Part shown: piece after piece, positions 1 through 52,343 of the stretch
Layout of the letters: each line of letters starts with the position of its first letter
How positions within the stretch are numbered: the stretch's first letter is position 1
Assembly: GCA_021157585.1 (NCBI GenBank)
Contig: JAGGWH010000046.1
Span: 1-52,343 of the forward strand
Reading direction: 5' to 3'
Origin: Bacteroidales bacterium
Lineage (GTDB): Bacteria > Bacteroidota > Bacteroidia > Bacteroidales > UBA12170
Length of the DNA stretch: 52,343 bases
The notes under the pieces: model-generated
What the model saw: only the letters and a program-made list of their open reading frames with translations
What the model was told of the DNA's origin: nothing
The model's database searches: none
Made by a program: the position numbers and the translations under genes

Positions 1-281
1 AAAAAAATAAGCTAAAATACTTTGTGACTTTGTGTCTTAGTGGTAAAAAAAGACCACAGAGGCACTGAGGCACAAAGAAAAATTCAATGTTTTGAAAAGC
101 AAGAAAATAATTTAGATTAAAATACTTTGTGACTCTTAGTGGTAAAACAAAACCACAGAGGCACTGAGACACTAAGAAAAACTCAGAATCTTGAAAGATA
201 AAAAAAATAAGCTAAAATACTTTGTGACTTTGTGTCTTAGTGGTAAAAAAAGACCACAGAGGCACTGAGGCACAAAGAAAA
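1..281. repeat. Three tandem copies of an extragenic imperfect-palindrome repeat
   Basis: Positions 1-81 and 201-281 are identical over 81 bp. A shorter, diverged copy lies at about 112-180. Each unit has a left arm (CTTTGTGACTTTGTG..., ending TTAGTGGT) and a right arm (ACCACAGAGGCACTGAGGC, then ACAAAG) around an A-rich centre. The arms pair over about 25 nt with about 19 matches, so each unit can fold into a hairpin. In the middle copy the left arm has lost about 6 nt and the right arm ends in ACTAAG. The array sits past the 3' end of proS and may run off the left edge of the window. Unit length and internal symmetry suggest a REP-like extragenic element rather than a CRISPR or coding repeat. 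No open frame is conserved across the units. Confidence 0.85.
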
Positions 282-313
282 TTTGTCTCTATCTATTCAC
301 TCCGTTCGTCTTG

Positions 314-1786
314 TTAATACGCACGCGCAAAAACTACACGTTTGTTTGACGGTTTACCGGAATAAATACATTTCCCTTCTTCCTCTTTAGCATCCAAAGG
401 AATAGTACGAATAGTGGCTTTTGTTTCTTCTTTAATTTTTTGCTCTGTTTCGGGAGTTCCATCCCAATGCGCATAAAGAAAACCACCTTTTTCTATTTCA
501 ACTTTAAACTCTTCCCAAGTATCGACATTTCTGGAATTTTTGGCTCTAAATTCAAAGGCTCTATCAAAAAGATTTTGTTGAATCTCTTCTAATAAAACAA
601 CTATCTTATCTTCAATACCTTCCATTGGCATTATTTCTTTTGTAAGATTATCGCGACGAGCGACTTCAATAGTTCCGTTTTCCAAATCGCGTGGCCCTAT
701 TCCAAAGCGGACAGGAACACCTTTATATTCATACTCGGCAAATTTAAAACCGGGTTTTTGTGTATCACGATTATCGTATTTTACCCTAATACCTTTTGCA
801 CGAAGAGCTTTAGTAATCTCTTTTACCTCTTTAGTAATAGCATCTAACTGATCTTGACCACGATAAATAGGAACAATTACAACTTGAATTGGAGCTAATT
901 TTGGAGGAAGAACCAATCCTTTATCATCGCTATGACCCATAATTATAGCGCCAATCAAACGAGTTGAAACACCCCAGCTGGTAGCCCAGACATATTCTTG
1001 CTTATTTTCTTTACTTACATATTTAACATCAAATGCTTTTGCAAAATTCTGTCCTAAGAAATGCGAAGTACCTGCCTGTAAGGCTTTTCCGTCTTGCATC
1101 ATTGCTTCTATGCAATATGTTTCAACAGCACCTGCAAAACGTTCGTTAGGCGATTTTGTTCCTTTTAAAACAGGAATAGCCATAAAATTTTCTGCAAAAT
1201 CAGCATATACCTCCAACATTTGTTTTGATTCCTCAATAGCTTCTTTTTCCGTTGCATGAGCAGTATGACCCTCTTGCCATAAAAACTCAGCAGTACGTAA
1301 AAATAATCGTGTACGCATTTCCCAACGTACAACATTCGCCCATTGATTAATCAAAATAGGTAAATCGCGATAAGACTGTACCCAGCGTTTATATGTATCC
1401 CAAATAATTGTTTCCGAAGTTGGACGAACAATCAGTTCTTCTTCCAATTTAGCATCGGGATCAACAATTATATCTCCACTATCTTCATCAACTTTTAAAC
1501 GATAATGAGTAACTACAGCACATTCTTTTGCAAAACCTTCAACGTGACTCGCTTCCTTTGAGAAAAAAGATTTTGGAATAAAAAGCGGGAAATACGCATT
1601 TTCGTGACCTGTTTCTTTAAACATCCTATCTAATTCGCGTTGCATATTTTCCCAAAGCGCATAGCCATAGGGCTTTATAACCATGCTACCTCTAACAGAA
1701 GAGTTCTCGGCAAGTTCTGCATGTTTCACGATATCATTGTACCATTGCGAATAATCTTCCGCACGTGTTGAAAATTTTTTAGCCAT
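314..1786 (-). CDS. proS: Prolyl-tRNA synthetase, short eukaryote/archaeal-like type
   Basis: Class II aminoacyl-tRNA synthetase of 490 residues that charges tRNA-Pro with proline in the cytoplasm. It starts [15 protein letters not shown]. Motif 2 ([20 protein letters not shown], then HTAHAT) and motif 3 ([20 protein letters not shown]) are clear, followed by the anticodon-binding domain and a C-terminal domain ending in RAY. It lacks the inserted editing domain of E. coli-type ProRS (about 570 residues), so it is the short form found in many Bacteroidota. I chose the ATG at 1786. A frame extends 25 codons further upstream, but it crosses the likely -7 box at 1832-1839 and the added residues do not look like the family. 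The gene is divergent from the lipoprotein gene at 1898. Confidence 0.95.
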
Positions 1787-1831
1787 ATTGAATTGTGGTA
1801 TAGTATTTGCTTTTTCTTGATTGAATTTGTG

Positions 1832-1839
1832 CAAAACTA
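1832..1839 (-). promoter_or_regulatory. Candidate -7 box (TAGTTTTG) for proS
   Basis: Read on the minus strand this is TAGTTTTG, a full match to the Bacteroidota -7 consensus TAnnTTTG. It lies about 45 nt upstream of the proS ATG at 1786. A start at 1861 would lie upstream of this box, which supports the shorter protein. Confidence 0.5.
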
Positions 1840-1897
1840 AGCAAAATTTGAAAATTGGCATTTGAAAAATTGAAATATAACAAATAAGGAGGTAATT

Positions 1898-3427
1898 ATG
1901 AAAACGCTCATTAAACTTTTAACCATTCTACTAATTCCGTTAGCGTCCTGTGTTACTCCGCAATACTCCGGCATTTACAACGATGACGTTTATTCTTTTG
2001 GAGCTAAGTCGCAAGGGATGACTCCCGTGAAGGTTGTTAAAGAAATTACTTACACCTCTCCTGCTTCTCAAGAACAAAATTACGAAAACCAGGCAGAAGC
2101 CCAAGACAGCACTTATGGTGAAGTATTAATTGATGATAATTATTACTATGAAGATAATTTTAAATATGATGATTATTACGATTATTCTTATTCTTCACGT
2201 ATAAGACGATTTAATAATCCACTGTATGGTGCCGGTTATTACGATTCGTATTATACTAATATTTATTGGTACGATTATAATCCTTATGCTTGGGGAACAA
2301 GTATCTATATAGGTTATGATTACCGTTATCCTTATGCATACAATAATTTCTACTCTCCATATTCAAGCTACTATCGTTATTCTAATTATTATCCTTACAA
2401 TAATTTCTGGTATTATAACTTTTACAATCCTTATTACGGATATAATTATTGGAGTCCTTATTCTTATGGAAACGGTTATTATAATGGTTACTGGACCGGA
2501 TATTATTCAGGACACTACAATTATGGTAATCCTTATGATTTGAATTCACGTTATTACGGACATCGCAACTACAGTACTGCAAATTTAGGAAGAAGTCGTA
2601 ATTCAAGATCATCGAGTACACTTAAAAAGCCTCTTAGCAGTTCATCATATGTTAGAAATTCCGGCAGCTCCAATTTAGGCAGCCGTGTTTCAAGTTCACG
2701 TAACAATAAGGTAGCAGCAGAAAATCGCGGTTACTTTTCAAGCAGTCGTCAATCTTCCGGCATTAAAGCCGATAGAAACAGCTCTTCTTCTTTACGTTCC
2801 GAAAACAGAGGAACTAATCAATCTAGAACCGTAAAGGTTGGTAGTTCTACCAGTCGGAAAGTTTCTGATTCACGACAAAATGTTTACCGTAAGCCTAACA
2901 GCTCAACCAAAACAAATAGTCATAGATATTCTTTTGATAGGGAAACGACAACTACAAATACCGGATCAAGATATCAAAGACCCAGAGCTACTCAACCCTC
3001 AAGCTCAACAGTTAGAAATCCAAATACAAGTCGTACTTACCAGTACAATACGCCCTCAAACACAAATATGAGATCGAGTAGGGAATATTCCACTAGTCGA
3101 TTAAATAACAGCAGATATCAACGTCCTGCAACTACTAATAGTAATGTACGTTCATCTAGGACTTATTCGCCCACAAAAAGTAGTGGAAGCACTAGAACAT
3201 ACAGAAGTACAAATACAAGAAGCAATCATATTAGTCGACCATCCGGCTCTTCTAAATCCATAAAAAGCTCGGGTTCATCAAGATCTAACCGTTCTATATC
3301 CACCCCTAGTAGAAGCAGTAATAGAAGCAGCGGATCCTCTTTTAGATCTTCATCAAGTTCGAGTAGAAGCTCAAGTGGTAGTTCAAGCAGAAGCTCCGGA
3401 GGATCAAGCAGAAGCAGCAGACGATAA
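1898..3427 (+). CDS. Low-complexity lipoprotein: Tyr/Asn-rich half followed by Ser/Arg-rich half
   Basis: Predicted 509-residue lipoprotein. A signal peptide ([18 protein letters not shown]) ends in the lipobox LASC with Cys18 as the lipidation site. Residues about 60-225 are dominated by Tyr, Asn, Gly and Pro, mostly as YNPYY-like repeats. Residues about 225-509 are dominated by Ser, Arg, Asn and Thr, with runs of Ser and SSR motifs at the C-terminus. No enzymatic domain is recognisable, and the chain is probably disordered outside the cell or at the outer membrane. The start is fixed by a perfect AAGGAGGT at 1886-1893, which is unusually strong for a Bacteroidota gene. The FadL-like gene follows 34 nt downstream, so the two are probably co-transcribed. 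Function unknown. Confidence 0.8.
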
Positions 3428-3461
3428 GCCATAACTAAAATTAACTTAAAAAAATAAAGAA

Positions 3462-4922
3462 ATGAAAACTCGATATTTAATTTTATTACTCGTAATAAGT
3501 TTGTTTTCTCAAACATCTTATACACAAAATAGCACTGATGCATTTCGCTTTTCATCTTATGATGTTTTAGGCTCTGCCCGATTTGTGGCTCTTGGAGGCG
3601 CATTTGGTGCTGTTGGTGGCGATTTAAGCACTTTAAATTACAATCCGGCAGGTTTAGGAATTTTTCAATCTTCGGAATTTAGTTTTTCACCTACATTAAA
3701 TTATTCCTCTACTAATGCTACTTATAATGGTACCATAGGAACAAATTCTAAAACAAATCTTAATTACGGTATGTTTGGAATGGTAAATACCCGTCGTATT
3801 CGCAATAGAGCGGGAGGAAATAATTCGGGATGGAAAGCTGTTAACTATGGTTTTTCCATAAATAGAATAAAAAACTTTAACAATACATTATTTATGGCAG
3901 GAGACTCTTATAGCTCTTCTTTAGCTAATGTGTGGCGCGATAATGCTAATGGTACATTTTACGAAAATTTAAATTCTTTTTCCGAGGGCTTAGCCTGGGA
4001 GACTTATATCTTAGATACTGTTCCGGGTAATCCATATCAATATTATAGCGGAGCTCCTATAAGTGGCGTTTCACAAATGTATTGGGAAGAATCTAAAGGT
4101 TATATTGATGAAATGTCCTTTGCTATATCAGCAAACTATAACGATAAGCTTATTATTGGTTTTAGTTTAGGAATTCCAAGTTTACATTATGAGCGTCGGA
4201 TAAGATATGATGAGTATGCTTTAGAAAGCCCTGCCGATTATGAATTTAGTGAATTTCATTATAAAGAAAGGTTGTTAACAGAAGGAAGCGGCATAAATGC
4301 CAAAATTGGATTTATTTATGTTATATCACCTAGTGTAAGAATAAGTGGAGCATACCACACTCCAACATATTATGGAGAGTTAATTGACGAGTATGATACC
4401 AGTCTTGAAAGTATTATGGGAGACGATGAGTATTATTATAGCGAATCGCCAATAGGGAATATGGTTTATAGTCTGAATACTCCTTCCCGTTTAATGTTTG
4501 GTATTAGCTCATTCTTTTACAAAAACGGATTTATTAGTGTTGATTACGAATATATGGATTATGGAAAATCTAATTTATCCTCTTCTTCCTACTCTTTTAT
4601 AGATGAAAATCAGGATATTATGACTGATTTTCAAGTAACACATACTCTGCGTATAGGAGCTGAATGGAGACTGGACTTTCTTACTTTAAGAGGAGGTTAT
4701 AATATTACCAGCTCACCTATGAATCCGGATATTAACGATATTATTAGTTCTACCATTTCGTGGGGAGCCGGCTATCGCATAGGCAGTGCATATTTTGATT
4801 TTGCTTATTCAAAAAGAAATACCGACAATTTATTCTATATGTATAATCCGGACTATGTTAATCCTGCAAGTATTTCTAATACAACATCAAACTACGTTTT
4901 TACAATAGGATATAAATTCTAA
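3462..4922 (+). CDS. Outer-membrane beta-barrel protein, OmpP1/FadL/TodX-like
   Basis: A 486-residue protein with an N-terminal signal peptide (cleavage near SYTQ) and the family hallmark after it: GSARFVALGGAFGAVGGDLS, then NYNPAGLG. Alternating aromatic/polar strands fill the remainder and the chain ends with a typical barrel terminus, IGYKF. FadL-type barrels move hydrophobic compounds across the outer membrane. In Bacteroidota the family is broad and substrates are usually unknown, so no specific cargo is assigned. It lies directly after the low-complexity lipoprotein and is followed by a strong intrinsic terminator, so the pair forms one unit. Confidence 0.85.
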   Translation: MKTRYLILLLVISLFSQTSYTQNSTDAFRFSSYDVLGSARFVALGGAFGAVGGDLSTLNYNPAGLGIFQSSEFSFSPTLNYSSTNATYNGTIGTNSKTNLNYGMFGMVNTRRIRNRAGGNNSGWKAVNYGFSINRIKNFNNTLFMAGDSYSSSLANVWRDNANGTFYENLNSFSEGLAWETYILDTVPGNPYQYYSGAPISGVSQMYWEESKGYIDEMSFAISANYNDKLIIGFSLGIPSLHYERRIRYDEYALESPADYEFSEFHYKERLLTEGSGINAKIGFIYVISPSVRISGAYHTPTYYGELIDEYDTSLESIMGDDEYYYSESPIGNMVYSLNTPSRLMFGISSFFYKNGFISVDYEYMDYGKSNLSSSSYSFIDENQDIMTDFQVTHTLRIGAEWRLDFLTLRGGYNITSSPMNPDINDIISSTISWGAGYRIGSAYFDFAYSKRNTDNLFYMYNPDYVNPASISNTTSNYVFTIGYKF

Positions 4923-5223
4923 ACTAAAAGTACATAAAACAATCCTTTTCAATCGGTTATCTTGGGGTTTACAGCTTTCCCTGAGGTAACCTTTTTTTTA
5001 GCTTAAGTATACGTTAACATTGAACCAATAGGGGGAGCGCAACAATTCTCTCATAACTCTTACTAATAAGTAATGAGATTTCTCATTCCGTTTCACTGCA
5101 TTCGAAAGAGGCACCTAAAATATCGCCCAGTAAATATGGTAAATTAACAAGACTTAACAGCTATTAATGCTTCTTAACAATTTGCTTAGTCTCAGTGTTT
5201 TATCTTAGCAAAAAAATAATTTC
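4923..5223. other. 301-bp intergenic region with terminator and a repeat-like scar
   Basis: After the terminator the stretch is non-coding. Around 5083-5107 it carries TAATGAGATTTCTCATTCCG followed by TTTCACTGCATTCGAAAG. This resembles an extragenic repeat common in Bacteroidota genomes (GAGATTTCTC...CCG...TTCGAAA), here as a single degraded copy with a short dyad. Just before the next gene, TATCTTAG (about 5203-5210) is a 7 of 8 match to the -7 box. I see nothing else in it. Confidence 0.45.
4955..4999 (+). terminator. Rho-independent terminator after the FadL-like gene
   Basis: GGTTATCTTGGGG (4955-4967) pairs with CCCTGAGGTAACC (4979-4991). This gives a 13-bp stem with G-U wobbles around an 11-nt loop, followed by eight T (4992-4999). 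It lies 33 nt after the stop of the barrel gene. Confidence 0.8.
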
Positions 5224-6009
5224 ATGAATTCTAATTCCATTAATAGGTTAATTATAATTCTTCTATTTGGATTTATCGGAATAAATCTTTCACTTTCAGC
5301 ACAAGAATCACTACAAATTATAAGGGGAACTATTCGCGATAGCAGAAATTATGAGCCCATCAGTTTTGCTCTTATAAAAAACCAAATGCTTAAAACAAAG
5401 ATTATTGCTGATGAACAAGGGCGATATATTATTTCTTTTAAACAGGGGGATTTATTAAAGATTACCGCCATTGGCTATGAAGATGGGTTTTATATTATTA
5501 ACGACACATCAGAAATCGTTAATGATTTTCCCATACAACTAAAATCTAAAATCTATGAGCTAAAGGAATTTACGCTTACGCCTTATAAAACCGTATTACA
5601 ATTTAAAAACGCTTTTGTTCAATTAGAATTACCAAAAGACAAACCTACACCTGAGCTTAATCTTCCTTTTTATAAAGTACGTCCGCCTGACAATAATGGA
5701 GATAATTTGGGAGGCGTTTCTTTTACGAGTCCGATATCTGCAATTTACAATACCTTTAGTCATAGAGGCAAGATGATGAAGAAATATAAATCGCTGATGA
5801 CTAATGATTATAATAGTAAAATAGTACAAAAACGATTTACTAGAAACTTAGTCGCCAAAATTGTTCCCCTAAAAACTACTGATGAGTTAGATGCTTTTAT
5901 TGAATTTTGCAAATTCGATTTTAACTTTTTACTTACTGCTTCCAAGTACGAATTGATATTAGCCATACAGAAAAAATACTTAGAATATATACGGTATAAA
6001 ATGACATAA
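5224..6009 (+). CDS. Secreted carboxypeptidase-regulatory-like domain protein
   Basis: A 261-residue protein with a signal peptide (hydrophobic stretch to about residue 26, ending SLSAQ). A CarboxypepD_reg-like beta-sandwich follows at about residues 33-110, with the family pattern RGTIRDSRNYEPISFALI and an ITAIGYE strand. The C-terminal half (about 110-261) is shared with Bacteroidota proteins of this type (GGVSFTSPISAIYNTFSHRG) and has no known catalytic motif. Such proteins sit in the periplasm or at the outer membrane and the role is unknown. The gene converges on the TPR gene with a 2-nt gap. Confidence 0.75.
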   Translation: MNSNSINRLIIILLFGFIGINLSLSAQESLQIIRGTIRDSRNYEPISFALIKNQMLKTKIIADEQGRYIISFKQGDLLKITAIGYEDGFYIINDTSEIVNDFPIQLKSKIYELKEFTLTPYKTVLQFKNAFVQLELPKDKPTPELNLPFYKVRPPDNNGDNLGGVSFTSPISAIYNTFSHRGKMMKKYKSLMTNDYNSKIVQKRFTRNLVAKIVPLKTTDELDAFIEFCKFDFNFLLTASKYELILAIQKKYLEYIRYKMT

Positions 6010-6011
6010 TT

Positions 6012-7505
6012 CTATTTCACATGCTGTAAGCCTGCCTTAGCCTTCGCTCTAATACTTCTACGGTATTCTTCAAAATCAAGATCAAGACATTTTTCAAAAT
6101 AGAATTTCGCTTTCTCATTTATACCTTTTTGTTCGTATATCTCCCCCATTTTAAGACAGCTGTTAGCAGCAAAATAGGAATTAAATTTTTCGCCTTCCTT
6201 TAAAGCAATCTGATAAAAAGTAAGTGCCTGATCCAAAGAGTCTAAATGATGATAAATACGTGCTTTTCGGTAAGACAGTTCTATCTTTTCCTTTTTATTA
6301 AACTTCGATAAATCAAGATTGTGAAATACCGCTAAAGCTTCTTTTAAATATCCTCCATCGAATAAAATTCTGCTTTTCAATAAATACAGATTTGGCAAAT
6401 AACCATCTGATACTTTTTTTGCCTCTTTTAATGCAGCATCATCGCCATCGAGCTGAGTACTTGGAAAGTATAAAATTTTAAGCATACTTTGTTTGTAAAC
6501 TAAAGTATCGCCTTGAACAAAGGCACTCCAAGCTTTTTTTTGTGCTGCCGAACGTTTAAAATTGTTTCCGGGATAGTTTTTCAAATAGTTATCAAATAGT
6601 TGATAAGCATCTGCATCCAAGCTATATAATTTTGCCTGTCCTAACATAAATTCGGGATAATAAAATGTAAGAGCATCTCCAAGTACAGGTCGATTTTCAA
6701 GAAAAGAAATTACACTATCATTATCTTCTTTCATCAGTAAAACGGCACGAGAGAAATTAAGTAAAGGACTATGCCTGCTCACCAAATCCATTTCTTTTTG
6801 CTGATATCTCAGTTTAAGCTCACCATAACGCTCTTCCCCACTTTGAAGATTCAGTTTTAAAAAAGTATATAAAAATAAAGCCTCTGGTTTAAAATGTTGG
6901 AATTCGGGATTATCACTATCCAACAAAGCCTCTAATTCGCCCAAACCCTGATCCACACTTCCGTATAATCCTAAGAAATTAATTGCCCATTGATATTGAT
7001 CCGGAACAAGCCCAATCATAGCATGCAAAACCCCCAATCCCATTGCATTAGGTAAAAAATCGGGATAAAATTCTTTATTCTCTTCTAACAGATGATAAGC
7101 TTGATTTATTTCAAAAGCAGCCGTAAGATACTCACCGAATAACACTCGCACAAAAGCCCATTGCATATTCATCTGTGCAATTCCCATGCGGTAATACGGA
7201 CTATCTTTAGGTCCTTCTTCCCATTTATTAACTCTGTTTTTCTTTTGATATCTGAGATTTTCGAAAAGCTCTTTATCTTCCAATAGAACTATACTTAAAA
7301 AATCGATATAATTTTCTAGAACCAAAGGAATCAAATTTTCAGGATGATCGGTATTAACCTTTTCGATATATTTTTTCGCAGAGTCGAATCTCAAGTCAAT
7401 AATTAAACTGTAAGCTTTTTTACAATCATCACTATAATCAAATTGCGAGAATAGTGGCAAGCTGAAAGTCAAAAACAAAAAAGAGAAAACTATTTTTTTA
7501 AACAT
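6012..7505 (-). CDS. Exported TPR-repeat protein downstream of radA
   Basis: A 497-residue protein with a cleavable signal peptide (MFKKIVFSFLFLTFSLPLFS). The rest is helical and contains tetratricopeptide-like repeats, clearest at about residues 370-490 (for example ALTFYQIALKEGEKFNSYFA and KGINEKAKFYFEKCLDLD). TPR arrays mediate protein-protein contacts and no enzymatic domain is visible. It starts 3 nt after the radA stop codon, so it should be the second gene of a radA transcript, although the periplasmic location gives no functional link to DNA repair. Most likely a periplasmic scaffold. Confidence 0.8.
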   Translation of the reverse strand: MFKKIVFSFLFLTFSLPLFSQFDYSDDCKKAYSLIIDLRFDSAKKYIEKVNTDHPENLIPLVLENYIDFLSIVLLEDKELFENLRYQKKNRVNKWEEGPKDSPYYRMGIAQMNMQWAFVRVLFGEYLTAAFEINQAYHLLEENKEFYPDFLPNAMGLGVLHAMIGLVPDQYQWAINFLGLYGSVDQGLGELEALLDSDNPEFQHFKPEALFLYTFLKLNLQSGEERYGELKLRYQQKEMDLVSRHSPLLNFSRAVLLMKEDNDSVISFLENRPVLGDALTFYYPEFMLGQAKLYSLDADAYQLFDNYLKNYPGNNFKRSAAQKKAWSAFVQGDTLVYKQSMLKILYFPSTQLDGDDAALKEAKKVSDGYLPNLYLLKSRILFDGGYLKEALAVFHNLDLSKFNKKEKIELSYRKARIYHHLDSLDQALTFYQIALKEGEKFNSYFAANSCLKMGEIYEQKGINEKAKFYFEKCLDLDFEEYRRSIRAKAKAGLQHVK

Positions 7506-7508
7506 AGA

Positions 7509-8876
7509 CTATGCAAAAACGTATTTGAAAACTTCTTCTACTTTATTAACGGCAATTACTTGTATTTTTCCGTTTTTGGGAAGTGATTTCTGATTAAATT
7601 TAGAAATAATTATTCGTTCAAAACCCAACTTTTCGGCTTCGGTAATTCTTTGCTCAATACGATTAACTGAGCGTATTTCGCCCGACAAACCCACTTCGGC
7701 AGCAAAACAAGTTTTATCATCAATTTCAATATCTTCATTCGATGATAAGATTGCACAAACAACAGCCAAATCTATGGCAGGATCGTCTACTTTTATGCCA
7801 CCTGCAACATTCACAAAAACATCTTTTGTACTCAAGCGAAAGCCTGCACGCTTTTCCAAAACGGCCAAAAGCATATTTAACCTACGACCATCAAAACCCG
7901 TAGTAGAGCGCTGTGGTGTTCCATAAGCAGCAGTGCTTACCAAAGCCTGAATCTCTATTAACATCGGGCGCATCCCTTCCATTGTAGATCCTATGGCGAT
8001 ACCGCTTAGCATTTGCTCGCGATGAGAAAGTAATATTTCCGACGGATTGGATACTTGACGAAGCCCAGTATTTTGCATCTCATAAATTCCCAATTCAGAA
8101 GTTGACCCAAAACGATTTTTTACAGACCGTAAAATTCTATAGCCATAATTTCTATCGCCTTCAAATTGCAAAACGCTATCAACCATATGTTCTAAAACCT
8201 TCGGTCCGGCAAGGCTTCCGTCTTTTGTAATATGACCTATTAATAAAACAGGGGTATTACTTTGCTTTGCATATTTATGAAATTCGCCGGCACATTCGCG
8301 AATCTGAGAAACACTTCCTACCGTAGATTCTACCGATTCGGTATGCATAGTTTGTATAGAATCGATAATTAAAACCGTTGGTTGGATTAAGCGAATAGCC
8401 TGAGCAATTTTTTGAGTATTTGTTTCTGTCAGTATAAAAGTCTCAGACATTTCTAAATTCAAACGTTCTGATCTCATACGGATTTGTTGTTCGCTTTCTT
8501 CTCCGGAAACGTATAATACCTTTTGATTTCTCATCTGTAAGGCAACTTGCAACAGTAATGTCGACTTACCTATTCCTGGTTCTCCTCCCAAAAGAACAAT
8601 TGATCCGGGAACAAGTCCACCACCTAAAACCCTATTCAATTCTTGATTTTGAGTATCAATACGTCTTATTTGTCCTAACTCAATTTCTGAGATTTTTTTA
8701 GGTTGAGCTTTAGCCTCCTGCATTTCGGGAATAGCCCATTGTTCTTTAGTCGGATTTTTTTGAACTACCTCTTCAACAAAGGTATTCCATTGCCCACAGG
8801 AGGTACATTTTCCTACCCATTTTGGTGATTCGGCACCACAATTCTGACAAAAGAATGTTGTTTTAATTTTAGCCAT
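7509..8876 (-). CDS. radA: DNA repair protein RadA
   Basis: A 455-residue RecA-like branch-migration ATPase acting in recombinational repair. It has the full RadA architecture: an N-terminal C4 zinc finger (Cys10, Cys13, Cys24, Cys27), Walker A GEPGIGKST (98-106), Walker B VLIIDS (168-173), the RadA-specific KNRFG motif (253-257) and a C-terminal Lon-protease-like domain. Length matches the family (about 450-460). A TPR gene follows 3 nt downstream. Upstream, at 8898-8905 on the minus strand, TACCTTCG is a 7 of 8 match to the -7 box. Confidence 0.97.
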   Translation of the reverse strand: MAKIKTTFFCQNCGAESPKWVGKCTSCGQWNTFVEEVVQKNPTKEQWAIPEMQEAKAQPKKISEIELGQIRRIDTQNQELNRVLGGGLVPGSIVLLGGEPGIGKSTLLLQVALQMRNQKVLYVSGEESEQQIRMRSERLNLEMSETFILTETNTQKIAQAIRLIQPTVLIIDSIQTMHTESVESTVGSVSQIRECAGEFHKYAKQSNTPVLLIGHITKDGSLAGPKVLEHMVDSVLQFEGDRNYGYRILRSVKNRFGSTSELGIYEMQNTGLRQVSNPSEILLSHREQMLSGIAIGSTMEGMRPMLIEIQALVSTAAYGTPQRSTTGFDGRRLNMLLAVLEKRAGFRLSTKDVFVNVAGGIKVDDPAIDLAVVCAILSSNEDIEIDDKTCFAAEVGLSGEIRSVNRIEQRITEAEKLGFERIIISKFNQKSLPKNGKIQVIAVNKVEEVFKYVFA

Positions 8877-8946
8877 GAAAAATTATTCTTGAATGTACGA
8901 AGGTATGATATTCGACCTGAAATACCAATATATAAATGTAAAACGA

Positions 8947-9438
8947 TTATCCCTCTTTGATTTTTTGTTCGATGGCAGTGGTAGAATAACCCGATAAAAA
9001 TTCTATTGTTTTAATTTCTCCACCTCGAGCTTTTACAATATCGTAACCCACAATTTCCTCCGGTTTATAATCGGCACCTTTTACAAGAACATGTGGCTGT
9101 ACCTTACGAATTAATTCTAAAGGAGTTTCTTCATCGAAAAGTATAAGAGCATCGACAAATTCTAAAGCAGCAAGAATAATCAGTCGGCTATCCTCATCTT
9201 GCAAGGGTCTGTTATTCCCTTTTATCTTACTAACTGAAGCGTCGGTATTTACCCCAATAAAAAGGATATCGCCTAAATCGGCTGCCTTAGAAAGATATTC
9301 GATATGACCTCTATGCAAAATATCGAAACAACCATTAGTAAAAACAATTTTCTTTTTTTGCTGTTCCCATTTATTTAACAAAACAGTTAAAGATTCCTGA
9401 CTTTGGATTTTTGATTTGATTTTTGCTAGCTTACTCAT
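8947..9438 (-). CDS. rfaE2: D-glycero-beta-D-manno-heptose 1-phosphate adenylyltransferase
   Basis: A 163-residue nucleotidyltransferase that makes ADP-heptose for the lipopolysaccharide inner core. It carries TNGCFDILHRGHIEYLSKA with the HxGH nucleotide-binding motif, then LVKGADY and GYSTT, all typical of the cytidylyltransferase-like domain of HldE/RfaE. It is the stand-alone C-terminal domain; the kinase half is not in this window. It overlaps the upstream flippase-like gene by 8 bp, so the two are translationally coupled at the end of a panD-flippase-rfaE2 operon. Confidence 0.93.
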   Translation of the reverse strand: MSKLAKIKSKIQSQESLTVLLNKWEQQKKKIVFTNGCFDILHRGHIEYLSKAADLGDILFIGVNTDASVSKIKGNNRPLQDEDSRLIILAALEFVDALILFDEETPLELIRKVQPHVLVKGADYKPEEIVGYDIVKARGGEIKTIEFLSGYSTTAIEQKIKEG

Positions 9439-10444
9439 TTCGGGGTTTTGTTTTCACCAAAATTAACAGAATATAAGATATCAACCCAACAACTATAATC
9501 ATTATTGTTTGAGCGGCATGATTTGCCGTTGCATATGCTGCCGCAGCTTTTACCGGCACTTCGTATAATTGACTTAGCAATTCAGTTATAATAAAATGAT
9601 AAGACCCAATACCTCCGGGGACAGGTGCTACAACCCCCAAACTACCTATTCCGAGTACGGTTATCCCATCTGTAAAAGTTAAAAATGAAGTTTCGGCAAA
9701 AGCGTAAAAAGGTAAAACAATCATTAAAAGATAGAGAAGCCAGATAGCAAAAGTATATAGGAAAAACAGTATCTTTTGTTTGAGTTTAGCAATACTCTTC
9801 AAGCCATCCATAAAACCATCGATAAACGATTCTATTTTTCCATAAACTGTAGTTGTTTTTAACCAAGGCTTTAGTTTTCTAAAAATAAAAAGAGAAAGTA
9901 AAATAAGTAAAACCAAGCCTAATACAACAACAATTATTACCATAAAATTGCCATAATATGCTCCCAAAAATGGTTTAACAAGAATTTCGTTTAAAAAGCC
10001 ACCTATTATTTGAATTTGGGTTACTACTACCATAACGATAATAAACAGTAAAACCACTAAATCAAAAACACGTTCGGCTATTACTGTTCCGAATAATGCA
10101 TTAAATGGTATATTTTCTTTTTTACTTAAAAAGCCACAACGGGTAACTTCTCCTAAACGAGGAAGAGCTAAGTTTGCCAAATAGCCCATCATAACAGAGT
10201 AAAAAGTGGTTGAAGTACGCGTTTTATATCCCATTTGTTCGATGAGTAAATTCCAGCGAAGGGCTCTAAAAATGTGGCTGAGAATGGCCAAAATAATTGC
10301 AACCAAAAACCACCAATAATTTGCTGTTTTTAGCTCTTCCCAAAGCTCATTAAAAGCCAAACCACGGAAAGCTAAAAATAATAGAGCTACTCCAAGAGCA
10401 ATAAAAAATAAATATTTTAAAACAGAAATAACTATTCCTTTCAC
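9431..10444 (-). CDS. Flippase-like inner-membrane protein (UPF0104 / LPG-synthase TM family)
   Basis: A 337-residue polytopic membrane protein with about eight transmembrane segments. It carries the family pattern NLALPRLGEVTRCGFLSKKE, then IAERVFDLVVLL, and a late PGGIGSYHFIITELLS. The family includes the membrane part of lysyl-phosphatidylglycerol synthase and YbhN-like proteins, proposed to move or bind lipids. No aminoacyl-transferase domain is attached. It starts immediately after the panD stop and overlaps rfaE2, which would fit a part in envelope lipid or LPS handling, though that is inferred from context only. Confidence 0.85.
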   Translation of the reverse strand: MKGIVISVLKYLFFIALGVALLFLAFRGLAFNELWEELKTANYWWFLVAIILAILSHIFRALRWNLLIEQMGYKTRTSTTFYSVMMGYLANLALPRLGEVTRCGFLSKKENIPFNALFGTVIAERVFDLVVLLFIIVMVVVTQIQIIGGFLNEILVKPFLGAYYGNFMVIIVVVLGLVLLILLSLFIFRKLKPWLKTTTVYGKIESFIDGFMDGLKSIAKLKQKILFFLYTFAIWLLYLLMIVLPFYAFAETSFLTFTDGITVLGIGSLGVVAPVPGGIGSYHFIITELLSQLYEVPVKAAAAYATANHAAQTIMIIVVGLISYILLILVKTKPRNE

Positions 10445-10795
10445 CTATAGCGGAATTTTGTTATTATCGTCGGGAAAGATAATCAAAGGTTTATGCTTTT
10501 TAGCCTCTTCAAAATCCATACTGGCATAAGAAACGATAATAATCTTATCTGTAATGGCAACTTTACGGGCAGCAGCTCCATTAATACCAATTACACCACT
10601 GGCACGTTCGCCTTTAATTACGTAAGTATCAAAACGATTTCCATTAGTAATATTATAAATATGAACACGCTCATTTTCAATGATATTAACAGCATCCATA
10701 AGATCTTCGTCTATGGTGATACTACCAATATATTCAAGATTGGCTTCTGTAATACCAACACGATGAATTTTAGATTTTAAAACTTCAATATACAT
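10445..10795 (-). CDS. panD: Aspartate 1-decarboxylase (pyruvoyl enzyme)
   Basis: A 116-residue proenzyme that decarboxylates L-aspartate to beta-alanine for pantothenate synthesis. The self-cleavage site Gly24-Ser25 (YIGS) and the catalytic Tyr58 (DTYVI) are in the same positions as in E. coli PanD, and the [12 protein letters not shown] segment is conserved. It is first of three tightly packed genes. panC lies nearby (10887-11720) but in a separate transcript. The start codon is only 7 nt from a -7 box at 10803-10810, so its mRNA may have almost no leader. Confidence 0.97.
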
Positions 10796-10802
10796 AAGGC
10801 TG

Positions 10803-10810
10803 CAAAATTA
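10803..10810 (-). promoter_or_regulatory. -7 box (TAATTTTG) directly before panD
   Basis: Minus-strand TAATTTTG matches TAnnTTTG fully and ends 7 nt before the panD ATG. Transcription would be expected to start a few nucleotides downstream, leaving a leader of roughly 0-4 nt. Confidence 0.55.
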
Positions 10811-10886
10811 ACCATTATTTTATAATATTGTCAAGCTGTAACACTATTTAGAAATGATTTTTAAAAACTTCTTAGTATTAAAAGCT

Positions 10887-11720
10887 CTAAAGCTCCAAAT
10901 TATCTATTAAACGAACATCCCCCAAAAAGGCAGCAGCACATACTACGGGATAATTTGTTTGATTCCAATCACTTATGGATTGAAGATTATTTCCATCAAC
11001 AATTTGAATATATTCAACACTAAAGTTTGTCTTTAACATATTAATTGCTTCGCTTTCCAAATGAGCCGGATCGAAAGCATTTTTGTTCTGTTTTATAAAA
11101 TTTAGTGCTTTAGAAAGCTCAACGGCAGTCTTACGCTCTTGTTTTGATAGTCGTGTATTTCGCGAACTCATAGCTAAACCGTCTTTTTCGCGAACGGTAT
11201 CTAATCCAATAATATGAATATCGCTTTTCATCTGTTTTACCAAAGCTCTTATTATCGCTAACTGCTGAAAATCTTTTTTACCGAAAAAAGCGAAATCAGG
11301 CTGAACTAAGTCGAATAATCTTTTTACCACTACGGCAACACCATTAAAATGTCCGGGACGTTTTGCACCTTCCATTACAGTTTCTAATGATCCGAAATCG
11401 AACTTCTCCTCCACCTGAGTAGGATACATCTCTTCTACCGAAGGATAAAAAACAGCATCGCAATCCGCTTCTTCCAACATTTTACGATCACTTTCAAAAG
11501 TACGGGGATACTTTTTTAAATCGTCGGGATTATTAAACTGTATGGGATTAACAAAAATACTTGCTACCACCAAATCGCATTGTTCTACAGCCTCAGTTAG
11601 CAAAGCGATATGACCCGCATGCAAAGCTCCCATTGTAGGGACAAATCCTATACTTTTCCCCTCAACTTTTGCTTGACTGATAAATTTATTTAATTCAGCC
11701 TTTTGCTCAAAAACATACAT
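10887..11720 (-). CDS. panC: Pantothenate synthetase
   Basis: A 277-residue cytoplasmic ligase that joins pantoate and beta-alanine using ATP. The N-terminal PTMGALHAGHIAL carries the HxGH motif. NPIQFNNPDDLKKYPRTFES and the later AMSSRNTRLS (KMSKS-like loop) are canonical. Length is normal for the family (about 280). It begins 4 nt after the stop of the CxxS thioredoxin-like gene, so the two are co-transcribed. PanD, which supplies beta-alanine, is encoded just downstream under its own promoter. Confidence 0.97.
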   Translation of the reverse strand: MYVFEQKAELNKFISQAKVEGKSIGFVPTMGALHAGHIALLTEAVEQCDLVVASIFVNPIQFNNPDDLKKYPRTFESDRKMLEEADCDAVFYPSVEEMYPTQVEEKFDFGSLETVMEGAKRPGHFNGVAVVVKRLFDLVQPDFAFFGKKDFQQLAIIRALVKQMKSDIHIIGLDTVREKDGLAMSSRNTRLSKQERKTAVELSKALNFIKQNKNAFDPAHLESEAINMLKTNFSVEYIQIVDGNNLQSISDWNQTNYPVVCAAAFLGDVRLIDNLEL

Positions 11721-11724
11721 AAAA

Positions 11725-12237
11725 CTACTGCTTTTTAAGAATTGTAACTAAATCTTTTTCTATGCTATATATCGGGCTTTCAATAATTCGGCCTATTTCT
11801 TCATCGCCTTTATAAACAATAAAAGTAGGAACACGTTGAATATCCATCGCACTCATATCAATAGCTCCCGCATTCTTTTTTCGGTTTACTGCCAGGTATT
11901 TAATATTAGATATTTGGGCTAAATCTGCTACTTTATAAAAATCGGGCACCTGCATTTTAGAATCGCCACACCAAGTGGCAAATACTACAAGAATATTTAG
12001 GCTTTCATCAGCTTCAAAAGCATTTTTCAAAAAATCTATCGATTCCGTATCGGCAACATAAGCATCATATTTTAATTGTTCATCCTCAAGAAAATCTTGC
12101 GATATGGTTCCTTCCCTATTAACCCAACCAAACAATATATCTCTGTTCACATCGGCATCAAAAATTACTCGATTTACTTCTTGTGCTTGCACCCCAATAA
12201 AAAGCAACATAAATAATCCACTAACAATAGTCTTCAT
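11725..12237 (-). CDS. Exported thioredoxin-fold protein with CGDS active site
   Basis: A 170-residue thioredoxin-like protein with a short signal peptide (MKTIVSGLFMLLFIGVQAQ). The fold is visible: NILVVFATWCGDSKMQVPDF around the active site and a cis-Pro segment RVPTFIVYKGDEEIGRI. The second active-site cysteine is missing (Cys90-Gly-Asp-Ser93), so it cannot act as an ordinary dithiol oxidoreductase. CxxS variants usually form mixed disulfides or act as isomerase-like or binding proteins. It precedes panC by 4 nt with no evident metabolic link. Confidence 0.8.
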   Translation of the reverse strand: MKTIVSGLFMLLFIGVQAQEVNRVIFDADVNRDILFGWVNREGTISQDFLEDEQLKYDAYVADTESIDFLKNAFEADESLNILVVFATWCGDSKMQVPDFYKVADLAQISNIKYLAVNRKKNAGAIDMSAMDIQRVPTFIVYKGDEEIGRIIESPIYSIEKDLVTILKKQ

Positions 12238-12263
12238 AATCCTTATTTTTTAAGAATAAACAA

Positions 12264-12271
12264 CAAAGGTA
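12264..12271 (-). promoter_or_regulatory. -7 box (TACCTTTG) for the thioredoxin-panC operon
   Basis: Minus-strand TACCTTTG fully matches TAnnTTTG and lies 26 nt upstream of the ATG at 12237. Confidence 0.55.
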
Positions 12272-12333
12272 AACATGATTTTTATTGCTATCAGAAAAAA
12301 GATGATTCTTACAGCATATACTTCAAAAGCATT

Positions 12334-12810
12334 TTATCTCAACTCTGTATTAAGGAAAAGTAAAAACTTATCGTAATCCGTTGTGCCAAAATTCAAAACC
12401 TTTATTATTTTATGTTTATTAGTTTTAATAATTGTAAAATCTGATATATTCATAGTAAGCCTAGAGATTAACTCTTTTTTATCATTAATAACTTTAGCTT
12501 TTAAATTCTCTAATGAAGAATATTTACTGCTATTAGCAACAATATAAGTAAAGCTGTCTTGCTTATAATTTTTACTTTTTTCTACAAAAATAGGCAGCAA
12601 ACTTTTTAAGCAGGATTGACAGGCATACTTTGATAAAATGACATAAAAATGCTCTGATTCTGGTATTGACTCATCAAAAGCGGCAAGATAATTGTCAAAA
12701 TCTTTAGATATGTTTGTTTTGCCAGAGCAAGAGAACAGGATAAAAAATATAAAAATCCACTTGCTAAGGTGATGGTATTTGAAATAAACTACCTCTGATT
12801 TCTTGTTCAT
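12334..12810 (-). CDS. Small lipoprotein with CxxC motif, possible thioredoxin-like
   Basis: A 158-residue predicted lipoprotein: hydrophobic stretch to LFSC with Cys28 as lipidation site, preceded by an unusually long polar N-terminus. Residues about 54-75 read YVILSKYACQSCLKSLLPIF, a strand followed by CQSC (Cys64, Cys67) and a helix, as in thioredoxin-like folds. The remainder alternates strands and helices but I cannot name the family. The ATG lies 47 nt inside the preceding gene in another frame. No in-frame start further down would keep the signal peptide, so the overlap is accepted. Last gene of a three-lipoprotein cluster. Confidence 0.6.
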   Translation of the reverse strand: MNKKSEVVYFKYHHLSKWIFIFFILFSCSGKTNISKDFDNYLAAFDESIPESEHFYVILSKYACQSCLKSLLPIFVEKSKNYKQDSFTYIVANSSKYSSLENLKAKVINDKKELISRLTMNISDFTIIKTNKHKIIKVLNFGTTDYDKFLLFLNTELR

Positions 12811-13897
12811 TTTCTTGTTTATACTTTAAAATAAATAATCCAGCATCTGTCGGCATCATTCCAATAGGAGAATAATTTCCATCTACAAACTCATATTCAG
12901 TGATTTCAGAAAAATTAAGATCCGAAACGAGTAAGCTCCAAGAGATATCAATGCTCTTAACAACCTTACCTTCAACTAAATAATCGCTCTTATGCTTATA
13001 TACCCTATACACTAAATTTGTATAGGGATCATAAATTAATTGCAAATATCTAGGTTCTTCTAATGTATATTTCCTTTTATAATTGCCATTCCGTAATTCC
13101 GTAAGAGAAAAAGGTTTGAAACCCTTCTTACTTCCACTCCCAAAAAAGCGAGCCTCCTTTTGGTTTTTATTATAAATATAAATACTGTCATCACAACTAA
13201 ATGAATAAGCAACACCATTATTTGGTAATTCAGTTAATTTGGAATAAAAATCGTTATAAAAGTCTCCATTTTGATAACTTAAAGGAAAGTTGCCAAATAA
13301 TTCTACAGCAGAAATTCCATCTTGTATAGAAACTGCGACTCCTATTTTTCGTGAAAAATAATTATAAATAGACTCTTTATTTTTTATAAAAATGTCGCTA
13401 TAAGCAATAGGCAAATAAAGTTTCTCGGAAAATAACATAGAACTATTCCAGTAAGACAAGGGGAAAGTATTTCCAGCAATTAATGTATCATAACTTAATA
13501 TTTCATACTTTTTATTGGCGAGATTAATTAGTACTAATTTACGTTCGTCACTACAAAGAAGAATCGCTTCGCTCCTTGATTTGAATATCAAATCTGTTCC
13601 TTGTGAGAATTCAATTTCATTGTTTAAAAAACTTAAATCAAATTTTGTACCTATTGCATTTAAATCACCTATAAAAACAGCCTTATCTTTCCATGAGTAA
13701 GAGTAAAGGTAAGTTGAAGATGAGTCAATAATATATTTAAAATTATTCGTGAAATTCCCTATGCTAGTAATATAATTAACATCAACAGGAACAGCGACAT
13801 CCTTAAAACGGATATCGCTGCTTAATTTCTGTTCTTGATTTTTACAGCCAAATAAAAAAATAACGCTCCATGCTACAAAATATACTATTCTTTTCAT
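12764..13897 (-). CDS. Lipoprotein, probably beta-propeller-like (DUF4221-like)
   Basis: A 377-residue lipoprotein (signal peptide to LFGC, Cys18). The body is a long series of beta-strands of the kind seen in propeller lipoproteins of Bacteroidota, for example KDKAVFIGDLNAIG, KLVLINLANKKYEIL and YSFSCDDSIYIYNKNQKEAR. A late EPRYLQLIYDPYTNLVYRVY segment resembles the DUF4221 family; I assign this from memory of the family pattern, without an alignment. It follows the 165-residue lipoprotein gene after 29 nt and overlaps the CxxC lipoprotein gene by 47 bp. Function unknown. Confidence 0.65.
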   Translation of the reverse strand: MKRIVYFVAWSVIFLFGCKNQEQKLSSDIRFKDVAVPVDVNYITSIGNFTNNFKYIIDSSSTYLYSYSWKDKAVFIGDLNAIGTKFDLSFLNNEIEFSQGTDLIFKSRSEAILLCSDERKLVLINLANKKYEILSYDTLIAGNTFPLSYWNSSMLFSEKLYLPIAYSDIFIKNKESIYNYFSRKIGVAVSIQDGISAVELFGNFPLSYQNGDFYNDFYSKLTELPNNGVAYSFSCDDSIYIYNKNQKEARFFGSGSKKGFKPFSLTELRNGNYKRKYTLEEPRYLQLIYDPYTNLVYRVYKHKSDYLVEGKVVKSIDISWSLLVSDLNFSEITEYEFVDGNYSPIGMMPTDAGLFILKYKQENEQEIRGSLFQIPSP

Positions 13898-13926
13898 ACT
13901 AGAAAGTAAAAATTTATTTAAATATC

Positions 13927-14424
13927 TTATTTCTCTGAGAGACTAAGAGGATAAGCCGCAAGAACATTCTTCCCAAAATCTCTTACCGCAATAATTATCG
14001 TACCTTCTTGTTTCGAGTCTGGTCTAACTGAAATAATAAAACGCTTATCAATAATTCCAAGATAAATAGTTTCTGTCATGTACGGAAAAAGTTCCTGCCA
14101 ATTATTTTCTAAAAAATATTCAATTAAATTATTGTCATTATTCGCTTTAATAAACTTGTCAAACTCTTTCTCAACAGAAGAATCACTCTTTGGATATACG
14201 ATAACATCGTCCCAACAATCTACCGCAGGGAGGCAACAAAACTCATCGCCAGGATTAGGCCAATCCAAATTATACACTCTTCTCAAATGTGTACGCTCTA
14301 CTTCAAGTACAGGAGATTTAATCAATTCGGCTGATTTAATATTATTCTCTTTTTCAATTCTTTTTGCGCAGCTAGAAAGAACAACTAAACTAAAAATAAT
14401 GGAGCTAATTTTCAATTTTTCCAT
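13927..14424 (-). CDS. Small unknown lipoprotein with a clustered Cys motif
   Basis: A 165-residue lipoprotein starting MEKLKISSIIFSLVVLSSC, lipobox LSSC with Cys19. The mature part holds FCCLPAVDCWDDVIVYP (Cys63, Cys64, Cys70) and then an alpha/beta region ending RDFGKNVLAAYPLSLSEK. I do not recognise the family. The frame is open for another 35 codons upstream, but those residues would put a second hydrophobic stretch before the real signal peptide, so the ATG at 14424 is preferred. First gene of a three-lipoprotein set transcribed towards 12334. Confidence 0.6.
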   Translation of the reverse strand: MEKLKISSIIFSLVVLSSCAKRIEKENNIKSAELIKSPVLEVERTHLRRVYNLDWPNPGDEFCCLPAVDCWDDVIVYPKSDSSVEKEFDKFIKANNDNNLIEYFLENNWQELFPYMTETIYLGIIDKRFIISVRPDSKQEGTIIIAVRDFGKNVLAAYPLSLSEK

Positions 14425-14628
14425 TTTGTTTCTTTTTAAGGAGTTATAATTTATAACTACAGTGCAATATAGTAATAATATTTGAAAAGAAAAAGGGTTA
14501 ATAAATACCTTTAAACGATTAAAAATCAAGCCGTTATTTTTTCAGAAAAAACACCACATACTCCCTTGCATAGTTAGGTATGCTAACTCAAATTATTCTT
14601 ATTCCATCAACATCCACAAAGAAATTTG

Positions 14629-14636
14629 TACTTTTG
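14629..14636 (+). promoter_or_regulatory. -7 box (TACTTTTG) for the hemerythrin-LuxR operon
   Basis: TACTTTTG fully matches TAnnTTTG and lies 18 nt upstream of the ATG at 14655. It falls inside the upstream extension of the same frame (to 14580), which supports the later start. Confidence 0.55.
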
Positions 14637-14654
14637 TATTCTAAGGCTTTAATT

Positions 14655-15386
14655 ATGCATATCACTAAAGACATGAAAATGGCCGATGCCATTCATCGTA
14701 ATTATTTATTGCTTCCGGTTATTAACAGGTTGGGCATTCAATTGGGATTTCAAGATAAAACAATTGAAAAAGTTTGTGCCGAAAACGACCTTGACACAGA
14801 ATTCTTCCTTACTATCATTAACGCATTTATGGATACTGATGATAGCTTTTCGGAAAGACTTCAGGCACATTCGGTAAGAGATGTGGTATCTTATTTATTA
14901 AAAACACACACCTACTATTTAGAGCGAATTATTCCTGAAATAGAAAACAGAATAAACCTGCTTATCCAACATTCGCAACTAACCAAAGAAGAATTTATTC
15001 TCGTTAAAAACTTTTTTGAAGAATATAAAAAAGAGCTATACAGCCATATCTCTTTGGAGGAAGAACAGGTTTACCCTTATATGGTTGAGATAGCCGAAGC
15101 CTACCGTAAAAAATCGTTAAGTACAGAGCTGTTAGATAAAATAAACCACTATCCTATAAGTAGTTATCAAAAAGAACATTCCGATATTGAAGCAAAGCTT
15201 TTCGACCTTAAAAATATTTTGATTAAATACCTCACAACACCCAACGACAGCTACCTACGAAATAGGGTTTTAATGGAATTATTTACTTTGGAACAAGATT
15301 TGAGCGATCATGCGCGTATAGAAAATATGGTGTTAGTTCCACAGATTATAGAAATGGAAACAACTTTATTAGCATTAAAAAAATAA
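14655..15386 (+). CDS. Hemerythrin-domain protein, candidate diiron sensor
   Basis: A 243-residue soluble protein. Residues about 1-75 resemble the short helical N-terminal domain found before hemerythrin domains in ScdA-like proteins (LLLPVINRLGIQLGFQDKT). The rest is an HHE four-helix bundle with candidate diiron ligands: His in LLKTHTYYLE, His and Glu in SHISLEEE, His in QKEHSDIE, and His and Glu in SDHARIEN. Such sites bind O2, NO or peroxide. The stop is separated by 1 nt from the ATG of a LuxR-type regulator, so the two are translationally coupled and probably form a sensor-regulator pair. The alternative is a repair (RIC/YtfE-like) role. Confidence 0.8.
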   Translation: MHITKDMKMADAIHRNYLLLPVINRLGIQLGFQDKTIEKVCAENDLDTEFFLTIINAFMDTDDSFSERLQAHSVRDVVSYLLKTHTYYLERIIPEIENRINLLIQHSQLTKEEFILVKNFFEEYKKELYSHISLEEEQVYPYMVEIAEAYRKKSLSTELLDKINHYPISSYQKEHSDIEAKLFDLKNILIKYLTTPNDSYLRNRVLMELFTLEQDLSDHARIENMVLVPQIIEMETTLLALKK

Positions 15387-15387
15387 T

Positions 15388-15957
15388 ATGATAGTTATTG
15401 CTACAGCTTCTTTTATTGTTCGTAAAGGCTTAACCGATATACTTAAAGGATTATATACAGGGTGCAAAATAAGCAGCGTTTGCTTTGCCGAAGAGTTAAA
15501 CAAATTAAATAACATAAATAATATTACACTTCTTTTGGCTTCTACCGAAATTATAACACACCTTGACTTAAATAAATTTAAAGAAACTCAACTTATAAAA
15601 TTAATTGATTCGCGCCCTGAATATATTGATACTGACTATACAAATTCTGAGTTTCTTTTTTTAGACGATACCGAGAGTTCCATTTTACATATTCTGAAAA
15701 GGAATCTGGCATTGATGGAAAAAAACAGCTCAAGCACAAAGACAGAATCGATATTAAGCGACCGTGAGCTTGATATAGTTAGGGAAGTCGCTTTAGGACA
15801 AACCAATAAAGAAATTGCCGATAAATTATTTATTAGTGCACATACCGTTATCACTCATCGTAAAAATATCACTCGAAAGCTCGGTATTAAAACCGTTTCT
15901 GGGCTTACGGTCTATGCATTATTAAATAAACTGATAAAAATGGGAGACAATATTTAA
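15388..15957 (+). CDS. LuxR-family regulator with a degenerate receiver domain
   Basis: A 189-residue DNA-binding protein. The C-terminal part (about residues 123-185) is a clear LuxR/GerE helix-turn-helix: LSDRELDIVREVALGQTNKE, then IADKLFISAHTVITHRKNIT. The N-terminal part (1-115) has the strand-helix rhythm of a receiver domain but no phosphorylation pocket. The acidic pair after strand 1 is replaced by ATAS (residues 5-8), and the phospho-acceptor position after strand 3 reads LLLAS (48-52). It should therefore not be controlled by a histidine kinase. Control through the adjacent hemerythrin protein is an inference from the 1-nt spacing. tatC follows with its own promoter. Confidence 0.85.
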   Translation: MIVIATASFIVRKGLTDILKGLYTGCKISSVCFAEELNKLNNINNITLLLASTEIITHLDLNKFKETQLIKLIDSRPEYIDTDYTNSEFLFLDDTESSILHILKRNLALMEKNSSSTKTESILSDRELDIVREVALGQTNKEIADKLFISAHTVITHRKNITRKLGIKTVSGLTVYALLNKLIKMGDNI

Positions 15958-15996
15958 CATCTCCTATCCTAAATCTAACTAAGCCAAAAATATTCC

Positions 15997-16004
15997 TAAA
16001 TTTG
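15997..16004 (+). promoter_or_regulatory. -7 box (TAAATTTG) directly before tatC
   Basis: TAAATTTG fully matches TAnnTTTG and ends 8 nt before the tatC ATG at 16013, implying a near-leaderless transcript. Confidence 0.55.
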
Positions 16005-16012
16005 CCTTGTCT

Positions 16013-16867
16013 ATGGCAGAACAAATAAGCTCAAACAAAAACAAGCGTAAAAAGCAAGCTCCCATCAAAGATGAGAAGGAAATGTCTTTTTGGGATCATC
16101 TAATCGAATTACGGGGCACTTTTATACGTTCGATTTTTGCTGTTTTTATTCTATCCATAGTAGCCTTTTTAAATAAAGATTTTATCTTTAACGAGATTAT
16201 TCTTGCCGTTAAAGACAGTGATTTCATTACTAATAGAGGCTTGTGTTTTCTTGGACAATTAATAGGAATTAATTATTTCTGCGTAAAAGATATAGCTTTA
16301 GAAATTATCAATATTAATATGTCGGGTCAGTTTATGACACATATGTATATTAGTTTTGTTATGGGTTTTATAACTGCCGCTCCCTATATTATTTACGAAT
16401 TCTGGCGTTTTGTAAAACCGGCTCTTTACGACGATGAACGCAAAAACTCGGGAGGAGCTGTAATTATATTTTCTTTTCTGTTTTATTCGGGAGTGCTCTT
16501 TTCTTATTTTTTAATCGTTCCGCTTACTCTAAATTTCTTTGGTTCTTACCACGTTAGCGATATGGTTCAAAATCAAATATCATTAAATTCATATATTAGT
16601 ACTGTTGTTACCGTAACCCTTTCTATAGGCTTAGTTTTTGAACTTCCCGTATTAGTTTATTTTTTAGCTACAATAGGAATTATCAATGTGGAATCTCTGA
16701 AAAAAAACAGAAAATACACCTTAGTAGTAGTTCTAATTCTATCGGCAATTGTAACTCCTCCAGATGTCTTTAGCCAAATATTGGTAACTATTCCCTTAAT
16801 GATTCTTTATGAGTTTAGCATTCTATTGGCAAAACGTGGTGAAAAAAAGAATATAGTATCCGATTAA
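16013..16867 (+). CDS. tatC: Twin-arginine translocase subunit TatC
   Basis: A 284-residue inner-membrane protein, the signal-peptide receptor of the Tat pathway for folded proteins. Six membrane segments are visible. Family motifs include SFWDHLIELRGTFIRSI, YEFWRFVKPALYDDER, FYSGVLFSYFLIVPLTLNFF and AIVTPPDVFSQ. The N-terminus has a basic extension (NKNKRKKQAP), common in Bacteroidota. A TTG codon 6 nt upstream could extend it by two residues, but the ATG at 16013 fits better. No TatA gene lies in the window. Confidence 0.95.
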   Translation: MAEQISSNKNKRKKQAPIKDEKEMSFWDHLIELRGTFIRSIFAVFILSIVAFLNKDFIFNEIILAVKDSDFITNRGLCFLGQLIGINYFCVKDIALEIININMSGQFMTHMYISFVMGFITAAPYIIYEFWRFVKPALYDDERKNSGGAVIIFSFLFYSGVLFSYFLIVPLTLNFFGSYHVSDMVQNQISLNSYISTVVTVTLSIGLVFELPVLVYFLATIGIINVESLKKNRKYTLVVVLILSAIVTPPDVFSQILVTIPLMILYEFSILLAKRGEKKNIVSD

Positions 16868-16958
16868 TATGAAAATGCAGCACTTTTTTAATTTGCTAAT
16901 TTTGAAAAACATACTATATTTGTTATCGGAATTGCTTTGGAGTAATTTATCACTAAAA

Positions 16959-16966
16959 TATTTTTG
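16959..16966 (+). promoter_or_regulatory. -7 box (TATTTTTG) for the outer-membrane barrel gene
   Basis: TATTTTTG fully matches TAnnTTTG and lies 39 nt upstream of the GTG start at 17006. Confidence 0.45.
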
Positions 16967-17005
16967 TAATTCTCGCGTTATCATTAATATATACACTATT
17001 TAAAG

Positions 17006-17776
17006 GTGAACAGACATAAGCTCAACATAATATTGGTATTATTTTTTGCAGGATTTTTAGTTCTTACTTCAAATGCACAAATGCGACCTCATTCTCAGCG
17101 TTGGTCTAAACTTTACCATACACCGGAAGCTTATCGCGATTGGATGTTCAACTTGTCAGGAGGTACTGCTCTTTATTATGGCGGTTTAAGTAATTACGAT
17201 TTAGATCCTTTAAAGAAAATTCCTAATGAAAGTAATTTATCATATAGTGCTTCGGTAGGTAAATGGGTGAGACCTTATTTGGCAATGCGTATTAATTTTC
17301 AAAAAGGGAAGTTACATAGCCTAAAAAGCAGTTACGATATGAACTCCGAATATAATGAGTATACCGCTCAGCTAATGATCAACGTTACCGACTTTTTTAA
17401 TTATCCGGCGGGCTATCAACGTAAGTTTTATTCTTACGTTTTTCTTGGTTATGGGCTAATTGATTTTCGTAGTTCTGTTTACAATACAAGTACAGGAGAC
17501 TTAATAAAAGAATGGGGAGCTGATAAAATGATTACCGAATGGGTAGTTCCTGCCGGTATTGGCGTTGCATATAACTTTAATCAGAATTTTACTTTTGCTT
17601 TTGATGCAACCTACCATTATGTTAATACCGATAAGCTTGATGCTTACTCCAACGACTCAAAAGATTTTATGTTGTATTTAGCACTAAACGTTACCTACAA
17701 TTTCAACCTTAAACAAATTAACGGCTATATAGTACGACCAAAAAGCAGACGCAGCTTAAAATGGGCTAAATTTTAG
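17006..17776 (+). CDS. Outer-membrane beta-barrel protein (OmpA-barrel-like)
   Basis: A 256-residue protein with a signal peptide (LNIILVLFFAGFLVLTSNAQ) followed by alternating amphipathic strands, e.g. YLAMRINFQKGKLHSL, FYSYVFLGYGLIDFRSS and FMLYLALNVTYNFNL. This is the pattern of small eight-stranded barrels of the OmpA N-terminal type. It lacks a peptidoglycan-binding OmpA C-domain and instead ends in a basic tail (RPKSRRSLKWAKF). The start is GTG at 17006, preceded by AAAG; no ATG gives a complete signal peptide. Its TAG stop overlaps by 4 bp the stop of the convergent hydrolase gene. Confidence 0.7.
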   Translation: MNRHKLNIILVLFFAGFLVLTSNAQMRPHSQRWSKLYHTPEAYRDWMFNLSGGTALYYGGLSNYDLDPLKKIPNESNLSYSASVGKWVRPYLAMRINFQKGKLHSLKSSYDMNSEYNEYTAQLMINVTDFFNYPAGYQRKFYSYVFLGYGLIDFRSSVYNTSTGDLIKEWGADKMITEWVVPAGIGVAYNFNQNFTFAFDATYHYVNTDKLDAYSNDSKDFMLYLALNVTYNFNLKQINGYIVRPKSRRSLKWAKF

Positions 17777-18546
17777 TCGCTTAAAAATTCCTCTACATAC
17801 TTAAAAAACTGCTCAGGAGCTTCGGCATGTACCCAATGTGTTGCCTTTTCAATTGTTTTAATATTCGCTTGCGGAAAAGCATTTATTAAAGGCGGCAAAT
17901 CTGAGTCTAAAACATAATCCGACGCTCCTCCTCTAACGACAAGAGTAGGTTTGTCTAATGGGTGTTCCGGCTCAATACCATCAAACATCTCATCTAAATT
18001 ATTAGCAATACAATCTAAACACATGCGCCAAGCAAATTCTTTTTCTTCTTTACGATAAAGATTCTTCATAACAAACTGACGTATACGAGGTGATTCTATA
18101 TCGTTAGCTAAGATTACCTCAACATCTTGTCGCCTTTCAATTTTAGAAAAATCGACTTTTTTCATCGCATTAATTACTTTTAAATGATAATCGCGAGGAG
18201 GATATTGACGTAAGCTGATATCTACAACTATTAATTTGGAAAGATAGTCGGGATTCTCTAATGCAAAACGCATAGCTACTTTCCCGCCCATAGAATGGCC
18301 AAGAATAATAGCGTCTTCCAATTCATGCTCATCAATAAATTCAAATAAATCGTCTACCAAAGCCAAATAATTAAAATTTGGGCTATGAGGTGATTGGCCG
18401 TGATTTCTCTGATCTAAAATAAAAACCTGATAGCCAAGTTCTGCAATTTTTTTTGCGAAACTTACCCAGTTATCAGAAATACCGAAAAGACCATGTAAAA
18501 TAATAAATGGTTTTCCCTCACCGTAAGTTCTATAAAAAAGCTGCAT
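17773..18546 (-). CDS. Alpha/beta hydrolase, YbfF-like esterase
   Basis: A 257-residue cytoplasmic hydrolase with the oxyanion-hole motif LHGLFGISDNW, nucleophile elbow GHSMGG (Ser85) and catalytic His in ATHWVHAEAPEQF near the C-terminus. The layout matches YbfF/AB-hydrolase esterases that cleave acyl thioesters or small esters; the substrate cannot be told from sequence. It starts 3 nt after the pdxJ stop, so it is the third gene of a ClC-pdxJ-hydrolase operon. Confidence 0.85.
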   Translation of the reverse strand: MQLFYRTYGEGKPFIILHGLFGISDNWVSFAKKIAELGYQVFILDQRNHGQSPHSPNFNYLALVDDLFEFIDEHELEDAIILGHSMGGKVAMRFALENPDYLSKLIVVDISLRQYPPRDYHLKVINAMKKVDFSKIERRQDVEVILANDIESPRIRQFVMKNLYRKEEKEFAWRMCLDCIANNLDEMFDGIEPEHPLDKPTLVVRGGASDYVLDSDLPPLINAFPQANIKTIEKATHWVHAEAPEQFFKYVEEFLSD

Positions 18547-18549
18547 CGT

Positions 18550-19266
18550 TTATTTCCTCAAGCAATTCAAATACATCTGAACGGTATTTTCCAATCCCAA
18601 ATATAAAGCTTCACAAATTAGAGCATGCCCAATAGACACTTCGAGTAAACCGGGAATATTATCCGCAAAATATTTCAGATTTTCCAAATTTAAATCGTGA
18701 CCCGCATTCAATCCCAAACCTACTTCATTGGCAACAATTGCAGCCTCAACAAATGGTTTTATTGCTTTCTCTTTATTAGCAGTATAATTAGCAGCATAGG
18801 CTTCGGTATAAAGCTCTACTCTGTCAGCTCCCGTTTTAACGGCATTTCGAATCATTTCCGCATCCGTTTCGATAAAAATGCTTGTACGAATACCTGCAGC
18901 TTTGAATCGACCAATAACCTCAGTTAAGAAAGCTTGATGCGTAATGGTATCCCAACCTGCATTAGAAGTTAGAACTTCCGGCGGATCAGGAACCAAAGTC
19001 ACTTGGGCAGGAACAACTTCTAAAACCAAATCGATAAAGGCCTTATTGGGATAACCTTCAATATTAAATTCCGTAGCGATAGCTGGTTTTAATTCACGCA
19101 CATCGCTATACCTGATATGCCGCTCATCCGGTCTGGGATGTACCGTAATTCCCTGTGCTCCAAAACGTTCTATATCTAAGGCAGATTGTAAAACATTGGG
19201 CATATTCCCACCTCGCGCATTACGTAAAGTGGCAATTTTATTAATATTTACACTTAATTTAGTCAT
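18550..19266 (-). CDS. pdxJ: Pyridoxine 5'-phosphate synthase
   Basis: A 238-residue TIM-barrel enzyme that condenses 1-deoxyxylulose 5-phosphate with 3-amino-2-oxopropyl phosphate to make pyridoxine phosphate (vitamin B6). Characteristic segments: [40 protein letters not shown] and [16 protein letters not shown]. Length is typical (about 240). It begins 12 nt downstream of the first ClC gene and 3 nt before the hydrolase gene. Confidence 0.97.
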
Positions 19267-19278
19267 AATATTTTGAAT

Positions 19279-21051
19279 TTAATCGTCAGAAAAGTCTTTT
19301 AATAATTTCCGATAGGCAGAATACACATTTGCACGCGAAACAAAGCCAAGATATTTATCATTCTGAATAACCGGCATGGTATAATTACCCGTTTTATTAA
19401 ATTTATTGGCAACTTCTTCCATTGATTCATCGGGACTAACCGTTGCCAAAGGCTGGAACATAAACTCCGATATTTTCACTTCATCATAAAGCTCTGACTT
19501 AAACATAACATTACGAATTACATCTAATGTTATTAAGCCATAAAAGTGATTTTTATCATCAACAACAGGAAAAATATTCCGTTTAGCTTTTGATACCAAA
19601 TTCACCATATCGCCAAGAGTTGCATCAGGATCAATGGATCTAAAATCTTTTTCAATCAATTTATCTACCCGCATTAATTGCATTACTGATTTATCTTTAT
19701 GATGGGTCATCAACTCACCACGTTTAGCCAGCTGATAAGTATAAACAGAATTTGGAATAAAAAGGCGAGCTGTGATATATGCCAATGTTGAAGTAACCAT
19801 TAGAGGAACAAATAGCTGATATCCCGTTGTAATTTCGGCAATAAGAAAAATAGCCGTAAGAGGGGCATGAAGTACTCCGGAGATTACGCCAGCCATACCT
19901 ACTAAAGCAAAGTTGGATTCAGAAAGACGAGTAAAAGAGGTGAGGTTGATTATTTTCGCGAAAAATATTCCAGATAGAGTTCCTAAAAATAGAGCCGGAG
20001 CAAAAACACCTCCAATTCCGCCAGCACCAAATGTAACAGAAGTCGCCACTACTTTTAAAAGTATTACAGCTACCATAACGCCAAGAAAAACCCATATTTG
20101 ATTCTGATAATTTTCAAATAAACTATTTTCAAACATTAAAGATAAATCGCCATGTAAAGAGGCGTTAATAAATTCATAACCCTCACCATATAAGTTAGGG
20201 AATAAGAATATTAAAACACCTAAAATACTTCCTCCAATAAATAATCGCTTATACCATTTTTTTACTCTCGAAAAAAGCTCACTTATCTTTATGTAAACTT
20301 TGGTAAAATATACAGAGATAAAACCTGCAAAAACACCTAAGAGCGCATACCATAACAAATCAGAAATAGCAAACGGATCAATGGCTTGAATGGCATATAC
20401 AGCTCCTCTTCCCATAAATAAATAAGAGGTAACTACAGCAGAAACAGAAGCTAATAATAAAGGAATTAATGCCATCATGGTAAGGTCAATCATAATTACT
20501 TCCATAGCAAATACAATTGCCGCAATGGGAGCTTTAAAAATGGCAGCCAAAGCAGCAGCACTTGCAATTGCTATTAAATGCGTGATTTGACGATAATTTA
20601 GCTTCACCACCTGACCTACACCACTTCCGATGGTAGCACCGGTAAGTACAATCGGACCCTCTAAACCAACAGAACCTCCGAAGCCAACAGTAAATATTGA
20701 AGTTATTATATTGGATATAACATTATGCTGAGGGATCATTCCTCCCTCTTTAGCAATAGCGTAAAGTACCGCTGGAATACCATGTCCGATATGACGCTTA
20801 ATCACAAAATTGATAAACAAAACCGCCAAACTAATACCAATTATGGGGTAAATAAGATGAAAATATTCGTGATAAGGAAACCCATCTAATTTTTCTAAAA
20901 GCGATTGCACTAAATCTACTCCACGCTTAATAATTATTACCGAGATCCCAACTAAAACACCAGTTATTATACTTATGTAGTTAAGAAATTGCTTTCCTGC
21001 TAACTTTTTAAACCTGCGAATTTGAAATCTAAGAATTGTTTTATTACTCAT
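19279..21051 (-). CDS. ClC-family chloride channel/transporter with CBS pair (copy 1)
   Basis: A 590-residue polytopic membrane protein with a ClC core (about 20-440) and two C-terminal CBS domains (about 455-585). Ion-pathway motifs: GHGIP (89-93, GSGIP in E. coli ClC), SVGLEGP with the gating glutamate at 131, and GAGGIGGVFAP. The position of the proton glutamate 203 of E. coli ClC is Val here (FAMEV), as in channel-type ClCs. I took the ATG at 21051 because it makes the protein exactly co-linear with its neighbour (both 590 residues, same motif numbering); an ATG at 21078 adds nine unrelated residues. First gene of an operon with pdxJ. Confidence 0.92.
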   Translation of the reverse strand: MSNKTILRFQIRRFKKLAGKQFLNYISIITGVLVGISVIIIKRGVDLVQSLLEKLDGFPYHEYFHLIYPIIGISLAVLFINFVIKRHIGHGIPAVLYAIAKEGGMIPQHNVISNIITSIFTVGFGGSVGLEGPIVLTGATIGSGVGQVVKLNYRQITHLIAIASAAALAAIFKAPIAAIVFAMEVIMIDLTMMALIPLLLASVSAVVTSYLFMGRGAVYAIQAIDPFAISDLLWYALLGVFAGFISVYFTKVYIKISELFSRVKKWYKRLFIGGSILGVLIFLFPNLYGEGYEFINASLHGDLSLMFENSLFENYQNQIWVFLGVMVAVILLKVVATSVTFGAGGIGGVFAPALFLGTLSGIFFAKIINLTSFTRLSESNFALVGMAGVISGVLHAPLTAIFLIAEITTGYQLFVPLMVTSTLAYITARLFIPNSVYTYQLAKRGELMTHHKDKSVMQLMRVDKLIEKDFRSIDPDATLGDMVNLVSKAKRNIFPVVDDKNHFYGLITLDVIRNVMFKSELYDEVKISEFMFQPLATVSPDESMEEVANKFNKTGNYTMPVIQNDKYLGFVSRANVYSAYRKLLKDFSDD

Positions 21052-21088
21052 TAATAAGTATATATATCTGATATTCAATAAATAAAAG

Positions 21089-21096
21089 CAAATTTA
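21089..21096 (-). promoter_or_regulatory. -7 box (TAAATTTG) for ClC copy 1, pdxJ and hydrolase
   Basis: Minus-strand TAAATTTG fully matches TAnnTTTG, 37 nt upstream of the ATG at 21051. Confidence 0.5.
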
Positions 21097-21227
21097 CTTT
21101 TCATCAATTCAGTTTGCAAAATTAGTAAAAGATTGCATTGTAAAACCCTTACTACTACTTTTTATAATAAAATAAATTTTGGTAATTTTTTAAGTTGAAT
21201 TTTTTTAGAACTAAAATTCAAAGACTA

Positions 21228-23000
21228 TTAATCTTCAGAAAAATCTTTTAATAATTTCCGATAAGCTGAATACACATTAGCACGAGAAACAAAGCCAAGA
21301 TACTTACCGTTTTTAATAACCGGCATAGTATAATTACCCGTTTTATTAAATTTATTGGCAACCTCTTCCATTGATTCGTCGGGGCTAACTGTTGCCAAAG
21401 GTTGAAACATAAACTCTGATATTTTCACCTCATCGTAAAGCTCTGGCTTAAACATAATATTACGAATAACATCGAGTGTAACGATACCATAAAAATGATT
21501 TGTATCATCAATAACGGGGAAAATATTCCGTTTAGCTTTAGATACCAAATTCACCATATCGCCTAAGGTCGCATCAGGTCCAATAGCTGCAAAATCTTTT
21601 TCTATTAACTTGTCAACACGCATCATCTGCAGTACCACTTTATCTTTATGGTGTGTCATTAATTCCCCTCTTCTTGCAAGCTGATAAGTATATACAGAAT
21701 TGGGAACAAATATTTTAGTCGTTGCATAAGCAAGAGCCGAAGTAATCATTAATGGAACAAACAATTGATATCCGGTAGTGATTTCGGCAATTAAGAATAT
21801 AGCGGTAAGCGGTGCTTGTAAAACCCCCGAAATTATACCTGCCATTCCTACTAAAGCAAAATTAGATTCCGACACCTGAGCTAAAGATGAAACATTTATT
21901 GCTTTTGCAAATAATAAGCCTGAATAAGTCCCTAAAAATAGTGAAGGAGCAAAAACCCCTCCAATTCCTCCCGCTCCAAAAGTAACCGAAGTAGCTATAG
22001 CTTTCATTAATATAATAACAAGCATTAGTCCTAATATAACCCAAATATTATCTTGAAAATCAACAAATAAACTATTGTCGAACATCAAAGAATAGTTTCC
22101 GTGTAAAGCACTATTTATAAATTCATATCCCTCACCATATAAAGCAGGGAATAAAAAAACCAAAAAACCTAAAATGCTACCGCCAATAAGTAAACGTTTA
22201 TACCAGCTTTTGATATCAGAAAAAAGCTGAGCGATTTTAATATATACTTTGGTGAAATAAATAGATACAAAACCCGCAAATACGCCTAAAAGCGCATACC
22301 AAATTAAATCGGAATATGAAAAAGGATCTATTGATTGAATGGCGTATATCGCTCCACGCCCCATAAAAGCATAGGAAGTAAGAACAGCTGTTACCGAAGC
22401 CAACAACAAAGGAACAAGAGCAACCATAGTCAAATCAATCATAATCACTTCCATAGCAAAAACGATAGCTGCAATTGGAGCTTTAAAAATAGCTGCCAAA
22501 GCAGCAGCACTTGCAATTGCTAACAACTGAGTAATTTGTCTGTAATTCAACCTGAATATCTGGCCCAAACTACTTCCAAAAGCAGCCCCTGTAGCAACTG
22601 TAGGACCTTCCAGACCAACAGAACCACCAAAACCAACAGTTAAAATAGAACTTACAATACTTGAAAAAGTATTATGCTTTGGAATTATCCCATTCTGTTT
22701 AGAAATAGCATAAAGCACCGATGGAACGCCATGCCCAACATGTCTTTTTATAATAAATTTAATGAAAATAACGGCTAAACCTATTCCTATTAAAGGATAT
22801 AAAATATGAAGGTAGGATTGGTATTGAAAATCTTTAGCAAACCGCAAAAGAGCTTGTAGTTGATGCACTCCTGTTTTAATTAAGGATGCAACTAAACCGG
22901 CTATAATACCAATAACTATACTAATAATGTAAATAAACTGTTTCCCCGCAAGTTTTTTTACACGAATAATCCCTATTCGTTGCAATAATTTGATATTCAT
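21228..23000 (-). CDS. ClC-family chloride channel/transporter with CBS pair (copy 2)
   Basis: A 590-residue tandem paralogue of the preceding gene with the same layout and long identical stretches, especially in the pore and the CBS domains. Motifs: GHGVP (89-93), SVGLEGPT with Glu131, FAMEV with Glu184-Val185, and GAGGIGGVFAPSLFLG. It shares the His-for-Ser and Val-for-Glu changes with copy 1, so these arose before the duplication. The CBS domains should bind adenine nucleotides and gate transport. 176 bp separate the two genes and each seems to have its own upstream region; TACTTTAG at about 23060-23067 (minus) is a near match to the -7 box. Confidence 0.92.
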   Translation of the reverse strand: MNIKLLQRIGIIRVKKLAGKQFIYIISIVIGIIAGLVASLIKTGVHQLQALLRFAKDFQYQSYLHILYPLIGIGLAVIFIKFIIKRHVGHGVPSVLYAISKQNGIIPKHNTFSSIVSSILTVGFGGSVGLEGPTVATGAAFGSSLGQIFRLNYRQITQLLAIASAAALAAIFKAPIAAIVFAMEVIMIDLTMVALVPLLLASVTAVLTSYAFMGRGAIYAIQSIDPFSYSDLIWYALLGVFAGFVSIYFTKVYIKIAQLFSDIKSWYKRLLIGGSILGFLVFLFPALYGEGYEFINSALHGNYSLMFDNSLFVDFQDNIWVILGLMLVIILMKAIATSVTFGAGGIGGVFAPSLFLGTYSGLLFAKAINVSSLAQVSESNFALVGMAGIISGVLQAPLTAIFLIAEITTGYQLFVPLMITSALAYATTKIFVPNSVYTYQLARRGELMTHHKDKVVLQMMRVDKLIEKDFAAIGPDATLGDMVNLVSKAKRNIFPVIDDTNHFYGIVTLDVIRNIMFKPELYDEVKISEFMFQPLATVSPDESMEEVANKFNKTGNYTMPVIKNGKYLGFVSRANVYSAYRKLLKDFSED

Positions 23001-23147
23001 TATATGCTTTTCATTCTTTTTTCAATCTACAAAAAATTGCATTCTATTTTTTAAAAAACAGCTCGCTAAAGTAACAAAAGATTAATAAACAGCACACTAA
23101 TATTTGCTTTTTATGTCAAATTGAATTTTGTTACTTTAGCAAAAAAA

Positions 23148-23918
23148 ATGAAAATGAAGATAGTAACATATAATGTAAACGGCATACGCGCCGCCATGAA
23201 AAAGGGCTTTATTGATTGGTTGAAAAATGAAAATCCGGATATCGTTTGTATTCAAGAAACCAAAGCTCAAGTTGATCAAATACCAATCTTTGATTTTACG
23301 GAAGCCGGATATTATACTTATTCTTTTTCTGCTCAGAAAAAAGGATATAGTGGTGTTGCTATTCTTTGCAAACAAGAGCCCGATCATGTGGAATATGGTA
23401 TGGGAATTGAAAAATACGACTCTGAGGGTCGCTTTATTCGGGCTGATTTTGGTAATATCTCTGTCATCAGCGTTTATCATCCTTCCGGATCAAGTGGAGA
23501 TTTACGTCAAGCATTTAAGATGCAATGGTTGGATGATTTCGCCAACTATATTCAGGAACTTAGAAAATCAAGACCAAAATTGGTTGTTTCAGGCGATTAT
23601 AATATTTGTCACGAAGCCATAGATATTCACGATCCCATAAGAAACAAAAACAGCTCCGGTTTCTTACCGGAAGAGCGTGAATGGATGACAAATTTTCTCA
23701 ACTTGGGGTTTATTGATTCTTTCCGTCGTTTAAATAAAGAACCGCATAATTATACGTGGTGGTCTTATCGTGCAAATGCACGTAATAACAATAAAGGATG
23801 GCGTATTGATTATAATATGCTCACCGAAAATTTAAGCGAAAACTTAAAAGATTCGGGTATTTTGCCCGAGGCAAAACAATCAGATCATTGCCCTACTTGG
23901 GTGGAAATTGATATTTAA
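23148..23918 (+). CDS. xth: Exodeoxyribonuclease III (AP endonuclease)
   Basis: A 256-residue Mg-dependent nuclease of the ExoIII/APE1 family that incises abasic sites in base-excision repair. Motifs in order: VTYNVNGIRAA, IQETK (metal-binding Glu), SVYHPSG, VSGDYNICHEAID, GWRIDY and the catalytic His in QSDHCPTW. It starts at ATG 23148 (or 23154, two residues shorter); a TTG-initiated extension upstream overlaps the promoter-like TTACTTTAGC and is rejected. It is divergent from ClC copy 2. A decayed copy of its 3' end lies about 150 bp downstream. Confidence 0.95.
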   Translation: MKMKIVTYNVNGIRAAMKKGFIDWLKNENPDIVCIQETKAQVDQIPIFDFTEAGYYTYSFSAQKKGYSGVAILCKQEPDHVEYGMGIEKYDSEGRFIRADFGNISVISVYHPSGSSGDLRQAFKMQWLDDFANYIQELRKSRPKLVVSGDYNICHEAIDIHDPIRNKNSSGFLPEEREWMTNFLNLGFIDSFRRLNKEPHNYTWWSYRANARNNNKGWRIDYNMLTENLSENLKDSGILPEAKQSDHCPTWVEIDI

Positions 23919-23970
23919 GCAAAAAACCATTCCTAAATTAACACCAAAACCGTCTTTTTTTATCACCTTT

Positions 23971-24055
23971 TCTGCGATAATCCACGTTATTTGCAGAAAA
24001 AAATACATCTTGATAAAAATGCTCCCGCAGATTTCGCTGATAGACGCTGATAAGA
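23971..24055. repeat. Inverted pair of extragenic repeats (GCAGATTTCGCTGAT family)
   Basis: TCTGCGATAATCCACGTTAT (23971-23990, continuing to about 23996) and CGCAGATTTCGCTGATAGAC (24026-24045, continuing to about 24055) are inverted, imperfect copies of one short motif. Similar CGCAGATTTCGC...GCTGATAA motifs are scattered between genes in Bacteroidota genomes. The pair lies between intact xth and the decayed xth fragment and is unrelated to the array at 1-281. Confidence 0.55.
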
Positions 24056-24068
24056 AATTCTAATAGTA

Positions 24069-24142
24069 TCTGGCATTATTGCCAAGGCTAAACAATCGGA
24101 TCATTGTCCTAATGGGTTGAACTAAAAATCAATACTGACTAA
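24069..24142 (+). pseudogene. Frameshifted remnant of the 3' end of a second xth gene
   Basis: Positions 24069-24110 translate to SGIIAKAKQSDHCP, matching the intact xth C-terminus SGILPEAKQSDHCP including the catalytic SDHCP. After that the frame is broken. Adding one base after CCTAA restores NWVELKINTD and a stop at 24140-24142, parallel to TWVEIDI in the intact gene. Several synonymous changes (for example TCA/TCG and TGC/TGT) show the copy is old rather than recent. Only about 25 codons survive; upstream of them is repeat sequence. Confidence 0.8.
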
Positions 24143-24162
24143 AAATAATTTGTTTTCAGAAG

Positions 24163-24195
24163 AAACCCCCTTCTATTAAAATCGGGGTTTTTCTC
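24163..24195 (+). terminator. Hairpin with T-run, probable terminator
   Basis: AAACCCC (24163-24169) pairs with GGGGTTT (24184-24190) around a 14-nt loop, followed by further T residues on the plus strand. The stop codon of the small minus-strand gene (24176-24178) lies in the loop, so it may also serve that gene. Confidence 0.5.
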
Positions 24196-24523
24196 CTTCT
24201 GTCTTTTTTAAATACTCCCGATATGCTAATCGCGTTTTTGCTTTTTGCATTTCACGCTCTAAAACAAGATCTGCTAATCCTGAAGTAAGCTCATCACCCA
24301 TTTGAGTATCTATAATAGTATTGAATTTCTGCTCGTGAATATCGAGACGATAAAAAATATTAACTAAAGTATGGAAATCTGTTTCTATATACCAAGTAAT
24401 AACATTTTGCAAATACAACTTCAGGTCGTTTTCTGTCAGATCATTATGCAATTTCAGAGCTGTTTCCTCTTCCTGCCCAAAATCCTTATTCAACAAAAAA
24501 GCAGTCTCGTTAATTAATTCCAT
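24176..24523 (-). CDS. Small conserved-looking helical protein, unknown function
   Basis: A 115-residue, acidic, all-helical soluble protein (e.g. TENDLKLYLQNVITWYIETD and LVLEREMQKAKTRLAYREYL). No signal peptide, membrane segment or catalytic motif is visible. I do not recognise the family. It follows the DEAD-box helicase gene after 54 nt on the same strand, so it may share that transcript. Length, composition and the clean start support a real gene. Confidence 0.6.
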   Translation of the reverse strand: MELINETAFLLNKDFGQEEETALKLHNDLTENDLKLYLQNVITWYIETDFHTLVNIFYRLDIHEQKFNTIIDTQMGDELTSGLADLVLEREMQKAKTRLAYREYLKKTEGEKPRF

Positions 24524-24577
24524 AATTTTTTAAGTATTAACAAATACAAAGTTGAAAAATCACAGTAATTATTTTAG

Positions 24578-26392
24578 TTAATCTCTACGATTACTTCTAC
24601 GAGGATTGGATCCGTTCTTCTTAAATTTATTATCTCTTCCTGAATTATACTGACGTTCACTACTCCTAGATTTACTTTTCGTTAATTCTACTTTTAACTC
24701 AACGCCTTGGAAATCCTGATTATTAAAATGTTCTAGAATTTCATTTGATTTTGCTTTATCAACTTCAAAGAAAGAAAACTTCTTCAAGATTTCAATATCA
24801 CCAATTTCAACAGAACTTAATTTAGGATTCTGATTGATAATCCCCATTAAGCGACCAGGATTTAGTTTGTCTTTACTTCCAACATTAACGTGAAAGCGAG
24901 CCATATCCATTTTTCTCTTGCGACTATCTTTTTGATAACCATCCGAAGTTCTTCCATCGCGATTGGATCTTCTATCTCCACGGTCTCTATCCCCACGGTC
25001 ACGATCTCTGCCTCGGCGATCACGATCTCTTCCATCTCTACTTCTGCGTCCGTCATCTCTATCGTTACCTTTAATATTCAAATCGGGTGCGTTTTTATAA
25101 TATTTTAAGAAAGAGTTAAATTCGTAAGAAACAAAATGCTGAATCAGCTCTTCACGACTTAAATTCTCTAATTTATTATAAATAGCAGGTAAAAATTGTC
25201 CTATTTGTTCGGTGTTTACATCAATTTTTTCAACTTTCTCTATTAAGTTAAACAAACGAACATTACAAATTTCTGCACCACCGGGCACTTGTCTACGTTC
25301 AAATTCTTTACCTATTTTACGCTCCATATCGCGTAGTTTTCCTCTTTCGCGAGAATGGATTAGGGAAATAGAAATACCTTTTTCACCGGCACGTCCTGTT
25401 CTTCCGCTACGATGAATATAAACTTCGTTATCATCAGGAAGGTTATAATTAATAACATGAGTAAGCTTATCCACATCTAATCCGCGAGCAGCCACATCAG
25501 TAGCAACAAGTATCTGTAAGTTCTTCTTACGGAAACGCCCCATCACTTTATCGCGTTGATCCTGTGATAGATCTCCATGCAATGCGTCGGCATTATAACC
25601 ATCAGCCATTAATTTATCGGCTATATCTTTTGTTTCCATACGAGTACGACAAAATACTATACCGTATATATCCGAATGAATATCAGCCAAACGTTTTAAT
25701 GCTGCATATTTATCTCTTGCCGCAACTTGATAATAAATATGCTCTACATTTTTCGCGCCGCTATTCTTAGTTCCAATAGTTATTTCGTGATAATCACCCA
25801 TATAGTTTTTAGCTATACTGAGAATACCTCTTGGCATAGTTGCAGAAAAAAGCATTGTTTGTTTTTGCTCGGGAGTATTGGATAAAATCTCATCCAATTC
25901 GTCTTTAAAACCCATACTCAACATTTCATCAGCTTCGTCTAAAACAAGCCACTTAATACGATCGACTTTAAGTCTTTTGCGTTTAATTAAATCTAACATT
26001 CTACCCGGTGTTCCAACTACTATTTGACCACCACGTTTTAATGCATTTATTTGGACTTCAATACTTGCTCCACCGTAAACGGGAATTACTTTTAACTTTG
26101 GCATAAAAGCCGAAAAAGTTTCTAAATCCTTTGCTATTTGCAAAGCTAATTCGCGTGTGGGAGACAGTATTAGTGCTTGTATATCTTTTGATTCACTATC
26201 GATTTGCTCTAAAATAGGCAAACCAAATGCTGCTGTTTTTCCGGTACCCGTTTGGGCATTAGCAACCAAATCTTTATTTTCGTTTAGTAAAAAAGGTATT
26301 GCTTTTTCTTGTACTGGTGTAGGCTCAACAAAACCCATTTTATCTAAGGCTTGTTGAATGTTGGGTTTTAACCCTAATTGTTCGAATTTCAT
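24578..26392 (-). CDS. DEAD-box ATP-dependent RNA helicase with DbpA-type RNA-binding domain
   Basis: A 604-residue RNA helicase. All core motifs are present: Q motif (FVEPTPVQEKAIP), motif I QTGTGKT (47-53), PTRELAL, DEAD (152-155), SAT (184-186) and HRSGRTGRAG (327-336). A highly charged Arg/Asp-rich linker (about 443-478, RDRDRRGRDRDRGDRD) is followed by a DbpA-like RNA-recognition domain (about 498-572) and a basic tail. This is the DeaD/CshA-like layout linked to ribosome assembly, mRNA turnover and cold adaptation. Translation starts at ATG 26392. Confidence 0.93.
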   Translation of the reverse strand: MKFEQLGLKPNIQQALDKMGFVEPTPVQEKAIPFLLNENKDLVANAQTGTGKTAAFGLPILEQIDSESKDIQALILSPTRELALQIAKDLETFSAFMPKLKVIPVYGGASIEVQINALKRGGQIVVGTPGRMLDLIKRKRLKVDRIKWLVLDEADEMLSMGFKDELDEILSNTPEQKQTMLFSATMPRGILSIAKNYMGDYHEITIGTKNSGAKNVEHIYYQVAARDKYAALKRLADIHSDIYGIVFCRTRMETKDIADKLMADGYNADALHGDLSQDQRDKVMGRFRKKNLQILVATDVAARGLDVDKLTHVINYNLPDDNEVYIHRSGRTGRAGEKGISISLIHSRERGKLRDMERKIGKEFERRQVPGGAEICNVRLFNLIEKVEKIDVNTEQIGQFLPAIYNKLENLSREELIQHFVSYEFNSFLKYYKNAPDLNIKGNDRDDGRRSRDGRDRDRRGRDRDRGDRDRGDRRSNRDGRTSDGYQKDSRKRKMDMARFHVNVGSKDKLNPGRLMGIINQNPKLSSVEIGDIEILKKFSFFEVDKAKSNEILEHFNNQDFQGVELKVELTKSKSRSSERQYNSGRDNKFKKNGSNPRRSNRRD

Positions 26393-26452
26393 TATTGTTA
26401 TTTAAATTAAAAGAATGAGTATCAAATCAATTATCCCATTCAAAAAAGTGTG

Positions 26453-26460
26453 CAAAAGTA
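26453..26460 (-). promoter_or_regulatory. -7 box (TACTTTTG) for the DEAD-box helicase
   Basis: Minus-strand TACTTTTG fully matches TAnnTTTG, 60 nt upstream of the helicase ATG. Confidence 0.5.
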
Positions 26461-26633
26461 TGCTTTATTTTGCAATAAATGCTTAAAAATAAATAATTTA
26501 TAGAAAATATCTCTCATCCAAGATAAGGATATAATCATAAACACCAACTCTCAACAGCCTAACAACTTAAATTCAGTTGAGAAAGCCGTTAGTAATCTTT
26601 ATGCTGAATTCATCTTAACAAGCAAATTATTCT

Positions 26634-26641
26634 TAACTTTG
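26634..26641 (+). promoter_or_regulatory. -7 box (TAACTTTG) for the phosphofructokinase gene
   Basis: TAACTTTG fully matches TAnnTTTG, 30 nt upstream of the ATG at 26672. The TTG inside it is also in frame with the gene, which explains why an over-long frame appears there. Confidence 0.55.
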
Positions 26642-26671
26642 CGCCACCAAAAAAATTTAATATATTCTATC

Positions 26672-27901
26672 ATGCAAAAGTCGATTATAATTCTGGCCGG
26701 AGGTGGTCCTGCACCCGGTATAAATACGGTAATAGCCACAGTAGCAAAAGTTTTTATTAAAGATGGATTTCGTATAATTGGCTTAAATGGTGGATACAAA
26801 GCGCTATTTGAAGAAAATCCAAATATCACTGAAATTGATTTTAAATTAGCAGATCGCATCCATAAAGAAGGAGGTTCTGCAATTCAAATGAGCCGACATA
26901 AACCAAAGGATAGCGAATTTAACACTAAAATATTTATCGATAATAACGTTAAATTATTAGTTACTATCGGAGGTGATGATACTGCCAGTACGGCTAATAG
27001 AATCGCAAAATTCTTAGCTAAGAATAATGTTCGTATTAAGAATATTCACGTTCCAAAAACAATTGATAACGATTTACCTTTACCTGAGGGAAACCCTACA
27101 TTTGGTTATCATTCTGCAAAAAGCGAGGGCGTTCGTATGGCTACTACTATTTACGAAGATGCTCGTACAAGTGGCAACTGGTTTATTGTAAGCGCAATGG
27201 GAAGAGAAGCCGGACACCTTGCGTTCGGAATAGGAGCTGCTTGTCATTATCCACTTATTATTATCCCCGAGATGTTTAACAAAACCAAAGTTTCGTTAGA
27301 TAAAATAATTCGCTTGATTATTTCATCTATTCTAAAACGAAAAGTTTTAGGAATCAATTACGGTGTTGTTATTGTAAGCGAAGGTGTTTTTCATTCTATG
27401 GGAGATGAAGAAATTGAAAGCTCCGGCATTGTATTTACTTACGATGAGCACGGACATCCTGAATTAGGCAATTTAAGTAAAGCCCACATATTTAATGTAT
27501 TACTTCAACAGAAGTTAAAAAAGCTCAATATTCCTGTAAAAAGTCGTCCGGTAGAAATAGGTTATGAAATCAGATGCGTTCCTCCTGTTGCCTTTGATTT
27601 AGTTTATTGTGCATTATTGGGGATGGGAGTAAAAAAACTATTCGATCAGGGTATAAGCGGTGCTATGGTAACCTCTGACCAAAGAGGTGATATTTTACCC
27701 CTTTACCTGAAAGATGTAGAAGACGAGAATGGAAAAATTAAACCACGGTTGGTAAACATTGAATCCGAACGCTTTAAAATGGTTTATGAAGATAACCAAC
27801 AGTATATTGTAGAATCGGACTATGGCACAGTAAAGCAAATAGTTGAAAATCCCGAAGATTATGATTTTCATAAAATCCTTAACTGGGTTGAGAATAAATA
27901 A
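26672..27901 (+). CDS. 6-phosphofructokinase, predicted pyrophosphate-dependent
   Basis: A 409-residue phosphofructokinase converting fructose 6-phosphate to the 1,6-bisphosphate in glycolysis. Motifs: LAGGGPAPGINTV, TIGGDDT (98-104), PKTIDND (128-134) and SAMGREAGHLA. In this superfamily the donor is read from two positions, Gly104 and Gly124 of E. coli PfkA for ATP versus Asp and Lys for PPi. Here they are Asp103 and Lys129, so PPi is the expected donor and the reaction would be reversible. The length is also that of the PPi-type and longer clades rather than the 320-residue ATP enzyme. Confidence 0.9.
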   Translation: MQKSIIILAGGGPAPGINTVIATVAKVFIKDGFRIIGLNGGYKALFEENPNITEIDFKLADRIHKEGGSAIQMSRHKPKDSEFNTKIFIDNNVKLLVTIGGDDTASTANRIAKFLAKNNVRIKNIHVPKTIDNDLPLPEGNPTFGYHSAKSEGVRMATTIYEDARTSGNWFIVSAMGREAGHLAFGIGAACHYPLIIIPEMFNKTKVSLDKIIRLIISSILKRKVLGINYGVVIVSEGVFHSMGDEEIESSGIVFTYDEHGHPELGNLSKAHIFNVLLQQKLKKLNIPVKSRPVEIGYEIRCVPPVAFDLVYCALLGMGVKKLFDQGISGAMVTSDQRGDILPLYLKDVEDENGKIKPRLVNIESERFKMVYEDNQQYIVESDYGTVKQIVENPEDYDFHKILNWVENK

Positions 27902-27905
27902 GACA

Positions 27906-27932
27906 AGATTTTTAGCTTTAAATCTATTTTTT
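27906..27932 (+). terminator. Weak intrinsic terminator after the phosphofructokinase gene
   Basis: AGATTT (27906-27911) pairs with AAATCT (27920-27925) around an 8-nt loop and is followed by ATTTTTT. The stem is short and AT-only. Confidence 0.35.
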
Positions 27933-27951
27933 ATTCTCGCAAAAAAAACCT

Positions 27952-27959
27952 TAGCTTTG
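27952..27959 (+). promoter_or_regulatory. -7 box (TAGCTTTG) for the MMPL exporter
   Basis: TAGCTTTG fully matches TAnnTTTG, 45 nt upstream of the ATG at 28005. Confidence 0.5.
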
Positions 27960-28004
27960 CCGCTGCTAAGTAACGGCTATTGAGAACCTTTTGCGTCAGA
28001 AATA

Positions 28005-30359
28005 ATGTGGAAATATATCATTAGGGGAATTTTAAGGTATCGCATAACCAATCTAATTATTATAGGATTGATTACTGTGTTCTTTGCTTTTCAGGCGCGT
28101 TCTTTAAAGCTCTCTTATGAGTTTGCTCAAATGCTCCCCGACAATCACCCAACCTTACAAGCCTATAAAAAGTTTAAAAAAGAATTTGGTCAAGATGGGG
28201 CCGTTATGTTTGTTGGTGCCGTTAATCATGATGTTTTCAAATTAAATAATTTCAATTCTCTTTACGACTTATCTGCTGAACTGAAAGAAATCAAAGGTGT
28301 AGAGGGCGTTGTTTCTGTTGCGCAAATTTATACTCTCGAGAAAAACACTAAAGAAAAGAAATTTGAATTTAAAACTGTTGTCAGCAAACGTCCTGAAACT
28401 CAACAAGAATTAGATTCATTAAAAAACGTTATTTACTCTCTGCCTTTTTATGACGGTCTACTTTATAATCGCGAGTCGGATGTTTTCCTACTTATGATTA
28501 CTCTTGATAAGGAAATCTTAAACTCCAAAGATCGAGGGCCGCTTATTTATAAAATTAAAGAAAAAATTGATAGAAACGCACTAGAACAAGGCGTTGAAGT
28601 ACATTTTTCCGGCTTACCATATATCCGAACAATTACAAGCGATCTAATAAAAAAAGAACTTAATCAGTTTATTTTTTATGCTCTTTTTGTGGCAGCATTT
28701 ATCTTGCTCATCTTTTTCCGCTCATTTAAGATGGTTTTTTATCCTGTCCTTACAGTAGCTATTAGTGTTATATGGGCACTTGGAACTACTGCTTTGCTTG
28801 GGTTTAAAATAACTATTTTAACAGGAATTATACCGCCATTATTAATTATTATCGGTATTGAAAACAGTATATTTTTACTAAATAAATATATAGCCGAATA
28901 CAGTGTTCACCAAAATAAGATTAAAGCACTAACAAGAATGGTCAGTCGTATTGGAAGTGCTAACTTTTTGACTAATGCCACTACTGCTGCAGGCTTTGCT
29001 GCTTTTATTATAACTGGCAATAAGCTATTGGTTGAATTTGGAATTGTTGCTGCATTAAATATATTTGGAATTTATCTGTTGACACTCATTATTATACCCA
29101 TTCTTTTTTCTTTCAAGGGAAATCCTAAACCCCGTTTGCTTGCAAATGTTGAAAGCGGTATAGTTTCTCGACTTGTTGATAAAATATTAATCGTTGTTTC
29201 TAAGCATCGTAATTGGGTTTATGCGCTTAGTATTTTCCTTGTTATTATAGGTTTTATAGGGATTAGTCAATTAAAAACAACAGGGAATATTGTAGACGAT
29301 ATCCCAAAAGACGATGTTCTTTATCAAGACCTGCTATTTTTTGAAAAACATTTTAAAGGGGTTATGCCTTTTGAAATTACTATAGACACAAAAAAACCAC
29401 GTGGCATATTGCAGTTAAGTACCATTAAAAAAATTGATCGTTTACAAAATGAGCTTATAAAATATCCTGAGCTTTCTCGCCCATTATCTTTAACCGAAGT
29501 GGTAAAATTCTCTAAGCAAGCATTTTATAATGGAGATAAAACAAAATATACCTTACCCAACAACCAAGAAAAGAATTTCATTTTAGCTTATATGCCTAAA
29601 ATTGATTCGGGTAACCAAAATACACTAAACAGCTTTGTAGATAATAATCTTCAAACAACCAGGATTACAGTTCAGATGGCCAATATTGGAACCAATGAAA
29701 TTGAAGAATTAAAAAAGGACTTAAGAGTTAAAATCGACAAGATATTTAACCCCAAAAAATTCAATGTTGAAATGACAGGAACAAGCGTTGTGTTTTTAGA
29801 GGGGACTAAATATCTTGTTAAGAACCTTTTACAAAGCTTACTTTTAGCATTAGTTGCTATTTCTCTTTTGATGGCATTACTATTTACATCTGCAAGAATG
29901 ATTATATTATCGCTTATCCCGAATCTCTTACCGCAACTTCTTACGGCTGCAATGATGGGCTATTTTGGTATTCCCATAAAACCTTCTACAATATTAATTT
30001 TCAGTATTGCCTTGGGTATTTCTGTTGATAATGCTATCCATTTCTTATCCAGATACCGACTGCATTTAAAACAAAATAATTGGCAAATAGAAGTCTCCGT
30101 TTTAAATGCACTAAAAGAAACGGGTTATAGTATGATTTACTCATCTATTGTGCTCTTTTTTGGGTTTTATATTTTCACCCTTTCTACTTTTGGAGGAACT
30201 CAAGCTATGGGATACTTAATTTCGTTCACCTTACTTATTGCATTAATATCTAACCTTTTCTTGTTGCCATCTATCCTACTTACACTTGATAAGTTTATGA
30301 CGACAAGAGCATTTAAAGCTTCTGTTTTAGAAGCTGCCGAAACAGATACAAACAACTAA
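28005..30359 (+). CDS. RND/MMPL-family exporter
   Basis: A 784-residue inner-membrane protein with the duplicated RND layout: a membrane helix, an extracytoplasmic loop (about 35-215), five or six helices (about 220-370), then a second helix, loop (about 420-620) and helix bundle (about 625-770). The helix-4 type segments (TGIIPPLLIIIGIENSIFLL and FSIALGISVDNAIHFLSRYR) carry the acidic residues used for proton coupling in the family. MMPL proteins move lipids or hydrophobic metabolites; substrate unknown. Followed at 88 nt by rfbA. Confidence 0.88.
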   Translation: MWKYIIRGILRYRITNLIIIGLITVFFAFQARSLKLSYEFAQMLPDNHPTLQAYKKFKKEFGQDGAVMFVGAVNHDVFKLNNFNSLYDLSAELKEIKGVEGVVSVAQIYTLEKNTKEKKFEFKTVVSKRPETQQELDSLKNVIYSLPFYDGLLYNRESDVFLLMITLDKEILNSKDRGPLIYKIKEKIDRNALEQGVEVHFSGLPYIRTITSDLIKKELNQFIFYALFVAAFILLIFFRSFKMVFYPVLTVAISVIWALGTTALLGFKITILTGIIPPLLIIIGIENSIFLLNKYIAEYSVHQNKIKALTRMVSRIGSANFLTNATTAAGFAAFIITGNKLLVEFGIVAALNIFGIYLLTLIIIPILFSFKGNPKPRLLANVESGIVSRLVDKILIVVSKHRNWVYALSIFLVIIGFIGISQLKTTGNIVDDIPKDDVLYQDLLFFEKHFKGVMPFEITIDTKKPRGILQLSTIKKIDRLQNELIKYPELSRPLSLTEVVKFSKQAFYNGDKTKYTLPNNQEKNFILAYMPKIDSGNQNTLNSFVDNNLQTTRITVQMANIGTNEIEELKKDLRVKIDKIFNPKKFNVEMTGTSVVFLEGTKYLVKNLLQSLLLALVAISLLMALLFTSARMIILSLIPNLLPQLLTAAMMGYFGIPIKPSTILIFSIALGISVDNAIHFLSRYRLHLKQNNWQIEVSVLNALKETGYSMIYSSIVLFFGFYIFTLSTFGGTQAMGYLISFTLLIALISNLFLLPSILLTLDKFMTTRAFKASVLEAAETDTNN

Positions 30360-30447
30360 GTTAAACTCCAAAATATTATTTTCCTTAATTTCTTTTAGAT
30401 AAATTTTATATCTTAGAGGCATATTAATAATAAAGAACTCATTTATA

Positions 30448-31308
30448 ATGAAAGGAATTATATTAGCCGGCGGCTCCGGTACGCGCTTACATCCTTTAAC
30501 TATTGCCATAAGCAAACAATTGATGCCTATTTATAATAAACCTATGATTTATTATCCATTATCGGTTTTAATGATGGCAGGAATAAACGAAATCTTAATC
30601 ATATCAACGCCTCATGATTTACCTCATTTTAAAAAATTATTTGGAACAGGCGAAGACTTAGGACTTAAGTTTAGTTATAAAGAACAAGTTATACCTAATG
30701 GTTTAGCTCAAGCTTTTGTTTTAGGTGAAGAATTTATTGGTAAGGATAAAGTGGCTCTTATTTTAGGTGATAATATTTTTTATATGAGAGGTTTAACAAC
30801 TCTATTAAAAAGCGTAAGTAATCCTGACGGAGGAGTTGTATTTGCTTACCAAGTAACAGATCCGCATCGCTATGGTGTTGTTGAATTTGATGATAGTATG
30901 ACAGCAATTTCTATTGAAGAGAAGCCGGAAAAACCAAAATCAAATTATGCTGTCCCCGGATTATATTTTTATGATAATTCTGTTGTTGAAATTGCCAAAA
31001 ACATTAAACCAAGTGCTCGTGGCGAATATGAAATTACCGATGTAAACAGGTATTACTTAGAACAAAAAAAGTTAAAGGTTGCACTATTAGGTAGAGGAAC
31101 AGCTTGGTTAGATACCGGCACATTTGAATCCTTAAACGAAGCCTCCCAATTTGTAGAAGTTATTGAAAAGCGACAAGGAATGATGATTAGCAATATAGAA
31201 GAAATTGCATATCGAATGGGATTTATTGATGCTGATCAGTTACGTAAATTAGCAGAACCTTTACGAAAAAGCGGCTATGGAGAATATTTATTGACTTTAA
31301 TAAAATAA
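30448..31308 (+). CDS. rfbA: Glucose-1-phosphate thymidylyltransferase
   Basis: A 286-residue nucleotidyltransferase (RmlA) that makes dTDP-glucose, the entry step to dTDP-rhamnose and other deoxysugars of O-antigen and glycans. The N-terminal [20 protein letters not shown], the LGDNIFY metal site, the [20 protein letters not shown] segment and [11 protein letters not shown] are diagnostic. Length is normal. The partner genes rfbB, rfbC and rfbD are not nearby, so it is a stand-alone gene here. TATCTTAG about 35 nt upstream is a near match to the -7 box. Confidence 0.96.
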
Positions 31309-31368
31309 ATCTCTTTATTTCTTACAATATCTACACCTTCTGTCTTTTTAATTATCCAAAGCTTTAAC

Positions 31369-31376
31369 TACCTTTG
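31369..31376 (+). promoter_or_regulatory. -7 box (TACCTTTG) for the prenyl synthase
   Basis: TACCTTTG fully matches TAnnTTTG, 19 nt upstream of the ATG at 31396. Confidence 0.5.
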
Positions 31377-31395
31377 TTGCGATTAACAAATTACT

Positions 31396-32370
31396 ATGCA
31401 AACCTTCGAAGAATACCAAAGTTTAATTCAGTCTGTTATTGAAAAAGAAATTGGTCATCGTGAACCGGTTGAATTGTACGACCCTATTAATTACACCCTA
31501 ACTATGGGCGGAAAACGCTTACGCCCTTTATTAACTCTATTAAGCTGCGATATCTTTGATGGAAATTTGCAGGATGCTCTTTATCCTGCACTTGGACTGG
31601 AAACTTTTCACAATTTTACCCTATTGCATGATGACATAATGGATCAGGCACCAATAAGACGCGGATTACCAACAGTATATAAAAAATGGGATGCTAATCA
31701 TGCTATTCTTTCCGGCGATACAATGATGGTTATGGCATACGATTTTATTTTAAATTCACCCAAGGATTTACTTTTTGATATTTTTACCATATTCAATAAG
31801 GTTGGCAGAGAAGTTTGCGAAGGTCAGCAATACGATATGAATTTTGAAACTAACAACAACGTTAAACTTGATGAATATTTAAAAATGATTCACCTGAAAA
31901 CGGCAGTCTTATTAGGTGGAAGTATGCAAGTTGGAGCTATCGTTGCCCGAACTACGAAAAAAAATTCTCAATTAATCTATAATTTTGGCGAAAGTGTGGG
32001 AATGGCTTTTCAGCTTCAAGATGATTTATTAGATGCTTTTGGTAATGAAGATGTATTTGGGAAAAAAAATGGTGGGGATATTAGAGCTAACAAAAAAACC
32101 TATTTATACCTTAAGGCAATGGAGTTAGGTTCTACGCAACAACAAAACGAGCTTAAAAAATTATTTGATATCCAAAATGGGCAAGATGATGATAAAGTAA
32201 AAAAGGTTTTAAATATTTTCAATGATTTGAATATAGAAGCCGAAACGCAAACTTTAATGGATCACTATTATGATAAAGCAATGAAAACGTTGGAAGAAAT
32301 AAACTTAAACCAAGAAAAGAAAGCTATTTTAGTTAAGCTTGCCGAAAGTTTAATGAATCGTGATAATTAG
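31396..32370 (+). CDS. Polyprenyl (short-chain isoprenyl) diphosphate synthase
   Basis: A 324-residue trans-prenyltransferase that chains isopentenyl units for isoprenoid lipids and quinones. Motifs: GGKRLRP (38-44), the first Asp-rich motif HDDIMD (Asp79, Asp80, Asp83) and the second QLQDDLLD (Asp209, Asp210, Asp213). There is no two-residue insertion in the first motif and Phe74 sits five residues before it, the arrangement of geranylgeranyl-type enzymes, so a C15-C20 product is more likely than a long chain (inference). Its stop shares 4 bp with the convergent ABC-F gene. Confidence 0.9.
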   Translation: MQTFEEYQSLIQSVIEKEIGHREPVELYDPINYTLTMGGKRLRPLLTLLSCDIFDGNLQDALYPALGLETFHNFTLLHDDIMDQAPIRRGLPTVYKKWDANHAILSGDTMMVMAYDFILNSPKDLLFDIFTIFNKVGREVCEGQQYDMNFETNNNVKLDEYLKMIHLKTAVLLGGSMQVGAIVARTTKKNSQLIYNFGESVGMAFQLQDDLLDAFGNEDVFGKKNGGDIRANKKTYLYLKAMELGSTQQQNELKKLFDIQNGQDDDKVKKVLNIFNDLNIEAETQTLMDHYYDKAMKTLEEINLNQEKKAILVKLAESLMNRDN

Positions 32371-34313
32371 GTTTTACGTTTTTCTTCAAGTTCTAAACTA
32401 ACTTTTTCCCAATCATTTAATCGACTTTCTAAATTAGTCTTTAATTTTTGGTAACTCTCAAAAAAACTACTATCATTAATCAATTCTTTATATTTTTCAG
32501 GATCGGCTAATTGAGAATCCGAAATCTCTATCTCTACCTCCATTTTAGCAATTTCTTTTTCAACCCTTAGCAATTGATTTTCCAACTTACGTAACTCTTT
32601 ATCATTAGCTTTTTTATTAATATAAGCCTGCTTATTTTCCGAAACTGTTTTTTCTTTTTGACTACTACTAATACCTCTACCCGATTTTTCTAACTGTTGA
32701 AAATTCTCGATTTTTCTCTTTTCCAGAAAATTATGAATATCGCCCAAATGCTCTTTTGTCTTGGCTTTTTTAAACTCAAAAACTTTATCTGTCAAGCCCT
32801 GTAAAAAATCACGGTCGTGCGACACTATTATCAGGCTACCGTTGTACTGCAATAAAGCATTTTTAAGAATTTCTTTCGACTGGATATCTAAATGATTTGT
32901 TGGCTCATCAAGCACCAAAAGGTTGTACGGTTCAAGCAACAATTTTGCTAATGCTAATCGCGATTTTTCACCACCGCTAAGCACACTTACCTTCTTATCT
33001 ATAGTCTCTCCACTAAAAAGAAATGCACCCAAAATATCACGTACTTTTTTTCTTAAATCTCCGGTTGCTACATCGTCTATGGTATCAAAAACGGTTTTAT
33101 GCATATCGAGATAATCGGTTTGATTTTGTGCATAATATCCCAACTTTACATTATAACCTATTTTAAACATCCCCTCATATTCCAGCTCTCCTACAATAAT
33201 TTTAGCTAAAGTAGATTTACCCATTCCATTTTTCCCGACAAAAGCAACCTTCTCTCCTTTAAGCAAAACAAAATCTAATTGATTTAATACTAAGTTAGTG
33301 CCAAAACGCTTATTTAACTTTTGTGTTTCTACAATTATTTTTCCGGCTGGTGGAGCATCTTGAAAACTGAACTTAATACTTGAACGATCAATAGTATCGA
33401 CTTCAATACGTTTTATTTTCTCGAGCATTTTAACTCTCGATTGTACTTGTTTTGCCTTAGTTGCCTGATATCTAAAACGCTCTATAAATTGCTCAATTTC
33501 CTGTATCTGCCGTTGCTGGTTTATATATGCTGACTTTTCTCCAATCAATCGCTCTTCGCGCTCTTTAACATATTTACTATATGGCATTTTATAATCATAA
33601 ATACGCCTTTTGCTAATCTCTATTGTCCTTTTAGTAACAGAGTCTAAGAAAACCCTATCGTGAGCAACCAACATTACGGCTCCCTTATAATTCTTTAGAA
33701 AATTTTCCAACCACTCTATAGATTCAATATCAAGATGATTTACCGGTTCATCAAGCAAAAGCAGATCGGGCTGTTGTAAAAGGATTTTGGCAATTTCTAT
33801 CCGCATACGCCATCCTCCGCTAAATTCGGCAAGTGAACGTGAAAAATCATCAGACGTAAAGCCGAGTCCCAGTAGTACTTTTTCTAAATCGGCATCACGA
33901 TTTTGACCTCCTAACAACTGATATCTTTCTGTAGAAATGCTTAACTCATTTGCTAAATTCAAATATTGTTCGCTTTCGTAATCTGTCCGGCTAATTAAAT
34001 CTTTATTGAGTTGTTCTATTTTTTTTTCAAGATCGTTAATCTGACTAAAGGCTTTTTGAGTCTCCTCATAAATACTTAATGTACTGTTATTCTTTAGCTC
34101 CTGCGGTAAGTATCCTACTGTTTTCCCGTCGGGAATTACAATCTCTCCTCCATCAAAATCTAATTCTTTTGCCAATAGCTTTAGCAATGTAGATTTTCCT
34201 GTACCATTTGCTCCAACTAATCCAATTTTATCATTTTGATTAATAAGAAAAGACACCTGATCGAAAAGCAGGTGACCGGAAAAAAGCATGCTTATATTTT
34301 GGACTGAAAACAT
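32367..34313 (-). CDS. ABC-F family ATPase (Uup/YdiF-type ribosome-associated)
   Basis: A 648-residue soluble protein with two ABC ATPase domains in one chain and no membrane segment. Domain 1: Walker A GANGTGKST (34-42), signature FSGGWRMR, Walker B LLLLDEPVNHLD. Then the basic inter-domain linker (about 240-320). Domain 2: GKNGMGKST, LSGGEKSRLALAK, LLVLDEPTNHLD. A C-terminal coiled coil (about 560-648) is rich in Glu and Lys. ABC-F proteins bind the ribosomal E site and rescue or tune translation; some protect against antibiotics, but nothing here singles out resistance. A terminator-like hairpin ends 12 nt before the ATG. Confidence 0.93.
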   Translation of the reverse strand: MFSVQNISMLFSGHLLFDQVSFLINQNDKIGLVGANGTGKSTLLKLLAKELDFDGGEIVIPDGKTVGYLPQELKNNSTLSIYEETQKAFSQINDLEKKIEQLNKDLISRTDYESEQYLNLANELSISTERYQLLGGQNRDADLEKVLLGLGFTSDDFSRSLAEFSGGWRMRIEIAKILLQQPDLLLLDEPVNHLDIESIEWLENFLKNYKGAVMLVAHDRVFLDSVTKRTIEISKRRIYDYKMPYSKYVKEREERLIGEKSAYINQQRQIQEIEQFIERFRYQATKAKQVQSRVKMLEKIKRIEVDTIDRSSIKFSFQDAPPAGKIIVETQKLNKRFGTNLVLNQLDFVLLKGEKVAFVGKNGMGKSTLAKIIVGELEYEGMFKIGYNVKLGYYAQNQTDYLDMHKTVFDTIDDVATGDLRKKVRDILGAFLFSGETIDKKVSVLSGGEKSRLALAKLLLEPYNLLVLDEPTNHLDIQSKEILKNALLQYNGSLIIVSHDRDFLQGLTDKVFEFKKAKTKEHLGDIHNFLEKRKIENFQQLEKSGRGISSSQKEKTVSENKQAYINKKANDKELRKLENQLLRVEKEIAKMEVEIEISDSQLADPEKYKELINDSSFFESYQKLKTNLESRLNDWEKVSLELEEKRKT

Positions 34314-34325
34314 TTATTTATTTGT

Positions 34326-34363
34326 AAAAAAACCCATCGGATTACATATTCTCCCGACAGGTT
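34326..34363 (-). terminator. Intrinsic terminator or attenuator before the ABC-F gene
   Basis: On the minus strand AACCTGTCGG pairs with CCGATGGGTT (10-bp stem, two G-U wobbles, 13-nt loop) and runs into seven T. It lies 22 nt after the flavo-diiron stop and ends 12 nt before the ABC-F ATG. It therefore terminates the upstream transcript, and possibly regulates read-through into the ABC-F gene. Confidence 0.75.
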
Positions 34364-34385
34364 AAATTATATTTTTAATACTCTT

Positions 34386-35588
34386 TTATTCCTCTAAAAT
34401 TTTAGCTGTAAAATCACGACCATAAGCCTTACATTTTTCCAATTCTATTTCATTGGGAGTAAATTTAAAAAACATCCCAACGGTAAAGAAATCGAGTTTT
34501 AAGTTACGTAAATTATTTTCTATCAGCTTAGAACCCTCACCACTCCAACCGTAAGAGCCAAAAGCTCCTGCAAGTTTACCCTTATCGCGCAAGGGATTTA
34601 TAATTGCAAAAAGCTTATAAATGGGCAATAAGATATTTTGGTTAATTGTTGGCGAACCCACAATAATACCACTTGCTTTTTCCATTTGTATATCAAGTTC
34701 ACCAATAGCCGTTTTTTCAATATCAAGAAGAACAGCATCTACTTCGCCCGACTCCCGAATACCTTCGGCTATAGCTTCAGCAATTAATCCTGTTTTATGA
34801 TAAGCAGAAACGTAAGGAATAAAAATATATTTCCGTTCGGGTTGTGCTAAAAATTCTTTTGAATAATCTTCTGAAAGCTGAACATATTTGCGCCAGTTTT
34901 TACGTAAGAGAGGGCCGTGTCCGGGAAGAATTGCATTTATTCTCAAAGGCTTTATTTTTTCAATAGCCTTGAGCATAAATTTACTAAATGGTTTTAGAAT
35001 TACATCAAAATAATATTTAAATGCATCATCAAAATTACCAACTTCGTCATCCCACATATTATCATCGGCATAATGAGAACCAAAAGAATCGCAAGTAAAA
35101 AGCAAACGATCTTCTACTAAGTAGGTATATATAGAATCGGGCCAATGCAAATTAGCAGCACCTATAAAACGTAGTGTTTTATTCCCTAAATCAAGGGTAT
35201 TTCCGTCTTTAACAATTTGATATGGGAAATCGGCTCCCATTAAATCTTTTAAATAACGAATAGCATTACCGGATCCGACAACAGTTGCTTTTGGTGCCAA
35301 GTTTAATAAATTACGCAAATTACCCGAATGATCGGGTTCGGTATGATTAACGATAATATATTCTATCTCAGCAGGATCGACAACACTTTTAACTTTCTCA
35401 ATATAAGTATCCCAAAACCGCTCTTTACTGGTATCTATTATAGTTTTTTTCTCAGCATTAATAAAAAACGAGTTATATGTTGTTCCGTGTTCGGTTTCCA
35501 TAACCACATCGAAAGTAACAATCTCTCTATCTAAAACCCCTATCCAATGTACATCGGGAGTTATTTGAATATTTTTTTGTTCAGCCAT
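34386..35588 (-). CDS. A-type flavoprotein (flavo-diiron protein), O2/NO reductase
   Basis: A 400-residue cytoplasmic enzyme: an N-terminal metallo-beta-lactamase-like diiron domain (about 1-250) and a C-terminal flavodoxin domain (about 255-400). The diiron ligands HTEPDH (His82, Glu84, Asp86, His87), [12 protein letters not shown] and PGHGP are conserved, and the FMN-binding region includes [16 protein letters not shown]. These enzymes reduce O2 to water or NO to N2O and protect anaerobes. It starts 36 nt after the parC stop on the same strand and ends in the terminator above. Confidence 0.94.
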
Positions 35589-35624
35589 TTTAATCTGATT
35601 ATATGTTTTATTTATATAAAGCGT

Positions 35625-38399
35625 CTAAAAATCTAAAACAATTTGTCCATCATCATCTAAATTCTCATTTTTGTTCTTTTGTTTCTTCTCAGGAGTAGTC
35701 TTAGTTTCTGTAGGTTTATCAACAATAATATGTTTTTCGTCTACTTCTATTTCGAATTCAATATTATTTTCAGAATCAACAGTATCGGGATTATCTCCTT
35801 TTATATCTTGTTGTTGTTCAGTATTTTGATTTTCTTGCTCTGATTTAATAAAAGGATATTCGGAATCAATAGGATTTAGCCAAGTTGAATTTAGTAGTTT
35901 ATCTGTTGTTATTCTTTTTCCTTTGGCTTTATAGCTTTTTACGCCTATAAATTCGTCCACATCAATTCTTAATTTCAGATTTCCTTTTCCTTTAGATGAT
36001 TTTATAAGAACCTTAACCAATGGTTTATAATCGAGGCTGTAATCTATCAATTTAGCTTTTGCCGAATCTCCAATAAAATTAATTTTCTTTTCTGTTATTT
36101 CCGGAATAAATCTTTTAAGATATGGGGTTTTAGAATTTGCTTCAATATATATTGCGCTTACAATTTTATGCGGCTGGAATTTTTCTATCAGCAGCATATC
36201 TTCTTCAAAATGATTAGTTAAATCAAAATTATAAAGTTTATATTCTCCCGATTTCATAATTGTAAAAATCTTTTCCTCACCGGAGAAAGCGCCTAAATAT
36301 CGTCCACGTTCGTCAGTATTCAAGCGTTTTACACTATCGTCAAACCAAATATCTATGGCTCCTAAAGTTGAAACCCCGTCTTCTTTTTTAACAATCTTAG
36401 CTATAGGTTTTTTACTTAAAATATTTCCTTTTGCTCCTCTGCCTTTTATTGCAAGTTCGCTAAAATCAAAATCAAAAGTTGTTTTTTTAAGCTTTGGATT
36501 GGGTCGTAAATTTATTTTTAAAAGCTCGGCTTCACCATTTGGATTAGCTGTAAAGTATAAAATTTTAGAGCCTTTTGTTTGACTAATAAAATCATATTCT
36601 TTATCTCTTGTAATGGAGGTTACAGCAAAACGCTTCACAAAGCTATTTCCTCTTAACCCATCTCTATAAACTACATTATAAACGGTTCTGTCGTCGCCTT
36701 TTTTAAATACATCAACATGCAATATTTTCTTTCCTACAAAGACTTTTCCGTTTACTTTGGAAACCACAAATTTACCATCTTCTCTAAAAACTATAATATC
36801 ATCGATATCGGAACACATACCAACGTATTCGTCTTTTTTCAGAGAAATACCTACAAAGCCATCTTCACGATTTACATACAGCTTTTGACTTGCCACCGCA
36901 ACCGTAGCGGCATTAATATTTTCAAAACTGCGAATTTCTGTTTTTCTACCTCTGCCTTTTCCAAAACGCGTTTTTAAATCCTTAAAATAATCAATTGCAA
37001 AATCTATTAAATGATCTAAATTGAAATCAACTTTTTTAAGCTCTTCATTTAAATCTTTTATCTGCTCATCGGCTTTAAATGAGTTATACTTAGAAATTCG
37101 CTTAATTTTTATTTCTGTCAAGCGAATAATATCATCGCGAGTAACTTTACGGATAAATTTTTTAGTATAAGGCTTTAATCCTTTATCAATAGTTTCTATT
37201 ACTTCTTCAAATGATTCACAAACCTCAATATCGCGATAAATGCGATTTTCTATAAATATTTTTTCGAGTGAAAGATTATGCAGATGCTCTAATAATTCGT
37301 TCTTTTTTATTAGGAGTTCTTTCTTGAGTAATTCTACCGTAAGATTAGTTGACCTTTCTAATATCTCATCAACACCTAAAAAAGCAGGTTTATCATTATC
37401 GATAACGCAGGAATTAGGAGAAATTGAAACCTCGCAATCGGTAAAAGCATAGAGTGCATCTATAGTTTGATCGGGAGAAACGCCCGGCGAAAGATGTAAA
37501 ATAATTTCTACTTCGTTAGCTGTATTATCATCAATTCTCTTAATTTTTATTTTGCCTTTGTCGTTTGCACTGATAATAGTATCAATAACGGTATTTGTTG
37601 TTTTTGAAAAAGGTATTTCAGTAATGACAAGGGTTTTATTGTCGAGCTGATTTATTTTTGCTCTGATACGTATTCTACCGCCTCTTAAACCTTTATTATA
37701 CTTGCTTACATCTACATATCCACCAGTCTGAAAATCAGGATAAATCTCAAATGATTTCCCTTGTAATATCCGAATAGAAGCGTCTATTAATTCAATAAAA
37801 TTATGTGGTAATATTTTAGATGCCAATCCAACAGCAATGCCTTCAACCCCTTGCTGGAGCAATAATGGAAACTTAACAGGTAAATCGTTAGGCTCTTTAT
37901 TTCTTCCATCGTACGAAAGCTTCCATTCGGTAGTTTTAGGATTAAAAAGAGTATGTAATGCAAATTTTGTAAGTCGAGCTTCAATATATCTGGGAGCAGC
38001 TGCACGGTCACCGGTATGGATATTTCCCCAGTTTCCCTGCATATCAATTAGTAAATCTTTTTGACCGATATTTACTAAAGCATCACCAATGGAAGCATCA
38101 CCGTGAGGGTGATATTTCATTGTATTTCCAATGATATTGGCCACTTTATTGTACCGACCATCATCTAACTCTCGCATAGAATGCAAAATCCTCCTGTGAA
38201 CCGGTTTTAATCCGTCTACAACACTAGGAACAGCACGTTCCAAAATAACATAGGAAGCATAATCCAAAAACCAATCCTCATACATACCCGAAATATGTGT
38301 AGCTGATTGCATTTTACCTTGTGATTGCTCATCATGTTGATGTTCTTCGGTATTCACATTCTCATCAAAATCTTCTATTCTGTCTTTTTTTTCATCCAT
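35625..38399 (-). CDS. parC: DNA topoisomerase IV subunit A
   Basis: A 924-residue type IIA topoisomerase subunit that cuts and rejoins DNA to decatenate chromosomes. Winged-helix/QRDR region and catalytic Tyr138 (AAAPRYIEARLT), DGLKPVHRRILHSM, KYHPHGDASIGDAL and the coiled-coil gate (about 370-480) are clear. The C-terminal beta-pinwheel lacks an obvious gyrase GyrA-box, so it is assigned to ParC rather than GyrA. A long acidic low-complexity tail (about 840-918) ends in QIVLDF at the last six residues. parE is not in the window. Confidence 0.9.
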   Translation of the reverse strand: MDEKKDRIEDFDENVNTEEHQHDEQSQGKMQSATHISGMYEDWFLDYASYVILERAVPSVVDGLKPVHRRILHSMRELDDGRYNKVANIIGNTMKYHPHGDASIGDALVNIGQKDLLIDMQGNWGNIHTGDRAAAPRYIEARLTKFALHTLFNPKTTEWKLSYDGRNKEPNDLPVKFPLLLQQGVEGIAVGLASKILPHNFIELIDASIRILQGKSFEIYPDFQTGGYVDVSKYNKGLRGGRIRIRAKINQLDNKTLVITEIPFSKTTNTVIDTIISANDKGKIKIKRIDDNTANEVEIILHLSPGVSPDQTIDALYAFTDCEVSISPNSCVIDNDKPAFLGVDEILERSTNLTVELLKKELLIKKNELLEHLHNLSLEKIFIENRIYRDIEVCESFEEVIETIDKGLKPYTKKFIRKVTRDDIIRLTEIKIKRISKYNSFKADEQIKDLNEELKKVDFNLDHLIDFAIDYFKDLKTRFGKGRGRKTEIRSFENINAATVAVASQKLYVNREDGFVGISLKKDEYVGMCSDIDDIIVFREDGKFVVSKVNGKVFVGKKILHVDVFKKGDDRTVYNVVYRDGLRGNSFVKRFAVTSITRDKEYDFISQTKGSKILYFTANPNGEAELLKINLRPNPKLKKTTFDFDFSELAIKGRGAKGNILSKKPIAKIVKKEDGVSTLGAIDIWFDDSVKRLNTDERGRYLGAFSGEEKIFTIMKSGEYKLYNFDLTNHFEEDMLLIEKFQPHKIVSAIYIEANSKTPYLKRFIPEITEKKINFIGDSAKAKLIDYSLDYKPLVKVLIKSSKGKGNLKLRIDVDEFIGVKSYKAKGKRITTDKLLNSTWLNPIDSEYPFIKSEQENQNTEQQQDIKGDNPDTVDSENNIEFEIEVDEKHIIVDKPTETKTTPEKKQKNKNENLDDDGQIVLDF

Positions 38400-38436
38400 T
38401 CAAAAAATCGTCTTCTTATCCCAGTAAATTGGTTTG

Positions 38437-38444
38437 CAAAAGTA
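38437..38444 (-). promoter_or_regulatory. -7 box (TACTTTTG) for parC and flavo-diiron genes
   Basis: Minus-strand TACTTTTG fully matches TAnnTTTG, 37 nt upstream of the parC ATG. Confidence 0.55.
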
Positions 38445-38615
38445 CAACATCCCTAAGACATAGCTTCTTGAAATTAACATAAAAACTCATAAGGCTCACT
38501 TAAAAATTGAGTTATCTAATTTAAAAGATACATTTCAAGATTATATCTGCGATGTTTGATGGTCAAATTTACAAGTAATCAACCATTTGTCAATACTATG
38601 AACAAAAAAGATTTA

Positions 38616-38645
38616 AACAAAAAAAGCCCTCAGAAGAGAGCTTTT
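38616..38645 (-). terminator. Rho-independent terminator after the T9SS cargo gene
   Basis: On the minus strand AAAAGCTCTC pairs with GAGGGCTTTT around a TTCT loop and runs into a T-stretch. It lies about 19 nt after the stop at 38664. Confidence 0.8.
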
Positions 38646-38663
38646 AAATGTTTTTCAGCTAAA

Positions 38664-41255
38664 CTATTTCTGTATTACAATACTTTGTCCAAACAGCTGA
38701 TTATTTTTTTGAATCTGTAGCACATAAACACCATCGGCAAGATATTCTAAATTAATTGTATTTGTCTGAGCGGTTAAACTGTTTTTATACACTAATTTAC
38801 CACTTAAACTTCTAATTTCCACTTCAATTTCTTCACCGTTATAATCTTTAAAATCGATTCTAAACTGCCCTGTTGAAGGGTTAGGATAGATAGATTCTAT
38901 AACTTTAGACAATGACTCTGCTCTTGTTTGAATACCACTATCATATACTTTTGTTTCCCATAATCCACGACCATAAGTTGCTGCTTTTAATTTGCTTTCA
39001 CTTGGAGTTACCGCATCATAATATATCTCTAATTCGCTTACTACAACATTTGGGAGCCCTGTACTGAAAAACACCCAAGGATTGTTACCCAGCTTAAGAT
39101 ACACGCCAATATCTGTTCCGGCGTAAAGCTCAACTTCTGACGTATTTAATTTATTTTGTACAATAGTATTGCAAGGAACATCGGGAAGTCCATCTGAAAT
39201 ATTTGACCAATCTTGACCTGCATTAGTACTTTCCCAAACGCCATAACCATCATAACCACTCATAGTAACCCAAACGGTATTTGCGTCATCATCCTTTACA
39301 GCAATATAAGTAATCTTAGCATCACTAACAGGAAGAGTTCCGGTAATATCAATCCAACCATTATCGATATTATCTGTATGATATATGGTATAATAAGTAG
39401 CAGCATAAATAGTATTTGTATCAGCCGGAGATATTGCTAAGGACTGCAAAGGAGATTCTTGAAAATCACTTATCTGAACAAAATTATCACCTCTATCTTC
39501 CGTCTTCCAAATTTCATTATAACCAACATATAAACTTTTTGGATTAACCGGATTCAAAATATAAGGAGTTATCCACGCCCCATCAGCTCCACCTGGAATA
39601 TTATCTGAAATATCAGTTTCAGATCCCGACCAATTAGCCATAGTTCTAGAAATTTGACCGTTTACACCAGATCCATACTGTATGTCTTCATCGGTATAAT
39701 CTATTATACATTCTGCTCCATCACCTCCTTTTACGGTATACCAATCATCATAATACGAAAGCTTTGTTCCGTTATCCTGCAGTCCGGTAATACCCTGATT
39801 AACATCCGTTTGAGAAGTACTTAATCTGTAGATTTGAGAATTAACAATACCATTAGTTAAATCAGTCCATTCTGTGAAATTACTTGTTTTGTATATACCC
39901 CCATCATTTCCCTCGAACAAATTTCTTGTTCCTGTCTGAAATCCCAAATAATGCTTATCAGCGTGAACCTCAGGTGATTCAAATCCGCCATACCAATGAT
40001 TCATCATCTCCCAAGTTAATCCACCATCAATTGATATCCACGTATTTATACCACCAATAAAAAGAAAATTTGCTGAAGTTGGAGATACAGCTATAGCTAA
40101 ATCATACCATCCTTGACCACCGTCATCATCACCATTATCCCAACCAAGGATATTCAAACCTCCTTCAGCAGCTGGATCATAAACCATATCAAATGATTCT
40201 CCGGCATTTTCCGATTTAAAAACGCCGTACAAACCATCATCATCATTTACCATAACAGCGTAAACATATAGTGGATTAGCCGGACTTACAGCCAGTTCCG
40301 TACGATTTCCTTGAGATTCATCTATAATTTGATTCCAATCATTACCACCATTCGTAGAAACGAATACGCCACCTTGTTTAGTAGAACCATATAACGTATT
40401 AAAATCGTCCGGTTTAAACTCCATATCTATAAACATTTCATCAGAAATCTTACTCCAATTCCCATTTACACCACTACCTTTATAAGTACCAAAATTTCCT
40501 GTTACAATAATGGTTTCATTATCAAAAGGATTTAACAGAGCTCGGTAAATCATTCCGTTTTGATTGGTCGTAAAATTGAAATTTATATTTTCCCAATTTG
40601 CACCTTCATCAGTGGATTTTAAAAGCCCTATACTTTTTGTGTCGAAAGCATCTCTATCGCCGGTAGCTAGATAAATAGTATGAGAAGTAAAATAATCTGA
40701 TGGGATAATAATATCGCTAACACCAAGTGTTTGCATATCATCGTTTAAAACTTCCCAACTTTGACCACCATCAACTGTAACCCATAAACCACCAGAAGCT
40801 GTTCCTACCCAAAACATATCGGGATTAGTTGGATGATAAGCGATTACATTAATTCTACCTATTCCGAAGTAACCTCCCGAAGAAGAATTAGGTCCTTTAC
40901 TTAGCCATAATTCACTGGTTTCATTAAAGGCAGCAGCGCGTTTTTCTTGTTTAAAAATAGTATTAATATCCTGTATAGGAAACTCTCCTGTTTCAGGATT
41001 TGTACGCGTTTCCCAGAAATACTCCCATCGCTTAAATTGTTTCCAACCCGGTGCTTTCTTCTGTTCACCATTATCGTCGATATAAAAACCTCCTTTTACA
41101 TTATACGGTTCCCAATAAGAATAAAAAGCTTTCTGATAATCAAAAAAAGTATGTGAAGAAGATGCTTTTTCTTTAGGTAAATTATTTGTCCATTGTTGTG
41201 CATTTACAAATACAACAAACATAAAACTCAAAAAAACTAAACTGATTTTTTTCAT
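38664..41255 (-). CDS. Type IX-secreted BNR/sortilin-like beta-propeller protein
   Basis: An 863-residue exported protein. It has a signal peptide (MKKISLVFLSFMFVVFVNAQ), then many BNR/Asp-box-type repeats of the form SxDxGxxW (STDEGANWE, STNGGNDWNQ, SIDGGLTWE, STNAGQDWS) arranged as in VPS10/sortilin propellers. The C-terminal 75-80 residues are a type IX secretion sorting domain: SIYPNPSTGQFRIDF, then VEIRSLSGKLVYKN, and a final LADGVYVLQI strand. It is therefore exported by T9SS and attached to or released from the cell surface. Despite glycosidase-like repeats, no catalytic residues are evident. Confidence 0.88.
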   Translation of the reverse strand: MKKISLVFLSFMFVVFVNAQQWTNNLPKEKASSSHTFFDYQKAFYSYWEPYNVKGGFYIDDNGEQKKAPGWKQFKRWEYFWETRTNPETGEFPIQDINTIFKQEKRAAAFNETSELWLSKGPNSSSGGYFGIGRINVIAYHPTNPDMFWVGTASGGLWVTVDGGQSWEVLNDDMQTLGVSDIIIPSDYFTSHTIYLATGDRDAFDTKSIGLLKSTDEGANWENINFNFTTNQNGMIYRALLNPFDNETIIVTGNFGTYKGSGVNGNWSKISDEMFIDMEFKPDDFNTLYGSTKQGGVFVSTNGGNDWNQIIDESQGNRTELAVSPANPLYVYAVMVNDDDGLYGVFKSENAGESFDMVYDPAAEGGLNILGWDNGDDDGGQGWYDLAIAVSPTSANFLFIGGINTWISIDGGLTWEMMNHWYGGFESPEVHADKHYLGFQTGTRNLFEGNDGGIYKTSNFTEWTDLTNGIVNSQIYRLSTSQTDVNQGITGLQDNGTKLSYYDDWYTVKGGDGAECIIDYTDEDIQYGSGVNGQISRTMANWSGSETDISDNIPGGADGAWITPYILNPVNPKSLYVGYNEIWKTEDRGDNFVQISDFQESPLQSLAISPADTNTIYAATYYTIYHTDNIDNGWIDITGTLPVSDAKITYIAVKDDDANTVWVTMSGYDGYGVWESTNAGQDWSNISDGLPDVPCNTIVQNKLNTSEVELYAGTDIGVYLKLGNNPWVFFSTGLPNVVVSELEIYYDAVTPSESKLKAATYGRGLWETKVYDSGIQTRAESLSKVIESIYPNPSTGQFRIDFKDYNGEEIEVEIRSLSGKLVYKNSLTAQTNTINLEYLADGVYVLQIQKNNQLFGQSIVIQK

Positions 41256-41755
41256 GCGTTATAAAGTTAAGTACCACTAAATTTAAATTGCTGATATTAT
41301 TGCGAGAATATCGTCACAAACCTACATAAAATAATCCTAATTACCACCATAAAAATAGAGCCCTTTATAAAAATATGACCTCTATTTACAATAGATTTAG
41401 CGCAAACTGATTACAAAAAAAATTAAACGAATTAAGTTATCATTGATAATCAATTTCGGTAGTTATATTAATTCTATTTATATTCTTCGCCAATTCTTAA
41501 CTATGAGATGAACATAAGAAATAAGGCAACTACATATAATACCGTTAGGAAATACAGTCTTAATTTCATGCTTATACTTTTTTAGTTATTGTTCGTTTTA
41601 TCTCCTTCTAAAACCTTGCCAGAAATGCCTTTCAATACGACTTAAAATCTTATAAATTGATAATCAAACACTTTTAAAAAAGATGAATATAAATCCATAT
41701 TTAGATTGCTACTTATTTTTATCTCAAATTGAGAAAATAATTTCAAAATGACAAC
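41256..41755. other. 500-bp intergenic region, AT-rich, no conserved gene
   Basis: It separates the T9SS cargo from the LytTR regulator; both neighbours are on the minus strand. TAACTTTA at 41262-41269 (minus) is a 7 of 8 match to the -7 box next to the cargo gene start. It includes a 22-codon hydrophobic open frame at 41501-41569, listed separately. Otherwise I see no RNA gene, repeat or clear terminator. Confidence 0.4.
41501..41569 (-). CDS. Possible 22-residue hydrophobic small protein
   Basis: ATG-initiated frame, MKLRLYFLTVLYVVALFLMF plus two residues: two basic residues then a single membrane-spanning stretch. It lies downstream of the LytTR regulator gene in a 500-bp gap. There is no clear ribosome-binding site, and such a frame can arise by chance in AT-rich DNA. 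Confidence 0.2.
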   Translation of the reverse strand: MKLRLYFLTVLYVVALFLMFIS

Positions 41756-42511
41756 TCAAAGATGTAAAATTTCACGTAGCAACACTAAACCGGAACGGCT
41801 AATTTTAATATTTTCTCCATTTGACAGAATAATTTGATGCGAATCCTTACTGTAATTTCCAATTTTTGAAATTTCATCTATATTTACTATAAATGACCTA
41901 TGAACTCTTACAAATTGACCATTAGGCAAGCTATTCTCCAAAGAACGCAAACTAGTTAATTTTAAATACTTCTGCTCTTTTGTATGAATCATCACATAAT
42001 CGTCTTGCGCTTCAATAAATAATATTTCAGAAACAGGAATTATATGAACATTTACACCTTCTTTTACAACTATTCTATCCAAAAGCCGCCTTTCTTGTTG
42101 TGCATTTTTAAGTTTAGATAAAGACTTTTTTAAATCGGGAACTAATACTTTTTGAGTATCCAACACTTTATTAACGGAGCGCTCAAACCGTTCTTGTGAA
42201 AAAGGTTTTAATAAATAATCTATTGCGGCTAACTCAAAGGCTTTAACAGCATATTCGTGATAGGCTGTAGTAAAAATTATTTGGGGAGGGTCATCCAAAA
42301 GCTCAAGAATTTCAAGGCCATTCAATTTTGGCATTTCTATATCTAAGAAAACAAGATCAGGCTTTTCTGCCTGTATAGCTTTTAAAGCTGAGAAACCATC
42401 GGCATAAATACCAATTAAAATAAGTTCCGGTATAGACTGTATCCACTTTTCTAATAATTTTTGAGCGGGTAATTCATCCTCAACTATAAAAACCTTAAGC
42501 TGTTTCATCAT
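41756..42511 (-). CDS. LytTR-family response regulator
   Basis: A 251-residue regulator. N-terminal receiver domain (1-120) with acidic pocket (VEDE) and phospho-acceptor Asp57 in LVFLDIEMPKLNGLE. C-terminal LytTR DNA-binding domain (about 150-250) with the typical ILFIEAQDDYVMIHTKEQKY segment and FVRVHRSFIVNIDEI. It overlaps the kinase gene by 17 bp, so translation is coupled. A direct repeat with the 21-bp spacing typical of LytTR sites lies upstream of the operon at 44451-44481. Confidence 0.93.
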   Translation of the reverse strand: MMKQLKVFIVEDELPAQKLLEKWIQSIPELILIGIYADGFSALKAIQAEKPDLVFLDIEMPKLNGLEILELLDDPPQIIFTTAYHEYAVKAFELAAIDYLLKPFSQERFERSVNKVLDTQKVLVPDLKKSLSKLKNAQQERRLLDRIVVKEGVNVHIIPVSEILFIEAQDDYVMIHTKEQKYLKLTSLRSLENSLPNGQFVRVHRSFIVNIDEISKIGNYSKDSHQIILSNGENIKISRSGLVLLREILHL

Positions 42512-43562
42512 TATCTGTTTGGGGAATTATAATATTAACTTTAAACAGATTATCTGTTTTTTCGAGCCTAAAATCGGCTGCATTTTTGTAAATTATATTC
42601 AAACGCTTACGAACATTATCAATACCTTGTCCGGATCCTTTTTTAACATTAACAGATTTATCATATGTATTACATACTTCTATCAATAAATTAGTATTAC
42701 TTTCTTTTGCTTTTATTTTAACATCAACATCACCTAATTTACTTCCTAAACCATATTTAATGGCATTTTCCAAAAGAGGTTGTAAAAGCATTGCGGGCAA
42801 TTTCAAATCTAAAGCTTTTTCTTGAATATTTTTATTGAACTTCAGGCGATTTCCAAAACGAACATGTTCTATAGCCATATAACGTTCCAAATTAACAAGC
42901 TCATCCTTAAGATCTATCTTTTCTTGTTTATTTTTTTCAATGGAAAATCGCAAAAAGTCAGATAATTGCAACAGCATTTTACTCGCATTTTCAGGCTCTG
43001 TCTGAATTAAGGCATTTAAGCTATTTAAGCTGTTAAACAAAAAATGAGGGTTAAGTTTAGATCTTAATAAATCTATTTCGGCATTTTGTAAGCTTGAATG
43101 AAGCTTTAATTCTTTTTCTTTTCGTTGCTGTTGCCGAATATAATTTGCATACAAATAGTAAACAACAATCAGAATAATGTATAACAGAAACCCATTTCCA
43201 TATCGCCACCCTATTGTTCCCCACAGTAAATTCACATAATCGGGAGATAAAGAAAAAATATGTGCTAATATATAGGTTCCGCTGTACACCCAAATACTAA
43301 CCAAAACAAAAGCCGAAGCTAAATGTTCTAAAATCAAAGGGAAAAGTTGATTTTTCTCAAAACTGGCATAACGAATAAAATACCACACTCCTATTCCAAT
43401 AAAGAAATAAATACTTCCGAAAAGAAGACTGTCAATTACTGCATAAAACCACGAAACAGAAAACAACTGAAAAAAGGATAGAGTTTGAATGCTAATCAGT
43501 ATAACCCAAGCCAAAATATACATTCCAAATGCTGTCTTACTGCTGAAAAGAGGATGTTGCAT
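42495..43562 (-). CDS. LytS-type sensor histidine kinase
   Basis: A 355-residue membrane histidine kinase. Four membrane helices (about 12-140), a short basic linker (RQQQRKEKE), then the His_kinase domain with phospho-acceptor His173 in NPHFLFNSLNSLNALI and an ATPase domain with N box (LLENAIKYGLGS) and G box (GSGQGIDNVRKRL). No large extracytoplasmic sensor domain is present, so the signal is probably sensed in the membrane or through its neighbour. It sits between the LiaF-like gene (39 nt upstream) and the LytTR regulator. Confidence 0.93.
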   Translation of the reverse strand: MQHPLFSSKTAFGMYILAWVILISIQTLSFFQLFSVSWFYAVIDSLLFGSIYFFIGIGVWYFIRYASFEKNQLFPLILEHLASAFVLVSIWVYSGTYILAHIFSLSPDYVNLLWGTIGWRYGNGFLLYIILIVVYYLYANYIRQQQRKEKELKLHSSLQNAEIDLLRSKLNPHFLFNSLNSLNALIQTEPENASKMLLQLSDFLRFSIEKNKQEKIDLKDELVNLERYMAIEHVRFGNRLKFNKNIQEKALDLKLPAMLLQPLLENAIKYGLGSKLGDVDVKIKAKESNTNLLIEVCNTYDKSVNVKKGSGQGIDNVRKRLNIIYKNAADFRLEKTDNLFKVNIIIPQTDNDETA

Positions 43563-43601
43563 AGAGGATTAAAATTACAAAAGCCTTTTGAAAAGACAAA
43601 C

Positions 43602-44381
43602 TTAGTAAGATTTTAATTCGGCTCCACCGAATAAAACAAGTCCTTTAATCACCAATACTGAAGGAGCACCTTCTGTAATTTCTTCTGGCTTTCGCACATA
43701 TCTTTTATCACTAAACCCACCAAAAACAGAGATCGTTTCTACTTTTATTACCCAATCTGCAGGAACAATTATTTCCGATCCTCCAAAAACAAAGAAAATA
43801 TCAAGCACTTGTTTTCCTGGGGCTAATTTAGCACGATGCATCTTTATTTCAGAGCCGCCAAAAATGGCGGTTAGCTTTCCTCCTTTAAAATTCTTACTTG
43901 TAATTACACGAGACCCACCACCAAAAATGGCAATATCGTTAACATAATCATCCTGTGCAAAATCGCCTTGTTCATCAGACTGATTCTCATTTCTGTACTT
44001 ATTGCGCTCTCTTATTCTGTTCTTCCAAAAACGTTCACCATACTTACTTTCAGAGGAATTAAACAGAAGAAAAATACCAACAGCAACAATCGCCATAGGC
44101 CAAATAAATCGCCCCATACGAATTGGAATATGAATAATATCCGGAATCCAAAACATTATACCAACTGTCAGCATAATAAATCCGCCCGTTCGGTTATGCG
44201 AAAATAGAAGGTTTAAAGTTCCGATAGCTATTAATAACGTTTTCCAACTAAAAATATAATACCTCATTTGTGGAGGCAATACATTTAGATTATTAAGCAA
44301 GAACAATAAACCTGCAACCAAAATAATAATACCGGCTATTACACGTCCGTTTGAATCTTGTCTTTGTGGATGATTTCTCAT
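43602..44381 (-). CDS. LiaF-like membrane protein
   Basis: A 259-residue protein. Four closely spaced membrane helices (about 12-105), e.g. VIAGIIILVAGLLFLLNNLN and IWPMAIVAVGIFLLFNSS. A cytoplasmic linker rich in Arg, Asn and Asp follows, then a C-terminal beta-helix-like domain with repeated GG turns (IAIFGGGSRVI, TAIFGGSEIKM, FFVFGGSEIIV, ISVFGGF). This is the layout of LiaF/YvqF-type envelope-stress inhibitors of two-component kinases. A TTG codon upstream (44405) is in frame but sits at the probable transcription start, so ATG 44381 is used. Confidence 0.85.
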   Translation of the reverse strand: MRNHPQRQDSNGRVIAGIIILVAGLLFLLNNLNVLPPQMRYYIFSWKTLLIAIGTLNLLFSHNRTGGFIMLTVGIMFWIPDIIHIPIRMGRFIWPMAIVAVGIFLLFNSSESKYGERFWKNRIRERNKYRNENQSDEQGDFAQDDYVNDIAIFGGGSRVITSKNFKGGKLTAIFGGSEIKMHRAKLAPGKQVLDIFFVFGGSEIIVPADWVIKVETISVFGGFSDKRYVRKPEEITEGAPSVLVIKGLVLFGGAELKSY

Positions 44382-44412
44382 ATAGTTTATTTTTTTTGTT
44401 TTCAATTTTTAG

Positions 44413-44443
44413 CGAAACTAAAGACATTACCACAATAAGTCAA
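44413..44443 (-). promoter_or_regulatory. Promoter of the LiaF-LytS-LytTR operon
   Basis: On the minus strand TTG (44443-44441) and TAGTTTCG (44420-44413) are 20 nt apart. The second is a 7 of 8 match to TAnnTTTG and the spacing suits the Bacteroidota -33/-7 promoter. The direct repeat at 44451-44481 ends 7 bp upstream. Confidence 0.45.
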
Positions 44444-44450
44444 GAAGTTT

Positions 44451-44481
44451 TCGGCGAATGGCATTCATTTATCGGCGAATG
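44451..44481. promoter_or_regulatory. Perfect 10-bp direct repeat, candidate LytTR operator
   Basis: TCGGCGAATG occurs at 44451-44460 and again at 44472-44481 (CATTCGCCGA on the minus strand), start to start 21 bp, i.e. two helical turns. LytTR-domain regulators bind paired direct repeats of about 9-10 bp at 21-22 bp spacing, usually just upstream of the promoter. Here the repeat lies between mnmA and the LytTR operon, next to the operon promoter. Confidence 0.6.
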
Positions 44482-44493
44482 ACGAAAAACACT

Positions 44494-44501
44494 TATTTTT
44501 G
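44494..44501 (+). promoter_or_regulatory. -7 box (TATTTTTG) for mnmA
   Basis: TATTTTTG fully matches TAnnTTTG, 21 nt upstream of the mnmA ATG. Confidence 0.5.
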
Positions 44502-44522
44502 CAAAAAAATCAGATTGATTAA

Positions 44523-45596
44523 ATGAAAATAGCAGCATTAGTTTCGGGAGGTGTCGACAGCTCAGTTACAGTTCACCTGTTAAAAGAAATGGGTTACGAC
44601 CCTACAATCTTCTACATAAAAATAGGCTTGGAAGATGAGCCCGGATACGTTTGTCCAAAAGAAGAGGATATTGAAATCACCAGTTATATTGCCAAAAAAT
44701 ATGGCTGCAAAATGGAGATTGTCGATTTACAAAAGGAATATTACGACACCGTTATTAAATACACCCTGGATACCGTAAAAAAAGGACTTACACCCAATCC
44801 GGATATTATGTGTAATCTGCTTATTAAATTTGGTGCATTTAATGATAAATACGGTAAAGAATTTGATAGAATTTCTACCGGACATTATGCGGGAATAGAA
44901 GTAATTGATGGACAAAACTATTTGCATACGGCTGTTGACAGACATAAAGATCAAACCTACTTTTTAGGTCGGATTAGCAATGCTCAATTACAAAAAGCGA
45001 TGTTTCCATTACAAAATATCCCTAAACCCGAGGTAAGAAAAATCGCCTATAATATCAAACTACCATCAGCAGGAAGACCTGATAGTCAAGGAATTTGCTT
45101 TCTTGGGAAAATAAACTATAACGATTTTATCCGCCAATATGTTGGCGAAAATAAAGGCGATATTGTTGAATTAGAAACTGGGCGACGTTTAGGTGAGCAT
45201 CGTGGATTATGGTTTCACACTATTGGCCAACGAAGAGGATTGGGATTAAGCCAAGGTCCTTGGTTTGTGGTAAAAAAAGATATGGAAAAGAATATTCTTT
45301 ATGTTTCTAACGGTTACGATCCAATTGCTCAATACGAAGATAAAATTTGGTTAGCCGATTTTAAATTTATTAACGAGAAAGCCGATCGTGATTATTCTGT
45401 TTTTCAAGATGTAAAATTTAAAACACGCCACACCCCCGATTTTACAAAAGGAAAACTTATTCAGAAAGGCGATCAATACTTTATTCAATCAGATACTGCA
45501 ATTGCAGGCATAGCAGCAGGGCAATTTGGAGTAATTTATGACGAAGCGGAAGAAATTTGCTTAGGAGCAGGAATCATTAATAATTCGCTTCTTTAA
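44523..45596 (+). CDS. mnmA: tRNA-specific 2-thiouridylase
   Basis: A 357-residue ATP-dependent enzyme that inserts sulfur at U34 of Lys, Glu and Gln tRNAs. PP-loop SGGVDSS (8-14), catalytic Cys97 in NPDIMCNLLIKFGAF and Cys192 in SQGICFLGK match E. coli Cys102 and Cys199. Length is normal. The segment GLEDEPGYVCPKEEDIE near the N-terminus is a variant of the usual region. It is divergent from the LiaF-like operon. Confidence 0.96.
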   Translation: MKIAALVSGGVDSSVTVHLLKEMGYDPTIFYIKIGLEDEPGYVCPKEEDIEITSYIAKKYGCKMEIVDLQKEYYDTVIKYTLDTVKKGLTPNPDIMCNLLIKFGAFNDKYGKEFDRISTGHYAGIEVIDGQNYLHTAVDRHKDQTYFLGRISNAQLQKAMFPLQNIPKPEVRKIAYNIKLPSAGRPDSQGICFLGKINYNDFIRQYVGENKGDIVELETGRRLGEHRGLWFHTIGQRRGLGLSQGPWFVVKKDMEKNILYVSNGYDPIAQYEDKIWLADFKFINEKADRDYSVFQDVKFKTRHTPDFTKGKLIQKGDQYFIQSDTAIAGIAAGQFGVIYDEAEEICLGAGIINNSLL

Positions 45597-45675
45597 AAAC
45601 TTTATTTTCTATTAAATTTGGGATATAAGTTCTCTTTGTTGTATTTTGGTGCTGAAATTTAAAACTCGCATCAAA

Positions 45676-46884
45676 ATGAAACTTAATAAACTTTATTATT
45701 TCGTCTTATTTATTGGCTTAGGAATCTCTCTTTTTAGTTGTACAAAAGATGATACTGACACTCCCGATAATCCTCAAGCAGTTCAAAGAGGCGACCTGAT
45801 AAAATCTGTTAAGATGGATGACATCACCATAACAGAAATAAATCTGGGCTTAACCTTAACCGGAGCACATACAATCTTAAATCCTGAATATAAGGTTGAA
45901 ATGATTAAACTTTCCTATTCAACTATTGATAGTGAAGGAGAGCCTACAACAGCTAGTGGTGCTTTATTCATTCCGGTAACAGGCGGCACATTCCCTATGT
46001 TAAGCTACCAGCACGGCACCTTAGCTAAACGCACTAATGTTCCAACTTATATGGGTTCAAATTCCACAGAAGGAATGGTTGGAGCACTTGGCGCTTCTCT
46101 AGGATTTATCAGTTGCTTACCTGATTACTTAGGCTTAGGCGATTCTCAAGAAGTTCATCCTTATCTTCAATCCGAATTATCGGCGTCAGCAAGTATTGAC
46201 ATGCTAATTGCAGCTGAAAATTATTGTGATGAGAATGGAATCTCTTATTCAGGCGATTTATACATTTGTGGGTATTCTGAGGGCGGATATGTTACTATGG
46301 CAACTCAAAAGGAATTAGAAGCCGATTATAGCTCAAAGTTTAACCTTAAAGCATCGGCACCAATGGCAGGTCCTTATGATGTTGAAGCTACTGCTGATGG
46401 TATATTAACATTAGATACCTACAGCTCACCGGCATTAATTGGTTTTATATTATACTCTTATGCTGAATATTACGACAATTTAGATTTATCGGATATTTTT
46501 AATGCTCCTTATGCAGATCTAGTTTCTAGCCTATACGATGGAACCAATGACTTGAGAACTATTAATGCCAACCTAACAACAGATATGACAGCACTATTAA
46601 ATCAAACTTTTGTAAACGATTTTAAAACCAATGATAATCATGTTTTACGATTAGATTTTCGCGAAAATTCTTTGCTTGACTGGAACCCTAAAAATCCCAT
46701 CCGATTTTATCACAGCCTAGCTGATGAAATTGTTCCTTACGCTATCAGTGTAAATGCAGAGCAAATTTTGAGTGCAAATAGCAGTTCAACCGTTGAATTG
46801 ATAAGCATTCAAACTGGTTCTCACACAGATGCTGCCGTACCCATTATATTATCTGCTTTGGAGTGGTTTGATTCTTTAAAATAA
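45676..46884 (+). CDS. Lipoprotein alpha/beta hydrolase (secretory-lipase-like)
   Basis: A 402-residue exported hydrolase, signal peptide to LFSC (Cys22). Hydrolase motifs: SYQHGTLAKRTN (oxyanion region), nucleophile elbow GYSEGG (Ser201), an Asp in HSLADEIVPYA and His in GSHTDAA near the C-terminus. The overall layout resembles fungal-type secretory lipases and related bacterial esterases, anchored here in the envelope. Substrate unknown. Start is ATG 45676; an upstream TTG frame adds ten residues before the signal peptide and is not used. Confidence 0.85.
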   Translation: MKLNKLYYFVLFIGLGISLFSCTKDDTDTPDNPQAVQRGDLIKSVKMDDITITEINLGLTLTGAHTILNPEYKVEMIKLSYSTIDSEGEPTTASGALFIPVTGGTFPMLSYQHGTLAKRTNVPTYMGSNSTEGMVGALGASLGFISCLPDYLGLGDSQEVHPYLQSELSASASIDMLIAAENYCDENGISYSGDLYICGYSEGGYVTMATQKELEADYSSKFNLKASAPMAGPYDVEATADGILTLDTYSSPALIGFILYSYAEYYDNLDLSDIFNAPYADLVSSLYDGTNDLRTINANLTTDMTALLNQTFVNDFKTNDNHVLRLDFRENSLLDWNPKNPIRFYHSLADEIVPYAISVNAEQILSANSSSTVELISIQTGSHTDAAVPIILSALEWFDSLK

Positions 46885-46964
46885 GTAACAAACTTTTTAC
46901 ATTGAATTAAAACCTTGTTATTGAACTTTAAATAAAGAAAACATCGGCACAGAAAAAAGTCTCT

Positions 46965-47657
46965 TTAGCGATGTGCCGCAGCAATTGCTGCAACACTAAT
47001 TTTTAGATTAGGAATCTCAAGCAAGACACGAGCACAAGCTTCCATAGTAGAGCCTGTTGTAATTACATCATCAACAAGCAAAATATGTTTACCCGACAGT
47101 TCTTCAGAATTAACAAGACCAAAAATATCCTTAACATTTTCCCAACGTTCAATCTTCGTTTTACGTGTTTGCGTTTCAGAAGCCGTTTTTCTATACAAGC
47201 TTTTAGAATCTACAGGAATATTCATTGTTTGAGCTAATCCAAGAGCAAACATCTCACTTTGATTATAGCCTCTTTTCTGTTGCTTTTTAGGATGAAGAGG
47301 GACTGGGATTATCAGATCCACATCATCAAAAGGCGAGGCATTTTTTAGCTGTGTACCGTATCGTTTACCCAAATATATTCCAATCTCCCGCACATTTTTA
47401 TATTTAAATTTATGCAATAGCGTTTGCACACGATTTCCGTGATGGAAATAAAACATGGCCGTCACTCCTTGTATTGAAACCTTTCCCCAAAAAACAGCGT
47501 GCAAAGGATTACTTTCGTCTTTATGCCAATGCGTATAGGGCAACCTACCCAGACAATACGTACAAATAATCTCTTCATTTTTATAAAGACTATTGCCACA
47601 AATCTCGCAGGACCGAGGGAATAATAAAGACAGAAAATCATCAATAAAAGAAGCCAT
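46965..47657 (-). CDS. comF: ComF-family phosphoribosyltransferase-like protein
   Basis: A 230-residue protein with an N-terminal Cys4 zinc-binding motif (Cys17, Cys20, Cys32, Cys35), the ComF pattern IPVPLHPKKQQKRGYNQSE and a PRPP-binding loop LLVDDVITTGSTMEA. ComF is needed for DNA uptake in competent bacteria; in others the family is widespread with unclear function. No other competence gene is in the window. The gene is divergent from the peptide ABC ATPase at 47698, 40 bp apart. Confidence 0.93.
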   Translation of the reverse strand: MASFIDDFLSLLFPRSCEICGNSLYKNEEIICTYCLGRLPYTHWHKDESNPLHAVFWGKVSIQGVTAMFYFHHGNRVQTLLHKFKYKNVREIGIYLGKRYGTQLKNASPFDDVDLIIPVPLHPKKQQKRGYNQSEMFALGLAQTMNIPVDSKSLYRKTASETQTRKTKIERWENVKDIFGLVNSEELSGKHILLVDDVITTGSTMEACARVLLEIPNLKISVAAIAAAHR

Positions 47658-47697
47658 AAGCTTGTTTTAGCTTGCAAAAATTTGATTAGATTGCAGC

Positions 47698-49425
47698 ATG
47701 ATTCCGCTTTTAGAAATAAACGAACTCACCATTAGTTTCCAAGGAAACGAGCAGAGCAATAAAGCTATTGATAATATTAGCTTAAAAATTTATCGCGGAG
47801 AAACACTTGGTATTGTAGGCGAATCCGGTTCCGGGAAATCGCTTACTTCTCTAGCGATTATGCAATTATTATCAAAACAAGCTCAACTGAATGCTGGTGA
47901 AATTATACTGCATCTCAAAGATACGGAAAAAATAAACTTGACTCAACTGAGCGAAAAGGAATTACGAAGATTACGCGGAAATCATATTGCGATGATTTTC
48001 CAAGAACCTATGACTTCCTTAAATCCTGTAATGACTTGCGGAAAGCAAGTGAGTGAAATATTATTATTGCATAAAGATTTATCGAAAAAAGAGGCCAAAG
48101 AAAAAACACTACAACTTTTTGAGGAAGTGAAACTGCCGAGAACTCAATCGGTGTACAAAGCCTATCCTCACGAATTATCTGGAGGTCAAAAACAGCGTAT
48201 AATGATTGCAATGGCTATGGCTTGCGAACCCGCTCTTTTAATTGCTGATGAACCCACAACAGCTTTAGATGTGAGTGTACAGCAATCTATTCTGAATTTG
48301 ATTCAGCAATTGAAAGAAAAATACAATACTACTACTATTTTCATTTCTCACGACTTGAATTTAGTTTCTAATATTGCAGATCAAATAGCCGTAATTCATC
48401 AGGGAAAGATTGTTGAAAAAGGCTCTACAAAAGAGATTTTCTCTAATCCAAAACACCCTTATACCAAAGGATTATTGGGTTGCCGACCTCCACGAAACAA
48501 GCGATTAAAACGACTTCCTTTGATGGAAGATTTTTTGAACGAAAAAGCAAAGGATCGATTGTCCTATTTATTGGGCGAAGAAAATGTAATCTCATCAGAA
48601 GAACGAGAAAAAAGGCAAATCGATTTATACAATCAAGAACCTCTTTTAGAGGTAAAGAATTTAACGTTAAGCTATCCGCTAAAAAAATCCATTTTTGGTA
48701 AAGTTCTAACCGAAGTTAAAGCTGTTGATCAAGTAGGTTTTTATCTTTTTCGAGGAGAAACTTTAGGCTTAGTCGGAGAATCGGGCTGTGGAAAAACCAG
48801 TTTAAGTCGGAGTTTATTATTGCTGAATAAACCAACTGCTGGAAATATCCTATTTGAAGGAAAAGAAATATTAACGTTTACAGCGAAAGAGATTAAAACC
48901 TTTCGAAAAAAAGTCCAGATTATCTTTCAAGACCCCTATGGATCTCTTAATCCAAGAATAACAGCTGGGGCTGCAATTATGGAACCGATGGTTGCACATA
49001 ATTTGCATAAAAAGCCAGACAGAAAACAAAAGACGATTGAATTATTAGAGAAAGTTGGGCTTGGTGCTGATAGTTTTAATCGTTATCCCCACGAATTTTC
49101 GGGAGGACAACGCCAAAGAATTTCAATCGCGAGAGCTTTAGCTGTAGAACCCGAGTTCATCATCTGTGATGAAAGTGTTTCGGCTCTTGACGTTTCCGTT
49201 CAAGCACAAATTCTCAATCTTTTAAACCAATTAAAAGAAGAATTGAAACTTACTTATCTTTTTATTTCGCACGATTTATCGGTAGTACGTTATATGTCGG
49301 ATCGGATTATGGTAATGGAGGAAGGAAAGATAATTGAAACCAAAGAAGCCGACGAACTATTTACCAAACCCGGACAGCCTTACACCCAAAAACTCCTTGC
49401 CGCTATTCCAAAACAAAAGGCATAA
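47698..49425 (+). CDS. Fused dipeptide/oligopeptide ABC transporter ATPase (DppD-DppF type)
   Basis: A 575-residue protein with two complete ABC ATPase domains, as in YejF/GsiA. Domain 1: Walker A GESGSGKS, Q loop FQEPMTSLNPVMT, signature LSGGQKQRIMIA, Walker B LLIADEPTTALD, and the oligopeptide C-terminal segment (NPKHPYTKGLL). Domain 2: GESGCGKT, FQDPYGSLNPRIT, FSGGQRQRISIARAL, FIICDESVSALDVS and a second QPYTQKLL. It powers peptide or nickel-type uptake through the inner membrane. Permease and binding-protein genes are not adjacent, which is unusual for the family but common for YejF-like genes in Bacteroidota. Confidence 0.93.
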   Translation: MIPLLEINELTISFQGNEQSNKAIDNISLKIYRGETLGIVGESGSGKSLTSLAIMQLLSKQAQLNAGEIILHLKDTEKINLTQLSEKELRRLRGNHIAMIFQEPMTSLNPVMTCGKQVSEILLLHKDLSKKEAKEKTLQLFEEVKLPRTQSVYKAYPHELSGGQKQRIMIAMAMACEPALLIADEPTTALDVSVQQSILNLIQQLKEKYNTTTIFISHDLNLVSNIADQIAVIHQGKIVEKGSTKEIFSNPKHPYTKGLLGCRPPRNKRLKRLPLMEDFLNEKAKDRLSYLLGEENVISSEEREKRQIDLYNQEPLLEVKNLTLSYPLKKSIFGKVLTEVKAVDQVGFYLFRGETLGLVGESGCGKTSLSRSLLLLNKPTAGNILFEGKEILTFTAKEIKTFRKKVQIIFQDPYGSLNPRITAGAAIMEPMVAHNLHKKPDRKQKTIELLEKVGLGADSFNRYPHEFSGGQRQRISIARALAVEPEFIICDESVSALDVSVQAQILNLLNQLKEELKLTYLFISHDLSVVRYMSDRIMVMEEGKIIETKEADELFTKPGQPYTQKLLAAIPKQKA

Positions 49426-49454
49426 AAAAACCGGAAAACTTTCGTTCTCCGGTT
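49424..49454. terminator. Terminator between the ABC ATPase and Spy-like genes
   Basis: AACCGGA (49429-49435) pairs with TCCGGTT (49448-49454). On the minus strand the stem runs into seven T, so it ends the transcript of the Spy-like gene. The same stem lies right after the ABC ATPase stop but lacks a T-run in the plus direction. Confidence 0.7.
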
Positions 49455-49490
49455 ATAATGACTATCAATTATGAGATTTTTTAATTTTTT

Positions 49491-50072
49491 CTAGCGGAAT
49501 AAACCTATTCCTAATCCAGCTCCGCCACCAAAGTTACCACGATTTCCTCGATTACCACAGTTGCCCATATTTCCTCTATTCATTCTGCCTTGACCTGCAC
49601 CAAAATTTCCATTTCTTCTGTTGCCTTGACGAGCATCAAAAATTACTTTTTGATCATCAGTTAATAAAGCACGAACAGCTAAACGGTGCTCTGCAGCATT
49701 TTTTCTGATTTGAGCCTGAGTAGCAGACATATCATCAATTAAATTAGAAATGTCTTTTAAATTTTGATTATTACCCGTTCTTAAAGCTTGCATTTGAGCA
49801 CGCATTACGGCTAAATCGTTACGCAATGGAAGGTTCTTCTCTACTAAAGCCGTACGCAAATCGTTAATTTGAACTTGCTGATCTTCGCTTAATTGCATAT
49901 AAGCACAGTTGCCTGCAAATTGTCTATTTTGATTATATCCTTGTCCTTGATTAAAACCTTGTCCTTGGTTATATCCTTGACCTCTTTGGCCACGCTGTGC
50001 ACTTGCACTTAAACTCATTCCTACTAATAAAACGATTGCTAAAATGCTTGTTGTAATTTTGTTTGTTTTCAT
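49491..50072 (-). CDS. Periplasmic Spy/CpxP-like protein with Gly/Asn-rich ends
   Basis: A 193-residue exported protein. Signal peptide (TTSILAIVLLVGMSLSASAQ), then a Gln/Gly/Asn repeat region (GQGYNQGQGFNQGQGYNQ), a helical core (about 58-150) with LSEDQQVQINDLRTALVEKN and a LTDDQKVIFDAR close, i.e. the LTxxQ motifs of the Spy/CpxP family, and a Gly/Asn/Arg-rich tail (GNMGNCGNRGNRGNFGGG). Spy-like proteins bind unfolded proteins or metals in the periplasm. The frame is open for another 27 codons upstream, but the signal peptide fixes ATG 50072. Confidence 0.8.
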   Translation of the reverse strand: MKTNKITTSILAIVLLVGMSLSASAQRGQRGQGYNQGQGFNQGQGYNQNRQFAGNCAYMQLSEDQQVQINDLRTALVEKNLPLRNDLAVMRAQMQALRTGNNQNLKDISNLIDDMSATQAQIRKNAAEHRLAVRALLTDDQKVIFDARQGNRRNGNFGAGQGRMNRGNMGNCGNRGNRGNFGGGAGLGIGLFR

Positions 50073-50251
50073 GATATTATATTTTTTTGTTGTTTTGTTA
50101 TTTTCTGATTCTTTGACTAAACTGAAAATAAAAGGTTTAAAAGATGAATGCATTTTTTTGAATTAAAAAAATTACACCTGCGTAACTCGGTGAATATCTA
50201 TCAATTATATTTTAAATATTTTTTAAGGAAAAACTAAGCAGAAAAGAAACT

Positions 50252-52343
50252 CTAGCGTTCAATTGAATTCAAAGAGGTGAAATCAAGATTATGAAGCAAT
50301 TTTTCCTCAGGGTAAAATTGTAAACAAACAGTATCTTTTGGCAAAAGGTCAAAATAGTTTTTGGAGAAATGCACTGGTCTTTCAGTTTTGAGAAAAACGT
50401 TTTTAATAAGTATACTCGATTTAGACCAAAGCTGTATTTGATTGCCCTCGATTAGATATTCTATTTCTGAATTTTCAGGAAGTACTAATTCTTTTGGGCG
50501 AGTAAAATAATATTTATTCTCAGTAAGCAGTGTAGAATTATTATACAAACGAGCAGATAATACCATCTTATTCTTATCAAGCACTCCCTTTAATTGGTTT
50601 AGTGAAATTCCAAACACTTTTTCAGAACTGTTCGCTTGGATTTTCAAATTGAGCTTTTCGGAATACAATATCTTTCCGTAAAAATCCATCAGTCTTAATT
50701 CCAATTCAGCGTCAACCATATTTAAACTATCCGAAACCACAAAAACAGTCAAGACATTGCTTTGCTCTTCAAAAGAGATCAAAAAAGTTTTGAAATCGTG
50801 TTGCGCTTCATAATGCATAGCTTTCCAATGGCCAAAATAATCAAGGCTCGACCAAGAAATTCCTGGCCAGCAATCGTTTAATTGCCAATAGAGCGTTCCC
50901 ATACAATAAGGTTTTGCCCGGCGTTGTGCTTCCAATGCTTTTCCTACTCCGTAAGCTTGCAAGAGCTGACTAACATAAACAAAATCTTCAAAATTTTGCG
51001 GGACAGGGAAGTCTCGCTCCATATATTCTACTATTGTTTTGTTACCAATACTACTTTTTTGATGTGCTTTCATTGCTTCTGACTCCAAATTCATCTGACT
51101 TGAATCGGCAAAAGTTAGAAGTGTACTCATTTGCGGCAAGGATTGAAATCCAAACTCGCTAGAAAAACGGGGAATTTTTTCTTCATAAACTTCAAAAGGT
51201 TCTTTTCCCCACCATATTCCCCAATAATGAGAATCGCCTTCGGTCATACTTTCAGGATGTCCCCAACCAATTTTTGGTGAAGATTCCCAATAGGTTATTT
51301 CCGGATTTAATTCACTGATTAAATCGGGCAATAACTTATTAAATAAAGTTTGATAATCGGTCCGAATTTTAAGCGAATCCGCTTTTGAATAATTAAACTT
51401 TTTCTGATAACCCCAATTGTGCCAAAGCTCATTTATTTCATTATTTCCACACCATAATGCCAAGCTCGGATGATCGCGTAATCTTTTGATATTATCTTTT
51501 GCTTCTTCTTTTACATTCTTCAGAAAGGCGGAATCCCCTGGGTACAGAGAACAGGCAAACATAAAATCCTGCCAAAGCATTATTCCATTTTCATCACATA
51601 AATCGTAGAAAATATCGTTTTCATAAATACCTCCACCCCAAACGCGAAGCATATTCATATTGGCTTCTTTTGCACTTTTAATAATTTGCTCATAGCGAGA
51701 AGAATCCACGTTTGGTAGAAAATTATCTTGAGGAATGTAATTGGCTCCTTTAGCGTAAACAGGAACATCATTCACCTTAAAATAAAAGCTTTCGCCGATA
51801 GAATCTGTTTTTGTTACCAGCTCAATCGTTCTAAACCCTAGCTTTTTATTTTCCTCAAATTTGAAGTTTTCAGCATTTAGCTGAATACTAAAATCATAAA
51901 GCGTAGGATTGCCATAACCATTAGGGCACCATCGCTTTGGATTTTCGATACGAAAAGTATCTGCAAGCAGATTCATACCTTTTCTCAGCTTAAACTTCCG
52001 ATTGATCTTCTCTTCTTTTCCAAGATTTATCAGACAATTCAATTCTGTTTCCGTTTCTGAAAAAACCTGAGCATTCCAAGCAATAATTGCTTCTGCATCG
52101 GATAAATGTATTTGGTGTAAACGATTTTCCGTTACTTTGAATTCAGTCCAAAAGTTTAAAGAAATAGGACGCCAAATCCCCATAGTCACATAGCGCGGCC
52201 CCCAATCCCAGCCGTATTGATAAGGTGCTTTTCTTGTAAATACACTGGTTTGTTTATCGTTTCTATCGTTATCAGCCGGAAGGCGATACGGGAGGGAATC
52301 GTATAATGGAATTGCTTTTTGAATGGGACTTTCAAATACTATT
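50252..52343 (-). CDS. Beta-mannosidase, glycoside hydrolase family 2 (5' end beyond window)
   Basis: At least 696 residues; the gene continues past the right edge. The frame reads through 52189 without a stop and encodes FTRKAPYQYGWDWGPRYVTM, then GIWRPI, a hallmark of GH2 beta-mannosidases, so an apparent GTG start at 52189 is false. The TIM-barrel catalytic part carries the acid/base Glu in WCGNNEINELW and the nucleophile Glu in SSEFGFQSLPQM. C-terminal beta-sandwich domains follow. The enzyme removes terminal beta-mannose in mannan or N-glycan breakdown. The N-terminus and any signal peptide are not visible. Confidence 0.93.
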   Translation of the reverse strand, partial: IVFESPIQKAIPLYDSLPYRLPADNDRNDKQTSVFTRKAPYQYGWDWGPRYVTMGIWRPISLNFWTEFKVTENRLHQIHLSDAEAIIAWNAQVFSETETELNCLINLGKEEKINRKFKLRKGMNLLADTFRIENPKRWCPNGYGNPTLYDFSIQLNAENFKFEENKKLGFRTIELVTKTDSIGESFYFKVNDVPVYAKGANYIPQDNFLPNVDSSRYEQIIKSAKEANMNMLRVWGGGIYENDIFYDLCDENGIMLWQDFMFACSLYPGDSAFLKNVKEEAKDNIKRLRDHPSLALWCGNNEINELWHNWGYQKKFNYSKADSLKIRTDYQTLFNKLLPDLISELNPEITYWESSPKIGWGHPESMTEGDSHYWGIWWGKEPFEVYEEKIPRFSSEFGFQSLPQMSTLLTFADSSQMNLESEAMKAHQKSSIGNKTIVEYMERDFPVPQNFEDFVYVSQLLQAYGVGKALEAQRRAKPYCMGTLYWQLNDCWPGISWSSLDYFGHWKAMHYEAQHDFKTFLISFEEQSNVLTVFVVSDSLNMVDAELELRLMDFYGKILYSEKLNLKIQANSSEKVFGISLNQLKGVLDKNKMVLSARLYNNSTLLTENKYYFTRPKELVLPENSEIEYLIEGNQIQLWSKSSILIKNVFLKTERPVHFSKNYFDLLPKDTVCLQFYPEEKLLHNLDFTSLNSIER

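Follow-up and report, generated by a model that had tools for sequence, protein, structure and literature searches.

The liaF/mnmA intergenic region

The window, by which we mean the whole 52,343-nt stretch of DNA that was analysed, carries on its reverse strand an operon with the gene order liaF, kinase, regulator, which is separated by a 117-bp gap from the divergent gene mnmA. The relevant features, several of them within that gap, are the following.

41756–42511, reverse strand: LytTR response regulator gene, presumed to encode the binder of the repeat (LytTR domain PF04397, 1.4e-26; receiver domain PF00072, 1.3e-20)
42495–43562, reverse strand: LytS-type histidine kinase gene (PF06580, 2.3e-25), overlapping the regulator gene
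43602–44381, reverse strand: gene of a LiaF-like membrane protein, the first of the operon (LiaF-TM, PF22570, 2.1e-16)
44413–44420, reverse strand: -7 element TAGTTTCG of the liaF operon promoter, TAnnTTTG with one mismatch
44440–44443, reverse strand: -33 element TTGA of the liaF operon promoter, 7 bp past the proximal half-site
44451–44460, reverse strand: promoter-proximal half-site CATTCGCCGA, 21 bp from the distal copy, with the core TT[CT][AG]CCGA of 57 selected sites
44472–44481, reverse strand: promoter-distal half-site CATTCGCCGA, the pair being kept in 11 of 11 genus genomes
44494–44501, forward strand: -7 element TATTTTTG of the divergent mnmA promoter, 12 bp from the half-site in 7 of 7 linked genomes
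44523–45596, forward strand: mnmA, the divergent neighbour, to which the repeat does not belong

The product of the first gene matches PF22570 at 61 bits (cut-off 27), and its C-terminal LiaF domain PF09922 reaches 21.9 bits, below the cut-off of 29. Translation of liaF most likely starts at ATG 44381, the ninth codon of the open reading frame, instead of TTG 44405, because the latter lies at about the position where the -7 box would place the start of transcription. Bacteroidetes-type promoters have a consensus of -33 and -7 (TAnnTTTG) elements, and the liaF promoter, TTGA-19 bp-TAGTTTCG, shows their spacing of about 19 bp. On the other side of the gap, the -33 zone of the mnmA promoter (44471–44474) runs into the distal half-site. 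Downstream of mnmA, a secretory-lipase-like protein (PF03583) is encoded at 45646–46884 of the window. The genome contains four LytTR genes, that is, three besides the regulator of this operon.

On the forward strand the repeat reads TCGGCGAATG, at 44451–44460 and again at 44472–44481, 21 bp from start to start; along the operon strand the pair is CATTCGCCGA-N11-CATTCGCCGA, from 44481 to 44451. The original prediction had described a perfect direct repeat at this spacing, lying 7 bp from a -33/-7 promoter that faces the operon, and both descriptions hold, with identity at 10 of 10 positions; the interval 44413–44481 assigned to it spans the promoter plus the repeat, and the repeat proper is confined to 44451–44481. 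With up to three mismatches the pair occurs once in the window and in none of 100 shuffles. A genome-wide search, proposed together with the original prediction, gave a single true-pattern match at the same tolerance in the 2.93-Mb genome, and since the backward-pattern control also gave one match, the genome count is by itself not evidence. The expected number of exact 10-bp repeats at a spacing of 21 in the gap is about 0.0004, or 0.02 when all spacings are summed. According to the available part of PMC4847170, LytTR regulators bind repeats of 9–11 nt with spacers of 11–13 nt; the format found here, 10-bp copies with an 11-bp spacer, falls within these ranges, and a LytTR regulator (PF04397, 1.4e-26) is encoded nearby as the third gene of the operon.

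Conservation of the repeat pair

Relatives of the regulator were sought in 60 related genomes and found in 30 at E 1e-40, after which the operons were fetched and mapped; of 28 loci with liaF (the window and 27 others), one (L060) was set aside for having liaF elsewhere than upstream of the kinase gene, leaving 27 that were scored. All ten genus operons scored have the pair at 21 bp, matching 17–20 of 20 positions. The search did not recover the regulator from an eleventh genus genome, G004, but there too the liaF/mnmA gap contains a perfect pair (L087), so that all 11 genomes of the genus have the repeat pair ahead of their orthologous operon. The original prediction was to be given up if the repeat proved absent upstream of orthologous operons; it was present in 11 of 11 genomes of the genus and in many, not all, orthologous operons beyond it, in other families and in some other phyla.

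Linkage of liaF to mnmA was seen in 7 of the 11 genus genomes. The repeat is kept in four genus operons (L041–L044) whose fetched stretch does not include mnmA, and in three genus genomes with unlinked mnmA the region upstream of that gene has no repeat (9–11 of 20 positions) and keeps TATTTTTG; a search of G008 at E 1e-60 gave no mnmA. Ownership of the repeat by mnmA was rejected on account of these unlinked copies, which, together with the operons that retain the repeat without mnmA, indicate that the repeat belongs to the liaF operon.

Outside the genus, the genus-derived motif was applied to 17 operons from other families of the order. At a spacing of 21 their mean best score was 14.59, with 6 of 17 at 16 or more, against means of 11.9–12.8 and 0–2 operons at 16 or more for every other spacing from 11 to 44. 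Nine of these 17 operons score below 15; some of the low-scoring orthologous operons have weaker pairs, one of them (L045) spaced at 22 bp, and L052, L054 and L058 have no pair within the stretch examined.

A wider set of named loci consisted of the best 80 of 590 from a scan of public genomes with an alignment of 14 regulator sequences, and is thus not a random sample. In 64 of these best 80 of 590, liaF is present, and removal of L107 and L112 as duplicates of G001 and G003 left 62. At a spacing of 21, 34 of the 62 liaF loci (among the best 80 of 590) reach at least 15 of 20 positions and 25 reach at least 16, compared with 1–7 loci at 15 or more for each of 31 other spacings; the remaining 28 of these 62 operons score below 15. 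In LytTR operons without liaF, none of 21 reached 15 within 450–500 bp before the kinase gene, or as much of this as was available; L155, where no kinase turned up, and L152, which offered just 140 bp, had been dropped from this control, and L066, L070, L071 and L072 were not entered. Random 350-bp stretches reached 15 in 3 of 189 cases. Fisher's test for the liaF loci among the best 80 of 590 gave p = 1.7e-6 against the operons without liaF and p = 1.4e-21 against the random stretches.

Sites were also found outside Bacteroidota, where assignments follow record titles, mostly of metagenome bins. Among the best 80 of 590, four of six loci titled as Acidobacteria or their subgroups (Holophagaceae and Vicinamibacteria included) and three of four from Betaproteobacteria, Massilia kyonggiensis among them, score 17–18; the other loci of these two groups score 11–14 and the single Fibrobacter locus 13.

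Anatomy of the candidate operator and matches elsewhere

The half-site was characterised from 57 of 94 upstream regions, namely those scoring at least 15 (37 score less), a selection that biases the information content of the logo towards the motif and in which promoter offsets played no part. The consensus of these 57 sites is TT[CT][AG]CCGA, preferentially preceded by CA, and half-sites 21 bp apart lie on the same face of the helix. An exact TAnnTTTG starts 30 bp after the second half-site in 22 sites, 31 bp after it in three, 51 bp in eight and 52 bp in one; none of the 57 has it at any of the remaining offsets between 0 and 69. When five of the six positions suffice, the box lies at 30–31 in 36 of 57 and at 51–52 in 15, with neither in six, so that in 51 of 57 the pair sits at one of these two distances from the box, next to the promoter it would control and conserved with it. 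The -33 position in the 36 sites with the box at 30–31 is conserved weakly, with TTG in 16 and TT in 31.

In the 15 sites with the box at 51–52, a third, degenerate half-site (TTRCCTA-like) follows 21 bp further on, at +21, with a mean score of 6.07 of 8 compared with at most 3.87 at the other offsets tried; the promoter-nearest half-site thereby keeps its distance from the promoter. These loci (L109, L110, L114, L117, L120, L123, L125, L128, L130, L134, L137, L142, L149, L159 and L061) belong, judging by title, mostly to Sphingobacteriales, Chitinophagales and Cytophagales. At the sites from Acidobacteria and Betaproteobacteria, a TAnnnT box starts at 30–31 in six of seven, and L174 has none.

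Searches for the motif at large returned the liaF operon repeatedly. The pair alone, with up to two mismatches, was found at 28 places in 22 of the 60 relatives, versus five control matches; 13 were sites of liaF operons (that of G008 counted twice, at two contig ends), one preceded another kinase–LytTR operon (L077) and 14 stood before neither kind of operon, three of these being one minisatellite; such further two-mismatch matches lie for the most part within reading frames or a minisatellite. With at most one mismatch, the pair occurred in 12 of 393 genomes of the order, at 13 places in all versus three control matches; ten of these places lie before a liaF operon (the G008 site again twice), and the others are L077, one before an efflux operon (L106/L268) and one inside a gene. 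The whole layout, pair-N30-TAnnTTTG with up to one mismatch, occurred at 44 places in 38 of 395 genomes of the phylum, compared with no match for the reversed control. The first gene downstream is liaF in 28 of the 44, in one case at 454 bp; five precede efflux or ABC-export operons, two precede PspC-LiaF or DUF2807 genes, three are one minisatellite, to judge by its sequence, and six have no clear assignment. One locus is shared between this search and the named-loci set (L144 and G417 contig 26 are the same), and the two are accordingly not fully independent.

Away from the liaF operon, an operator-like pair with its box at 30 bp precedes a MarR–TolC–MFP–RND efflux operon in G255 (L268) and a receiver–TolC–MFP–RND operon in G417 (L267), and in G409 (L264/L331) and G414 (L265/L332) a pair heads a MacAB–TolC-like operon, which in G409 ends in a kinase and LytTR gene of its own (L331). 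The one-mismatch pair before another kinase–LytTR operon in G056 (L077/L269) has its TAGTTTTG box at 22 bp, not 30, and a two-mismatch pair lies upstream of a phytoene-desaturase-like gene in G032 (L099/L270). In G558 (contig 94, 33038–33146) and G049 (contig 124, 54078–54150), sequence of 21-bp periodicity imitates the operator.

Of the genomes with sites before efflux, PspC or DUF2807 genes, six (G255, G417, G429, G460, G415 and G538) encode a protein closely related to the liaF-linked regulator (320 bits or more), and G409 and G414 do not (at most 217 bits). The idea that efflux pumps are a conserved target was nevertheless discarded: in nine related genes of the same family (49–75% identical to the G429 TolC gene) no site was present, with best scores of 10–13 of 16, and the G429 efflux match is thus either lineage-specific or due to chance. 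Within the genus, the core pattern with one mismatch yielded 52 matches versus 48 for the control across 11 genomes, which is no excess of further targets, and in the genome analysed here four versus seven, with two of the four (L204, L225) inside long open stretches. Because the TolC relatives lack the site and no target in the genus rises above chance, a wider regulon that includes efflux, PspC and DUF2807 targets is treated as suggestive only.

Proposed mechanism, alternatives and significance

The reading that we regard as very probable, drawn from comparison of sequences, is that the repeats serve as the operator of the operon's own LytTR regulator and thereby give positive autoregulation of an envelope-sensing three-component system. 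The main idea of the original prediction, an operator of the LiaF–LytS–LytTR operon, finds support in the pair at 21 bp, its fixed distance from the promoter and its presence at orthologous operons; binding by the operon's own regulator and a positive effect are what we infer from co-occurrence and position. Signalling by the LiaF/LytS membrane sensor would lead to phosphorylation of the regulator, which would then bind both half-sites cooperatively, on one helix face and directly beside the -33 region, and would help RNA polymerase to start the liaF–kinase–regulator operon. Dependence on phosphorylation, cooperativity, activation over repression and an envelope signal are presumed parts of this scheme.

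The same regulator could instead bind beside the -33 element and repress its own operon. Such negative autoregulation would accord with the proximal half-site ending only 7 bp from that element, and the sign of control is not readable from sequence; yet the half-sites overlap neither the -33 nor the -7 element of the liaF promoter, the weak conservation of -33 noted above (TTG in 16 of 36) would suit an activator-dependent promoter, and in the LytTR Regulatory System (LRS) where this layout has been studied the effect is activation, as given in the available part of PMC6193735, so that we consider repression quite improbable. A two-way switch, in which the distal half-site covers the -33 zone of mnmA and the regulator also represses or activates that gene, is an alternative that we consider rather unlikely. 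In 7 of 7 linked genomes exactly 12 bp separate the mnmA -7 box TATTTTTG from the distal half-site, and this constant spacing makes the mnmA -33 zone overlap the half-site, whereas in the three genus members with unlinked mnmA the region before that gene has no repeat (9–11 of 20) but retains TATTTTTG, and linkage in only 7 of 11 genus genomes means that any effect on mnmA may be incidental. Cross-control of mnmA, a tRNA-modification gene, is in this sense possible.

Binding by another of the cell's LytTR proteins, rather than by the operon's own regulator, would be conceivable in a genome with four LytTR genes, and the motif does precede operons with other LytTR paralogues in G056 (L077/L269, one mismatch) and G409; however, it follows the liaF-linked operon across families, and none of the 21 LytTR operons without liaF carries it within 450–500 bp of the kinase gene, which leaves this explanation very unlikely. 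To a chance repeat, or a property of mnmA with no regulatory role, we give virtually no weight: short repeats do arise by chance, and the relatives contain two-mismatch matches inside reading frames and in a minisatellite, but the expectation at this spacing is about 0.0004 and the repeat is conserved where mnmA is absent, a conservation that already contradicts such a reading.

The closest parallels in layout are the LRS of Streptococcus mutans (HdrRM, BrsRM) and the LRS-like operons, with candidate sites, of Bacteroides thetaiotaomicron and B. ovatus, which, as portrayed in the part of PMC6193735 available, have direct repeats of about 21–22 bp period just upstream of their own promoter, as here; repeats of this kind, immediately preceding -35, are what HdrR uses to activate its own operon. 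The same excerpts describe operons shared by a LytTR regulator and a membrane protein, again as here, together with half-sites that by our own alignment share ACC(G) with the present one and Bacteroides LRS-like promoters of the form TGTA/TGTG-19 bp-TATCTTTG, which match the layout in the window (PMC6193735). Differences from that account lie in the kinase, which LRS lack and which is present here (PF06580) together with a receiver-bearing regulator; in gene order, the regulator gene coming first in the S. mutans type and last here; and in the site, which has the half-site TT[CT][AG]CCGA and, measured from (A/G)CC in our own alignment, lies about 10 bp nearer to -33 than in the two Bacteroides operons (PMC6193735). 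An LRS has a LytTR regulator that works without a kinase and is kept in check by an inhibitor in the membrane; with a PF06580 kinase and a receiver domain, and with the regulator gene not upstream of the membrane protein gene, the operon falls outside that definition.

Other known systems resemble the operon or its repeat in part. The YpdB operator precedes yhjX, not the regulator's own operon; the regulator of LiaFSR and VraTSR is of the NarL/LuxR type; and the promoter-proximal AgrA repeats are centred near -60, with a half-site and a signal that differ from those here. The operator of Escherichia coli yhjX, bound by YpdB of a LytS/LytTR system, consists of two direct repeats of 10 bp (GGCATTTCAT) separated by 11 bp, by our own count on the oligonucleotide printed in the accessible part of PMC4847170, and its half-site sequence differs from the present one. 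The AgrA sites at agr P2/P3 are counted among the closest known systems (PMC4227749, in part). In LiaFSR and VraTSR a LiaF-type membrane protein is encoded with a kinase and a response regulator, as here, and Ignavibacteriae have been noted to combine LiaF with a two-component system (both in the portion of PMC11237479 at hand). Here the kinase belongs to PF06580 and the output domain is LytTR, not the NarL/LuxR type of LiaFSR and VraTSR.

The LytTR regulators of Bacteroidota have, to our knowledge, few known binding sites. Direct-repeat operators of LytTR regulators and their autoregulation are already known; notable here are the broad conservation of this probable operator and its three-half-site form. 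At the level of titles and opening lines of abstracts, the open-access literature yielded no description of this site or of an operator for any LiaF–LytS–LytTR operon, and the available portions of PMC5552118, PMC13384398 and PMC6222199 contain nothing on this site.

More tentatively, and with somewhat less than even confidence, we suggest that the pair marks an undescribed envelope-stress regulon: an operator–promoter unit kept with the LiaF–LytS–LytTR operon from Bacteroidota to Acidobacteria and Betaproteobacteria, built of two phased TTYRCCGA half-sites at 21 bp, or three in a group rich in Sphingobacteriales, Chitinophagales and Cytophagales, and placed 30–31 bp from the -7/-10 box. In individual lineages such a unit would also have been taken up by efflux pumps, PspC-LiaF and DUF2807 genes. 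Two versus three half-sites at one promoter position offer a simple comparison for the activation of transcription by LytTR regulators. The cited papers, in the parts available, describe this presumed envelope-sensing system as a gene neighbourhood only; a sharp consensus, a fixed spacing and a fixed promoter distance across families and some phyla would make its output predictable.
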